A stretch of 44,548 nt of DNA from Pseudomonadales bacterium. GTDB lineage: Bacteria > Pseudomonadota > Gammaproteobacteria > Pseudomonadales > JAHRWD01. Location of the stretch: assembly GCA_029210125.1 (NCBI GenBank), contig JARGPR010000015.1, positions 8,323 to 52,870 of the forward strand, written 5' to 3'. The notes under the pieces are model-generated. The model did no database searches, was not told where the DNA came from, and saw only the letters and a list, made by a program, of their open reading frames with translations. Below, one piece after another: positions 1 through 44,548 of the stretch. Each line of letters starts with the position of its first letter. Position 1 is the first letter of the stretch. Position numbers and translations under genes: made by a program.

Positions 1-70
1 ACACAGAACTACACAGAACTACACAGAACTACACAGAACTACACAGAACTACACAGAACTACACAAAGCT
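1..70. repeat. 10-bp tandem repeat, six perfect copies
   Basis: The unit ACACAGAACT occurs six times without error in bases 1-60, followed by one diverged unit (ACACAAAGCT, 61-70). The array starts at the window edge, so its full copy number is unknown. It ends 22 bases before the DUF188 start codon. The unit length is not a multiple of three, so any coding reading would cycle frames; it looks like a simple-sequence tract that could vary in length by slippage. Confidence 0.95.
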
Positions 71-91
71 ACGGCAAACAGGTAATGAGTT

Positions 92-538
92 ATGCAGATA
101 TGGATTGATGGGGACGCCTGTCCAAATGTGATTAAGGCGATTCTATTTAAGGCCGCTGAGCGCGAAAAAATCCCTCTCACATTGGTGGCGAATCAGTTTA
201 TTCAGACTCCGCCTTCCCCCTATATAAAGTCGGTACAGGTGCCCGCGGGTTTCGATGTGGCGGATGATCATATTGTTCAGCAGATGCACGCCGGTGATTT
301 AGTCATTACTGCGGACATTCCGTTGGCGGCTGAGGTGATTGAAAAGCAGGGTCACGCACTGAATCCCCGTGGCGAATTTTATTCGAAAGAAAATATCCGT
401 CAGCGTCTGGCGATGCGGGATTTAATGGAGGAGCTACGGGGGGCAGGGCAGGTTACCGGTGGCCCGGCGACCATGTCCCAGGCCGATCGACGGGAGTTTG
501 CCAATAAGCTGGATCGGTTTCTGGCGCGTAACCGATAG
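92..538 (+). CDS. yaiI: YaiI/YqxD family protein (DUF188, UPF0178)
   Basis: This is a 148-residue cytoplasmic protein of the UPF0178/DUF188 family, related to NYN/PIN-like nuclease folds but without an established reaction. The family hallmark is at the very N-terminus: WIDGDACPN at residues 4-12, with two acidic residues suited to metal binding. A second acidic run ([12 protein letters not shown], about residues 68-79) and a basic C-terminus also fit. The length is the usual one for the family. The ATG at 92 is the only sensible start because the conserved motif begins three codons later. It stands alone, directly downstream of a tandem repeat and convergent with the phosphodiesterase gene that follows. 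Confidence 0.93.
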
Positions 539-562
539 CGCCGACTGCAGCCTGCCGGGTCG

Positions 563-1639
563 TTATCGCGTTAAAAACCTGCGTTTGGCTTCGAACCCGA
601 TATCACTCTGATCGACAAAAAAGCCATCGATACCCGCCGCAAGGAAAAGAGTAATCTCCTCAATCTGCCGTTCGCCCACCTTGCTGTTCTCCGTGCTGGC
701 CTCCGCGCTGCCTTCAGGGTTCTGGAGGTTATTGGGCAAAAACTGGTTTTCAGCACGAAAGGTATAGGGGTGTACCTTAAGCCCAGCTTGGTGCGCATGT
801 GTTACAAACTGAGTGGTGTATTCGGCTTTGATATTGCCCGCGGAATCCTTAGGAATAATGAAGTGATATTTCTCCGGTCCAACACCATTGGCATATTTGG
901 CAATTTCATTAAGGCCGTTCTGGGTGGCCATATCATCGTACCGGGTGTCACCGCCAGCCATCACCACATCCTCGGGCTGACCCTCGTGACACAGCAGCTG
1001 AATCAACGGCAGGTCGGTTAGTTTGCGAATCGCCTTCAGGTTGCTGATCTCAAAAGATTGAATATAAATGGGTGCATCGGGGCCGTGGTAGCCGGCATCG
1101 TGAAGAATATCCACCAGCGTTTTTTCCATTGGTAACCCAATTTTCTGGAAGTGGCTGGGATGTTTGGTTTCCGGGTAGATGCCAATCTGCCTGCCCATCA
1201 ACGGCTCATAACCCCTAACCAGTTGGATGATCTCTTCTAGTGTCGGTATCTCAAACAAACCATTGAAGCGCGTATTGTTGGGTCGAACCTCCGGTATCCG
1301 TTCAACCGCTCGCAATTGCTTGATCTCCTCGAGAGTAAAATCCTCGCTGAACCAGCCCCTTACCAGAACACCATCTACCTGTTTGGTCGTTTTGTAAGCG
1401 TTGAATTTCGGGTGATCAGATACGTCGGTAGTCAGGTCCAGGAAATTGTCATGCCGGGCAATTAAGTGGCCATCTTTGGTCATCACCAGATCAGGCTCAA
1501 TAAAATCAGCTCCCTGATGGATCGCCATCGCATATGCCGCCAGGGTATGTTCTGGCATATAACCACTGGCACCCCGGTGCGCGATCACAATCGGCGCTTT
1601 AGGCGCAGCCATATTTCGGCCAAATTTATTTTTGGGCAT
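563..1639 (-). CDS. Glycerophosphodiester phosphodiesterase, GlpQ-like, without signal peptide
   Basis: This 358-residue protein has the GDPD TIM-barrel signature. HRGASG is at residues 21-26, the metal-binding pair E48 and D50 lies in FIEPD, and the catalytic H63 is in ARHD. The family hydrolyses glycerophosphodiesters to sn-glycerol 3-phosphate and an alcohol. The length and inserts resemble periplasmic GlpQ rather than the shorter cytoplasmic UgpQ. However, the N-terminus is short and charged with no signal peptide, and a TAA stop lies five codons upstream in frame, so a longer start is impossible. Either the enzyme is cytoplasmic or the export signal has been lost. The GNAT gene lies 9 bases upstream on the same strand, suggesting co-transcription. 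Confidence 0.88.
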   Translation of the reverse strand: MPKNKFGRNMAAPKAPIVIAHRGASGYMPEHTLAAYAMAIHQGADFIEPDLVMTKDGHLIARHDNFLDLTTDVSDHPKFNAYKTTKQVDGVLVRGWFSEDFTLEEIKQLRAVERIPEVRPNNTRFNGLFEIPTLEEIIQLVRGYEPLMGRQIGIYPETKHPSHFQKIGLPMEKTLVDILHDAGYHGPDAPIYIQSFEISNLKAIRKLTDLPLIQLLCHEGQPEDVVMAGGDTRYDDMATQNGLNEIAKYANGVGPEKYHFIIPKDSAGNIKAEYTTQFVTHAHQAGLKVHPYTFRAENQFLPNNLQNPEGSAEASTENSKVGERQIEEITLFLAAGIDGFFVDQSDIGFEAKRRFLTR

Positions 1640-1648
1640 AGCCTGATC

Positions 1649-2074
1649 TTAAATGGTGGTTGAAAAATGAAAGCTGGTTTTGGGTAATCCTTCACGCAGA
1701 TAAAAACGATGCGCATCCACACGCTGCAGGCCGGAATCCAGATGCAGTTGGTCGCACTGCTGTTGCTTGGCATAATCCTTCAACCAGGCGAGCAATCGAG
1801 AGCCATATCCGTGGGATCTGTATCGCTGCGCGGTGACCAGATCATCGATATATAAAAACCGGCCCCAGGCCAGATTTTCACCGATACGAAAACCGCTGAC
1901 AGCAGCAACGATGCCATCATCTTTAAGAAACGCTAATAAGTAGCCACTGGATTGCTGGTACCGAACTCGCGTTACAAACGTTTCCTTTTTTAAATGATCA
2001 CGCAGTTCTTGCATGACGGGATAGCAGGCATCTATTTGTTGGTCGGTTTCTGCAATCTGAATTTTAAGAGGCAT
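1649..2074 (-). CDS. GNAT family N-acetyltransferase
   Basis: This is a 141-residue single-domain GNAT. The acetyl-CoA pyrophosphate loop is visible as RYRSHGYGSRL (residues 84-94), preceded by the beta4 strand FLYIDDLV. The C-terminal HLDSGLQRVDAHRFYLREG segment is typical of motif B. The family transfers an acyl group from acyl-CoA to an amine; the acceptor cannot be told from sequence. It lies in a compact minus-strand run, 19 bases after a methyltransferase gene and 9 bases before the phosphodiesterase gene, so the three may form one transcript. Confidence 0.88.
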   Translation of the reverse strand: MPLKIQIAETDQQIDACYPVMQELRDHLKKETFVTRVRYQQSSGYLLAFLKDDGIVAAVSGFRIGENLAWGRFLYIDDLVTAQRYRSHGYGSRLLAWLKDYAKQQQCDQLHLDSGLQRVDAHRFYLREGLPKTSFHFSTTI

Positions 2075-2093
2075 GATCTGTTTCTCCGGTCCC

Positions 2094-2798
2094 TTAACCG
2101 TCGTTTACTAATGGCGAGTTCTCATCCGCGACGCGCGCTATAAAAACAACGGACGCTGGAATATTGGTGGTGGGGTTTAACGGCTCCTGAAAGTCGACCA
2201 AATCTAATTGGTTTGAGGAGAAGAGCCTAAACCAGGACTCCAGGGTGCGAAAATACCAGGGTGCAGGGTCAGTTAAGGTAGGACTGAATCCATCCCAGCT
2301 TCCTGCCCGCCAGCCATCTACATATTGTTCAGAGCCGCAGCCAACAACCGGATGAATGGTCTGAATAATGAACGCGCCTTTGGTTGCCAATATTTTTCTA
2401 ATATTACGGAAAACCAGCTCGACCGATTCCTGCCCCAGCAACGAAAAATTACAAACGACCGTATCATATTTATCGATCGCCTCCTTTTTGAAAAGCTCCT
2501 CGTAAGAGATGGCCGCATACCGGTCACTTGATGCGCGGTTGGCATAATCAATAAGTTGTGTGCTGGCATCAATACCGAAGGTATCAATTTGTCGATCGAT
2601 AAGCGCACGAGTCAACCAACCCTCACCGCAACCGAGGTCGAGTACTCTAGAAGGTTGGCAGGAAAGTACCGCGTCGATGATGGTCTGATTGGTCACCAAT
2701 TTCCGGCTTTCTATATTGTTGTGTCGCACTTCATGGGTCCATGCTTCTGCATTGGTTTCCCACGAGCGAAAAATATGTCTCTCATATGAAAGCGGCAT
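2094..2798 (-). CDS. Class I SAM-dependent methyltransferase
   Basis: This 234-residue protein has the Rossmann-type SAM-binding motif I, VLDLGCGEGW (residues 52-61). An acidic residue follows at the end of strand 2 (FGID), and motif IV lies in YDTVVCNFSLLG. The arrangement matches the Methyltransf_25/UbiE-like families, small-molecule methyltransferases whose acceptor cannot be predicted. It is the first gene of a minus-strand trio (methyltransferase, GNAT, phosphodiesterase). The 240 bases upstream, up to the divergent DUF924 gene, hold no gene and are where divergent promoters would be expected. Confidence 0.88.
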   Translation of the reverse strand: MPLSYERHIFRSWETNAEAWTHEVRHNNIESRKLVTNQTIIDAVLSCQPSRVLDLGCGEGWLTRALIDRQIDTFGIDASTQLIDYANRASSDRYAAISYEELFKKEAIDKYDTVVCNFSLLGQESVELVFRNIRKILATKGAFIIQTIHPVVGCGSEQYVDGWRAGSWDGFSPTLTDPAPWYFRTLESWFRLFSSNQLDLVDFQEPLNPTTNIPASVVFIARVADENSPLVNDG

Positions 2799-3041
2799 TT
2801 TAGGCTCCTGTTTTACGCGACGATAAAAAGCGGGTTCATCTGAGTTCAGCTACCTGATTGAGTTTGACCAGTATAGGGGATTAAGGTACAACTAATCGAA
2901 TTATCGAAGCTCCACTTTATGCGCAATAAGTAAGTGGAAACTAAGCGAAAATAAGAGTGCGTGGGGCGAGGATAACGTTACCTTATCTTACGTAGGATAT
3001 GATAATTGGTCAGGTAGTTTTCCTGATCAAGGAGATTTTAG

Positions 3042-3590
3042 GTGGGCGATGATATGTATCAGAAGATATTAGAATTTTGGTTCGAGGAGATTGACCAGTC
3101 CCAATGGTGGCTTAAAAATGAGGAATTTGATCAAATGATCATTGATCGTTTTTCATCGATACACGCACAGGCTATTCGATGTGAACTATTCGAATGGCGA
3201 ACAACTCCGGAAGGACGGTTGGCGGAAGTGATCGTCATAGATCAGTTTTCCAGAAACATGTTCAGGGATTCCGCAGAATCATTTAAGTACGATGCATTGG
3301 CACTAATACTCTCTCAGGAAGCCGTTTTAACGGGTTCAGATCAAGCATTGAATGCTACTCAGCGCAGCGTACTTTACTTACCTTTTATGCACAGCGAGTC
3401 GTCACGGATACACGAAATATCGTTGACGTTACATCAGCAAAATGGCATTCAATCGAGCCTCGATTTTGAAATAAAACACAAAAATATAATCGATCGATTT
3501 GGGAGATACCCTCACAGAAATAAAATCCTCGGACGCCCATCAACGGAGCAAGAATTAGAGTTTTTAAAACTTCCGGGATCCGGATTTTGA
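3042..3590 (+). CDS. DUF924 family protein
   Basis: This 182-residue protein belongs to DUF924, an alpha-helical family with TPR-like folding and no established function. The markers are EFWFEE (residues 11-16), the WW pair (22-23) and the family signature DQFSRNMFR (67-75), with HSESS later. The start decides between GTG at 3042 and ATG at 3054. A GGAG at 3031-3034 lies 7 bases before the GTG but 19 before the ATG, so GTG is preferred. The gene stands alone between the divergent methyltransferase gene and the decayed nitrobindin-like gene. Confidence 0.9.
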   Translation: MGDDMYQKILEFWFEEIDQSQWWLKNEEFDQMIIDRFSSIHAQAIRCELFEWRTTPEGRLAEVIVIDQFSRNMFRDSAESFKYDALALILSQEAVLTGSDQALNATQRSVLYLPFMHSESSRIHEISLTLHQQNGIQSSLDFEIKHKNIIDRFGRYPHRNKILGRPSTEQELEFLKLPGSGF

Positions 3591-3690
3591 GTATTAAGAT
3601 TTATGACCTCTGAATGTTAAGTCTACGCTGCTACTGCGACACTTAACGAGAACCCTTCGCTTATCCACGGTGCTGTTATAGGGATAAAGA

Positions 3691-4259
3691 GTGAGTGAAG
3701 TAAATTACGGCCCATTGCTTGGTTTAATTGGCGTCCGGAATGACGATAAAGGAATAGGTATAACGCCCGAGCCAGAAGCCACCGAAGAGAGCAGCTATTT
3801 TGAAACCATTCCCTACACCGCAATAACTGCCGCCACCAATGCAAATCTGCAAGCACTGCCTGTTTTGCATTACACAGGGGGGTGATCAACAAAGCCACTA
3901 ACGAAGTATTTCATCATGAGCCTGGTTACTGTCTTGCTACTGGGTGTGGGACCCGCAGGACAATACGGTCATGCGCTCGCGAGTTATTCCCCGTGGCGTT
4001 GCAGTACTTGCTGGTGACACCTGTGCAGTGCCTGCATCTGAAACAGAAACGGTGACAATAGAAGTTAATGCTAGTCTAGAGAATGAAAATTGGACTATTG
4101 CTCAGTCATCCTTTTATGCAGAAAAATGCGAAAACCACATCATTTCATCACACCTTTACGGTAGGCAATGGAAAACTATCCTGTTCAGAAGCAACTATAC
4201 TCGATACTTATGGGCGAGAGTTTAAGCATACCGGCGCAAATGAACTGACGCGTAACTAG
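3691..4259 (+). pseudogene. Nitrobindin-like (DUF1794/FABP-type) heme-binding beta-barrel protein, frameshifted
   Basis: Reading across frames gives one continuous relative of the THAP4/nitrobindin-like heme-binding barrel. The first frame carries NYGPLLGLIG and SSYFETI. A shift near the G-run at about 3880 leads to INKATNEVFHHEPGY. A second shift near 3930-3945 leads to WDPQDNTVMRSRVIPRG and VLAG. A third near 4130 leads to GREFKHTGANELTRN and a TAG stop at 4257-4259. With at least three frameshifts the gene cannot make the whole barrel. Its last 100 or so bases have a second, diverged copy at about 5536-5645. I recognise the family from conserved motifs, not from a search. Confidence 0.75.
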
Positions 4260-4513
4260 AAGTTGTGATCGGTTTTTGCTGGATGGACGAAAAAACTGGA
4301 AGGGCAATAGTTCGCTGTCAGTAAATTTTACAATTTATCGGATTTCCCTAGCGTGAAAGATAAACCATCCTTGTAACTAGTTGATATTATTGACGGTTTA
4401 TTTATTGGCATACTATATGCATTATTAGTTGCAAGGGTGAGTAGTTGAGATCTTGACTTAATTACAAACCGTTTGCATATCGAAATTATACGAAGATAAC
4501 GAAGGTGGATAAT

Positions 4514-5305
4514 ATGAAAAATATATATACAAAAGGGCTGGCGACAGGCATGTTCGTCGGACTTATTTCTGTGTTCTCAGGTACTGCATCGGCGATTCCA
4601 GCTGGCTGGACATGTACTGGTAGCTGCGGCACGTTGGGCGCGGACGGCGTAGTGACTGCGGCTCCGAGTGGCGGAGACTACGAATGGGTCTCAACCAATG
4701 GCGGTGCGAGTACCGGAACATTTACACATCTTGGTATAGGGTCTGAAACCAATGGGTCGACCTTGCTTACGGGTCTTTTTTCCGCAACTGCCGGAGATAG
4801 TCTGGAGTTTGATTTTAACTACATTACCTCGGATGGAGCGGGGTACATAGAATATGCATTTGCACAAATTCTTGATGCGGCAATGCTACCGGTTGATCTT
4901 CTCTTTACCGCTCGGACAAACCCAACCGCTGGAGCGGATACCGTACCCGGTTTTGGTTTACCTGCGATCGCTGCAACCATGACACCTGGAAGCACTCCAA
5001 TTATTGCCGGTGGCCCTGCATGGTCGCCGCTGGGAGGTAGTTCCGGATCATGTTATTCCACAGGTTGTGGTTATACCGATTGGATTCATTCAAGCTACAC
5101 TGTTGCCGCATCGGGTGATTATTATCTGCTTTTTGGGGTGACGAACTGGGCCGATACAGCGTATGACACAGGCATGGCGATTTCCGGAGCAACAGTTGGT
5201 GGTGTGCCTATCGATCCTAATCCGGTACCGGAGCCAGCGACACTATTGCTTTTGGGCCTGGGTGCGCTAGGGCTTGTTCGGGTTCAGTCTAAGCGCCGAG
5301 TTTGA
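4514..5305 (+). CDS. PEP-CTERM sorting domain protein
   Basis: This is a secreted protein of about 263 residues with an N-terminal signal peptide (MKNIYTKG, then a hydrophobic run ending SGTASA). The C-terminal sorting signal is a VPEP motif, a hydrophobic span (TLLLLGLGALGLV) and a basic tail (KRR). In this family an exosortase recognises the PEP motif and processes the protein at the inner membrane for surface or matrix export. The middle is rich in Gly, Ser and Thr and carries two Cys pairs (CTGSC and CYSTGC), with no named domain. The ATG at 4514 is preferred to the GTG at 4505 because AAGG (4502-4505) is correctly spaced for it. No exosortase gene is in the window. A terminator follows. 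Confidence 0.88.
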   Translation: MKNIYTKGLATGMFVGLISVFSGTASAIPAGWTCTGSCGTLGADGVVTAAPSGGDYEWVSTNGGASTGTFTHLGIGSETNGSTLLTGLFSATAGDSLEFDFNYITSDGAGYIEYAFAQILDAAMLPVDLLFTARTNPTAGADTVPGFGLPAIAATMTPGSTPIIAGGPAWSPLGGSSGSCYSTGCGYTDWIHSSYTVAASGDYYLLFGVTNWADTAYDTGMAISGATVGGVPIDPNPVPEPATLLLLGLGALGLVRVQSKRRV

Positions 5306-5390
5306 GGCAACGCGTTAAGTTAGGATGAGCTTCTTCTAGTAGTGATGGGTTATGTTTGTTGGCCCTAATTACAGATGGTTCTGAAGTTGA

Positions 5391-5420
5391 AAGCCCTGCA
5401 ATAGCAGGGCTTTTTTATTT
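5391..5420 (+). terminator. Rho-independent terminator after the PEP-CTERM gene
   Basis: A perfect 9-bp stem (AAGCCCTGC, 5391-5399, with GCAGGGCTT, 5404-5412) closes a four-base loop and runs straight into a T-rich tail. It lies about 85 bases after the PEP-CTERM stop codon and reads on the plus strand. Confidence 0.9.
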
Positions 5421-5535
5421 TCGTTAAGGCTACTGTACCGAACGTCGGTGTGGCTCACAGTTGCCATGTATTTCCTGCTGGATCTCCCCGGGGATAACCG
5501 CACTTGCTGTTGGTGATTTTCCAAGCCTGCTTTCT

Positions 5536-5645
5536 CACCCGATACTGTAGGACATGGATAATCATCCTATTCAAAAACTACTATGTTGGATATTTATGGA
5601 CGAGAGTTTAAGCATACCGATGCAAATGAACTGACGCGCAGTTAG
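5536..5645 (+). pseudogene. Second remnant of the nitrobindin-like gene, 3' end only
   Basis: This stretch repeats, with substitutions, the last part of the decayed gene ending at 4259. The best-conserved part reads MLDIYGREFKHTDANELTRS followed by TAG (5643-5645). The nucleotide match extends upstream through GTAGG(A/C), ATGGA and TCATCCTATTC, and includes an in-frame stop. The two copies bracket the PEP-CTERM gene and its terminator. This suggests either a tandem duplication whose interior was replaced, or insertion of the PEP-CTERM unit between two paralogues. Confidence 0.65.
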
Positions 5646-5658
5646 TTTTTCTATTAGC

Positions 5659-5690
5659 GACCGGCGAAGAGTGCAAACTCTTCGCCAGTC
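5659..5690. other. Strong stem-loop at the 3' end of the convergent methyltransferase gene
   Basis: A perfect 10-bp inverted repeat, GGCGAAGAGT / ACTCTTCGCC, closes a GCAA tetraloop (5663-5686). Beyond one mismatch it extends by three more pairs (GAC/GTC). It sits 30 bases beyond the stop of the minus-strand gene. It may act as a terminator for either strand, although neither side has a convincing T-tract. Confidence 0.7.
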
Positions 5691-5719
5691 GTGTACAGCG
5701 GTTCTTTTAATTGGGTTTG

Positions 5720-6469
5720 TCAGGATGGCTTTAAAGCAGAAAGTTGCTCCAGTTTTTTAGTATCGTCAGTGGCTGACCACCGAACAGTACCGATTCCATA
5801 GCCATCCTGATAAGGATCAGATATCAATTCTTCGGTATCAAAACCAACGGATTTTATCTCCTTCCAAAACTCAGGAACTCCGCCGGTCCAGCAATTAGTA
5901 TTAACCTTAAAGCGCGTTGTGAAATCGAGTTGGATATCGTGCAACCCAATTAAGCCACCATCACTGACGAAGGGTGCGAATTGAATAAAATCCTGCTTCG
6001 CTCCTTCATAACTATGATCACCGTCGATAAACATGAAATCGATTTTTTCGCCAGCAAGGTGGTCCGACAAACGTTGAACAGTTTCGTCGGAATGACTATC
6101 GGCTTCCCAAAAATCAACTTCATGATCAGCGCATAGTAATTTCAGGTTTTTCAGTTTTCGTGGAGAGGTTTTAATGTCCATTGAAACGAGTTCAGACTGT
6201 CCCGCAGCCGCTATTGAAAACATCAATGCACTACCACCACGCCGCCCCCCAATTTCCAAAATCCTCTTTGGTTTGCGTGATTCAATCTTATTGAGCAGTG
6301 CCATAAACTCGGGCTTCTTTTGATCAACTCTAAATTGTCGATTAGCAGTAAGGTATTCAAACTTGGCACTTAAGTTGGGGAGCTTAGAAAGCGTATTCCG
6401 TACCTCAACTGCATACTCCTCCGATGAATGGTGAATTCTTGTCTTAATCTTTTTTAGTGGGCTTGTCAT
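5720..6469 (-). CDS. Class I SAM-dependent methyltransferase, CmcI/Methyltransf_24 type
   Basis: This 249-residue protein has motif I as ILEIGGRRGGSALM (residues 70-83). An acidic strand-2 end is SMDIK (96-100). The strand-4 motif FIDGDHSYE (147-155) and LHD (176-178) are characteristic of the Methyltransf_24 / cephalosporin hydroxylase-like group of O-methyltransferases, where they bind a divalent metal. The natural acceptor is unknown. It is a single gene read on the minus strand, with a stem-loop after its stop and about 235 bases of gene-free DNA before its start. Confidence 0.87.
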   Translation of the reverse strand: MTSPLKKIKTRIHHSSEEYAVEVRNTLSKLPNLSAKFEYLTANRQFRVDQKKPEFMALLNKIESRKPKRILEIGGRRGGSALMFSIAAAGQSELVSMDIKTSPRKLKNLKLLCADHEVDFWEADSHSDETVQRLSDHLAGEKIDFMFIDGDHSYEGAKQDFIQFAPFVSDGGLIGLHDIQLDFTTRFKVNTNCWTGGVPEFWKEIKSVGFDTEELISDPYQDGYGIGTVRWSATDDTKKLEQLSALKPS

Positions 6470-6704
6470 AAATGATTCCCGGTTGCTGCTGTTTATTTAT
6501 TATCTGGACGTCGTGTATTGATCCTAAAATTATTTGTAATACAGAGCTGGAAATGGATTGCAGTACGGGAAAATAGTTCTGATCCCTTACATAAGGCCCA
6601 CTGTTACAACACTTCCACTGTATCCAGCGAAACCGTACTATTGTATCGATTTTCCCCCACGATAAAAATTGTAAACCTATAAATGTGCAAACCAGGAGCT
6701 CAAA

Positions 6705-7652
6705 ATGGATATCACGCTACTCAAACGCGCTGCATCAGTGCTGATAATGATCACGGTGTTGTCAGGCTGTGAAACCACAAATCTGGAAGCGGTTCCCGCG
6801 CAGCTTGGTAAAGCATCTTCTATGGAGCAGCTGCGCGCTTCCCTCACTCGCCCTGGCACCATTGAATTCACCAAACATCTGTCTGCGAATTGGGAGATCA
6901 ATTTATCCGGCCTGCTAAACCTTGAGCACCCAAAGGCGATTAAAGCGGGACTTGAAGATCGCTCCGAGCCGATTGAAATTTACCTGTATAGCCTAAGCCA
7001 TCCGACCCGGGGCAATTACCTGGTTGATTCCGGTGTTTCAGAAAAACTCCTACCCGGCAGTACCGAGTCAGACCTTTCCTATCTTGTAAAAATGGGGATG
7101 GGCACCGACGCAATCAAAGTGAATAGCACCACCAAATCAATTGCTAGCAAGCTGGAAGAGGGTGTGAAAGGTGTATTCCTGACCCATATTCATATCGATC
7201 ATATTCTTGGTGTTTCCGATCTTCCGAAGGACACCCCGGTTTACATTGGCCCCGGCGATGCGGGTTTAACAAATGTGACCAATGCCATGGTGCAAGACTC
7301 AACAGACCGGCTACTCAGTAACGCCGGAATACTCCGAGAGTGGCAATTTAAGAGTGGTGATGAAGAAGAAGCAAGTGTGATTGATATTTTTGGGGACGGA
7401 TCAGTCTGGGCCATTCATGCCCCTGGACACACCCCAGGCACAACCGCTTATCTCATCAACAGCACCGACGGGCCTCAGCTATTAACCGGTGATGCCAGCC
7501 ACACACGCTGGGGTTGGGAGCATCAAGTCGAGCCGGGTACCTTTTCAGAAAACCCGCAACAAAGCGTAATTAGCCTGAATATGCTGGAACAGTTGGTGAA
7601 AGAGTTCCCTCAGATCAAAGTGCATTTGGGGCATCAGTCATTGGGCGGATAG
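6705..7652 (+). CDS. MBL-fold metallo-hydrolase, predicted lipoprotein
   Basis: This 315-residue protein has an N-terminal lipoprotein signal with lipobox LSGC (residues 19-22), so it is probably anchored to a membrane and exported. The metallo-beta-lactamase zinc motif HIHIDH is at 161-166. Further ligands are H242 in APGHTPG, D263 in LTGDASH and a late His in HLGHQ (about 308). This order is that of AttM/AiiA-like and other generic MBL hydrolases; substrates range from lactones to phosphodiesters, and none can be named here. It has an AGGAG ribosome-binding site (6692-6696) just upstream. It stands alone, and a long palindrome follows its 3' end. Confidence 0.87.
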   Translation: MDITLLKRAASVLIMITVLSGCETTNLEAVPAQLGKASSMEQLRASLTRPGTIEFTKHLSANWEINLSGLLNLEHPKAIKAGLEDRSEPIEIYLYSLSHPTRGNYLVDSGVSEKLLPGSTESDLSYLVKMGMGTDAIKVNSTTKSIASKLEEGVKGVFLTHIHIDHILGVSDLPKDTPVYIGPGDAGLTNVTNAMVQDSTDRLLSNAGILREWQFKSGDEEEASVIDIFGDGSVWAIHAPGHTPGTTAYLINSTDGPQLLTGDASHTRWGWEHQVEPGTFSENPQQSVISLNMLEQLVKEFPQIKVHLGHQSLGG

Positions 7653-7695
7653 AGCGAGAAGGTAGATGGCGCCCGTGCGAGTCAATTTCACATAT

Positions 7696-7736
7696 TTATT
7701 ATTTCGACATATCTGCTTTATATGTCGAAATAATAA
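7696..7736. repeat. Perfect 17-bp inverted repeat
   Basis: The arm TTATTATTTCGACATAT (7696-7712) is matched exactly by its reverse complement at 7720-7736 around a 7-base loop. It lies 44 bases after the MBL hydrolase stop. It is AT-rich, so it is a poor classical terminator, but its perfection suggests a binding site or transcript-end structure. Confidence 0.85.
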
Positions 7737-7878
7737 GGATTCATAAACATATGCCCTGGATACCAGAAAAACCTTCTAATGATATTCCTTTGATGCGCCG
7801 CCGGTAACGATTGCTCACGTGCACAGGGCCATCATTATCGCCCTCGGTTAAAATCTTTTGAAATAGGGTCTTTTTTCC

Positions 7879-8175
7879 TCATTCTCGCTCTAAATATTTT
7901 TCTATATCCATGCTGCTATGAGGGATGGCCAAAATAACGATTTTTTCATCGTCTATACGATAAAAAACTCGGTGGCTTTCCTCTGGTAGGTAGCGACAAT
8001 TTTCTGCAATATCAGGTCGTTCAGGCCCAATTTCTGGATTATCCAAGATATTCGACACTGCCTGTTCAAGAAGGTCAATATAGGCATCCGCCTGTTGCTC
8101 CCCCCAATTATCCCGTGTGTATTTTTCTATGGATGCTAAATCTTCCACGGCAAGATCGGTAAATTCTAACTTCAC
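7879..8175 (-). CDS. RelE/ParE superfamily toxin
   Basis: This 98-residue protein has the ParE-like layout. It starts with LEFTDLAVEDLASIEKYT and a WG motif, continues with DNPEIGPERPDI and a strand with HRVFYRID, and ends in EKIVILAIPHSSMD. ParE toxins poison DNA gyrase while RelE relatives cleave mRNA; the IEKYTRDNWGEQQA pattern favours the ParE branch, but this is not proved. It begins 3 bases after the antitoxin stop codon, the normal antitoxin-first order, so the two are co-transcribed from the palindromic operator upstream. Confidence 0.88.
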   Translation of the reverse strand: MKLEFTDLAVEDLASIEKYTRDNWGEQQADAYIDLLEQAVSNILDNPEIGPERPDIAENCRYLPEESHRVFYRIDDEKIVILAIPHSSMDIEKYLERE

Positions 8176-8178
8176 TTA

Positions 8179-8469
8179 TCAGGCATCCTTGCGACGATTT
8201 TCTTGCTTGATGGTCTTGAAAAGCGCGTGAAGTTCATCCTTGTTGTGAATGGCGGTGGTTTCACCACGGTCCGCCTGTTCAATGCCTTTTTCTACATGAC
8301 GCTGTAATTTCTCAAGCTTCAGCTGTTCGTATTCTTCGTATTCATGGACCGGCATCATAACGGCGCTGGTACGACCTTTCTTCGATATTGCAACAGCCTC
8401 ACGTTGTACGGTATCCATCAGTAAGCCAAATTTATTCTTTGCTTCAGCCGCGGGTATGGTTTTTAGCAT
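8179..8469 (-). CDS. Phd/YefM family antitoxin
   Basis: This 96-residue protein carries the Phd/YefM N-terminal DNA-binding fold: the IPAAEAKNKFG start, VAISKKGRTSAVMMP, and HEYEEYEQL as the family's YE-rich helix. A charged, probably unstructured C-terminus (residues about 55-96) would wrap the toxin. It neutralises the ParE-like toxin encoded next and is expected to repress its own promoter. A perfect 10-bp palindrome lies 24 bases before its start codon, the usual position of the operator. Confidence 0.9.
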   Translation of the reverse strand: MLKTIPAAEAKNKFGLLMDTVQREAVAISKKGRTSAVMMPVHEYEEYEQLKLEKLQRHVEKGIEQADRGETTAIHNKDELHALFKTIKQENRRKDA

Positions 8470-8492
8470 TGCTGTCTCCTATATCTTAGTAA

Positions 8493-8516
8493 TAGCCATT
8501 ATATCCATAATGGCTA
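8493..8516. promoter_or_regulatory. Probable antitoxin operator palindrome
   Basis: The half-site TAGCCATTAT (8493-8502) is repeated in exact inverted form (8507-8516) around a 4-base centre. It sits immediately upstream of the antitoxin gene, where Phd/YefM proteins bind for autoregulation. The role is inferred from position and symmetry. Confidence 0.75.
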
Positions 8517-8857
8517 AAGTAGACGTAACAGTCAATTTGGCGGGTTTTTTGCAAGATTGAGGGGAGCTGACTAAGGGAAACAATCCCTGGTGTAACTGGC
8601 GGGCACGGTGCACCTTCCATTTTTGTATTTCCGCTAATCCTTTGAGCTTCAGGTTATAGACGGGGGCTTGTTCTAAAGCTTCCTACCAGTACCGCAACCT
8701 GCCTTGGTAGTTCAGCCATGTTCGTTGGGGTGATTTTCTACCTTACGCCCTTGGTTGGTTTTTGGGTATAGATGTCAATCGCATGTTGTTTAGTTGCTAC
8801 TACCACACGTTCACTCTTCAGTGGACCAACATAAGTGGATCAACAAAAAAGCGTCAA
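8517..8857. other. Gene-free stretch with possible decayed coding sequence
   Basis: No intact gene is present. On the minus strand, about 80 codons read with a single interrupting stop (including NLKLKGLAEIQKWKVHRARQ), which looks protein-like, but I cannot assign a family. It may be the wreck of a mobile-element gene between the toxin-antitoxin pair and the end of the guanidine operon. Confidence 0.35.
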
Positions 8858-10666
8858 TTAGCGGCTTGCTAACCAGTTTAGCCAGCTACCATATGTGCTG
8901 ATATCGCGAGCACCTTCGAGCCCTGCCGATTCACAAATAAAACCACTCAGCCAACAACCGTCCTCCAGCTCAACTTTACCAATCCCCAGGGGAGCGGGAA
9001 TACCCGCCACAAAGCTGCCAAAGTTAGCCGCGGGCATGCGCCATACCTCAACCGCTATAGCACAGCCTGTCGATTCATTGCGCACCATAGCCGGACGTTT
9101 GCCATCAGGCAGGGCATATAATTGGTAGTTGGCGGAAGAGTGGCATCGTTTCTGCAACACCGCGTTGCGGTCGAGTAATTGAAAATTGAGTGGCTGCCCT
9201 TCAAGGTGGGCACCGCAGACAACAACATCAACAGTATCCATTGGCGTAGGTACGGCTGCACTCACTTCATCGCGACCTTCAAACTCCGTGGGTAAACCGG
9301 TTGCCGCAAGCGGCAGTGCCACACTGCGATGGAAGCGTTGGGCGTAGCTCAGTAGTTTAATATCCTCAAAGGCCTGGCCAAACAGTGTGACTCCCCAGGT
9401 GATACCGCACTTTAGAAAACCCACTGGGACGGCTGTGGCACTGTAATCCAGCAGGTTCATAAAGTTGGTATAGGTTCCGAGTATTGAGTTATTCACAATC
9501 GGGGACTCTGCAATTTCTGCCCGCGTAAACACGGTGGGTGTAGTCGGCGTAATGACGAAATCGAGATCAGCCGTGGCGCGATCACATATTTTCTTCAGTG
9601 CCGCTAACTTGTATTGTGCTGCAAACGCATCAGCAGCTGTCGCGCCTTCAGCACTACTGACAATCTCTGCGATCACGGGCAACATGGCTGACGATTCGAT
9701 CGACTTGGTTGCCAGCCAGCGCTCGGCAACCCAGGGTCCTTCGTACAATAATTTAGCGGCGTCTAGAAAAGGCTCAAAATTAATCGACACGGCTTCTCCA
9801 CCCAGCGTCTGCAGTTGCGCCACACTCTGAGCAAACAGGGCTTTTGTTTCTTCATTGCCCTGAAAGTCGAGGCTGGCCGGTACACCAAAACGAAAAGCTT
9901 GCTGGGCCGTGGTCCTCAAATAGCGGGCGCGATTAGTGTAGTGATTGGGACGAGCATAGGGGTCATGCTCATCATACTGTCCGGCAATATCGCAAAGGGT
10001 TGCGGCATCTTCGCAATTGAGTGTGAAAATACTCACGCAGTCGAGCGTACGGCAAGCGGGTACAACGCCGCGGGTGCTCAATAAGCCTTTGGTCGGTTTG
10101 TGGCCAATCAAATTATTGATGGCCGCCGGCACACGTCCGGAGCCTGCAGTGTCGGTACCCAGGGCAAAACTCACCTGCCCGAGTGCGGTCGCGGTTGCAG
10201 AACCGGCCGAACTACCACCAGAAATATACGCAGGGTTGAATGCATTTTTGCCCTCGCCAAAAGGACTTCTGGTGCCGACCAGGCCGGTTGCAAACTGATC
10301 GAGATTGGTTTTACCGATCGGCAACGCGCCCGCATCAATCAAGGCCTGTACAACAGGGGCCGAGTTTTCGGGTATGTAGCTAAACGCCGGGCATGCCGCT
10401 GTGGTTGGCACACCCGCCAGATCAATATTGTCTTTAATCGCAAAGGGCACGCCATAGAGCGGTAACTGCTTGCGATCACTGTTTTCAAGGTGTGTGAGGT
10501 AAACCTCGATCTCCGCCTCGCTGAGCCGATAAATCCAGCTGTTATAGTCCGACTGGGCATCGGCCTGGCGCTGAATATCCTGCCACAACTGGCGCGGCGT
10601 TAGATGTTGTTTGTCATAAGCCAACCGCAGTGCAGCAAGGCTTAAATTTCGTAATTGAATTGTCAT
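8858..10666 (-). CDS. atzF: Allophanate hydrolase
   Basis: This 602-residue cytoplasmic amidase hydrolyses allophanate to ammonia and CO2. It has the amidase-signature triad: K78 in FAIKDN, the cis-serine in GGSSAGSA (about residues 150-157) and the nucleophile S176 in TDTAGSGR. Residues 1-460 form the amidase domain, and a C-terminal domain (about 470-602) typical of AtzF follows, so this is the full-length type. It is the last gene of the operon, 3 bases after the carboxylase stop codon. It receives allophanate from the upstream carboxylase and DUF1989 proteins. Confidence 0.95.
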   Translation of the reverse strand: MTIQLRNLSLAALRLAYDKQHLTPRQLWQDIQRQADAQSDYNSWIYRLSEAEIEVYLTHLENSDRKQLPLYGVPFAIKDNIDLAGVPTTAACPAFSYIPENSAPVVQALIDAGALPIGKTNLDQFATGLVGTRSPFGEGKNAFNPAYISGGSSAGSATATALGQVSFALGTDTAGSGRVPAAINNLIGHKPTKGLLSTRGVVPACRTLDCVSIFTLNCEDAATLCDIAGQYDEHDPYARPNHYTNRARYLRTTAQQAFRFGVPASLDFQGNEETKALFAQSVAQLQTLGGEAVSINFEPFLDAAKLLYEGPWVAERWLATKSIESSAMLPVIAEIVSSAEGATAADAFAAQYKLAALKKICDRATADLDFVITPTTPTVFTRAEIAESPIVNNSILGTYTNFMNLLDYSATAVPVGFLKCGITWGVTLFGQAFEDIKLLSYAQRFHRSVALPLAATGLPTEFEGRDEVSAAVPTPMDTVDVVVCGAHLEGQPLNFQLLDRNAVLQKRCHSSANYQLYALPDGKRPAMVRNESTGCAIAVEVWRMPAANFGSFVAGIPAPLGIGKVELEDGCWLSGFICESAGLEGARDISTYGSWLNWLASR

Positions 10667-10669
10667 TTT

Positions 10670-13600
10670 CTACTCCTCTTCCTGCAGCCATAAGAGCGAC
10701 TGCCCAGCGGTTACAGACTGTCCATCTTGCCTGAGAATGTTTTTCACAGAGCCGGAACAGGTCGCGTGTACTTCTATTTCCATCTTCATCGATTCCAAAA
10801 TCATCAGCGTATCGCCGGTTTTAACCTGATCACCTTCGCTGACCAGCACTTTCCAGACACTGCCCGACACCGGGCTATCAACACCACGCACACCCGCCGG
10901 CAGAACTTGCTCTTGTTGTTCGATAGGTGATGGTTCATTCTGCTGAAAGGTCAGCAGGCCTTTTTGCTTCCACTGAGCTAACTCTTCGGCATAGGCGCAC
11001 TCACGACGAGACTGAAACTCACCGATTGCATCCGATTGATCCTTCATAAGCTGGTGATAATCCGCCAGGCTAAACTCGGTCTGTTCGATTTTTATCGGGT
11101 ATTGCCCAATAGGAAAATCACGGCGAATGGTTTTGAGTTCATCTTCACTGACGGGATAAAAACGGATCTGATCAAAAAACCGTAGCAACCAGGGATTTTC
11201 AAAAACCGCTGTCTGGTGGTAACGATTCCACATCTGCAGGGTCCGACCGACAAACTGATAACCGCCTGGCCCTTCCATGCCGTATATACACATATAAGCG
11301 CCGCCAATACCCACCGAGTTTTCTGCCGTCCAGGTACGAGCGGGATTGTATTTAGTGGTCACCAGACGATGACGGGGATCAAGTGGCGTAGCCACCGGCG
11401 CACCCAGGTACACATCCCCAAGCCCCATCACCAGGTAGGAGGCATCGAAGACAATCTGTTTAACAGCATCGATATCCTCAAGGCCATTGATACGGCGAAT
11501 AAACTCAAGATTGCTCGGACACCAGGGCGAATCGTCACGAACAGTCTGGACATACTTTTCAATCGCCTGCTGACAAACTTGGTCATTCCAGCTTAGCGGC
11601 AGATGAACAATGCGAGATGGTACTTTAAGGTCATCGCGGTGCGACAAGGTCTCAATCGCTCTAGCCACAAAGTCCAGCAGTATTTGCAGTGCCAGTTGCT
11701 GAGAGTCGTAATGAATTTGCAAAGAACGAATACCCGGTGTCAGTTCGCGAACCCCCGTCATGGTGTTTTCCTGCATCCATAACATCAAGGCATGCACCTT
11801 AAAGCGTCTTTCAATATCAAGTTCCTGTGGCCCTAATTCGACCAGTAGAAAATGATCCCCAGCGAGACGACAAATAACATCATCGTCACCGACCCGTCCG
11901 CTATAGATGATAGGTGAGGGTCGTTGTGGGCCGGTTACCGTTTCGTTTGTTTCAACAGCAAGTGCCTTGATCGATTCTGTCTGCGCTTTCTCCAGAGTGA
12001 CGGCTTGCTCATGGCTTACCGGTACAAAGCGGAGTTTGGCACCGGCCTTTAACTGACCGAGTTTCCAGAGATCCGCCTGAATCACCGTGGCTGGGCAAAC
12101 AAAACCTCCCAGTGATGGGCCATCTGGCCCGAGAATCACCGGCATGTCGCCTGTAAAATCGACGGTGCCAAAGGCATAGGCGTTATCGTGAATATTGGAA
12201 GGGTGTAGCCCGGCTTCACCACCTGTTTCGCGCGCCCACTCTGGCTTGGGGCCAATCAAACGAACACCCGTACGACTCGAGTTGTAGTGAACTTCCCACT
12301 CGGCATCAAAAAATGTATCGATATCGCGATCGCTGAAAAAATCCGGAGCGCCATGCGGCCCGTAGATAACCCGCAATGTCCAGCTATCATCAATCGATGG
12401 CGGCACACTTAAGGTTTGCGGTGGAGATGGTTTGCTTGTGGTTGCGTCAAGCTGCAGTACATCACCCACTCTGAGCGCACGCCCGGTATGACCGCCAAAC
12501 TGACCTAATGTAAACGTCGAACACGAGCCCAAATAAGCTGGACACTGAAAACCGCCGGCAACGGCTAAATACGCGCGGGCACCACCCCCCAATAATTTAC
12601 CTAGTTTTAGAACCTGGCCAGCCTGGACCTCGACTAGCTGATTAAAGTTGATTTCTACCTCATCAAGGTTCGCTTCAATTAAGGCGCCGCAGAGTGCAAT
12701 GGTTGTCGCTTGATGAAAACGCAGCGTTGGCCCGGTCATCGTGATTTCCAGCCCCACTGCTGCTGGATCGTTACCAAGCAACTGATTGGCCAGCCGAAAA
12801 GATAGCGAATCCATCGGCCCAGACGGTGGCACACCCACATGCCACAAGCCGGTTCTGCCGGGGTAATCCTGTAAGGTTGTTTGAGTGCCCGCCGCAAGCA
12901 CCTGCACCGTTGAGGCAATAACATCGACATCCACCAGGCTGCGGGTTAGCAATTCACCGCGCTGGCAGCTTTGCCCCGCTAAAATCTGTTGCACATAAGT
13001 GATATTGGTTTGGATACCATAGAGCTGAGTTTGCGATAACGCGTCCTGTATCTGGGTGAGTGCCGAGCGACGATCCGCTGCGAGCACGATGACTTTTGCC
13101 AGCATCGGATCAAATAGAGCGGGTACCTCAATCCCCGATTCGATCCAGTGATCAATACGAAGCCCCGGTGCTTCGGGCCACTCGACCTGAGATAACAAAC
13201 CTGCCGAGGGGCGAAAGTCTTGCATGGGGTCTTCTGCGTAAATCCGAACCTGAATAGCATGGCCCTGCGGCTGCAAGACCGATTTCATCACCGCCAGATC
13301 ATCGATTTCTCCGGCAGCCTGCATCAGCATCCACTCAACTAAATCGACACCCCACACCTCTTCAGTGACGCCGTGTTCGACCTGTAGCCGCGTATTGACC
13401 TCCAAAAAATAAAAGCACTCTTCATCGGCATCAAAAATAAATTCAACCGTACCGGCATTTCGATAATTGACCGATGCCATCAAGCGCTCAGCGGTATCAT
13501 GCAATTGCACACGCAGTGGATCGCTAAGATTGGGCGCTGGTGTTTCTTCAATGACTTTTTGATTGCGGCGCTGGGCCGAGCAATCTCGCTCCCCCAGTGA

Positions 13601-14263
13601 TACGGCAGTTCCCTGGCCGTCACCAAAAATTTGTACTTCGATGTGGCGGGCATTGCCGATAAATTTTTCCAGGAACACATCATCATTGGAAAAATAATTG
13701 GCGCTCAGGCGTTTTACGCTGTCCCAGGCACTGATCAGCGATGTCTCATCAGCACACACCTGCATGCCGATACCGCCGCCGCCGGCACTGCTTTTCAGCA
13801 TTACCGGATAACCCACATCGGAGGCCCAGGCAATGGCGCTGTCGAGATTCTTCAACAAAGGCGAACCCGGCACCAACGGAACGGACGCTGCTTCGGCTGC
13901 TTCACGGGCCTTATGCTTTAATCCAAACAGCAACATTTGCTCAGCACTAGGTCCTATAAATACCAGACCATCCTGCTCACAGCGCTCGACAAACGCGGTG
14001 TTTTCACTCAGGAAACCGTAACCGGGATGAATTGCCTGCGCGCCCATCGACTTGGCTGCGGCAATAATTTTTTCGATATCGAGATAGGTTTCTGCCGCTG
14101 AACCTGCACCCAGGCTGACCGATTCATCTGCATGTTGTACATGTAAAGACTGGGCATCGGCCTCGTTGTAAACCGCAACCGAACCCACTCCCAAACGCTT
14201 GAGCGTGCGAATAATGCGTGTTGCAATCGCGCCTCGGTTGGCAATTAATACTTTGTTAAACAT
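10670..14263 (-). CDS. Biotin-dependent urea/guanidine carboxylase, here probably guanidine carboxylase
   Basis: This 1197-residue protein has the bacterial urea carboxylase layout. The biotin carboxylase domain (1 to about 450) starts KVLIANRGAIATRI and has the ATP-grasp glycine loop SSAGGGGIGM. The carboxyltransferase halves follow (KipA/AHS2-like from about 455, then KipI/AHS1-like). A biotinyl domain carries the biotin-accepting K1160 in ESMKME. It carboxylates its amide-type substrate using ATP and bicarbonate. Proteins in this family with DUF1989 partners and a guanidine-I riboswitch have been shown to prefer guanidine, and both are present here. The specificity-determining carboxyltransferase residue needs an alignment to confirm. 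The 5' neighbours are the DUF1989 genes; atzF follows directly. Confidence 0.93.
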   Translation of the reverse strand: MFNKVLIANRGAIATRIIRTLKRLGVGSVAVYNEADAQSLHVQHADESVSLGAGSAAETYLDIEKIIAAAKSMGAQAIHPGYGFLSENTAFVERCEQDGLVFIGPSAEQMLLFGLKHKAREAAEAASVPLVPGSPLLKNLDSAIAWASDVGYPVMLKSSAGGGGIGMQVCADETSLISAWDSVKRLSANYFSNDDVFLEKFIGNARHIEVQIFGDGQGTAVSLGERDCSAQRRNQKVIEETPAPNLSDPLRVQLHDTAERLMASVNYRNAGTVEFIFDADEECFYFLEVNTRLQVEHGVTEEVWGVDLVEWMLMQAAGEIDDLAVMKSVLQPQGHAIQVRIYAEDPMQDFRPSAGLLSQVEWPEAPGLRIDHWIESGIEVPALFDPMLAKVIVLAADRRSALTQIQDALSQTQLYGIQTNITYVQQILAGQSCQRGELLTRSLVDVDVIASTVQVLAAGTQTTLQDYPGRTGLWHVGVPPSGPMDSLSFRLANQLLGNDPAAVGLEITMTGPTLRFHQATTIALCGALIEANLDEVEINFNQLVEVQAGQVLKLGKLLGGGARAYLAVAGGFQCPAYLGSCSTFTLGQFGGHTGRALRVGDVLQLDATTSKPSPPQTLSVPPSIDDSWTLRVIYGPHGAPDFFSDRDIDTFFDAEWEVHYNSSRTGVRLIGPKPEWARETGGEAGLHPSNIHDNAYAFGTVDFTGDMPVILGPDGPSLGGFVCPATVIQADLWKLGQLKAGAKLRFVPVSHEQAVTLEKAQTESIKALAVETNETVTGPQRPSPIIYSGRVGDDDVICRLAGDHFLLVELGPQELDIERRFKVHALMLWMQENTMTGVRELTPGIRSLQIHYDSQQLALQILLDFVARAIETLSHRDDLKVPSRIVHLPLSWNDQVCQQAIEKYVQTVRDDSPWCPSNLEFIRRINGLEDIDAVKQIVFDASYLVMGLGDVYLGAPVATPLDPRHRLVTTKYNPARTWTAENSVGIGGAYMCIYGMEGPGGYQFVGRTLQMWNRYHQTAVFENPWLLRFFDQIRFYPVSEDELKTIRRDFPIGQYPIKIEQTEFSLADYHQLMKDQSDAIGEFQSRRECAYAEELAQWKQKGLLTFQQNEPSPIEQQEQVLPAGVRGVDSPVSGSVWKVLVSEGDQVKTGDTLMILESMKMEIEVHATCSGSVKNILRQDGQSVTAGQSLLWLQEEE

Positions 14264-14306
14264 AGAAATTCCTCAGCTGTAAACACAGCCTTTTGCAATT
14301 CCGGAA

Positions 14307-14945
14307 TCAGTTCCAGATTAAGATTTCAATCGGAGTAGGGTTGTAGGCATTACAGGGGTTATTGAGCTGCGGGCAATTCGAAATCAGTACAATGACATCC
14401 ATGCGGGCCTGCAATTCGACGTACTTGCCCGCACCACTGATACCATCTTCGAAGCTCAAACCGCCTTCTGGCGTCACCGGCACATTCATAAAGAAATTAA
14501 TATTGTGGGTGATGTCGCGCTTACTCATTCCAAATTCTTCATTTTCAGCAACCGCCAATAACCAGGAATCGCGGCAGGCATGCATGCATTTTTTATCGAG
14601 TGAGTAACGTACGGTATTTGATTCTGTGGCGCAGGCACCGCCCAAGGTATCGTGGCGACCACAGGTATCGGCAACGATCTCCAGCATGTCGTTACCTTCA
14701 TTGCTCACCAGCATCGTCCCGGTTGTGAGATACACATTGCCCTGTTCGCGAATGGTATCGATCGCGCTGTAGCGCTCGGTGGGATCGCTCGCACTGTAAA
14801 ACAGTGTATCAGCGGCTTGATTGCCCTCCAGGTCGAGAATACGAATGGTCTGCCCCGCCTTGAGAATTTTCATATAGTAATCACCCGCACCGACGACTTC
14901 GCGGTAGACGGCATCATTTGCTTGTCGTTGACTCTCTTTAATCAT
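14307..14945 (-). CDS. DUF1989 protein, carboxyguanidine deiminase subunit (UAAP1 type)
   Basis: This 212-residue DUF1989 protein is of the kind annotated urea carboxylase-associated protein 1. Characteristic parts are [26 protein letters not shown], the Cys/His-containing [11 protein letters not shown] and NINFFMNV. Members of this pair form a heteromeric carboxyguanidine deiminase (CgdAB) that converts carboxyguanidine to allophanate and ammonia, bridging the carboxylase and AtzF. The His and Cys residues are expected to bind metal. It lies 11 bases after its paralogue's stop codon and 43 bases before the carboxylase gene. Confidence 0.88.
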
Positions 14946-14956
14946 TTTCAGACTCC

Positions 14957-15673
14957 TTATCGACCGAGGTTATAGAGTGCGGTATTTTGAAAACCGCGCT
15001 GATTTTCACCGCAAAGATTTTTGCAGTAATCGTCCTCAGTGACCGGAGCCGACGACAGCAACTGATAACTCACTGGTTTTTTGGGATAGTCTTCAGCCGG
15101 ATTAAGCGGATGTGGGCAGGTGTGAAAAACTACGAGGGTATCCATTTCAAACCGTAGTTCGATAAAACTACCGGCCTTCGATGAATCCTGGTATTGCAGG
15201 TTTCCCTGTTTATCCACATAGACATGACTGAATAAGTTAAGGTTGGCGGCCAGATCTTCTTTGCCCAAACCATATTTAGCTACCTCGACCAGAAATGCAT
15301 CGTTTCCGTTTAGTTGCCAATCATTGCGATAATCCTGGTAGTTTTTTTCTCCCCATTTTTTTAGCGTAAGTTTTTTGTTGGTATTTCCGCAGACCGTATC
15401 GTGCCATCCGGCACTGTCTTCGATGATGGAGCAAAAAATACGCCCCATATCTGAATATAAACAATTACCTTTTGTTAATTTAAAGGTGTGCTGGCACTTT
15501 AATGTATCGGGGGCGTTGTAGCGTTCTAGAAGATTGTTAGGGTTGTAAAAAAGCATACCGACATTGGCGCCGCCTTCGTCGTCCGTCAGGCGAAGCGTCA
15601 AACCTTTTTTGACGACCATTGACCAGTGAGCGCCACCGGGAATCGTATCTTGATAATGAACCGTTTTTGTCAT
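14957..15673 (-). CDS. DUF1989 protein, carboxyguanidine deiminase subunit (UAAP2 type)
   Basis: This 238-residue DUF1989 paralogue is of the type annotated urea carboxylase-associated protein 2. The motifs are [42 protein letters not shown] and GWHDTVCGN, all family hallmarks. It is the presumed partner of the adjacent 212-residue protein in carboxyguanidine deiminase. Having both paralogues beside a carboxylase is the arrangement known for guanidine degradation. A 70-residue ORF precedes it at 44 bases. Confidence 0.88.
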
Positions 15674-15717
15674 TGGGGTTCTCCACTAATATTTTGTGTT
15701 GAAGAAAATTCTGAAAA

Positions 15718-15927
15718 TTACTGGCGCTGTGTTTGGGCTATCCAGCAGTTGTAAGCCCATAGATCGCCAATCGCCTGCTCGCTATCGGGGTCAATCATTT
15801 GATAACCGTCTGGTCCGAACTCCGGTGTCAGTGTTGTCAATCGATCACTACGATTGAACTGTTGTTGCCAAATTTTTCGCCACCAGGGCTGATGCGCCGA
15901 CAACGATTTAAAGCAATACAACTCCAT
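15718..15927 (-). CDS. Small uncharacterised protein in guanidine operon
   Basis: This is a 69-residue ORF (70 if the GTG at 15930 is used) beginning MELYCFKSLSAHQPWW. It has no signal peptide or membrane segment, is rich in Trp (five), Gln and aromatics, and includes FGPDGYQMIDPDSEQAIG. I do not recognise a family. It is tightly packed: the ATG at 15927 lies just after the desaturase stop codon, implying translational coupling, and it precedes the UAAP2 gene. A role as a partner or maturation factor of the desaturase-like protein is only a guess from position. Confidence 0.6.
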   Translation of the reverse strand: MELYCFKSLSAHQPWWRKIWQQQFNRSDRLTTLTPEFGPDGYQMIDPDSEQAIGDLWAYNCWIAQTQRQ

Positions 15928-15929
15928 CA

Positions 15930-16880
15930 CTACACCCCCACCAGAAATGACACACCATCGGCACCCGTTTTTTGATGATTATCGGGGTGATGTATACGCT
16001 TAACGCGGTGCTGCATAAACTGGCGAACCTGTGTTCGCAGTGGCACCTGCTGTGGACAACTCTGATGATAAAGCTGCCGATGGTGTGCGGGTAATCGGTA
16101 CCAGGGTTCGTTGGGTTTTTGATGGTGAGCGTTGTGATAACTAAAATTTAGAACGAGCCAATTCAATCGGGGGAAACGGGTTGAAAGCAGATTGCTATAG
16201 GTATTTTTTTCTTCATAGTCGCGATCAAACATGCTGGCTTTTTGGGGCTGAGTTAATTCATAACGCAGCTCGTAGCTATGCTGAAAGGCATCCATAAATG
16301 CAAGGCACTGCAAAAATAAACAATAGCCAATCAGATAATAAAATGGGGCTATAGGGTTTAGCCGGGCCAAGGCCATAAAGAGTAGCGCGCGAATACTCAA
16401 TACCCCGATTGCCCGCAACCGTGTCTTACCGCCAGCGGTTAAACCCTCACGTATTTCCAACACCTTGCAGAGGAGTTCTACTGCAGGAAAACCACACCAC
16501 ACAGCGATTTTGACTGCACGGTTGAGCGAACCATGCCGTGTCAGAAAAGCACTGTAATCAACCGCGAGAATATCGGCGCGCTCAAAGTGATGACGAAAAT
16601 GTTTCTTTCGCAGATGCTCATAGGGACTCACCGAAGCACCGACCACAAAGGCAACCAAACGACCCAGCAGGGCATTATGACGCGGCTCAGAAAATACTGA
16701 ATTGTGCATAAGGTCATGCAAAAAATAGGCAGACACAACCAGGCTGTGTGCTAGAAGAAAAATTCCGAATAGGGCACTGTCTTGAATCAGCAGAGTTAAT
16801 GACAGCGGGTAAGCTACGAGTAAATAAAGACTAACACTCAGGGTTGGTATAAAACCGTCAGCATATTTTAGCGATGGCAT
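15930..16880 (-). CDS. Fatty acid desaturase-like diiron membrane protein
   Basis: This 316-residue integral membrane protein has the histidine boxes of the fatty-acid desaturase/hydroxylase superfamily: HDLMH at residues 55-59, HLRKKHFRHH at 89-98 and HNAHH at 249-253. An extra His in DAFQH (197-201) also fits. These bind a non-heme diiron centre that activates O2. Hydrophobic stretches near 12-50, 70-85 and 160-195 fit membrane hairpins. Its place in the middle of a guanidine operon, between the ABC ATPase and the DUF1989 genes, is unexpected. It may act on an alkylated or acylated guanidine, or adjust membrane lipids; neither is shown. Confidence 0.85.
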   Translation of the reverse strand: MPSLKYADGFIPTLSVSLYLLVAYPLSLTLLIQDSALFGIFLLAHSLVVSAYFLHDLMHNSVFSEPRHNALLGRLVAFVVGASVSPYEHLRKKHFRHHFERADILAVDYSAFLTRHGSLNRAVKIAVWCGFPAVELLCKVLEIREGLTAGGKTRLRAIGVLSIRALLFMALARLNPIAPFYYLIGYCLFLQCLAFMDAFQHSYELRYELTQPQKASMFDRDYEEKNTYSNLLSTRFPRLNWLVLNFSYHNAHHQKPNEPWYRLPAHHRQLYHQSCPQQVPLRTQVRQFMQHRVKRIHHPDNHQKTGADGVSFLVGV

Positions 16881-16961
16881 AACTGTTCACCGCGGGCCGT
16901 CCCGATTGTTTCATACCTTGCGGGCCGTCCCGAAAGGTGGTTTTAAAATCGTATCCGCAGA

Positions 16962-17870
16962 TCACTCTACAGGTTCCACATCGTCGCCCACTTTGGCCAT
17001 CCGCACCATATGCATCGGCAAGCTTTCATCCTCCTCTGATGGTGGGTGAATCAACTCTTCCAGACGTTGTTTGGTCGCGAGAAACTCCGCCGATATAAAT
17101 TGCTCCACAGTTCGTGGCCGTGGCACCGATACCTCGATCAATTCATTGACTTCGCCAGGGTGAGCTTTTAATACCAAAATACGATCTGCAAGGTAAATAG
17201 CCTCGTCGAGATCATGGGTGATAAAGAGTATTGTGATATCGATGTTGCGCCAAATCTCCAGAAGATTGGCCTGCATCTTTCCGCGAGTCTGCGCATCAAG
17301 CGCACCAAAAGGCTCATCCATCAATAAAATTCTTGGCTTATTAGCCAACGCTCTGGCAATGGCAACCCGCTGCTTCATACCGCCAGAAAGCTGATGAGGG
17401 TATGAGTCTGCGAACTGACTCAGCCCTACTAATTCGATCCATTCCATCGCCTCACCCTCAGCGGTCGCCCTGGAATGCCCGTGCATTTCTAAACCGAACA
17501 TGACATTCTTTTTTACCGTCAGCCAGGGGAATAAGGTATAACCCTGAAACACCATGCCGCGATCTGGGCCGGGTTCAAAAACCGGTTTGCCATCGAGTAG
17601 CACTTCGCCACTTGAGGGAGACTCAAGTCCTGCCAAGGTTCGTATCAGTGTTGATTTGCCACATCCTGACGGCCCAATCACACAGACGAACTCGCGACGG
17701 TGGGTTTTAAAATTAATATCTTTGAGGGCAGTTACTTGTCCCTGTGACGTATCAAATTTTTTGTTGAGGTCTTTGACTTCGAGAATAATTTCTCGCTGTT
17801 TTAAACGGTCAAAGCGCTCACGAACAGGGTCCGCCTGATCAAGATAACTCGGTAATTCCATTGAATTCAT
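16962..17870 (-). CDS. ABC transporter ATP-binding protein, NitT/TauT type
   Basis: This 302-residue ATPase has Walker [10 protein letters not shown] (66-74), the signature LSGGMKQR (161-168), Walker B ILLMDEP (181-187) and the D-loop GALD. It belongs to the SsuB/TauB/NrtD group that powers import of nitrate, sulfonates and similar small molecules. The N-terminal 30 residues and the C-terminal tail past about 250 extend beyond the minimal domain. It lies 15 bases after the permease stop codon. With the binding protein and the riboswitch it probably imports guanidine or a guanidino compound. Confidence 0.93.
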
Positions 17871-17885
17871 GACATTGCCTTTCGC

Positions 17886-18854
17886 TTAAGAGTTGCCTTG
17901 ATGTTTTTCCCAGGGGAACAAACGTTTTCCTAACGCGGCCAACAATAGATCAGTCGCAATCCCGATCACGCCGATCATAATGATCGCAGCAAAGACATTG
18001 TCGAAGTTTTTATAGCGTGCCTGCTGGGTAATAAACCAGGTGATGCCCGAACTGGTTCCGATTAATTCCGCAACGATCAAATAAGTCCAGGCCCAACCCA
18101 GCAGTATGCGTTGGTCACGATAAAGTTCCGGCAGAATCCCTGGCACTACCACTCGAAACAACAGATTGATTTTTTTTGCACCGAGTGTCAGTGCTGCCTC
18201 TAACAAGGCCACGTCGAGTTTTCGAGTGGTGTTGGAGACAATCAAAACCTGCTGAAAAAAGGTGCCGATAAAAATAATGGCAATTTTAGGGCCGTCATGA
18301 ATACCGAGAATAGCCACCGCCAGCGCTCCAAATGCAGGAGCCGGGAGATAGCGAAAAAATTCAATAAAAGGTTCGTTCAAACGGGACACTGCGGCGTAAG
18401 TACCGCAGAGAATACCGAGCGGTATACCAATCAACGATGAAAGAACAAAACCCCAGAAAATTACAGTGATGCTGTGCCACAAACTTTCATGCAGCCATTT
18501 TTCACTTTTACGTTTTGGCTCCGTTGTAAAAGCGCTATAGAACGCTGTCGCAACTTCGTGCGGGGCTGGCAGATACACAGGGTTGGCACGATCCCCTTTG
18601 GGGGCTGCTCGATTGTCTTCTGCCGCCAGCATCGCCTGATCAGAAAACAACTCGCGATCAACCAGCATGCCCTTTTTGAACCAAGTGACACCACCGGGTT
18701 CTGTCACTTCGATTTTAGGGTGCCAAATAAAAGGCACATAGCTGACAAAACACCAAACCAACAAAGGCAACAGAAATGATGCAATCGTCAGCAAAGCCGT
18801 TTGTTTTGGAGGCAGCGGTTTTCGTACCGCCAGCCACTGAGTTGTACTCGACAT
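17886..18854 (-). CDS. ABC transporter permease, NitT/TauT type
   Basis: This 322-residue inner-membrane permease has a first transmembrane helix at about 22-45. A long extracytoplasmic segment (about 46-125) follows, then a five-helix BPD_transp_1 domain. The coupling loop EAALTLGAKKINLLFRVVVP contains the EAA motif that contacts the ATPase. The long first loop is common in a subset of NitT/TauT permeases. The gene lies between the binding-protein and ATPase genes in the usual order. Confidence 0.92.
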   Translation of the reverse strand: MSSTTQWLAVRKPLPPKQTALLTIASFLLPLLVWCFVSYVPFIWHPKIEVTEPGGVTWFKKGMLVDRELFSDQAMLAAEDNRAAPKGDRANPVYLPAPHEVATAFYSAFTTEPKRKSEKWLHESLWHSITVIFWGFVLSSLIGIPLGILCGTYAAVSRLNEPFIEFFRYLPAPAFGALAVAILGIHDGPKIAIIFIGTFFQQVLIVSNTTRKLDVALLEAALTLGAKKINLLFRVVVPGILPELYRDQRILLGWAWTYLIVAELIGTSSGITWFITQQARYKNFDNVFAAIIMIGVIGIATDLLLAALGKRLFPWEKHQGNS

Positions 18855-18925
18855 AGTTTACCTATAAAACCACAAAACCGAACCACAAAACGCCGCCCCT
18901 TTATCACGTAAGGGGCGACAAAGTT

Positions 18926-19918
18926 TTACAACCCGAGTGTTAAAGATGGGTCGATGTAGTGATCGATCGTTTGTGGTTTGCCGTACACTTCGTACTTAAC
19001 GTTGAAGTTGTCAGAAGCTTTGGATGAACCATAGATAGAGTTAAAGCCATCGCCGTTTTGTAAAACCGACTTGGCTTCCGGCAAGGTGAGAATTTTAGTG
19101 CCAGCAAAAATGGGGGTGTAGGCTTTCGCATCAAGACCAACCCGCGCGGACATAATTGAAATCGCATCCGCTTTGGTTTTTTCATCGAGAATATAATCGA
19201 CGGTTTTGTACCAAACTTTCACGACTTTTTCCCAATCAGCACGGCGCGTAGCCAATGAGGCGGGGTTAACAGCCAGTGTGTCGTAGATCAAACCAGGGGC
19301 ATCTTTCGATGTACTTACCGCAGTAGAGCCGGGCACTTGCTCCAGGGCCTGCCCCGAACTTGGCTGCCAGGCTACAATCGCATCTACATCACCCGACGCC
19401 AAAACCTGAGGGGTTTCGTTAGTGGGTACATTGACCAACTCGACATCATGTTCGGAAAGGCCAGCGCTCTCCAGGGCATTAAGCAGCATTAAGTGACTGA
19501 CGAAACCCACTTCAACGCCGATCTTTTTACCCTTAAGTTGGGCAACCGAAGTGATACCGGGGCGTGCCACAACCATATCGTTACCGTTGCTGTAATCATT
19601 GACAATAATCATTACGCCCGGAGCACCCGTCGCGCCAGTTACCAGGGTGTCGCCGTTGGTCATGGTGACTGCATCGAGTTTACCGGCTGCAAAAGCATCC
19701 ATCGAAGCCACATAATCAAACCACTCAAACTCGACATCAACACCAGCTTGTTTGAACCAGCCTTTTTCAATGGCTACTTCCCACGCGACCCATCCGGGCC
19801 AATCACTGTATCCAATCTTGAGGGGTTCTGCGGCATGCACGGCGAAGCTTATTACAGAAGCTGCCAGAGTGGTGGCAACCGCCTTAACTACTTTATTGAG
19901 TGAAAAATATTTTTTCAT
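18926..19918 (-). CDS. ABC transporter substrate-binding protein, NitT/TauT type, first gene of the guanidine operon
   Basis: This is a periplasmic binding protein of about 330 residues. [20 protein letters not shown] starts a classical signal peptide ending in VHAAEP, and the mature chain begins [12 protein letters not shown], a typical SsuA/NrtA-like start. The ATG at 19918 is chosen because GGAGGAG lies at 19923-19929 and the signal peptide starts there; an ORF upstream to 19975 would run into the riboswitch. It should deliver the substrate to the downstream permease and ATPase. The guanidine-I aptamer in its leader indicates that guanidine controls its expression. Confidence 0.93.
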
Positions 19919-19974
19919 GAGACTCCTCCAAAGAGCTACACAGTGGTTTTTGGGCGCAAGAGATCCTGTAAACA

Positions 19975-20098
19975 AGGTCTCCCGGGCTTTTATCCCTCCG
20001 TGTAACCCCCCTTGCTTGTTAGATAAAGCTGAGGAGGTCGATAACTCTCGGACCAGTCACCGCTATAGGAAAGCGGCCGGAACCCTAGTCATCTATTG
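19975..20098 (-). promoter_or_regulatory. Guanidine-I riboswitch (ykkC-yxkD motif)
   Basis: On the minus strand the conserved blocks of the ykkC class I guanidine aptamer appear in order. CTAGGGTTCCGG is at 20088-20077, CTGGTCCGAGAG at 20056-20045, then ACACGGAGGGATAAAAGCCC followed by GGGAGA at 20003-19978. These are the most conserved bases of the class. The aptamer ends about 50 bases before the ribosome-binding site of the binding-protein gene. No strong U-tract terminator follows. A CTCCTC inside the aptamer (20038-20033) could pair with GAGGAG of the ribosome-binding site, so control may be translational; this last point is inference. Confidence 0.93.
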
Positions 20099-20337
20099 GG
20101 TTTGTATTGCATATCCCCTGTTAATGAAACTGAGGATCTCTGGCACTGACCTTTGTTTAGCAGATTCAGTGCCAACTAATATTTATGTTTTAATTCAAAT
20201 AGTTACAAAAATTTTTAGACGATCACGTTTCTCTAGCGCACCAATAAGCCGCACAGTGGCGCACCACAAGAAAGCAGCTTATCTGCTTATGAATACGAGC
20301 TATGCAAATACATACAGCCTTTTGACAAAGGCTACAG

Positions 20338-20574
20338 TGAATAGAACTCCCGGATGCTGATTACCAAGTGATGAATCGAGGTAGTGAGCCTGCCTTCAAT
20401 CCAATATGGATGGCATTATTCTTAAGCTGCGAAGAGGCTAAGCGCCTCCTAAATGAAATTGGTCAGGCGTCTGGAATAACGCATATATCGGATATGGCTC
20501 AGGCAGTAAACAACCTGGTCTAGTCAAGGCGAGCAGAGATAGTAAAAACCTATGCAAGACTAAAAATATATTAA
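20338..20574 (+). pseudogene. REP-associated tyrosine transposase (TnpREP, Y1_Tnp) remnant
   Basis: A reading frame starting IELPDADYQVMNRGS matches the N-terminus of TnpREP transposases, whose usual opening is close to IELPGALYHVMNRG. After that the sequence lacks the whole catalytic HUH and tyrosine region. It continues in frame to a C-terminal-like segment (AQAVNNLV), an amber stop at 20521-20523, then SRRAEIVKTYARLKIY and TAA. It is therefore an internally deleted copy. A small GGCGAA/TTCGCC hairpin at 20601-20616 follows and could be a REP-like element. Confidence 0.45.
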
Positions 20575-20582
20575 TTCATCAC
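20568..20582. repeat. 15-bp direct repeat, copy 1
   Basis: ATATTAATTCATCAC occurs here and again at 21358-21372, in both cases followed by a CCC(T/C)T-rich stretch. The two copies bracket the truncated Fic gene. Copy 1 overlaps the stop codon of the TnpREP relic; copy 2 adjoins the IS30 relic. Confidence 0.75.
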
Positions 20583-20646
20583 TTGATCCCTTAGTCCTTG
20601 GGCGAATAGCTTCGCCATCGGGTAATCCGTCCATCTCCACCCGATT

Positions 20647-21291
20647 GTGTGGGAGAAGGTTCGATTTCAGAATCGGGTATTATCGGGTAAGCCATTTGAT
20701 ACACCCACAGAAATGGAAGAGCTGGTCAAATGGGCATCCAAAGCAACGGAAGAGGAGGCGATGCACCCACTTTTGATCATCGCTGTATTTAATGTGGTAT
20801 TTCTTGCCATTCACCCATTTCAAGATGGAAATGGTCGGCTCTCTCGTATTCTCACAACCTTGATGCTGTTAAGAATGGGGTACGACTATGTGCCTTACGC
20901 TTCCCTTGAACATGTCATTGAAGATAACAAAGAACTGTATTACAAAGCACTTCGTCGAACACAAGCAACCTTGAAATCCGATAAGCCAGACTGGGAGCCG
21001 TGGCTTGGCTTTTTCTTAAGGTGCCTTAAAAAGCAAAAGAATAATCTTGGGTTAAAAATTCAGGAACATAAGCCACAAGATGACAGTGATTTGCCAATAC
21101 TGTCAGTACAAATTTTAGAGTTATTTAATGAGTATGAAAGGCTGACGATTAAAGAGATCGTTGCGTCGACCGGAGCCAACCAAAATACGTTGAAGTTGCG
21201 TTTAAGAGAATTGGTAAATGGCGGTTTTCTAAAACGACATGGGAAGGCGCTCGCGACTTGGTATAGCAGAAGTGATAGTTTTAAGCCCTAA
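20647..21291 (+). pseudogene. Fic family protein, N-terminally truncated
   Basis: The 214 residues cover only the C-terminal part of a Fic protein. The helix around PFDTPTEMEELVKW is followed by the AMP-transferase motif HPFQDGNGRLSR (residues 56-67) and a C-terminal winged-helix region (LTIKEIVASTGANQNTLKLR). The N-terminal domain, including any inhibitory helix, is missing, and the region upstream belongs to a transposase relic. The apparent GTG start at 20647 has no clear ribosome-binding site. The catalytic His is retained, so a short active product is not excluded, but a broken gene is more likely. Confidence 0.7.
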
Positions 21292-21357
21292 CTTGTGGTT
21301 TGAGTTTGGTAATAGGAGTTAAAGAGTGTGCGTTAAACCGGGGTAGGGTATTAAATA

Positions 21358-21372
21358 ATATTAATTCATCAC
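21358..21372. repeat. 15-bp direct repeat, copy 2
   Basis: This is the second exact copy of ATATTAATTCATCAC, 790 bases from the first. It lies at the point where the IS30-like transposase relic breaks off, so it may mark a recombination junction. Confidence 0.75.
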
Positions 21373-21384
21373 CTTACCCCTTTG

Positions 21385-21495
21385 GATACAGGGTGGAATG
21401 ATGGTGCTTTAATATACGTGCTATCGCACGTATCGAAAGGCCTTGCTGACATAGGGCTGATAACGTTACTCTTTCTTCAGTTGTATATAAGACAT
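21385..21495 (-). pseudogene. IS30 family transposase, N-terminal fragment
   Basis: On the minus strand an ATG (21495) behind a strong AAGGAGG opens MSYIQLKKE. After a one-base shift it continues VTLSALCQQGLSIRAIARIL and KHHHST. This matches the first helix-turn-helix of IS30-type transposases (usually MSYxQLTxEERYxIxxLxxxGxSIRxIA). The sequence stops after about 35 residues at the direct repeat; the DDE domain is absent. Confidence 0.7.
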
Positions 21496-21622
21496 TTGCT
21501 TATCCTCCTTCTTGCTGGAATGGGATAAGGCTTATTTGCAGCTCACTTTCTTAATTATTACAGGTGTCGCTGTTAGTTTATGAATTCGGCGGCAATGATT
21601 GCACCTATTTATGTAAATTATT

Positions 21623-22372
21623 ATGAGACTTTACGATAAGTTTAAAGAAGAGATGCCGACAAATGCTCAGCTGTGTGAGGATGCCGCTAAAGAGTACCTT
21701 GGGAGTCATAGCAGCGCCTACATCAAAAACAACTTCTCCAGTTTAATTGAAGAATTAAATCAGCAGGTATACAAAAAATATCTTGAAGCCCAATCTAAAA
21801 TGGGTCAGCAGGTCATTGAAGGCCGTATTGCCTCTGGGTTGGATAACCTTTATGAAGAGCTCGATAGCTTTTATATGTCGGTGTTCCAGTCCAGGAAGTC
21901 GAGGGCGGGAGGAGCTTTTGAGTTCGTTATTCAGGAGCTATTTTCTCGTCTTGGGTATCCATTTTCTACCCAGGTAAATATTGAAGGCGCCAAACCCGAT
22001 TTTGTATTACCCAGTGATGAATACTTTAGAGAGAATCCATTGGGAAGTATTATCTTTACTGCGAAGAGGACGTTGCGTGAAAGGTGGCGCCAAGTCGTTA
22101 CCGAAGCTAATAAAGGATATGGTTTTTTTCTGGCGACTATCGATAGTAAAGTAAGCATAAATCAAATTCAGCAGATGGCAATTCATAAAGTGCATATGGT
22201 CGTTCCAGAAGCCTTGCTTGTTGAAATTGACCATTATAATCATGCTAATAATGTCATTTCATTTGAGAACTTTTTCAAACACCATTTAGATCCTGCTATG
22301 ACTAGGTGGGGTATGAACGTTTCCGAGCCCCCACCGCCTGAGTACAAGGCTGATCAAAAAGACCTTTTCTGA
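21623..22372 (+). CDS. Type II restriction endonuclease, EcoRII C-terminal-like
   Basis: This 249-residue protein has the catalytic pattern of the EcoRII/PspGI/SsoII group. RAGGAFE (94-100) leads to GAKPDFVLP (122-130, catalytic D126), and FTAKRTLRERWRQV (145-158) carries the lysine (K148) and the RWRQV run typical of the family. It lacks the N-terminal effector domain of true EcoRII, so it resembles the single-domain enzymes such as PspGI. These enzymes cut CC-A/T-GG or CCNGG. The neighbouring Dcm-like methylase supports CCWGG or a related site, but specificity is inferred. The methylase follows 103 bases downstream on the same strand. Confidence 0.85.
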   Translation: MRLYDKFKEEMPTNAQLCEDAAKEYLGSHSSAYIKNNFSSLIEELNQQVYKKYLEAQSKMGQQVIEGRIASGLDNLYEELDSFYMSVFQSRKSRAGGAFEFVIQELFSRLGYPFSTQVNIEGAKPDFVLPSDEYFRENPLGSIIFTAKRTLRERWRQVVTEANKGYGFFLATIDSKVSINQIQQMAIHKVHMVVPEALLVEIDHYNHANNVISFENFFKHHLDPAMTRWGMNVSEPPPPEYKADQKDLF

Positions 22373-22411
22373 GCCCAATCTAGAACCCAAAGCAGTAAAA
22401 TAAAATAGTTG

Positions 22412-22458
22412 CAAAAGGGACAAAAAGGAGAAATAATTACCCCAAAATCTCCCTTTTG
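22412..22458. promoter_or_regulatory. Inverted repeat between restriction and methylase genes
   Basis: CAAAAGGGA (22412-22420) and its exact complement TCCCTTTTG (22450-22458) enclose 29 bases, just before the methylase start. The methylase has an N-terminal helix-turn-helix-like segment, as do self-regulating C5 methylases of this class. The repeat is a candidate site for such control, but the function is untested. Confidence 0.35.
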
Positions 22459-22475
22459 ATAAATGACTACAGATT

Positions 22476-23756
22476 ATGAATATGAAGGCCTCTTCTCGCG
22501 AATTACTGTCACTTTCTCTCGAGCGTTATTCGCAGGCGGATGTTGCCAGAAAGCTGAATGTGACGGCTAAAACTGTGCGTGGATGGGAGGTTCGTGAAGA
22601 TGGGCCTCCGGAATACAGGGTTTCTCAATTACAGCAATTACTGTTTAGTGTTGATCCCAGCACCCCTAAAAGCGCTGATTTTACTTTCATTGATTTGTTT
22701 GCAGGTATCGGTGGTATTCGCAAAGGTTTTGAAAAGCACGGTGGACGTTGTGTATTTACTAGTGAATGGGACAAATACGCAGTAAATACTTACTGTGAGA
22801 ACTTCACGGTCGATCACCCTATCGCTGGAGACATTACCAAGGTGGCAGTGGATGATATCCCCGATCACGATTTACTGTTAGCTGGTTTCCCGTGCCAACC
22901 ATTTTCTATTGCTGGCGTTTCCAAGAAGAACTCCTTGGGCCGGAAACATGGGTTTCAGGATAAAACCCAGGGCACTTTGTTTTTTGATGTGGCAAGAATT
23001 ATTCAGGCAAAAAGGCCGAAGGCCTTTCTTCTTGAAAATGTTAAGAATTTAATGAGTCATGACAAAGGCAAGACTTTTCAGGTGATTAAAGAAACTCTGG
23101 AGCAAGAACTTGGTTATAGAGTCTTTCCCAGGGTGGTCGATGGTAAGGGCTTTGTACCACAGCATCGTGAACGTATTTATCTTGTTGGCTATGTTGATGA
23201 CACAGACTTTTCATGGGATGCTTTTCGTCAGCAGGCGCCCGACAGAATGTGTATAGGCGATATTCTGCATCCCAATGACGGTAGCGAGGATGCTGAGCAT
23301 GAAAATTTTTCACGGTATATTACTGGACGAAAAGGCAAGGTGCTGGATAAGTACATTCTGAGTGACAAGCTTTGGAATTATTTGTATGAGTATGCAGCTA
23401 AACACAAAGCCAAGGGTAATGGTTTTGGTTATGGCATGGTGACTAAAAAGAGTGTTGCGCGTACTCTGTCGGCTAGATATTACAAGGATGGTTCGGAAAT
23501 ACTGGTATCTAGAGGGCCTGGTAATCCAAGAAGATTGACCCCGCGTGAATGTGCCCGTTTGATGGGATATGACAAGCCAGGAGAAGCTAGCTTTAAAATT
23601 CCGGTTTCTGATACTCAGTCATATAAGCAGTTTGGTAATTCTGTTGTTGTGCCGGTCATTGAGGAAATCGCGAGAATTATGAAACCGCATATTCTGAGCC
23701 TAAAGGATGAAGAAGATGTTCATGTACATCAGTATTCGATGAGTTTGAACGCGTAG
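22476..23756 (+). CDS. dcm: DNA (cytosine-5) methyltransferase, Dcm/EcoRII type
   Basis: This 426-residue C5-cytosine methylase has its motifs in order: I FIDLFAGIGGIRKGF (71-85), IV GFPCQPFS with catalytic C140, VI ENVKNL, VIII QHRERIYLVG and X QFGNSVVVPV. A target-recognition region lies between VIII and X. The first 40 residues form a helix-turn-helix-like segment (YSQADVARKLNVTAKTVRGW), as in Dcm and EcoRII methylases, which can regulate transcription. Together with the EcoRII-like nuclease upstream and Vsr downstream it forms a complete restriction, protection and mismatch-repair set. CCWGG is the likely site, by family. Confidence 0.93.
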   Translation: MNMKASSRELLSLSLERYSQADVARKLNVTAKTVRGWEVREDGPPEYRVSQLQQLLFSVDPSTPKSADFTFIDLFAGIGGIRKGFEKHGGRCVFTSEWDKYAVNTYCENFTVDHPIAGDITKVAVDDIPDHDLLLAGFPCQPFSIAGVSKKNSLGRKHGFQDKTQGTLFFDVARIIQAKRPKAFLLENVKNLMSHDKGKTFQVIKETLEQELGYRVFPRVVDGKGFVPQHRERIYLVGYVDDTDFSWDAFRQQAPDRMCIGDILHPNDGSEDAEHENFSRYITGRKGKVLDKYILSDKLWNYLYEYAAKHKAKGNGFGYGMVTKKSVARTLSARYYKDGSEILVSRGPGNPRRLTPRECARLMGYDKPGEASFKIPVSDTQSYKQFGNSVVVPVIEEIARIMKPHILSLKDEEDVHVHQYSMSLNA

Positions 23757-23759
23757 TCA

Positions 23760-24218
23760 TTGGTCGATGTTGTAGATAAAAAGACCCGTAGCCGGATGAT
23801 GTCCGGCATACGTTCCAGTAATACCAAACCAGAAATTCTAACTCGCAAAGCCCTGCATCGGCTTGGGTATCGTTTTCGCCTGGATAGCAGGGTAGGCAAA
23901 ATCAAGCCGGATGTTGTTCTGCGTCGCCACCGGGTGGCTGTTTTTATACACGGTTGTTACTGGCATCAGCATACTGGTTGTAAGCTGGCTTATTCTGATA
24001 GGCGTTATTCAGACAAGTGGAAAAAGAAGTTTTTGGATAATAAGCAACGCGACCAGCGTGTGTTAAGTCAGCTGAAAGAAGAAGGTTGGCGTGTTGCCGT
24101 TGTCTGGGAATGTACGACTCGAAGAAATAGTGAGTTTCAAGGCGCGATAAAAGGACTAGATGAATTTATTCAAACGGGTGTTAGCTGGTATTTTGAGACC
24201 TGTTACCGGGAAAGCTGA
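23760..24218 (+). CDS. vsr: Very short patch repair endonuclease Vsr
   Basis: This 152-residue protein nicks next to T:G mismatches created when 5-methylcytosine deaminates at methylase sites. Catalytic positions align with E. coli Vsr without gaps: D51 in KPDVVLRRH, and H64 and H69 in HGCYWH. Residue 63, Thr in E. coli, is Ile here. The Zn-binding Cys/His set (HGCYWHQHTGC) and VVWEC are present. The start is TTG at 23760, because VDVVDKKTRSRMM matches the family N-terminus and no ATG or GTG is available there. It begins 3 bases after the methylase stop, so the two are translationally coupled. Confidence 0.93.
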   Translation: MVDVVDKKTRSRMMSGIRSSNTKPEILTRKALHRLGYRFRLDSRVGKIKPDVVLRRHRVAVFIHGCYWHQHTGCKLAYSDRRYSDKWKKKFLDNKQRDQRVLSQLKEEGWRVAVVWECTTRRNSEFQGAIKGLDEFIQTGVSWYFETCYRES

Positions 24219-24308
24219 AGACTTTTTTAAAGCGGTATCTAACCCGTAGGTTGGGGTTCGTAAACTCACCCCCGACAATCCCTAAACACCATGCTAGAGC
24301 AACTAATG

Positions 24309-24332
24309 AGCCGAGGAGGCACCTTCTCGGCT
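24309..24332 (+). other. Stem-loop after vsr
   Basis: AGCCGAG (24309-24315) pairs perfectly with CTCGGCT (24326-24332), and the inner AGG/CCT bases extend the stem across a G-T pair. No T-tract follows, so it is a weak terminator candidate for the dcm-vsr transcript. Confidence 0.45.
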
Positions 24333-24339
24333 TAAACCA

Positions 24340-24462
24340 GTTTTAGACATAACAAATCCGTTATGTCTAAAACCTCCGCTAATTTGATATAGCGGTTGTT
24401 TTGAGTTGGTTTTTGACATAAGCTAAGTCTTATATTCAAAACTAAGCGGTAATTCGACATAA
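24340..24462 (+). promoter_or_regulatory. Iterated GACATAA palindromes upstream of the Fic gene
   Basis: A perfect 14-bp inverted repeat, GTTTTAGACATAAC / GTTATGTCTAAAAC, spans 24340-24373 with a 6-base centre. A second, imperfect copy of the same pattern (TTTTTGACATAAG / CTTATATTCAAAA) lies at about 24410-24443. A half-site CGACATAAG adjoins the GTG start at 24463. Three spaced copies directly before a gene suggest operators, possibly bound by the Fic protein's own C-terminal winged helix; this is inference. Confidence 0.6.
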
Positions 24463-25608
24463 GTGAACATTAACAACTATCAATCAGGTGCTTATAAACC
24501 TCAATATGAGTACCAAAGTTTTTCCCCCGAGCCGATTAACCACGACTGGACATTTGAAGACGGTGAAATACAGCAATTGTTAAGTGAGGCTGATAGGGCT
24601 TTGGGCGAGTTAAATGCCTTTTCTCAGCTAATACCTGATATCGACTTTTTCATTCGTATGCATATTGCCAAAGAGGCGACTCAATCAAGCCGCATTGAAG
24701 GTACTCGTACCAATATGGAAGAGGCTTTATTGAGCGAGCAGGATATCGACCCTGAGAAAAGAGATGATTGGGAAGAGGTGCAAAATTACATTTTGGCCAT
24801 TAATCAGGCCATAGAACAATTAAAAAGCCTGCCATTGTCCAATCGCTTGCTGAAAGAAACTCATAAAAAACTTATGCAGGGTGTGAGGGGTGAAACCAAG
24901 CAGCCAGGAGAATTTCGTGTCAGCCAAAATTGGATTGGTGTGAGTTTAAAAAATGCGATATTTATTCCACCACATCAAGATGAGGTGGTGGAGCTTATGA
25001 GTGATTTGGAGTTATTTTTTCATAATGAACAATTACATGTCCCGCATCTGATTAAAATTGCCATTGCTCATTATCAATTTGAAACCATACACCCATTTTT
25101 AGATGGTAATGGCCGTTTAGGTCGGTTGATGATTGCGTTGTATTTGGCTGATTTTGGACTACTACACAAACCAGCTCTGTATTTATCTGATTATTTTGAG
25201 CGAAATAAAACAGAGTATGTTGATCGCTTAATGGCAGTACGTGAGGCAAATAACATAAAGCAATGGTTGATATTTTTCTTACACGGAGTGATTGAAACGG
25301 CAGGCAGTTCAATACAGGTATTCAAAGATATTATTTTACTAAAAGAGAGGCTTGAGCGTGAGGTATTGCCGCATTTTAGTACCCGTAGGCAGGCAAATGC
25401 ACAAGCTTTGATACGTATGCTTTATCAGTCACCAGCATTGAATATTCAAATAGTCGCTAATCAATTAGATATCAAAACGAATACCGCTTCTGCCCTTGTT
25501 AATGATTTTGTTAAGAGGGGTGTTTTGGTTGAAATGACGGGGAAACAAAGAAATCGGATTTTTTTGTTTAGTGAATATATTTCTATTTTCAGAAGGCATG
25601 AGGCTTAA
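24463..25608 (+). CDS. Fic family protein with inhibitory helix and winged-helix domain
   Basis: This 381-residue protein resembles the SO_4266-type Fic proteins. An N-terminal helical domain carries the inhibitory motif SSRIEG (75-80, with E79), which places it in the class with an N-terminal autoinhibitory helix. The Fic core has HPFLDGNGRLGR (210-221), and a C-terminal winged helix (about 320-370, with QIVANQLDIKTNTASALV) probably binds DNA. Fic enzymes usually transfer AMP from ATP to a protein hydroxyl; the target is unknown. The GTG start at 24463 gives the usual family N-terminus. Iterated palindromes precede it. Confidence 0.9.
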   Translation: MNINNYQSGAYKPQYEYQSFSPEPINHDWTFEDGEIQQLLSEADRALGELNAFSQLIPDIDFFIRMHIAKEATQSSRIEGTRTNMEEALLSEQDIDPEKRDDWEEVQNYILAINQAIEQLKSLPLSNRLLKETHKKLMQGVRGETKQPGEFRVSQNWIGVSLKNAIFIPPHQDEVVELMSDLELFFHNEQLHVPHLIKIAIAHYQFETIHPFLDGNGRLGRLMIALYLADFGLLHKPALYLSDYFERNKTEYVDRLMAVREANNIKQWLIFFLHGVIETAGSSIQVFKDIILLKERLEREVLPHFSTRRQANAQALIRMLYQSPALNIQIVANQLDIKTNTASALVNDFVKRGVLVEMTGKQRNRIFLFSEYISIFRRHEA

Positions 25609-25869
25609 ATTGCGATCACAGAAGATCAACTAGAATAGCTCTGCCTCGAATGGTTTAAATTCATCGGCTACGATATCGCCCCCGGCGAGCCAGCCGCTGA
25701 ACGAATCGATTACCGCCAGACTCTACTGCACGACCGCGTACTGGCCCAATTGGAGATGATTAACCCTCACATCCCAGTATCGACTTTGGAGTAGGTGGCT
25801 TGGCAGCTCACCAGGAAAGGAATACCTGGTTCTGATCAAAAACAACAAAGCCCATCATCGCTTGGATCT
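25609..25869 (+). pseudogene. hsdR: Type I restriction subunit HsdR, N-terminal remnant
   Basis: One frame reads ITEDQLE, an amber stop (25636-25638), LCLEWFKFIGYDIAPGEP, then AAERIDYRQTLLHDRV and MINPHIPVSTLE with a second amber stop (25792-25794). After a one-base shift, [14 protein letters not shown] continues the homology. This is the N-terminus of HsdR, whose usual start is ITEDQLEQLALEWF with a later INPHIP. The rest of the subunit is gone. It directly follows the Fic gene and overlaps the end of the DUF2132 gene on the other strand. Confidence 0.8.
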
Positions 25870-26301
25870 ATTTTTCGCATTCCCCCATATATCGGCATTC
25901 TTTCCCGAAGTTGGCGCAGCCCAATCCTCTCGCGCAGCTGACTTGCTTGCACGCTTTTCGCGTAACCGTTCTGAATCTTCTAGGCTCAATTTCTTAGGAT
26001 CGCGCGGCACCTGGCCTTCTGGAATAATCCGATCCCTTGGAGGTAGTGAAAATTGTTCTGAAGATGCTCTAGGCAAATTTTTAAACTCATACAAATAGAA
26101 CACTTCAACTTTTTCACGTGCCCAAACGGTCTTTTTTAGAAACTTAACACTGGAATCAATGCTTGGATTCGATTTAAAGCAATTGATATTTAAATAGGCA
26201 AAGAGTATTTCAAAACCATATTGATCTACTAATTCAATCAACAAGTTTTTTAAACTAACACCGTGTAGGGGGTTGTTCTTGTAATTGATTTCATTGCTCA
26301 T
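25855..26301 (-). CDS. VF530/DUF2132 family protein with C-terminal extension
   Basis: This 148-residue protein has residues 7-78 matching the VF530 (DUF2132) domain: [36 protein letters not shown] and [15 protein letters not shown]530 proteins are small and suspected DNA-binding, with no proven role. They normally end soon after WAREKVE; here about 65 extra charged residues follow (rich in Arg, Lys and Ser), which I do not recognise. The last codons overlap the HsdR relic on the opposite strand, so the tail may have been altered by that junction. The start is the ATG at 26301. Confidence 0.82.
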
Positions 26302-26506
26302 ACTAATGTCATCTCTAACGGGGAAAGTGGGAGTGGATAAATGGGGGCTACAAAACCGAAAAGCCTATGGCATGGCGGTCTCTGTATTAGAGTTTAGGCT
26401 TTTAACCATTACACTGAAGATTAGTTGTACTGCTGAAATGGCGTAAAGTTTTTAATGCGGACTGTGGCTTTTAAAAGCCTATTCAATGATTTGAGATTTT
26501 TTGAAT

Positions 26507-26593
26507 TGGTGCCCAGGAGAGGACTTGAACCTCCACGACCTTGCGATCACTAGCACCTGAAGCTAGCGTGTCTACCAATTTCACCACCTGGGC
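26507..26593 (-). tRNA. tRNA-Leu (CAG)
   Basis: The minus-strand sequence starts GCCCAGGTGGTGAAATTGG and ends with CCTGGGC, A and an encoded CCA. The acceptor arms GCCCAGG / CCTGGGC pair perfectly. The anticodon stem-loop GCTAGCTTCAGGTGCTAGT presents CAG, reading CUG leucine codons. The long variable arm and the TTCAAGTCC T-loop fit a class II tRNA-Leu. Its 3' end faces the accessory region at 20340-26500, the usual geometry for an island integrated at a tRNA. Confidence 0.95.
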
Positions 26594-26685
26594 ATCGTTT
26601 GCTGAAGTGTTATCAGCTCTGATGTGTAATCAAGCTTTTGCTGGCCTGAGGCCAGGCTAGCGTGGTCGCTCTCGGCGTCCTGCCT

Positions 26686-26745
26686 CCCGCGACACTTGTG
26701 CATCCTGCACATCGTCTACCAATTTCACTACCAAGCCTGCGTAGC
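26686..26745 (-). pseudogene. Partial tRNA-Leu copy
   Basis: On the minus strand GGTAGTGAAATTGGTAGAC repeats the D-arm region of the tRNA-Leu; 15 bases (26714-26728) are identical to 26570-26584. The sequence then departs, and neither an acceptor partner nor a T-arm is recognisable. It lies 120 bases from the intact gene, in the same orientation. Confidence 0.55.
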
Positions 26746-26932
26746 GTAACGCCGAGAGTTCGGCGCTGGTTTGGCGCGGGACTCTACCGAGCGCCCTGTA
26801 GGTTGTCAAGGACTTGCCACAAGCACCGTGATATGATCTTGGGATCCAATAGCCGGCAGGATCACAGGTTTGATCCACGACTATCCTGCTGAAACTCCTT
26901 CTCTTAATATAGCCCTTGCGGGCTGGTAACGA

Positions 26933-29539
26933 ATGCCAAAATCTAAAACACCGAAAGACCCCTATGCTTCCCGCGAGGCAGGGCGTTACAACAACCCAAT
27001 TCCCAGCCGTGAGTTTATTCAGGAACATCTGAAGAACCGCAAAGGCCCTGCCAATTTTAAGCATCTGGTGGATGAACTAGGGCTTGAGTCTGAAGAAGCT
27101 CAGGACGCTTTGGGCCGTCGGCTGAAAGCGATGGTGCGTGATGGCCAGTTGATGCGTAACCGTCGGGATGGATATGCGCCGGTGGATAAGCTGGAGCTGA
27201 TTAAAGGTCGGGTGCAGGGGCATCGGGATGGTTTTGGATTTTTGATTCCCGAGGATGGTTCTAAGGATTATTACCTCGGTAGCCGCCAGATGGAGCAGGT
27301 ATTTGATGGTGATATCGTGCTGGTGCGGGAGAGCAATGAGCAATGGTCGCGCCGCCGTGAAGCCGTTATCGTTGAGGTGCTTGAGCGCGCAGTATCCCGC
27401 GTGGTTGGTCGTTATTTTGAGGAAAAAGGTATCAGTTATGTGACCCCTGAGAGCCGCAGAATCAGTCGAGATGTGATGATTCCGCCGGATGCCAGAGGGG
27501 GTGCGCAGCATGGCCAATATGTATTAGCGGAGCTTACCGAACAACCGGGTTTTCGGCATCGTGCGATTGGGAAAATCACCGAAGTGCTGGGCGAAGCCTC
27601 AGACCCTGGTGTAGAGGTTGAGGTCGCTATTCGGCAGTTTCAGATCCCCCATACCTGGGGCGATGATGTAGAAGAAGCTTTGCAAACCCTGGCGGAAGAG
27701 GTACGCGAGCAGGATAAGTTCGACCGTTTTGATCTGCGGGACCTGCCCTTTGTGACCATCGATGGAGAAGACGCACGAGACTTTGATGATGCGGTTTACT
27801 GCAAATCAAAGAAAGGTGGTGGTTGGACGTTGTACGTCGCGATTGCCGATGTATCCCACTATATTCAACCCGGCTCCGCCCTTGATCGTGAAGCAATCCA
27901 GCGCGGAACTTCGGTCTATTTTCCCGATCATGTAGTCCCCATGTTGCCGGAGCTGCTTTCCAATGGGCTGTGTTCATTGAAGCCAAAGGTCGACCGGCTT
28001 TGCATGGTTTGTGAGCTCAGTATTGGCCCGGCAGGGCGAGTTGGCGGCTACCAGTTTTACGAAGCGGTGATGCACTCCCAGGCGCGGCTGACCTATAACC
28101 AGGTCGGTGCTTTTCTGGAGGATGCGAGCAGTGCTGAGGCGGAGATTATTCAGCAGCAAAATCCGGATTTGATTGAGCCTGTTTTAGAATTGCATAAACT
28201 GTACGGCGCATTACGAAGCGCCCGTTCTGCCCGTGGTACGATTGATTTCGATACCGTTGAAACCCGCATTGTTTTTGGCGAAAACCGCAAAATTGAACAG
28301 ATCGTACCCACGGTTCGTAACGATGCTCACAAAATTATTGAGGAGTGCATGCTGGCCGCAAATGTTGCGACTGCGCGCTTCCTTGAAGAATCAGAGCTGC
28401 CAGCGCTGTATCGGGTACACGAAAGCCCCTCGGAGGAAAAACTCACCAACCTGCGGGAATTCCTCGGCGAGTTAGGTCTGAGTTTGGGTGGTGGCAAAAA
28501 GCCTAAAACCCGTGAATATCAACAACTGTTGGCTAGCATTAAAGACCGACCAGATTTTCGTTTGATTCAAACTGTAATGTTGCGCTCGCTCAAGCAGGCG
28601 GTTTACCAGCCAGAAAACCTCGGCCATTTCGGACTCGCCTACAGCAGTTACGCGCACTTCACTTCGCCGATCCGACGTTACCCGGATCTATTGGTGCACA
28701 GGGCGATACGCTCATTGATACGCTCCGATAAGCCGGTCGAACATGTGCGGCGTTTTGAATCTGCCGAAATCATGACACGGCAACAAAGTTACCCCTACGG
28801 TATGGCCGAGATGCTGCAATTTGGCGAACACAGCTCAATGACGGAGCGGCGTGCCGACGAGGCCACCCGTGATGTCACCGACTGGCTAAAATGTGTTTAT
28901 ATGCAGGATCGGGTCGGCGAAGAGTTTGATGGCATAGTAACCGCTGTCACCTCGTTTGGTCTGTTCGTGGAACTGGCGGATCTCTATGTAGAAGGTCTGG
29001 TGCACGTTACCGCATTGGCCAATGACTATTATCATTTTGACAAGGTAAAACATCGGCTGACCGGCGAACGCACGGGTAAAAGTTTCCGTCTTGGAGATTC
29101 ACTTCGAGTGCGGGTAATGCGGGTCAGTGTTGACGAGAAAAAAATCGACTTCGAAGCGGTCGGCGATGGTGCTGGTGATAAAACCAGAGGAAATAAACCT
29201 AAACGAAAATCCTCCGGAAAAAAACCTCGGCGAGGTAGAGCAGAGCGGAAATCTGATCTGAACTCTGATTCTCAATCAGCCTCAAAACCACGCAGCGTGG
29301 CAAAGCGTATGAAAGTAAAAGCAAAGCCCGCCGAAGGTGAATCTGATACCAGCGAAACAAATAAAAAAGTTAGAAAAAAACCAAAACACCCAGCAAAAAA
29401 TAGAGCAAAAAGCAAAGTCGCCGCCAAAGCTAAAACAAACGATAAACCAGGCACAAACACCAACAAGCCAAAGACCGACGTAAAGACCAGCGCTAAGCGC
29501 AAGAGGCCGAGAAATAAAACCACCGGTAGCACAGACTAA
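26933..29539 (+). CDS. rnr: Ribonuclease R
   Basis: This 868-residue 3'-5' exoribonuclease degrades structured RNA. The domains are an N-terminal winged helix (about 25-85), two cold-shock domains (about 90-250), the RNB catalytic domain with IDGEDARDFDDAV (277-289; the Asp cluster D280, D283, D285 and D286 binds Mg), a C-terminal S1 domain (about 655-740) and a very basic, low-complexity tail (about 745-868, rich in Lys, Arg, Ser and Thr). The tail is longer than in E. coli RNase R and probably aids RNA or ribosome binding. The rlmB gene follows after 5 bases, the conserved rnr-rlmB operon. Confidence 0.97.
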   Translation: MPKSKTPKDPYASREAGRYNNPIPSREFIQEHLKNRKGPANFKHLVDELGLESEEAQDALGRRLKAMVRDGQLMRNRRDGYAPVDKLELIKGRVQGHRDGFGFLIPEDGSKDYYLGSRQMEQVFDGDIVLVRESNEQWSRRREAVIVEVLERAVSRVVGRYFEEKGISYVTPESRRISRDVMIPPDARGGAQHGQYVLAELTEQPGFRHRAIGKITEVLGEASDPGVEVEVAIRQFQIPHTWGDDVEEALQTLAEEVREQDKFDRFDLRDLPFVTIDGEDARDFDDAVYCKSKKGGGWTLYVAIADVSHYIQPGSALDREAIQRGTSVYFPDHVVPMLPELLSNGLCSLKPKVDRLCMVCELSIGPAGRVGGYQFYEAVMHSQARLTYNQVGAFLEDASSAEAEIIQQQNPDLIEPVLELHKLYGALRSARSARGTIDFDTVETRIVFGENRKIEQIVPTVRNDAHKIIEECMLAANVATARFLEESELPALYRVHESPSEEKLTNLREFLGELGLSLGGGKKPKTREYQQLLASIKDRPDFRLIQTVMLRSLKQAVYQPENLGHFGLAYSSYAHFTSPIRRYPDLLVHRAIRSLIRSDKPVEHVRRFESAEIMTRQQSYPYGMAEMLQFGEHSSMTERRADEATRDVTDWLKCVYMQDRVGEEFDGIVTAVTSFGLFVELADLYVEGLVHVTALANDYYHFDKVKHRLTGERTGKSFRLGDSLRVRVMRVSVDEKKIDFEAVGDGAGDKTRGNKPKRKSSGKKPRRGRAERKSDLNSDSQSASKPRSVAKRMKVKAKPAEGESDTSETNKKVRKKPKHPAKNRAKSKVAAKAKTNDKPGTNTNKPKTDVKTSAKRKRPRNKTTGSTD

Positions 29540-29544
29540 ATTCT

Positions 29545-30297
29545 ATGAAAGAACAACTAAAACAAAGCTGGATATACGGTATTCACGCAGTTGAGCGTTT
29601 GCTTAAAGGTTCTCCGGAACGGGTAGAAAAAATTATTGTGCAACGTGGCCGACAGGACGCGGCAATAGAAGTTGTAGAGCAGCAAGCGGCAAAAAACAAA
29701 ATCCCGGTCAGCGCAGTCGAGCGCAAAGAGATCGACAAAATTGCACCGGGGGTTCACCAGGGTGTAGCGGCGCTTTGCGAAGCGCGTCAGCCCTTAACCG
29801 AAAAACAGCTGTGGCCATTGCTTGAAACCATGGAAGAGCCACTGCTGCTTTTAATACTCGATGGTGTGACCGACCCACATAATCTCGGCGCCTGTTTACG
29901 CACCGCCGAGGCATCGGGTGTGCATGCGGTGCTGGTGCCCAAAGATAAATCCGTAGGTTTAACACCGGTGGTAGAAAAGGTTGCCTGTGGCGCAGTGGAG
30001 TTAGTGCCCTTCGTACAGGTTACCAACCTTGCCCGGGTTATGGATCGCTTAAAAGAGCAGGGCATCTGGATTGTCGGCACCGATGATGAAGCACCGCAAA
30101 CCATCTTCCAGCTTGATTATCGTGGTTCTATTGCGATGATCATGGGTTCCGAAGGGAAAGGTCTAAGGCGATTAACCAAAGAAAATTGTGACTATCTTGC
30201 CTCTATTCCAATGGCAGGAAAAGTCGAAAGTCTGAATGTGTCGGTGGCTACCGGAGTTTGTTTGTACGAAGCGGTTCGTCAGAGAATGGCGGAGTAA
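29545..30297 (+). CDS. rlmB: 23S rRNA (guanosine-2'-O-)-methyltransferase RlmB
   Basis: This 250-residue SpoU-family methylase modifies G2251 of 23S rRNA. The N-terminal substrate-binding domain (WIYGIHAVERLL at the start) leads to the trefoil-knot catalytic domain. The knot motifs are LDGVTDPHNLGACLRTAEA, IMGSEGKGLRRL and IPMAGKVESLNVSVATGV, which bind SAM and form the dimer interface. The length is that of E. coli RlmB. It is co-transcribed with rnr. Confidence 0.97.
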   Translation: MKEQLKQSWIYGIHAVERLLKGSPERVEKIIVQRGRQDAAIEVVEQQAAKNKIPVSAVERKEIDKIAPGVHQGVAALCEARQPLTEKQLWPLLETMEEPLLLLILDGVTDPHNLGACLRTAEASGVHAVLVPKDKSVGLTPVVEKVACGAVELVPFVQVTNLARVMDRLKEQGIWIVGTDDEAPQTIFQLDYRGSIAMIMGSEGKGLRRLTKENCDYLASIPMAGKVESLNVSVATGVCLYEAVRQRMAE

Positions 30298-30331
30298 AAA
30301 ATTCAAATATGCGAAATGAGACGCATAGAAA

Positions 30332-30652
30332 ATGAACCACATGGAAGCACCCTGTTACGCGGTTATCTTTACAGCGACCTTGACGGAAGACTCCGATGGT
30401 TATGTGGCGATGGCAAGAAACCTGCAGAAGCTGGTAGACAACCAGCCCGGTTATCTTGGGGTACGTGGTGTCACCAAAGGAAACCGTGAAATTACGGTTT
30501 CTTATTGGCGTACGCTTGAGGATATTAAAAGTTGGAAGGAGCAACCCAACCACGCCGCTGCTCAGGCTTTAGGTAAGAGCAAATGGTACAGCGATTATCA
30601 GGTTGAAATTGCCAAAATGGAGCGGGGTTATTCTTATGCCGCTGACCAGTAA
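30332..30652 (+). CDS. Antibiotic biosynthesis monooxygenase (ABM) domain protein
   Basis: This 106-residue protein has the dimeric alpha-beta barrel of the ABM superfamily: a first strand YAVIFTATL, the GYLGVRGVTKGN turn and the characteristic YWRTLEDIKSWKEQPNH segment. Single-domain members act as heme-degrading or quinol-type monooxygenases, or simply bind small aromatics; the role here is unknown. It follows rlmB by 34 bases and may be the third gene of that operon. It converges with bamD. Confidence 0.88.
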   Translation: MNHMEAPCYAVIFTATLTEDSDGYVAMARNLQKLVDNQPGYLGVRGVTKGNREITVSYWRTLEDIKSWKEQPNHAAAQALGKSKWYSDYQVEIAKMERGYSYAADQ

Positions 30653-30677
30653 AAAGTTTAAATAGAGCAGGGTTAAA

Positions 30678-31454
30678 TTAAGAATCCGTTGCCATTTTGG
30701 GGAAGTTCTTTTTGATTAGCAGCTCAGTATCTTTTGCTAACTCATCCAGGTTAAGTGCACGATAGGATCGCAACATAATATCCAGACCGTCGGCTACCGA
30801 AGGGGTTGAAGGATAATTGTCCACCACGTAGCGGCCACGGTTGGCGGCGGCGACATAAGCCCCTCTGGTCATGTAATAACGCCCCACCGCAATTTCGTAG
30901 GCTGCCAGGCGGTGGCGAAGGTACACCATTCGGGCACGGGCATCCGGTACATATTCACTATTGGGGAAACGTTTTAATAACTGGTAAAACTCTGCAAAGG
31001 CTTCTCTGGCCCGGCCTGGATCTTTGTCGTGGGTACTGCTGGATAAGTACCGCTCAATAAACCCAATGTCGATTTCATAAAGCGCAACCCCTTTTAAATA
31101 GTAGGCGTAGTCAACTTTCGGATGCTGTGGATTTAGACGAATAAATCGGTCTGCGGTGGCAATGCCCGCTTCGGGTTCAAAGTTTTTGGTGTAGGCGAAG
31201 ATCAGCTCAAGCTGTGCCTGCTGCGCATATTTTCCAAATGGAAAACGTGATTCGAGCTTTTGAAATAGTTCGATAGCCTCAGCGTATTGGCCAATGTCCA
31301 TGGCTGCTTCAGCCTTTTGGTAAATTTCATATTCCGCGAGATCTGAGGTTTCATCGAGCTTTTCAGCGGATTTGGAGTTTGAGCTACAACCACTAAACAA
31401 AGCGACCAAAGTGGAGAGCAGAATAATGTTAAGAAACAGCGGTTTTGGAAACAT
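30678..31454 (-). CDS. bamD: Outer membrane protein assembly factor BamD
   Basis: This is a 258-residue lipoprotein of the BAM complex, which folds beta-barrel proteins into the outer membrane. The start at 31454 gives a proper lipoprotein signal, MFPKPLFLNIILLSTLVALF, with lipobox FSGC; a longer ORF to 31544 would bury it. TPR-like helices follow (AEAAMDIGQYAEAIELFQKL, RFIRLNPQHPKVDYAYYLKG), with the conserved AREAFAEFYQLLKRFPNSEY. It is divergent from rluD, the common gammaproteobacterial arrangement. Confidence 0.96.
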   Translation of the reverse strand: MFPKPLFLNIILLSTLVALFSGCSSNSKSAEKLDETSDLAEYEIYQKAEAAMDIGQYAEAIELFQKLESRFPFGKYAQQAQLELIFAYTKNFEPEAGIATADRFIRLNPQHPKVDYAYYLKGVALYEIDIGFIERYLSSSTHDKDPGRAREAFAEFYQLLKRFPNSEYVPDARARMVYLRHRLAAYEIAVGRYYMTRGAYVAAANRGRYVVDNYPSTPSVADGLDIMLRSYRALNLDELAKDTELLIKKNFPKMATDS

Positions 31455-31618
31455 ATGCGTCGATGGCTCGAAGTCAGCGTATAATCGGGCCGCCATTATA
31501 AGCACAAAACAGCCACAAAGCCGTATGCGTGCTAAAAAAGGCACGGAGCCCGAGGGCTTCAGTAGCCAGAAAGATTGATTGAGAGAATGATCTCACTTTA
31601 CTAGATGACCCACATTAG

Positions 31619-32587
31619 ATGAACGAACCAGAAAAAATTTCATTACAAGCCCAAATTCCTGAGGAATTAGAGGGTGCCCGGCTAGATCAGGCCGCTGCCA
31701 AACTGTTTTCCAGCTACTCGCGATCACGCCTAAAAAGCTGGATTGAAAGCGGTGAGTTGACCGTAGAGGGCGAAAGCCAGAAGCCTCGCCACAAGGTGCA
31801 TGAGGGTCAGTCACTGGTGATTGAGGCAGCGCTTGATGCGCCAGAGGAGTGGGAGCCGCAAAATATTGATTTGGATGTGGTCTACGAAGACGATCATATC
31901 GTGCTGATCAACAAGCCAGCGGGTTTTGTGGTGCACCCCGGAGCGGGTAATTGGTCTGGCACACTGCTTAATGGATTACTGCACCGCTACCCTGAGCTAG
32001 CCCAGATACCCCGCGCCGGTATTGTGCACCGTATTGATAAAGACACCACCGGCTTGATGGTGGTGGCGCGTACCCTCAAGGCCCATACCAATCTGGTTAA
32101 ACAACTGCAAAAACGCACCATGACCCGCCAATATGAGGCGATTACCCAGGGTGTAATGGTCGGTGGTGGCACCGTCAACAAACCAATGGGCCGCCATCCG
32201 GTGCATCGTAAAAAAATGGCGGTGATCGAACATGGTGGTAAACCAGCGATTACCCATTACCGGGTCGTCAAGCGCTACCGTATCCACACTCATATTAGAG
32301 TGCAGCTGGAAACCGGGCGTACGCATCAAATTCGTGTGCATATGGCCCATATTCGTTACCCATTGCTGGGGGATCCGGTTTATCTCGGCCGCGCTAGATT
32401 ACCAGCCGGTGGCACCGAAGAGTTTAAGGAATCTATTCTGCGTTTTGGGCGCCAGGCCCTGCATGCGAAGTTTCTGGGTTTAGATCATCCCGAGACTGGT
32501 GAATGGATGGAATGGGAAATTCCACTGCCGCAGGATATGCTCGATCTGCTTGAAGTACTCAAAAGCGACCAACAGGACCATGCTTGA
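31619..32587 (+). CDS. rluD: 23S rRNA pseudouridine(1911/1915/1917) synthase RluD
   Basis: This 322-residue protein has an N-terminal S4 RNA-binding domain (RLDQAAAKLFSSYSRSRLKS). The RluA-family catalytic domain carries the nucleophilic Asp in HRIDKDTTGLMVVA; the usual Leu before it is Ile here. ETGRTHQIRVHMAH is the second family hallmark. It makes three pseudouridines in helix 69 of 23S rRNA. The stop codon overlaps the pgeF start by 8 bases, so the two are translationally coupled. It is divergent from bamD. Confidence 0.96.
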   Translation: MNEPEKISLQAQIPEELEGARLDQAAAKLFSSYSRSRLKSWIESGELTVEGESQKPRHKVHEGQSLVIEAALDAPEEWEPQNIDLDVVYEDDHIVLINKPAGFVVHPGAGNWSGTLLNGLLHRYPELAQIPRAGIVHRIDKDTTGLMVVARTLKAHTNLVKQLQKRTMTRQYEAITQGVMVGGGTVNKPMGRHPVHRKKMAVIEHGGKPAITHYRVVKRYRIHTHIRVQLETGRTHQIRVHMAHIRYPLLGDPVYLGRARLPAGGTEEFKESILRFGRQALHAKFLGLDHPETGEWMEWEIPLPQDMLDLLEVLKSDQQDHA

Positions 32588-33362
32588 TTGGATCACACCT
32601 GATTGGCCAGCGCCCGCAAACGTAAAAGCGCTGGTGACCACCCGCAGTGGTGGTGTTAGCCTCAGCCCGTGGGACAGTATGAATTTGGCAACGCATGTTG
32701 GCGATTCACCGGAATCTGTGCAGACAAACCGAAACCGTCTACAGCAATATCTAAGGCTGCATTACGGAGCTGCCAGCCCGGTTCAATGGTTGAATCAGGT
32801 TCATGGCACCGCGGTGATTGAAGCAGCGGCTGTTGGCGTGCCGGGTTCTACCCCGGCGGATGCAGATGCAATCTTCACCCGCCAGCCTGGATTGCCTATA
32901 GCGGTATTAACCGCAGACTGCCTGCCAGTATTCTTCTGTGACCAACAAGGCACTCAGGTTGCCGTAGCCCATGCCGGTTGGCGGGGTTTAAGCGCGGGAA
33001 TATTGGAAAAAACAGTGGCCAGTTTTTCCTGCCAACCAGCGGATCTGCTGGCGTGGTTCGGCCCGGCAATAGGTCCGAGCCAGTTTGAAGTGGGGGAGGA
33101 GGTTCGTCATCAGCTAATCGAACAAGCTGGCCCAGCGGTGGACTGCAAACCGTTTTTTAATTCGGTGAGCCACAAGCCCGGATATTGGCTGGCGGATCTA
33201 TACGCAATAGCGCGGGCAAAGCTGAATGCGGTTGGTATCATCAACATAACCGGCGGCCAATTCTGTGCCGTTGAGCAGTCGCAGCAATTTTTCTCCTATC
33301 GTCGCGATGGCCAAACAGGCCGAATGGCTTCGGTTATCCTGTTAACCGAACCATCGAGCTAA
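32580..33362 (+). CDS. pgeF: Peptidoglycan editing factor PgeF (YfiH, multicopper-oxidase-like fold)
   Basis: This is a 260-residue protein of the YfiH/DUF152 family. The start ATG at 32580 lies within the last codons of rluD and gives the normal N-terminus, MLDWITPDWPAP. Metal ligands are in NQVHGTAV, TADCLPVFF and HAGWRGL. Relatives have been described as polyphenol oxidases, as purine nucleoside phosphorylases and as factors preventing wrong amino acids in peptidoglycan. Coupling to rluD is conserved in gammaproteobacteria. Confidence 0.93.
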   Translation: MLDWITPDWPAPANVKALVTTRSGGVSLSPWDSMNLATHVGDSPESVQTNRNRLQQYLRLHYGAASPVQWLNQVHGTAVIEAAAVGVPGSTPADADAIFTRQPGLPIAVLTADCLPVFFCDQQGTQVAVAHAGWRGLSAGILEKTVASFSCQPADLLAWFGPAIGPSQFEVGEEVRHQLIEQAGPAVDCKPFFNSVSHKPGYWLADLYAIARAKLNAVGIINITGGQFCAVEQSQQFFSYRRDGQTGRMASVILLTEPSS

Positions 33363-33408
33363 GCCGCCAATTTATTTTCGCGATATACACCGGGGCGATT
33401 CAAAGGGA

Positions 33409-34230
33409 TTAGCAAAGCGTCCCCTTCATCACTGTGACTGCCTGCCCATCCAATAGTACCCGCTGGCCTTGCAGTGTCACGCCCACATAACCACCACGTT
33501 TCGAGGCCTGATAACCGCGCATCGATTTTTTTCCAAGTCGAGCAGACCAAAAATTGGCCAGCGCGCAATGGGCTGATCCGGTAACCGGATCTTCTGCTAT
33601 TCCGGCGTTGGGGGCAAAAAAACGAGAGGTGAAATCGACACCATCACGGCCACCCACTCCGGTGACGATCACACCACGACAACTAATCTCCGCAAGTCGG
33701 GTTATATTGGGCTGAACAACCTCAACCGTTTCGCCGTTTTTAAGCATCACCAATAGATCTTCACTAGCCTGAAAAACATGTGCGGCGGTTAATTCCGTGC
33801 CGCGTAGCTCAAGCGCTGTAACCAGGTGTTCAAAATCGGTTGGGTTGGTTTGATCGGTGATTTCAGTGACCGGGAGATCCAACTGAATCCCGGCAGCAGT
33901 TTTTTCGGCGGTCAATTCACCGCTGCGGGTTTGAAACCGAAGGATCGATGCGGTCTCGTTGTGCAGCTCCCATAGTGCATGTGCTGAGGCAAGGGTGGCG
34001 TGCCCGCACAGATTGACCTCTGTGGTGGGTGTAAACCAGCGCAAATTCCACGATCCCTCTGATCGCTTCGATAAGAAAGCAGTCTCCGACAAGTTCATTT
34101 CCTCCGCCACGGACTGCATCCAGGTATCTGAAGGTTTCGCACCATTATCATTTAATATGCATACTGCAGCCTGGTTTCCTTTGAATGGACTATCGGTAAA
34201 GGCGTCGATAATTGCGATGGGGTAAGTCAT
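33409..34230 (-). CDS. PhzF family protein (phenazine biosynthesis-like isomerase)
   Basis: This 273-residue protein has the two-lobed diaminopimelate-epimerase-like fold of the PhzF family. The markers are the N-terminal IDAFTDSPFKGNQAAV, EMNLSETAFL with the conserved Glu, NLCGHATLASAHALW, and the C-terminal DPVTGSAHCALANFW. PhzF itself isomerises an intermediate in phenazine synthesis, but no phenazine genes are present, so this is one of the widespread members of unknown substrate. It converges with pgeF. Confidence 0.92.
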   Translation of the reverse strand: MTYPIAIIDAFTDSPFKGNQAAVCILNDNGAKPSDTWMQSVAEEMNLSETAFLSKRSEGSWNLRWFTPTTEVNLCGHATLASAHALWELHNETASILRFQTRSGELTAEKTAAGIQLDLPVTEITDQTNPTDFEHLVTALELRGTELTAAHVFQASEDLLVMLKNGETVEVVQPNITRLAEISCRGVIVTGVGGRDGVDFTSRFFAPNAGIAEDPVTGSAHCALANFWSARLGKKSMRGYQASKRGGYVGVTLQGQRVLLDGQAVTVMKGTLC

Positions 34231-34381
34231 GGTTCGTTCCTTGAAAATGGTTGTTTAATTGAATGAATCTCGGAATGCAGGATGGTATTTTCAGAAAATA
34301 GGTATCCACGACAAACTAGCTGTTTGTGCGTTAAGGTGATAATTACTTGGCTGATGAAAGAGTAAGCAATAACCTATACAT

Positions 34382-34750
34382 ATGAAAGATAGCGTAGTAA
34401 GAATTGTACTTATTTCCTTTGGCTGGTTATTTGTTGCCATAGCGGCGCTGGGTGTTGTGCTACCTATACTTCCCACAACACCATTTCTCATTTTATCCCT
34501 CGCTCTATTTGCGAAAAGCTCAACACGTTTTCACCAAATGCTACTAAATAATCGATGGGTCGGTGCAAGCTTACGGGAGTGGGAGGAAAAGAGATCGGTT
34601 TCTCGCCAAACAAAAAAGAAAGCGACAATTCTGGTAGTGGTGAGTTTTTCGGTTTCCATTGCAATTCTACATGACAGAATAGAGCTACAGCTTTTTCTGA
34701 TTACTCTTGCGGCCATTTTGTTGGTAAGCATATGGCGACTGAAAGAGTGA
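34382..34750 (+). CDS. ybaN: DUF454 family inner-membrane protein (YbaN-like)
   Basis: This 122-residue protein has the YbaN/DUF454 signature near the N-terminus, ALGVVLPILPTTPFLILSLA. It is flanked by hydrophobic helices (about 8-48) and two more near the C-terminus (about 82-118). FAKSSTRFHQML and the central charged stretch EEKRSVSRQTKKK complete the family pattern. The function is unknown. It is a single gene after a 150-base gap from the divergent PhzF gene. Confidence 0.9.
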   Translation: MKDSVVRIVLISFGWLFVAIAALGVVLPILPTTPFLILSLALFAKSSTRFHQMLLNNRWVGASLREWEEKRSVSRQTKKKATILVVVSFSVSIAILHDRIELQLFLITLAAILLVSIWRLKE

Positions 34751-35190
34751 TGGCGAACGTCATCATCGTCGTGAGCAAGTATTCTATTTATATCAATTGA
34801 TTGAAATAAATTAAGTCTCGTATTAGTTGGTCTGTTTGTCGGCCTTTCTTTGACTGACCTTTTTGTTAGCCTGCTTTATTGGTCTGTTTTATGAGCATTA
34901 ATGTCTCTACATTGGCATAACGCGAAAGATGTTAAACGGGTTATTAGCTGAAACGGCATTTCTAATAATCACAATCCCACACTCAATTATATTCTCGCTC
35001 ATCTTGTTAACCGGATGGAGCATATAAAATCCACCGCTAAAAAATATTCCCCATAAATGACTCCAAACCAAAGATTGCATTACGCCAAAAACTGCATGAT
35101 GATGAATTAATAGTTGTGCAGATTGTTAGAGAAGTACTGAATGAGAGCGGCTAAAACCATGTTCACAACATATGATAAAGGGGTAAGTAT
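34751..35190. other. Gene-free stretch, no recognised feature
   Basis: These 440 bases hold no convincing gene. A short open frame near 35050-35155 ends QIVREVLNESG but has no start codon and an in-frame stop just upstream. An AAGGGG ribosome-binding site at 35177-35182 belongs to the MscS gene. I saw no strong hairpin or repeat. Confidence 0.7.
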
Positions 35191-36027
35191 ATGAACGATG
35201 TCGATACAGCTATCAGTCAAATGGAATCTCTATATAACCAGGGGTATGAAATGGGGCTGCAATATGCCCCCAAATTAGCGTTGGCAATTGTCACCCTCAT
35301 AATAGGTCTTTGGATCATAATGGGCGTGGGCAAAATGCTACAGGCCTCTATGGAAAGGTCTAAGGTTGATCCGACTCTGGCGCCTTTTATAGGCAATCTG
35401 GTTTCATGGATACTCAAACTGCTGCTGTTTATTTCGGTCGCATCGATGGTTGGTATAGCCACCACCTCATTTATTGCTGTGCTGGGTGCAGCGGGGCTGG
35501 CGGTTGGTTTAGCGCTTCAAGGCAGTCTTGCAAACTTTGCCGGCGGTGTGCTAATTATGGTTTTTAAACCCTATAAGGTTGGTGATTTAATCGAAACCGA
35601 AGGGCACTTAGGGGTTGTCAAAGAGGTGCAAATATTCAATACCATAATTACCTCTCCGCAGCATAAGCGCATCATCGTTCCAAATGGTGCAGTCTCTAAT
35701 GGCGCGATTATTAATTACACCGTTGAGGGTAAAATACGTGTCGATCTGAGCATTGGTATCGCCTATGACGCGGATATCGAAAAGGCAAAAAATGTGTTGA
35801 TGGAGGTGATGACAAAACATGACAAAGTGATTGCAGATCCAGTGCCTTTTGTGGGTGTAGCTGAAATGGCCGATAGCTCCGTGAATCTTGTGGTAAGACC
35901 CCACTGCAACCCAGAGCATTATTGGGATGTATTTTTTGATGTAAATGAACAGATGAAAATAGCACTGGATCAAAACAATATTACAATTCCTTTCCCACAA
36001 CGGGATGTACATATGATCAACTCATAA
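35191..36027 (+). CDS. mscS: Small-conductance mechanosensitive channel, MscS family
   Basis: This 278-residue protein is the same size as E. coli MscS. It has three transmembrane helices (about 23-48, 70-90 and 95-125). The pore helix is GAAGLAVGLALQGSLANFAG, with the Gly/Ala packing typical of the family. It continues into the cytoplasmic beta domain with FKPYKVGDLIE and IIVPNGAVSNGAIINYT. Homoheptamers release solutes on osmotic downshock. AAGGGG lies 8 bases before the ATG. Confidence 0.95.
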   Translation: MNDVDTAISQMESLYNQGYEMGLQYAPKLALAIVTLIIGLWIIMGVGKMLQASMERSKVDPTLAPFIGNLVSWILKLLLFISVASMVGIATTSFIAVLGAAGLAVGLALQGSLANFAGGVLIMVFKPYKVGDLIETEGHLGVVKEVQIFNTIITSPQHKRIIVPNGAVSNGAIINYTVEGKIRVDLSIGIAYDADIEKAKNVLMEVMTKHDKVIADPVPFVGVAEMADSSVNLVVRPHCNPEHYWDVFFDVNEQMKIALDQNNITIPFPQRDVHMINS

Positions 36028-36100
36028 CAAACTTCAATATGAACTGGTTGATATGTGACCACTTGTGTTGGCGATTATCGGTGCTGCAGGCTTGGGTTTA

Positions 36101-36136
36101 CTGATTGGCAGATCATTGATGTTACCTGCCAATCAG
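36101..36136. repeat. 11-bp perfect inverted repeat
   Basis: CTGATTGGCAG (36101-36111) and its exact complement (36126-36136) surround 14 bases in the 260-base gap after the MscS gene. It may be a transcript-end structure; there is no T-tract. A short membrane-like frame (GTG 36065 to TAG 36163) crosses it but has no ribosome-binding site. Confidence 0.55.
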
Positions 36137-36287
36137 TCCGGAAGTGTCGGGGTTAGTTGTTAGCGCAAGGGTGATAGTTTTCTGACTATTGATAGTGGTC
36201 AAAACAACCATCTTGCCAGGTTGGTAGGCTGCGGTGATGGAATCTAGATTTCAGAACTAAAAAAATTGTATTTTCGAGGACAGACAG

Positions 36288-36896
36288 ATGAAGAAAATAG
36301 TATTTATATGGATGCTTATGAGTCTCGTGTCATCAACTTCTTTTGCGGCAGACGTTGATGAGCTGATCAAGTCAAAACTCAGCGAGATAAAGGAAACAGC
36401 AGCCAGTATGGTTTCGTATGTTGAGGATGGTAATCCGCGTGCGGCGATGAAAGAGCTCGAGTGGATCAGGAGCCTAATAGCCCCCATTGATATAGAGATC
36501 ATCAAAAATACTATGTTCCTTGATAAGGTAGCCGGGTATAGCGCAGTGGGCCCGGCTACCTATCAAAGTGCCATGAACGTGACTACCATCAAGCGAGAAT
36601 ATGCGGTCGATAAGCACACAATTAAAATGCAGCTCGTATCAATTGGCGCGGCGGGTGCCGGTAGTCCCTTTGCTGGTTTTGCAGCGCTTGCACAACAATA
36701 TGGGCAGCAGCAGGATCAGGTACGACTGGGCAGGCGGATAATGGCAAATGTAACACCAGCGGGTAGCTCAACTAAACTGATGGCCGCAATTGGCGGCTAC
36801 AATCTTGAAGTTTCTGGCGCGGACAAAGAAAGGGTGATCGCCTTTGCCAAGGGACTGCCAGTGAAAAAATTCGAGACTTATGTAGGCAAGGATTAG
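36288..36896 (+). CDS. Exported protein of unknown function
   Basis: This 202-residue protein has a clear Sec signal peptide (MKKIVFIWMLMSLVSSTSFA, cleavage near residue 20), so it is periplasmic. The mature part begins with a helical acidic region (DELIKSKLSEIKETAASMV). A conserved-looking core follows (VGPATYQSAMNVTTIKREY), then a Gly/Ala-rich stretch (IGAAGAGSPFAGFAALAQQY) and a C-terminal strand-helix-strand. I do not recognise a family. The ATG follows a GGACAG ribosome-binding site. It stands alone between the MscS gene and an insertion sequence. Confidence 0.85.
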   Translation: MKKIVFIWMLMSLVSSTSFAADVDELIKSKLSEIKETAASMVSYVEDGNPRAAMKELEWIRSLIAPIDIEIIKNTMFLDKVAGYSAVGPATYQSAMNVTTIKREYAVDKHTIKMQLVSIGAAGAGSPFAGFAALAQQYGQQQDQVRLGRRIMANVTPAGSSTKLMAAIGGYNLEVSGADKERVIAFAKGLPVKKFETYVGKD

Positions 36897-37084
36897 ATTA
36901 GTATGCCGGGTTAATCTCCACCCTCCCTTCATTCATTGAATATCGTTCGTGGTTTTTTCAGGGAGCCCAAGATATGGGCTTCCATAAATACCACCATATA
37001 GTCGAGCAGCCTTTGTAATCCCCCCAAAAATCCGCAGAGGTTATAAGTAGAAAATTCCACTAAGATGAATGGAAGGAGTTTTCT

Positions 37085-37351
37085 ATGAGACAGTCCAGAT
37101 TCACGGATGGCCAAATACTGGCCATCATTAAACAGAACGAAGAAGGCGTATCGGTCGCTGACTTGTGCCGCGAACACGGCATGAGCCAGGGCCTGTTCTA
37201 TAAATGGCGCGCCAAGTTCGGCGGCATGGACGCATCTATGATGAAGCGACTTAAGGAGCTTGAGGAGGAGAACAAGCGCCTCAAGAAGATGTATGCTGAG
37301 GAACGCTTGAAGGCTGAGATCCGACAGGAGGCCCTTGAGGGAAAGTTGTAA
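37085..37351 (+). CDS. IS3-family OrfA (transposase DNA-binding subunit)
   Basis: This 88-residue protein has a helix-turn-helix of the HTH_8/InsE type ([36 protein letters not shown]). A leucine-zipper coiled coil ([20 protein letters not shown]) follows. It binds the element's ends. AGGAG precedes the ATG. The stop at 37349-37351 overlaps the open -1 frame that leads into OrfB, consistent with production of an OrfAB fusion by ribosomal frameshifting. Confidence 0.93.
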
Positions 37352-37371
37352 AGCCGTCTCAGCGCAAGGAG

Positions 37372-38169
37372 ATGGCCACGTTTGCAATTGCGCGCCATGG
37401 CATCAGCATCCGGTTTGCGTGTCAGTGCCTGAGTGTCAGCGAGTCCTGCTACTACTATGACCCTAAGTTCTCATCAGAGAACGCGGAGATCGCCGATTGG
37501 CTGCTTAGGCTAACGGCAACACACAAACGCTGGGGCTTCAGGCTGTGCTTTCTGTACCTGCGCAATGTGAAAGGCTACGGCTGGAATCATAAGCGCGTTT
37601 ATAGGATATATCGGGAGCTAGAGCTAAATCTGCGGATCAAGCCAAAGCGGCGAATCAAACGCGACAAGCCTGATGCTTTGAGTGTGCCAGCGGCTGTCAA
37701 TCAAGTCTGGTCGATTGATTTCATGAGTGATTCGCTAGCAGATGGGCGGTTGTTACGGACATTCAATGTGCTTGACGACTACAACCGGGAAGGGCTTGGC
37801 ATTGAAGTTGATTTGTCACTGCCAAGCCTGCGAGTTATCCGGAGTCTGGAGCAGATTATCGAATGGCGCGGTAAGCCGAGCGCTATTCGCCTAGATAATG
37901 GTCCGGAATATATTTCTCAATCGCTTGTGGGCTGGGCAAATAACAACCGAATTACGCTCATGTATATTCAGCCAGGCAAGCCAACGCAGAATGCTTACAT
38001 TGAGCGCTACAACAGGACAGTGCGTCATGAATGGCTGGACATGCACGCTTTTGAATCGGTTGATCAGGCACAGCACCTCGCGACAGAATGGTTATGGCTC
38101 TACAATAACGAAAGACCCAACTCAGCTATTGGCGGAGTACCGCCGAGACGACTGCTAGAGGCAGCATGA
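37372..38169 (+). CDS. IS3-family OrfB transposase (DDE integrase core)
   Basis: This 265-residue protein has the retroviral-integrase-like catalytic domain: first Asp in WSIDFMSD, second in [10 protein letters not shown], and Glu in NAYIERYNR, giving DDE with the IS3 spacing. An N-terminal HTH_21 segment ([26 protein letters not shown]) precedes it. The frame is open upstream of the ATG through VVKPSQRKE, so the active protein is probably the OrfAB fusion. No disabling mutation is visible. Confidence 0.93.
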
Positions 38170-38318
38170 TTTTCTACGAATAGCTGCTGCGCAAAATTGG
38201 GGGGATTACACCTTTTATTTCATTCTGAAACGGGGTGTTTTTTTGTGATGCATTAGCTACGGGTATTACCCCCACACACACATGTTATTCGGCGACTAGA
38301 TATCGTTTGAGAAAACCG

Positions 38319-38774
38319 CTATTTACAGGCACCGATGTACTTTCCCTTAAAAGTACTTTTCATTTTTACAGCGCCAAATTGTCCGCCAGGCATATCCATC
38401 GCCAGGGAACCAGAGGCGGTGGTTCCTTTAAGATAAATTTCTCCTTTTCCCGAAGAGGGGCCCTCTGGCGTATTACAGCTAAGGTCAACAAGAATTTCCC
38501 CAGCATTTACTCGCGTATATTTAACATCACAATTACTATCAGCATTGAGCATAGTGTCCACATCCATTACGCACCTAGTTTCCGTATGGGTATTGTTACT
38601 CATGTTTGCCATAAACTGGGCAACTTCCGGCGGCACACCAGTTATTTTTGTCGTCGCAGTGCTCTCCCATAGACCAGGTTTGAAATTGTAGTCACCCGCC
38701 AAGGCTATTGTTGATGATACCGAAAGGCAGATAACCCCAGTAAATGTGTATAAATGTTTCATTGATTTATTCAT
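38319..38774 (-). CDS. DUF3617 family exported protein
   Basis: This 151-residue protein has an N-terminal signal peptide (KHLYTFTGVICLSVSSTIALA). The DUF3617 core begins KPGLWESTATTKITG and continues with VAQFMANMS, CVMDVDTML and NCDVKYTRVNAG. The family is common in Proteobacteria, is probably periplasmic and has no known function. Paired Cys residues could form disulfides. It starts 28 bases after the NYN gene's stop codon with no attC-like structure between them, so both may sit in one cassette, or this gene may be chromosomal flank. Confidence 0.88.
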   Translation of the reverse strand: MNKSMKHLYTFTGVICLSVSSTIALAGDYNFKPGLWESTATTKITGVPPEVAQFMANMSNNTHTETRCVMDVDTMLNADSNCDVKYTRVNAGEILVDLSCNTPEGPSSGKGEIYLKGTTASGSLAMDMPGGQFGAVKMKSTFKGKYIGACK

Positions 38775-38801
38775 AGTGGCATAGTTTAAACTTCTGACAA
38801 C

Positions 38802-39536
38802 TTATTTGCGCGCATCTTTGATGTACATTGCTGAACCATCATTTCTCATCTCAACTTCAAATAACTCACTGGCCCTTATTAGGTCACCCAATTTTTTGTA
38901 GCCGTAATTTATAGATGAGAAAGAACTGTTGTTAGAGATGTAGTGTCCTACTCTGCTCATATGAGCCCAGCCATCATCCTCTGACGTTTGCTCTACAGCA
39001 GTCCTAAGTAACTTAACTAGTAAAGTATCCTTCCGTAGCTCACTTTTAGTCTTCTTTTTGCTCGCTGATTGTTGAGGTTTGTCGTTTTTTTCTTCTTGCT
39101 CAACAACGAGATTCTCCGTGTATATAAATGGAGAGCATGCATCTACGAATGGTTGAGGAGTTTTCTTTTCACCAAAACCATAAACAGGCAAGCCGCTTTC
39201 GAGTATTCTTAGTACAAGAGGCGTAAAATCGCTGTCGCTTGTCATTAGTGCAAAGGCATCGACACTTTTACTATAAAGCAAGTCCATAGCATCAATAATC
39301 ATTGCGGAATCAGTAGCATTCTTCCCTTTTGTATAGGCGAACTGCTGCATCGGCCTTATTGCGTGGGGATGTAATCTATCTATCCAGCCTGACAAGGAAG
39401 GATTTTTCCAGTCGCCATGTGCATGGCGAACATTGACCATGCCGTATTTGGCAAGCTCTTCTAGTACCCCTTCTATTGAGTTATGGCTAACATTATCACA
39501 ATCAATTAGAAGCGCTATTCTTTTCCTTTCCGACAC
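38802..39536 (-). CDS. NYN domain ribonuclease-like protein with OST-HTH/LOTUS domain
   Basis: This 244-residue protein starts with a LabA-like NYN domain. LLIDCDNVS carries D12 and D14; D76 and the pair D101 and D103 in TSDSDFTPLV complete the acidic pocket that binds a metal in PIN/NYN nucleases. A charged linker (about 150-170) follows, then an OST-HTH (LOTUS) RNA-binding domain ending the protein (YGYKKLGDLIRASELFEVE). RNA cleavage is likely but untested. The GTG start is preceded by AGGAG at a normal distance. An attC-like half-site lies directly upstream. Confidence 0.9.
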   Translation of the reverse strand: MSERKRIALLIDCDNVSHNSIEGVLEELAKYGMVNVRHAHGDWKNPSLSGWIDRLHPHAIRPMQQFAYTKGKNATDSAMIIDAMDLLYSKSVDAFALMTSDSDFTPLVLRILESGLPVYGFGEKKTPQPFVDACSPFIYTENLVVEQEEKNDKPQQSASKKKTKSELRKDTLLVKLLRTAVEQTSEDDGWAHMSRVGHYISNNSSFSSINYGYKKLGDLIRASELFEVEMRNDGSAMYIKDARK

Positions 39537-39550
39537 TAATTTCTCCTGAG

Positions 39551-39594
39551 TTTATAACGGCGGCCTTCAAGGGGCAGTCGCGCTAGCGACTGCA
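39551..39594 (-). other. attC-like site, 3' half
   Basis: On the minus strand a hairpin CAGTCGC-GCTA-GCGACTG (39575-39592 plus strand) is followed by CTTGAAG and then GTTATAA. This is the order hairpin, L-box, R-box of an integron attC 3' half, ending just before the NYN ribosome-binding site. The matching 5' half is missing, replaced by an IS remnant that starts one base further on. The identification rests on arrangement and is less certain than for the site at 43797-43888. Confidence 0.5.
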
Positions 39595-39639
39595 TGATCT
39601 TGCCCCAATAAAACGGACATATGAAATTTCATGCGGCTA
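39595..39639 (-). mobile_element. Terminal remnant of an IS3-family element
   Basis: These 45 bases match the left end of the IS3-family element at 41789-43057 with only four differences: TGATCTT, CCCC, ATAAAACGGACA, CATGCGGCTA. Only the end with the last codons of orfB remains. On the minus strand its TAG supplies the stop codon of the ferritin-like gene, so it marks the point where that gene was cut. Confidence 0.88.
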
Positions 39640-39924
39640 CTTGTGAGCAATTGGTTTTTCTGTGAATAGGTAATCTTTAAGCTCTTTATCAAAACTAGGG
39701 TCTTTTCTCCTAATCCATTCAAGGACCATTGCAGCGTGTTCTTTTTCTTCATCGCGATTGTGTGTAAGTATCGCTTTTAATTCTTCATCTTTACATGCAT
39801 CAACTCTTTGGTTATACCAATCTACCGCTTCAAGTTCTTCCATTAGAGATGTGATTGCTCTATGCATATCTCTAGTTTCGTTAGTAATCTCTTCTATTGG
39901 TTCGTGATAGCCTTCATTTGACAT
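39637..39924 (-). CDS. Encapsulated ferritin (EncFtn)-like protein, targeting tail missing
   Basis: This 95-residue protein closely resembles EncFtn: MHRAITSLMEELEAVDWYNQ, HNRDEEKEHAAMVLEWIRR, and YLFTEKPI. EncFtn assembles as a ring of dimers whose interfaces hold an iron ferroxidase site. The equivalents of the known ligands (E32, E62 and H65 in the Rhodospirillum protein) are E30, E60 and H63 here. Family members continue about 20-30 residues past YLFTEGPI into a short peptide that docks inside an encapsulin shell. Here the protein stops at PIAHK because an IS remnant provides the stop codon. No encapsulin gene is in the window. Confidence 0.88.
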   Translation of the reverse strand: MSNEGYHEPIEEITNETRDMHRAITSLMEELEAVDWYNQRVDACKDEELKAILTHNRDEEKEHAAMVLEWIRRKDPSFDKELKDYLFTEKPIAHK

Positions 39925-39957
39925 AAATTGTTCCTCATTGATGGTATTATTTTATAA

Positions 39958-39969
39958 TGCATAACGAGG
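39958..39969 (-). other. Possible attC 3' end before the EncFtn gene
   Basis: The minus strand reads GCCTCGTTATGC, close to the cassette-junction R-box (GTT followed by mostly purines and a pyrimidine), at the usual 30-40 bases before a cassette gene. The rest of the site is not recognisable. This is a weak call made because of the neighbouring attC-like sites. Confidence 0.3.
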
Positions 39970-40117
39970 CTGTAGACTAATATAACTGAGGAAAGCAATA
40001 GTAAGTCCTGGTCAGACTGGCTAATTTCCCTTCCCCCCTGTATTTATACATTAAAACAGCCTTTCTTTTTATTCGATGGCTTCAATCATGCCTGAATCTT
40101 GGTTCTGTGACCATATC

Positions 40118-40440
40118 TAGGCTATCTGACCATACCGTCGTATTTTATCAATATTGTGTACCATGCAGTACATTAACTACTGTGCATTCACTTTGGATTT
40201 ACCCCTTAAGCTAAACCTGCTGAGCGGCCTGGTTGTATTAATTTTGCCAAAAACCGGCTCAATCGTGCCCAGTCGTCTGCTGTAAATATGTCTGCCCTGA
40301 TCATTATCGAATGTTGCTTTCATTCTATCGATACTACTTAGCCGTGCTTTAGTGTTTCTTGTAGCTTGGTCAATACCTGTGGAGTACAAACATTGTTGGC
40401 GTCGTTCGGACTTGATACTAAGCCTTTTAATATCATACAA
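40118..40440 (-). pseudogene. IS1182-like transposase, C-terminal fragment
   Basis: The frame reads MKATFDNDQGRHIYSRRLGT, then IEPVFGKINTTRPLSRFSLRGKSKVNAQ, a stop, and LMYCMVHNIDKIRRYG before a second stop at 40118-40120. This is the C-terminal part of an IS1182-type DDE transposase, where RLGTVEPVF and the LRG-KVNAQW run are characteristic; the stop replaces the Trp codon. Its apparent start overlaps the end of the permease gene, so the relic probably lies where an insertion entered or deleted the cassette's 3' end. Confidence 0.75.
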
Positions 40441-41728
40441 CCCTTGGCTTTATCTCTCTTTTTGTTGTTTTCTGCAATACAACTTCTGTAATTGAAGCTG
40501 TCGAGATAAACGCAACAAGAATATACAAAACATCACCTGAGCTCTTACCAACATAAACAAGAGCAAGCACCATAGCGATAGCACTCAGCATAGCGGCAAT
40601 AAAAACTAAAGCTAGAGAAGCGCCTGTTTCAGATATAATTTTCATATGGCCAATATGAGTGATTGTATGAACAAACAAAATGGATATTGACCCAATTGCA
40701 GCTATTTCAGATAAATCAAATAGCAAAGATAAAACCACAATTAGGATACCACTAATAACTAAGCCTTCTCTGCTATGTCCAATGGGTTTTCCGAATTCAG
40801 CAGGCAGCTCACCATCTTTAGCTAATTGGTAAGTCACATTTGTAACCGCATACAAATTAGCATTAATAGCTGATGCCGTTGCAACTAACGCCGTAATCGC
40901 CACGACAGTAAAGCCAATTCGACCAAATATGGGTAATGCTGCTTCTGCTAAGGCAAAATCTTTTGCCTCAATGATTTTTGAGACTGGCAAATTACCAAAA
41001 ACAGCAAATGCGATAGCAACATAAAGTACCATGACTAATAAAATAGCTGTCATCATTGCCCTAGGGAGTGTTGCAGCAGGATTAGGCATATCTTCTGCCG
41101 TATTAGTGATAACACGAAAACCTTCAAAAGCAAAAAAGGTAATCGCCAGACTAAAGAATATGTTGTTACTTGGAGGGTAATAGCTGGGAGACAATAATTC
41201 TGGTTTTATAAAAATGATCCCTGTTATGGACAAACCTGTTAGTACAGCGAATTTGACTCCAACCGTAATTTTTTCCCATACAGCAACATCTTTTGCTCCT
41301 TTAAGGTTAATCAAAACAAATAAAAAAATGATTCCGATTGAGAAAAAGTGATGCCATATGTGTGATGCTGCGTTGGGAGGTAAAAATGTGACCGCATAAT
41401 TACCAAATGCTTTGGCAACCAAACTCAAGGAAACAATGGCAGAAAAATAGAGCATAATCCCCATCGTACCGGTAAAAAAACCAGTTCCATAGGATTGAGA
41501 TAAATACTCAATGATGCCCCCGGAAGAAGGGTAACGAGCCCCTAATTTACCCAATGAATAGCCGCTGAATAGAGCTATCATTCCACCAAGAATGAATGAA
41601 ATATATACTGCACTTCCAGAAATAGCGCTTGCTTCACCGATCAGAGCAAAAATCCCCGCCCCAACCATTGCACCTACCCCCATTGAAACAGCCGACCAAA
41701 ATCCAATTGGTTTTTTTGATGTATGCAT
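40433..41728 (-). CDS. APC superfamily amino acid permease
   Basis: This 431-residue integral membrane protein has about 12 helices. The N-terminal consensus of the APC family is clear: SMGVGAMVGAGIFALIGEA in helix 1, then GSAVYISFILGGMIALFSGY. The helix-6 region FFAFEGFRVITNTAEDMPNP is a second APC hallmark. It would move amino acids or related amines across the inner membrane; the substrate cannot be predicted. GAGGAG lies just upstream of the ATG, and a half attC-like site precedes that. The 3' end abuts an IS1182 relic. A 1.3-kb gene is large but possible for an integron cassette. Confidence 0.9.
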   Translation of the reverse strand: MHTSKKPIGFWSAVSMGVGAMVGAGIFALIGEASAISGSAVYISFILGGMIALFSGYSLGKLGARYPSSGGIIEYLSQSYGTGFFTGTMGIMLYFSAIVSLSLVAKAFGNYAVTFLPPNAASHIWHHFFSIGIIFLFVLINLKGAKDVAVWEKITVGVKFAVLTGLSITGIIFIKPELLSPSYYPPSNNIFFSLAITFFAFEGFRVITNTAEDMPNPAATLPRAMMTAILLVMVLYVAIAFAVFGNLPVSKIIEAKDFALAEAALPIFGRIGFTVVAITALVATASAINANLYAVTNVTYQLAKDGELPAEFGKPIGHSREGLVISGILIVVLSLLFDLSEIAAIGSISILFVHTITHIGHMKIISETGASLALVFIAAMLSAIAMVLALVYVGKSSGDVLYILVAFISTASITEVVLQKTTKREIKPRVV

Positions 41729-41750
41729 ATAGCTCCTCAGTTACTTATAA

Positions 41751-41788
41751 GGCTAACGTTGCAAATGGAGCTCGACGGAATTTGCATC
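41751..41788 (-). other. attC-like site, 3' half (interrupted by IS)
   Basis: The minus strand reads GCAAATTCCGTCGAGCTCCATTTGC, an imperfect hairpin, then AACGTTAGCC. GTTAGCC fits the cassette R-box and lies 23 bases before the permease start. The IS3-family element begins exactly at the other end of this stretch, and a complementary CCCTAAC half lies beyond the element. Confidence 0.6.
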
Positions 41789-41822
41789 TGATCTTCCCCC
41801 GATAAAACGGACACATGAACTT

Positions 41823-42710
41823 TCATGCGGCTAATCTCTCATATTCCATTGGCGAACAATAACCAATCCCTGAATGCAGCCGCTTTCGATTGTAAAAATC
41901 ATTAATATAACGAGCTAAAGCATACTTCAGCTCTTCGCGCGATTGAAAGTGAGTTCCTCGGATTAATTCTGCCTTTAAGGTATGGAAGAAGGATTCCATA
42001 TGCGCATTGTCGGTACATTTACCGGGGCGGCTCAAGCTATGCAAGATGCCATGTCGCTTAAGGTCCTTCTGGTATTCTGCCCCTCGGTATTCAACACCTC
42101 TGTCGGTATGCAGCATAAGCCCTTTCTCCGGCTTTCTTTTCTTGATCGCCGTTGCCAATGTTCGCCTGGTCACTTCCGTCGTTCTCTTTGTATCCAGGCT
42201 CCAACCCACAATGCGGCGAGAGTGAAGATCCATCACCACTGACAAGTCATGCCACTTATTTTTCACGTTGAGATAGGTCAGATCGGCAACCCACACTTTA
42301 TTCTTTGCACCGGGCACCGCACCATCCGATCTCAGGTTTTCGCCAGAGGAAAGAAAACGTCTCATACCGGGTGCTCGATAGGTTACTCGGGTGACACGTG
42401 CGATGAGTCCCATCTCCTGCATCAAACGGGCTACGCGCTTTCTGCTGACCGCAATCCCTTGATGCTGTAGCGCCTTCCAAATTCTTGGGCTGCCATAGCG
42501 TCCCTCGACGCGGTCATACACTTTCTGGATCTCAATCTTTAAGGCTACATTTTCAGAAGCACGACTCGAATCTACACGCTTGCGCCAGTCGTAATAACCA
42601 CTTCGAGACACACCAAGCCAGGCGCACAGTGATTGGATACCCATATCTAATCCGAATCTTTCGATGAATCGATACCTTGCTGATGTGCCTCCGCAAGATA
42701 CCGTTGCCAC
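41823..42710 (-). CDS. IS3-family OrfB transposase (IS150-like)
   Basis: This 295-residue DDE transposase has an HTH_21 segment (GRYGSPRIWKALQHQGIAVS, RVARLMQEMGL). The catalytic core has Asp in VWVADLTYLNV, Asp in MLHTDRGVEY and Glu in NAHMESFFHTLK, giving an intact DDE triad. It begins at a GTG inside the AAAAAAG slippery site (42716-42710), so the functional protein is the OrfAB fusion made by -1 frameshifting. The last codons (ERLAA) are the sequence found in the 39595-39639 relic. Confidence 0.93.
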   Translation of the reverse strand: MATVSCGGTSARYRFIERFGLDMGIQSLCAWLGVSRSGYYDWRKRVDSSRASENVALKIEIQKVYDRVEGRYGSPRIWKALQHQGIAVSRKRVARLMQEMGLIARVTRVTYRAPGMRRFLSSGENLRSDGAVPGAKNKVWVADLTYLNVKNKWHDLSVVMDLHSRRIVGWSLDTKRTTEVTRRTLATAIKKRKPEKGLMLHTDRGVEYRGAEYQKDLKRHGILHSLSRPGKCTDNAHMESFFHTLKAELIRGTHFQSREELKYALARYINDFYNRKRLHSGIGYCSPMEYERLAA

Positions 42711-43018
42711 TTTTTTAGTAGCTCGACCTCTTGTTTCAGTTTTCGATTCTCGGCTTCTAGTCGCTTAACCTTCAACAGTTCTTTGGCTTGTTTAGAGGAT
42801 ACATCCGTTATTTTTTTACGTTTATCTGCCACGATCTTGCCCTCGCGATACTCTTTTCGCCATCGTGACAGCATGAAGGGATGTATGTCGAGCGTATCAG
42901 CCACCTCTTTAACCTGAACACCATCGATCAGGCTTAACTGAACCGCTTTAACTTTGAACTCATTGGAGTACTGCCAGGTCTTTCTGGGTTTTGTGTATTT
43001 CGGCATGGGACACCTCAT
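42647..43018 (-). CDS. IS3-family OrfA (IS150-like)
   Basis: This 123-residue protein has an N-terminal HTH_Tnp_1 fold (YSNEFKVKAVQLSLIDGVQV, VADTLDIHPFMLSRWRKEY). A long coiled coil (VKRLEAENRKLKQEVELLKK) follows. The A6G frameshift heptamer falls in the ELLKK codons, and beyond it the OrfA-only product ends with an unrelated tail (WQRYLAEAHQQG). It supplies the DNA-binding part of the OrfAB transposase. The start at M5 (MPKYTKPRK) is an alternative. Confidence 0.92.
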   Translation of the reverse strand: MRCPMPKYTKPRKTWQYSNEFKVKAVQLSLIDGVQVKEVADTLDIHPFMLSRWRKEYREGKIVADKRKKITDVSSKQAKELLKVKRLEAENRKLKQEVELLKKWQRYLAEAHQQGIDSSKDSD

Positions 43019-43057
43019 CTGCTAGATATAGGTGTCCGTTAAAGCGGGGGAAGATCA

Positions 43058-43086
43058 GCTGTCGCTGTGCTTGGCCTTGTTAGGGC
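43058..43086 (-). other. attC-like site, 5' half (interrupted by IS)
   Basis: The minus strand reads GCCCTAACAAGGCCAAGCAC and AGCGACAGC up to the IS end. CCCTAAC fits the 5' R-box consensus, and its TAA is the stop codon of the preceding gene, a usual trait of integron cassettes. The partner half is at 41751-41788 across the IS. Confidence 0.65.
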
Positions 43087-43781
43087 TCATTTGCTTCCTC
43101 AACACGGCGGGCTAGCAATGATGCGAAAATTAGATATTGAGCCGCTTTTTCATCGGTTAAATCATGCCTAAGACTATGAGCTTTTGGATTACGAATGCCT
43201 ATGTATGCGCCTTGGAATATTTGCAGAAATCCAGATTGGTCGTTTCTACCTGAGTCAGAGTCTAACTCGCTCAATATTAGCTTAGGATCTTGAACAGAGA
43301 AAACTTGACCTGCCAGTTTAGCCCCGTCCAAATCTAAACCAGTGCGCTCTCTTATGAGGTCAAACACCGAAACAAACGCATTTAACACCGCATCTCTTAG
43401 GTGCCCAGAACGATACTGATGAAAAGCATGTTCAAATACCACAGGATGCAATAAGTCTTCAAAGCCGATTTCATTGTGCTGATGTTGATTTTCTAAAAGA
43501 TGTTGTTCTGCTTTTGCTTCAGCACTCGGTAGGTCGTGATTTAGAATATCGTTATAGTCGTGAGCCTCACCAAACCCTATATGCCGCCCAAGATATCCAA
43601 GTTCTTTTGGATCAAAATGCTCCTCCCAAACTCTCCGTAGACTTGCATAATCAGTTTTCAGGTAACCATTGACAACCTTCGCAGCACCTTCGTCACCATT
43701 TTGCAACGCAGATGCAGCATCCAGCGATTTCTTTCTGATTTCGCGGAATAATCTATTTACTTCTAAATACCATTTGATCAT
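43080..43781 (-). CDS. TIGR02391 (Ymh-like) family protein
   Basis: This is a 233-residue soluble protein. The C-terminal half (about 113-231) matches the TIGR02391/Ymh domain: HPVVFEHAFHQYRSGHLRDA, RERTGLDLDGAKLAGQVFS, FQGAYIGIRNPKAHSLRHD and a final LASLLARRVEEA-like helix. The conserved NPxAH and FxGA motifs are present. Related proteins appear in abortive-infection-like and mobile contexts, and some are suspected of RNA or nucleotide targeting, without proof. The stop codon lies inside an attC 5' box, and a full attC-like site lies immediately upstream, so this is a single-gene cassette. Confidence 0.8.
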   Translation of the reverse strand: MIKWYLEVNRLFREIRKKSLDAASALQNGDEGAAKVVNGYLKTDYASLRRVWEEHFDPKELGYLGRHIGFGEAHDYNDILNHDLPSAEAKAEQHLLENQHQHNEIGFEDLLHPVVFEHAFHQYRSGHLRDAVLNAFVSVFDLIRERTGLDLDGAKLAGQVFSVQDPKLILSELDSDSGRNDQSGFLQIFQGAYIGIRNPKAHSLRHDLTDEKAAQYLIFASLLARRVEEANEP

Positions 43782-43796
43782 TGAGGCTTACCTTTA

Positions 43797-43888
43797 GCCT
43801 CAACGCCTCAATAACCGGCAGCGTTGTGGCGGAGCCACGCTTTTAGCTGTCCGGCGCCGAAGGCGCGTAGTTGATTGATTTGTTAGGT
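43797..43888 (-). other. attC-like recombination site, complete
   Basis: This 92-base imperfect palindrome starts on the minus strand with ACCTAAC and ends GTTGAGGC. Inner boxes TCAATCAAC and GGTTATTGA pair as the second arm. The middle folds into two hairpins (GCGCC-TTC-GGCGC and GTGGC-TCC-GCCAC). This is the R-L-hairpin-L-R layout of integron attC sites. It separates the methyltransferase stop (43843, inside the site) from the TIGR02391 start (43781). The 3' R-box has one extra G relative to a perfect complement. Confidence 0.78.
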
Positions 43889-44484
43889 TTTTGTGCAACA
43901 ACTTGGATTATATGCCAATTATGAGTGACACCTTGAGGTGTTTTACCTTTCGATTTATGTGTTTTAAAACGAAGGACTTCATAATTTTTTAAAAGTTCTT
44001 TAACTTCAGAATCTTCGAAAGCCGTTACCTCTGGCCAGAAAACGCTTGAGTTTTCGCCTGGTACGGCCATGGTATCTTCCTTACCTAAAAACGAGCCACA
44101 AAAAAGACCATTTGGAAGTAGGCACTCATATATCTTCGACCATACCTTATTAAACTCGGAGCTGGGACAAAAAAATAAGCTTGCATCAGCAACTACGAGC
44201 GAAGCTTGAGGGTAATCGAATGTAGAAAATGATGATTTAGATACAATCACATTATCTAAGCCTTTAAAACGAGATTCACATCTTGATATTGATTCTTGCT
44301 CGATATCGAATCCATAAACTATGAATCCATTATTTGATAAGTACTCAATATCAGCTCCCGCACCACAACCACAATCGATAGCAACTTTGGGTTCGCTGAC
44401 CATGCTTGCAGAAAATAGTAGATCTTCACGAATCTCACGAGATTCAGTTGCATCAAAGTATTTGGCGATTTCTTTGCTAGACAT
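43843..44484 (-). CDS. Class I SAM-dependent methyltransferase, cassette gene
   Basis: This is a 213-residue methyltransferase. Motif I is VAIDCGCGAGADIEYL (34-49), the acidic strand-2 end is FDIE, and SLVVADASLFFCPSSEF is motif IV. It fits the Methyltransf_25/tellurite-resistance TehB-like groups; the substrate is unknown. The start is ATG 44484 (MSSKEIAK), because a longer ORF to 44520 would translate the attC junction. The 3' end runs into the attC site at 43797-43888, as usual for a cassette. Confidence 0.87.
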   Translation of the reverse strand: MSSKEIAKYFDATESREIREDLLFSASMVSEPKVAIDCGCGAGADIEYLSNNGFIVYGFDIEQESISRCESRFKGLDNVIVSKSSFSTFDYPQASLVVADASLFFCPSSEFNKVWSKIYECLLPNGLFCGSFLGKEDTMAVPGENSSVFWPEVTAFEDSEVKELLKNYEVLRFKTHKSKGKTPQGVTHNWHIIQVVAQKPNKSINYAPSAPDS

Positions 44485-44492
44485 GATTGGAA

Positions 44493-44548
44493 ACCTAACG
44501 GCCCGGCGTTGAGGTGCCAACTGGAGTGTTATACCTGTTTTTTTAGGT
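44493..44548 (-). other. attC-like site, 3' part at window edge
   Basis: The minus strand reads TTGGCACCTCAACGCCGGGC then CGTTAGGT, nine bases before the methyltransferase start. GTTAGGT is an exact cassette R-box, and CCTCAACGCC occupies the L-box position. The 5' half lies past the window end. The next cassette, or attI and intI, should be there. Confidence 0.62.

Follow-up and report, generated by a model that had tools for sequence, protein, structure and literature searches.

The IS1111-attC group of insertion sequences (ISKpn4, ISPst6) was reportedly described by Tetu and Holmes in 2008 and by Post and Hall in 2009. IS1111-attC elements target one end of the attC sites of gene cassettes (PMC11187229). 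Further sources state that: 1) group IIC introns insert at attC (PMC7923331; PMC9229058); 2) IS1397 and ISKpn1, of the IS3 family, target REP sequences, a choice attributed to the transposase (PMC1525189); 3) members of the IS1202 family (ISAjo2, ISAba71) insert beside pdif, at 5 bp from its XerC side (PMC10132070); and 4) recombination between IS3-family copies rearranges the array of the Vibrio cholerae integron (PMC11023631). Here we describe an IS3-family element that splits attC in an integron-type array of a Pseudomonadales bacterium, and whose clade is found at attC halves in so fixed a position and orientation that its transposase quite probably selects attC. The original prediction for this DNA had treated the insertion sequence as incidental; it proves to be the most informative part.

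Gene cassettes and attC sites

The window, i.e. the whole analyzed stretch of 44,548 nucleotides, ends in the following features:

38319..38774, minus strand: DUF3617 gene, putative array member (PF12276, E 6.9e-12), no adjoining attC
38802..39536, minus strand: NYN/OST-HTH gene, cassette (PF01936, E 4.2e-36; PF12872, E 5.7e-14)
39550..39594, minus strand: attC 3' half (hairpin, L', R') adjoining the IS remnant
39595..39639, minus strand: 3'-terminal remnant of the window's IS3-family element (45 bp; 91% identity over 44 nt)
39637..39924, minus strand: EncFtn-like ferritin gene, cassette (PF22277, E 2.6e-45; 95 aa)
40177..40440, minus strand: IS1182-type transposase fragment in the place of the permease attC (PF13751, E 7.7e-9)
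40433..41728, minus strand: amino-acid permease gene, 3' side interrupted by the IS1182-type fragment (PF13520, E 2.6e-34)
41751..41788, minus strand: attC 3' half (hairpin, R'), likely from an attC other than that of 43058-43085
41789..43057, minus strand: IS3-family insertion sequence, 1269 bp, ends TGATCTT...AAGATCA
41823..42710, minus strand: OrfB of the IS, DDE transposase (NF033516, 306 bits, cut-off 160)
42647..43018, minus strand: OrfA of the IS (HTH_Tnp_1, E 1e-15)
43058..43085, minus strand: attC 5' half (R''-L''), TAACAA 25 nt off the IS end (junction read)
43080..43781, minus strand: TIGR02391/Hypoth_Ymh gene, cassette (PF09509, E 8.1e-34; TIGR02391 match)
43796..43889, minus strand: complete attC, oriented as the cassettes (covariance model R1; fold)
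43843..44485, minus strand: methyltransferase gene, cassette (PF13649, E 9.7e-10)
44496..44548, plus strand: beginning of a palindromic repeat (~142 bp), located just within an attC R' box

This region is part of an integron-type gene-cassette array, a conclusion supported by cassettes that lie in a single orientation with attC separators (in the window, a single complete site plus halves; on contig C5, four sites). All genes are on one strand, the minus strand, as predicted, and profile matches bear out the predicted gene types (EncFtn, NYN/OST-HTH, TIGR02391, permease and methyltransferase). For the methyltransferase gene, we took the ATG at 44485 as the start codon in place of the TTG at 44520 given by the ORF finder. 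The cassette status of the DUF3617 gene is putative because the 27 bp that separate it from the NYN gene contain no attC. Shortening of EncFtn by the IS was ruled out, since most of its 120 listed relatives likewise have 95 aa; no encapsulin was found in the genome.

The complete attC predicted at 43797-43888 is upheld at 43796-43889 by its boxes, its fold and a score of 89.5 bits (E 3e-25) in covariance model R1, built on five attC sites of this genome with this one among them, so that its independent support lies in the boxes and the fold. Only this one of the four separators between the five cassette genes is complete. As to the partial sites of the original prediction, the one between EncFtn and NYN consists of a half attC and the IS remnant; the permease/EncFtn separator has been taken over by the IS1182-type fragment, with an unsupported remnant near 39959-39990; and the palindrome at 44496-44548 proved to be the start of a repeat present at 11 places in the genome. 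Among relatives, this repeat occurs in the bacterium's own genome and, as single matches with 3 mismatches, in three others (4/56).

The prediction that an IS splits an attC holds for the insertion itself and fails for the single site: the halves at 41751-41788 and 43058-43085 have neither a target duplication nor a visible common stem, and likely derive from two different attC sites (a pairing test on these flanks, one of little power, gave p = 0.51). The attC model returned no match at the two split or halved sites of the window, and since the model used leaves such sites unreported, arrays may be under-counted. A simple marker for a split attC is TAACAA, about 18 nt, TGATCTT.

An integrase gene had been predicted to the right of the window, and the expected arrangement is present on contig C5. 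There an integron integrase gene near the contig end (TIGR02249, 436.8 bits, cut-off 265; E 4e-94 against the IntI4 structure 2a3v) is divergent from the minus-strand cassettes carrying the four attC sites, with a candidate attI at a GTTATAC junction (about L009:1990-2000) in a reading by eye only. The joining of the window's contig, C24, to C5 is only a candidate, as C24 stops at the window end, where it breaks inside the ~142-bp repeat at 44496-44548. For this join, MscS was found in 8/12 genomes and lnt in 12/12, and a same-genus locus was also compared. It is quite possible, if short of probable, that the window array is a CALIN, an attC cluster of its own lacking an integrase, rather than the distal portion of the C5 integron: additional attC matches lie on C18, C27, C2 and C20, and C27, C9 and C30 likewise terminate in the repeat, which makes the neighbor of C24 ambiguous. 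However, two C5 sites (99.8 and 92.8 bits, against 89.5) share the attC type of the window site, and the C5 and window arrays agree in orientation.

Insertion sites of the IS3-family element and its relatives

An A6G frameshift run and TG...CA ends are defining marks of the IS3 family. The window element has both, with the slippery run at 42710-42716, together with OrfA and an OrfB bearing a DDE (rve) domain (E 1.8e-24); family scans returned only IS3-type and related DDE families, and no match that would qualify as an IS110-type transposase. Our sample comprises 57 distinct insertion sites of this element and its relatives, most copies coming from one order, so that the sites are partly dependent. 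A comparison of their flanks showed that: 1) TAACAA, the R'' side of attC, lies 23-25 nt before the IS 5' end in 43/57 sites and within 27 nt in 45/57, against a control rate of 321/122,413 positions (0.26%) in the same loci. 2) A degenerate half-site, located at 23-24 nt, occurs in seven of the remaining 12 sites (p 0.0018 to 0.021). 3) The L'' part scores 6.33 against -1.06 at 125 other TAACAA occurrences, the former value being flattered since it is not leave-one-out. 4) The transposase reads in the cassette direction with the IS 5' end just past L'', and the reverse orientation was seen in 0/66 3' flanks; another intact attC is present in 26/45 IS loci, and all 48 such sites are codirectional with the transposase. 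5) Identical elements adjoin differing attC halves. In C. psychrerythraea GAB14E (Colwellia), 13 identical copies at contig ends all abut attC halves, with TAACAA at 23-26 nt from 7/7 5' ends and 6/6 3' ends continuing into a hairpin and GCGTT/CCGTT. 6) The exceptions are L055 and L107, without a half-site, L124, whose TAACAA lies at 35 nt, the more deeply inserted L123 and L140-142, and a deleted copy on C2 of this genome, located in another hairpin.

Half-site junctions occur in Cellvibrionaceae, Saccharospirillaceae, a Microbulbifer, Colwelliaceae and an IncC plasmid. A plasmid search at E <= 1e-60 gave 57 records, every one below 60% identity, and one (pKAZ2) of ten plasmid loci checked has the half-site; the viral contigs searched contained no match to the element. 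In the transposase tree a clade of 42 rows (support 100/100) includes 38 inserted in attC, as opposed to none of the 10 outgroup rows. The fixed position and single direction beside attC halves in many bacteria suggest that the clade likely homes on integrons. It is accordingly very improbable that the IS inserts without preference, with cassette arrays as just a tolerant landing ground. Several IS families are reported in arrays, mostly within coding regions in Shewanella (PMC9229058), but the fixed distance and single orientation (43/57 against 0.26%) argue otherwise, as do related IS3 elements outside the clade, in which the 150-700 bp upstream of OrfB lacked TAACAA at 13/13 loci inspected.

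Of the 43 copies with both flanks, 15 have a 3-bp target duplication, far more than expected by chance (a mean of 1.7 and at most 6 in 2000 shuffles); the other 28, two of them with 4 bp, lack an exact 3-bp duplication, and the window copy is without one. These duplications and the TG...CA ends also make it hardly credible that the element is mobilized as a cassette by the integron integrase and not by its own transposase: it does lie inside attC in the cassette direction, but its junction is ~20 nt inside R'', away from the integrase cut in R'.

Proposed target recognition and its possible consequences

The element most likely recognizes the R''-L'' half in linear form. OrfAB would be produced via -1 frameshifting at A6G, would dock on this half-site (TAACAAG, about 11 nt, GGA) in its linear double-stranded state and would paste the circular intermediate in next to it. 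Recognition of the folded attC hairpin, in the manner in which IS1397 and ISKpn1 enter REP palindromes, appears rather unlikely. It would fit the folding of attC, an insertion point apical to the L stem in 6/8 rebuilt empty sites, and the deleted copy on C2, which occupies an unrelated hairpin's loop and has a 4-nt repeat (by eye); REP targeting is moreover documented for the IS3 family (PMC1525189). Yet L049, L075, L135 and L137 have a 3-bp duplication and no downstream R', as does L136 with a degenerate half-site, suggesting that the half-site is sufficient, though the underlying pairing test has little power. This is evident from its outcome, as pairing of L'' with L' exceeded that of swapped flanks at p <= 0.05 in only 1/37 attC-flanked copies. 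An R' within 115 nt was found in 7/13 copies with a target duplication versus 7/24 without (Fisher p 0.17).

With an insertion point that separates L'' from the variable hairpin, the attC would keep its four integrase boxes and might remain able to recombine, the IS forming a large apical loop. Recombination might also take place between copies that share orientation and equivalent positions; entire cassettes would then be lost, and a chimeric attC such as that of the window would be left. We tentatively advance, as a possibility, that the whole clade is a specialized integron parasite that reads the integrase's R''-L'' half-site (whose GGAC resembles GGACAC in the IS inverted repeats), lands where the four integrase boxes survive, rides in integrase-moved cassettes and shuffles cassettes without the integrase via recombination between its copies. 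If true, attC has become home to a second class of insertion sequences, one with no mechanistic relation to the first. Testable now are the reading of an integrase half-site by a DDE transposase, the recombination of an attC with a 1.3-kb loop, and the deletion or shuffling of cassettes without integrase by exchange among co-oriented copies.

Comparison with known systems

A search limited to open-license PMC papers turned up no case of attC targeting by the IS3 family; an earlier report may exist in ISfinder or in subscription papers. Both IS110/IS1111-type elements and group IIC introns are already known to target attC. The IS1111-attC group has an IS110-type, RNA-guided DEDD transposase, whereas the present clade has the two-ORF DDE transposase of the IS3 family and 3-bp duplications. 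Group IIC introns share the attC target but are retroelements. The IS3-family copies of the V. cholerae integron lie within a cassette gene and the last cassette, in opposite directions, with no description of them as attC-specific. IS1397 and ISKpn1 belong by description to the same family as the window element, but their target is the REP palindrome and not attC. Like the present clade, the IS1202 family inserts at a fixed distance and in a fixed orientation beside a tyrosine-recombinase site, though it is another IS family with another target and a 5-bp duplication.

The cassette array of the window and a candidate integrase

The source genome comprises 3.13 Mb in 31 contigs; the window spans C24:8323-52870, and its right end coincides with the end of contig C24. 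The original prediction of an integron cassette array concerned a region in which the following features lie:

Minus strand: methyltransferase gene
Minus strand: TIGR02391 protein gene
Minus strand: amino-acid permease gene
Minus strand: NYN/OST-HTH protein gene
39637-39924, minus strand: EncFtn-like ferritin gene
41789-43057, minus strand: the IS, an IS3-family element of 1269 bp with OrfA and OrfB, an A6G run and TG...CA ends

Five attC sites of the source genome went into a covariance model, which gives 89.5 bits to the site at 43796-43889; this site is itself one of the five and also shows an attC-type fold on the strand opposite the genes. The other separators are all broken: the IS splits one, a second is reduced to an attC half adjoining a relic of this IS, and the position of a third is occupied by an IS1182-type fragment. 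An array is supported by the complete site and the attC halves; no attC adjoins the DUF3617 gene. To the left of DUF3617 lies a second, distinct IS3-family element (37085-38169, plus strand). The ferritin is a gene cassette, and a search of the genome found no encapsulin. Elsewhere the window carries a Guanidine-I riboswitch (19977-20099, minus strand, 91.6 bits).

An intI had been foreseen to the right of the window, where C24 stops; an integron integrase (TIGR02249, 436.8 bits; closest structure IntI4 2a3v) occurs near the left end of contig C5 and diverges from cassettes on the minus strand, which have four attC sites among them. The orientation would agree with C24 running into C5, a candidate join. 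At the corresponding place a same-genus genome has lnt and slt, and the 9 kb examined there contain no attC match and, besides lnt and slt, no gene in common with C24 or C5. The integrase-adjoining cassette (L009 1770-1997) holds a 75-aa ORF that reads against the other cassettes and has no Pfam match. More attC matches are found on contigs C18, C27, C2 and C20. That on C18 (L160, 102400-104500; 30.8 bits) lies, together with the palindromic repeat described below, next to small genes at a great distance from the integrase, and possibly marks an attC cluster without an integrase.

The end of C24 falls within a palindromic repeat roughly 142 bp long, as do ends of contigs C27, C9 and C30. It occurs at 11 places in the genome:

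Window 44496-44548
L172 at 8539, 9286 and 10618
L173-L179

The repeat may represent a small non-autonomous element likewise inserting into attC, since in the C27 array it directly follows the TAACG of an attC R'. Three relatives show just a 3-mismatch match.

Insertion of the IS at attC half-sites

Five more fragments of the IS in the source genome represent four remnants:

Window: adjoins an attC 3' half
C5:25937-25974: TAACAA in the flank, 24 nt from the IS end
C2: a copy with an internal deletion, left as two pieces and lying in a different hairpin (p 0.036 for the half-site score)
C8: internal piece without ends

The IS is matched at E <= 1e-60 in 39 of 390 genomes of the order (88% to 39% identity), from which at most 30 loci were taken; twenty further stretches were added, as were ten plasmid loci carrying related IS3 elements, and a genome-contig scan gave 48 loci. 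Once seven duplicate loci and one repeated copy of the pKAZ2 region had been left out, junction analysis started from 102 sources. In 59 of them the 5' end was recognisable and flanked by 40 nt or more; removal of two duplicates left 57, all with different flanks; in the remainder the 5' end was unmatched by the consensus patterns or the flank was lacking.

TAACAA, which marks the R''-L'' (5') half of attC, lies 23-25 nt before the IS 5' end at 43 of the 57 sites, against a control rate of 0.26% over 122,413 positions in these loci, and within 27 nt at 45. Of the 12 sites left, L149 and L151 are outgroup elements, seven (L086, L118, L120, L122, L132, L133, L136) show a degenerate half-site 23-24 nt away, L124 has TAACAA at 35 nt, and L055 and L107 have no half-site, L055 nonetheless having attC matches on both sides. 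None of 66 3' flanks contains a reverse-oriented half-site.

Exact half-sites by transposase identity
>=85%: 5/5
70-85%: 9/12
60-70%: 14/15
50-60%: 12/14
43-50%: 5/10

Independently of the junctions, the model finds another intact attC in 26 of the 45 IS loci covered (of 48), and all 48 such matches are oriented so that the transposase is codirectional with the cassettes. Of the 43 copies flanked on both sides, 15 have an exact 3-bp duplication (shuffled mean 1.7, maximum 6), and two more have a 4-bp one. In L123 and L140-142 the insertion lies deeper inside attC. A related IS (45%) on the IncC plasmid pKAZ2 (L147; KR827391.1 87746-89490) lies behind a gene for a PhnO-type acetyltransferase; its TAACAA stands 23 nt away, and the duplicated target is ACC.

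Colwellia psychrerythraea GAB14E has 13 contig-end copies, identical over 1269 bp, whose flanks differ; hence the half-site is not part of the element itself. TAACAA lies at 23-26 nt in 7/7 of their 5' ends, and 6/6 3' ends lead into a hairpin plus a box reading GCGTT or CCGTT, with CGTTA in five (as read from the flanks). Contig breaks at the IS mean that no fewer than seven insertions are represented here.

The transposase tree holds 52 of 54 selected sequences, two being too short; it excludes partial copies as well as twelve identical Colwellia copies. One clade of 42 rows (support 100/100) includes 38 in attC; of the remaining four, L118 and L136 carry degenerate half-sites. The labels of L114, L123, L140 and L146 were read by eye. 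Branches are long in several rows, and the position of L146 is unsure. All 10 outgroup rows bear the label 'other'; in L150, L152 and L157 the IS ends are not securely located. No TAACAA occurs within 150-700 bp upstream of OrfB in these 10 or in L090, L145 and L153, and the half-site score finds none in the nine outgroup insertions having an end.

Target recognition and comparison with known elements

In six of eight empty sites rebuilt from the 43, picked for having both arms visible, the insertion point is apical to the paired L boxes (L051, L102, L104, L138, L139, L147; partly in L108, not in L119), so that all four integrase boxes would survive insertion. Judging from sequence, we favour the linear R''-L'' half as the target, because L049, L075, L135, L137 and L136 have the duplication and no R' box downstream. 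These copies, with a pairing test of low power behind them, speak against the folded attC hairpin being the target instead, an option that we consider rather unlikely but to which the deleted C2 copy in a plain hairpin points. The inverted repeats have an inner part, GGACAC, similar to the GGAC of L'', which suggests that a single DNA-binding surface might read both; among 45 targets, 23 have GGA at -6 or -7. Around the window copy the two attC halves look unrelated and there is no target duplication. Recombination between two IS copies would be expected to leave this state; adjacent deletion is a possible alternative origin.

Among the open-licence papers listed we recognised no description of an attC-specific IS3-family element. 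IS1111-type elements (PMC11187229) and group IIC introns (PMC7923331; PMC9229058) are known to target attC, as the IS probably does. IS1397 and ISKpn1 belong like it to the IS3 family, but target REP rather than attC (PMC1525189); the IS1202 family targets pdif (PMC10132070). IS3 copies have likewise been recorded in Vibrio arrays, in those accounts without attC specificity (PMC11023631, PMC1382264).
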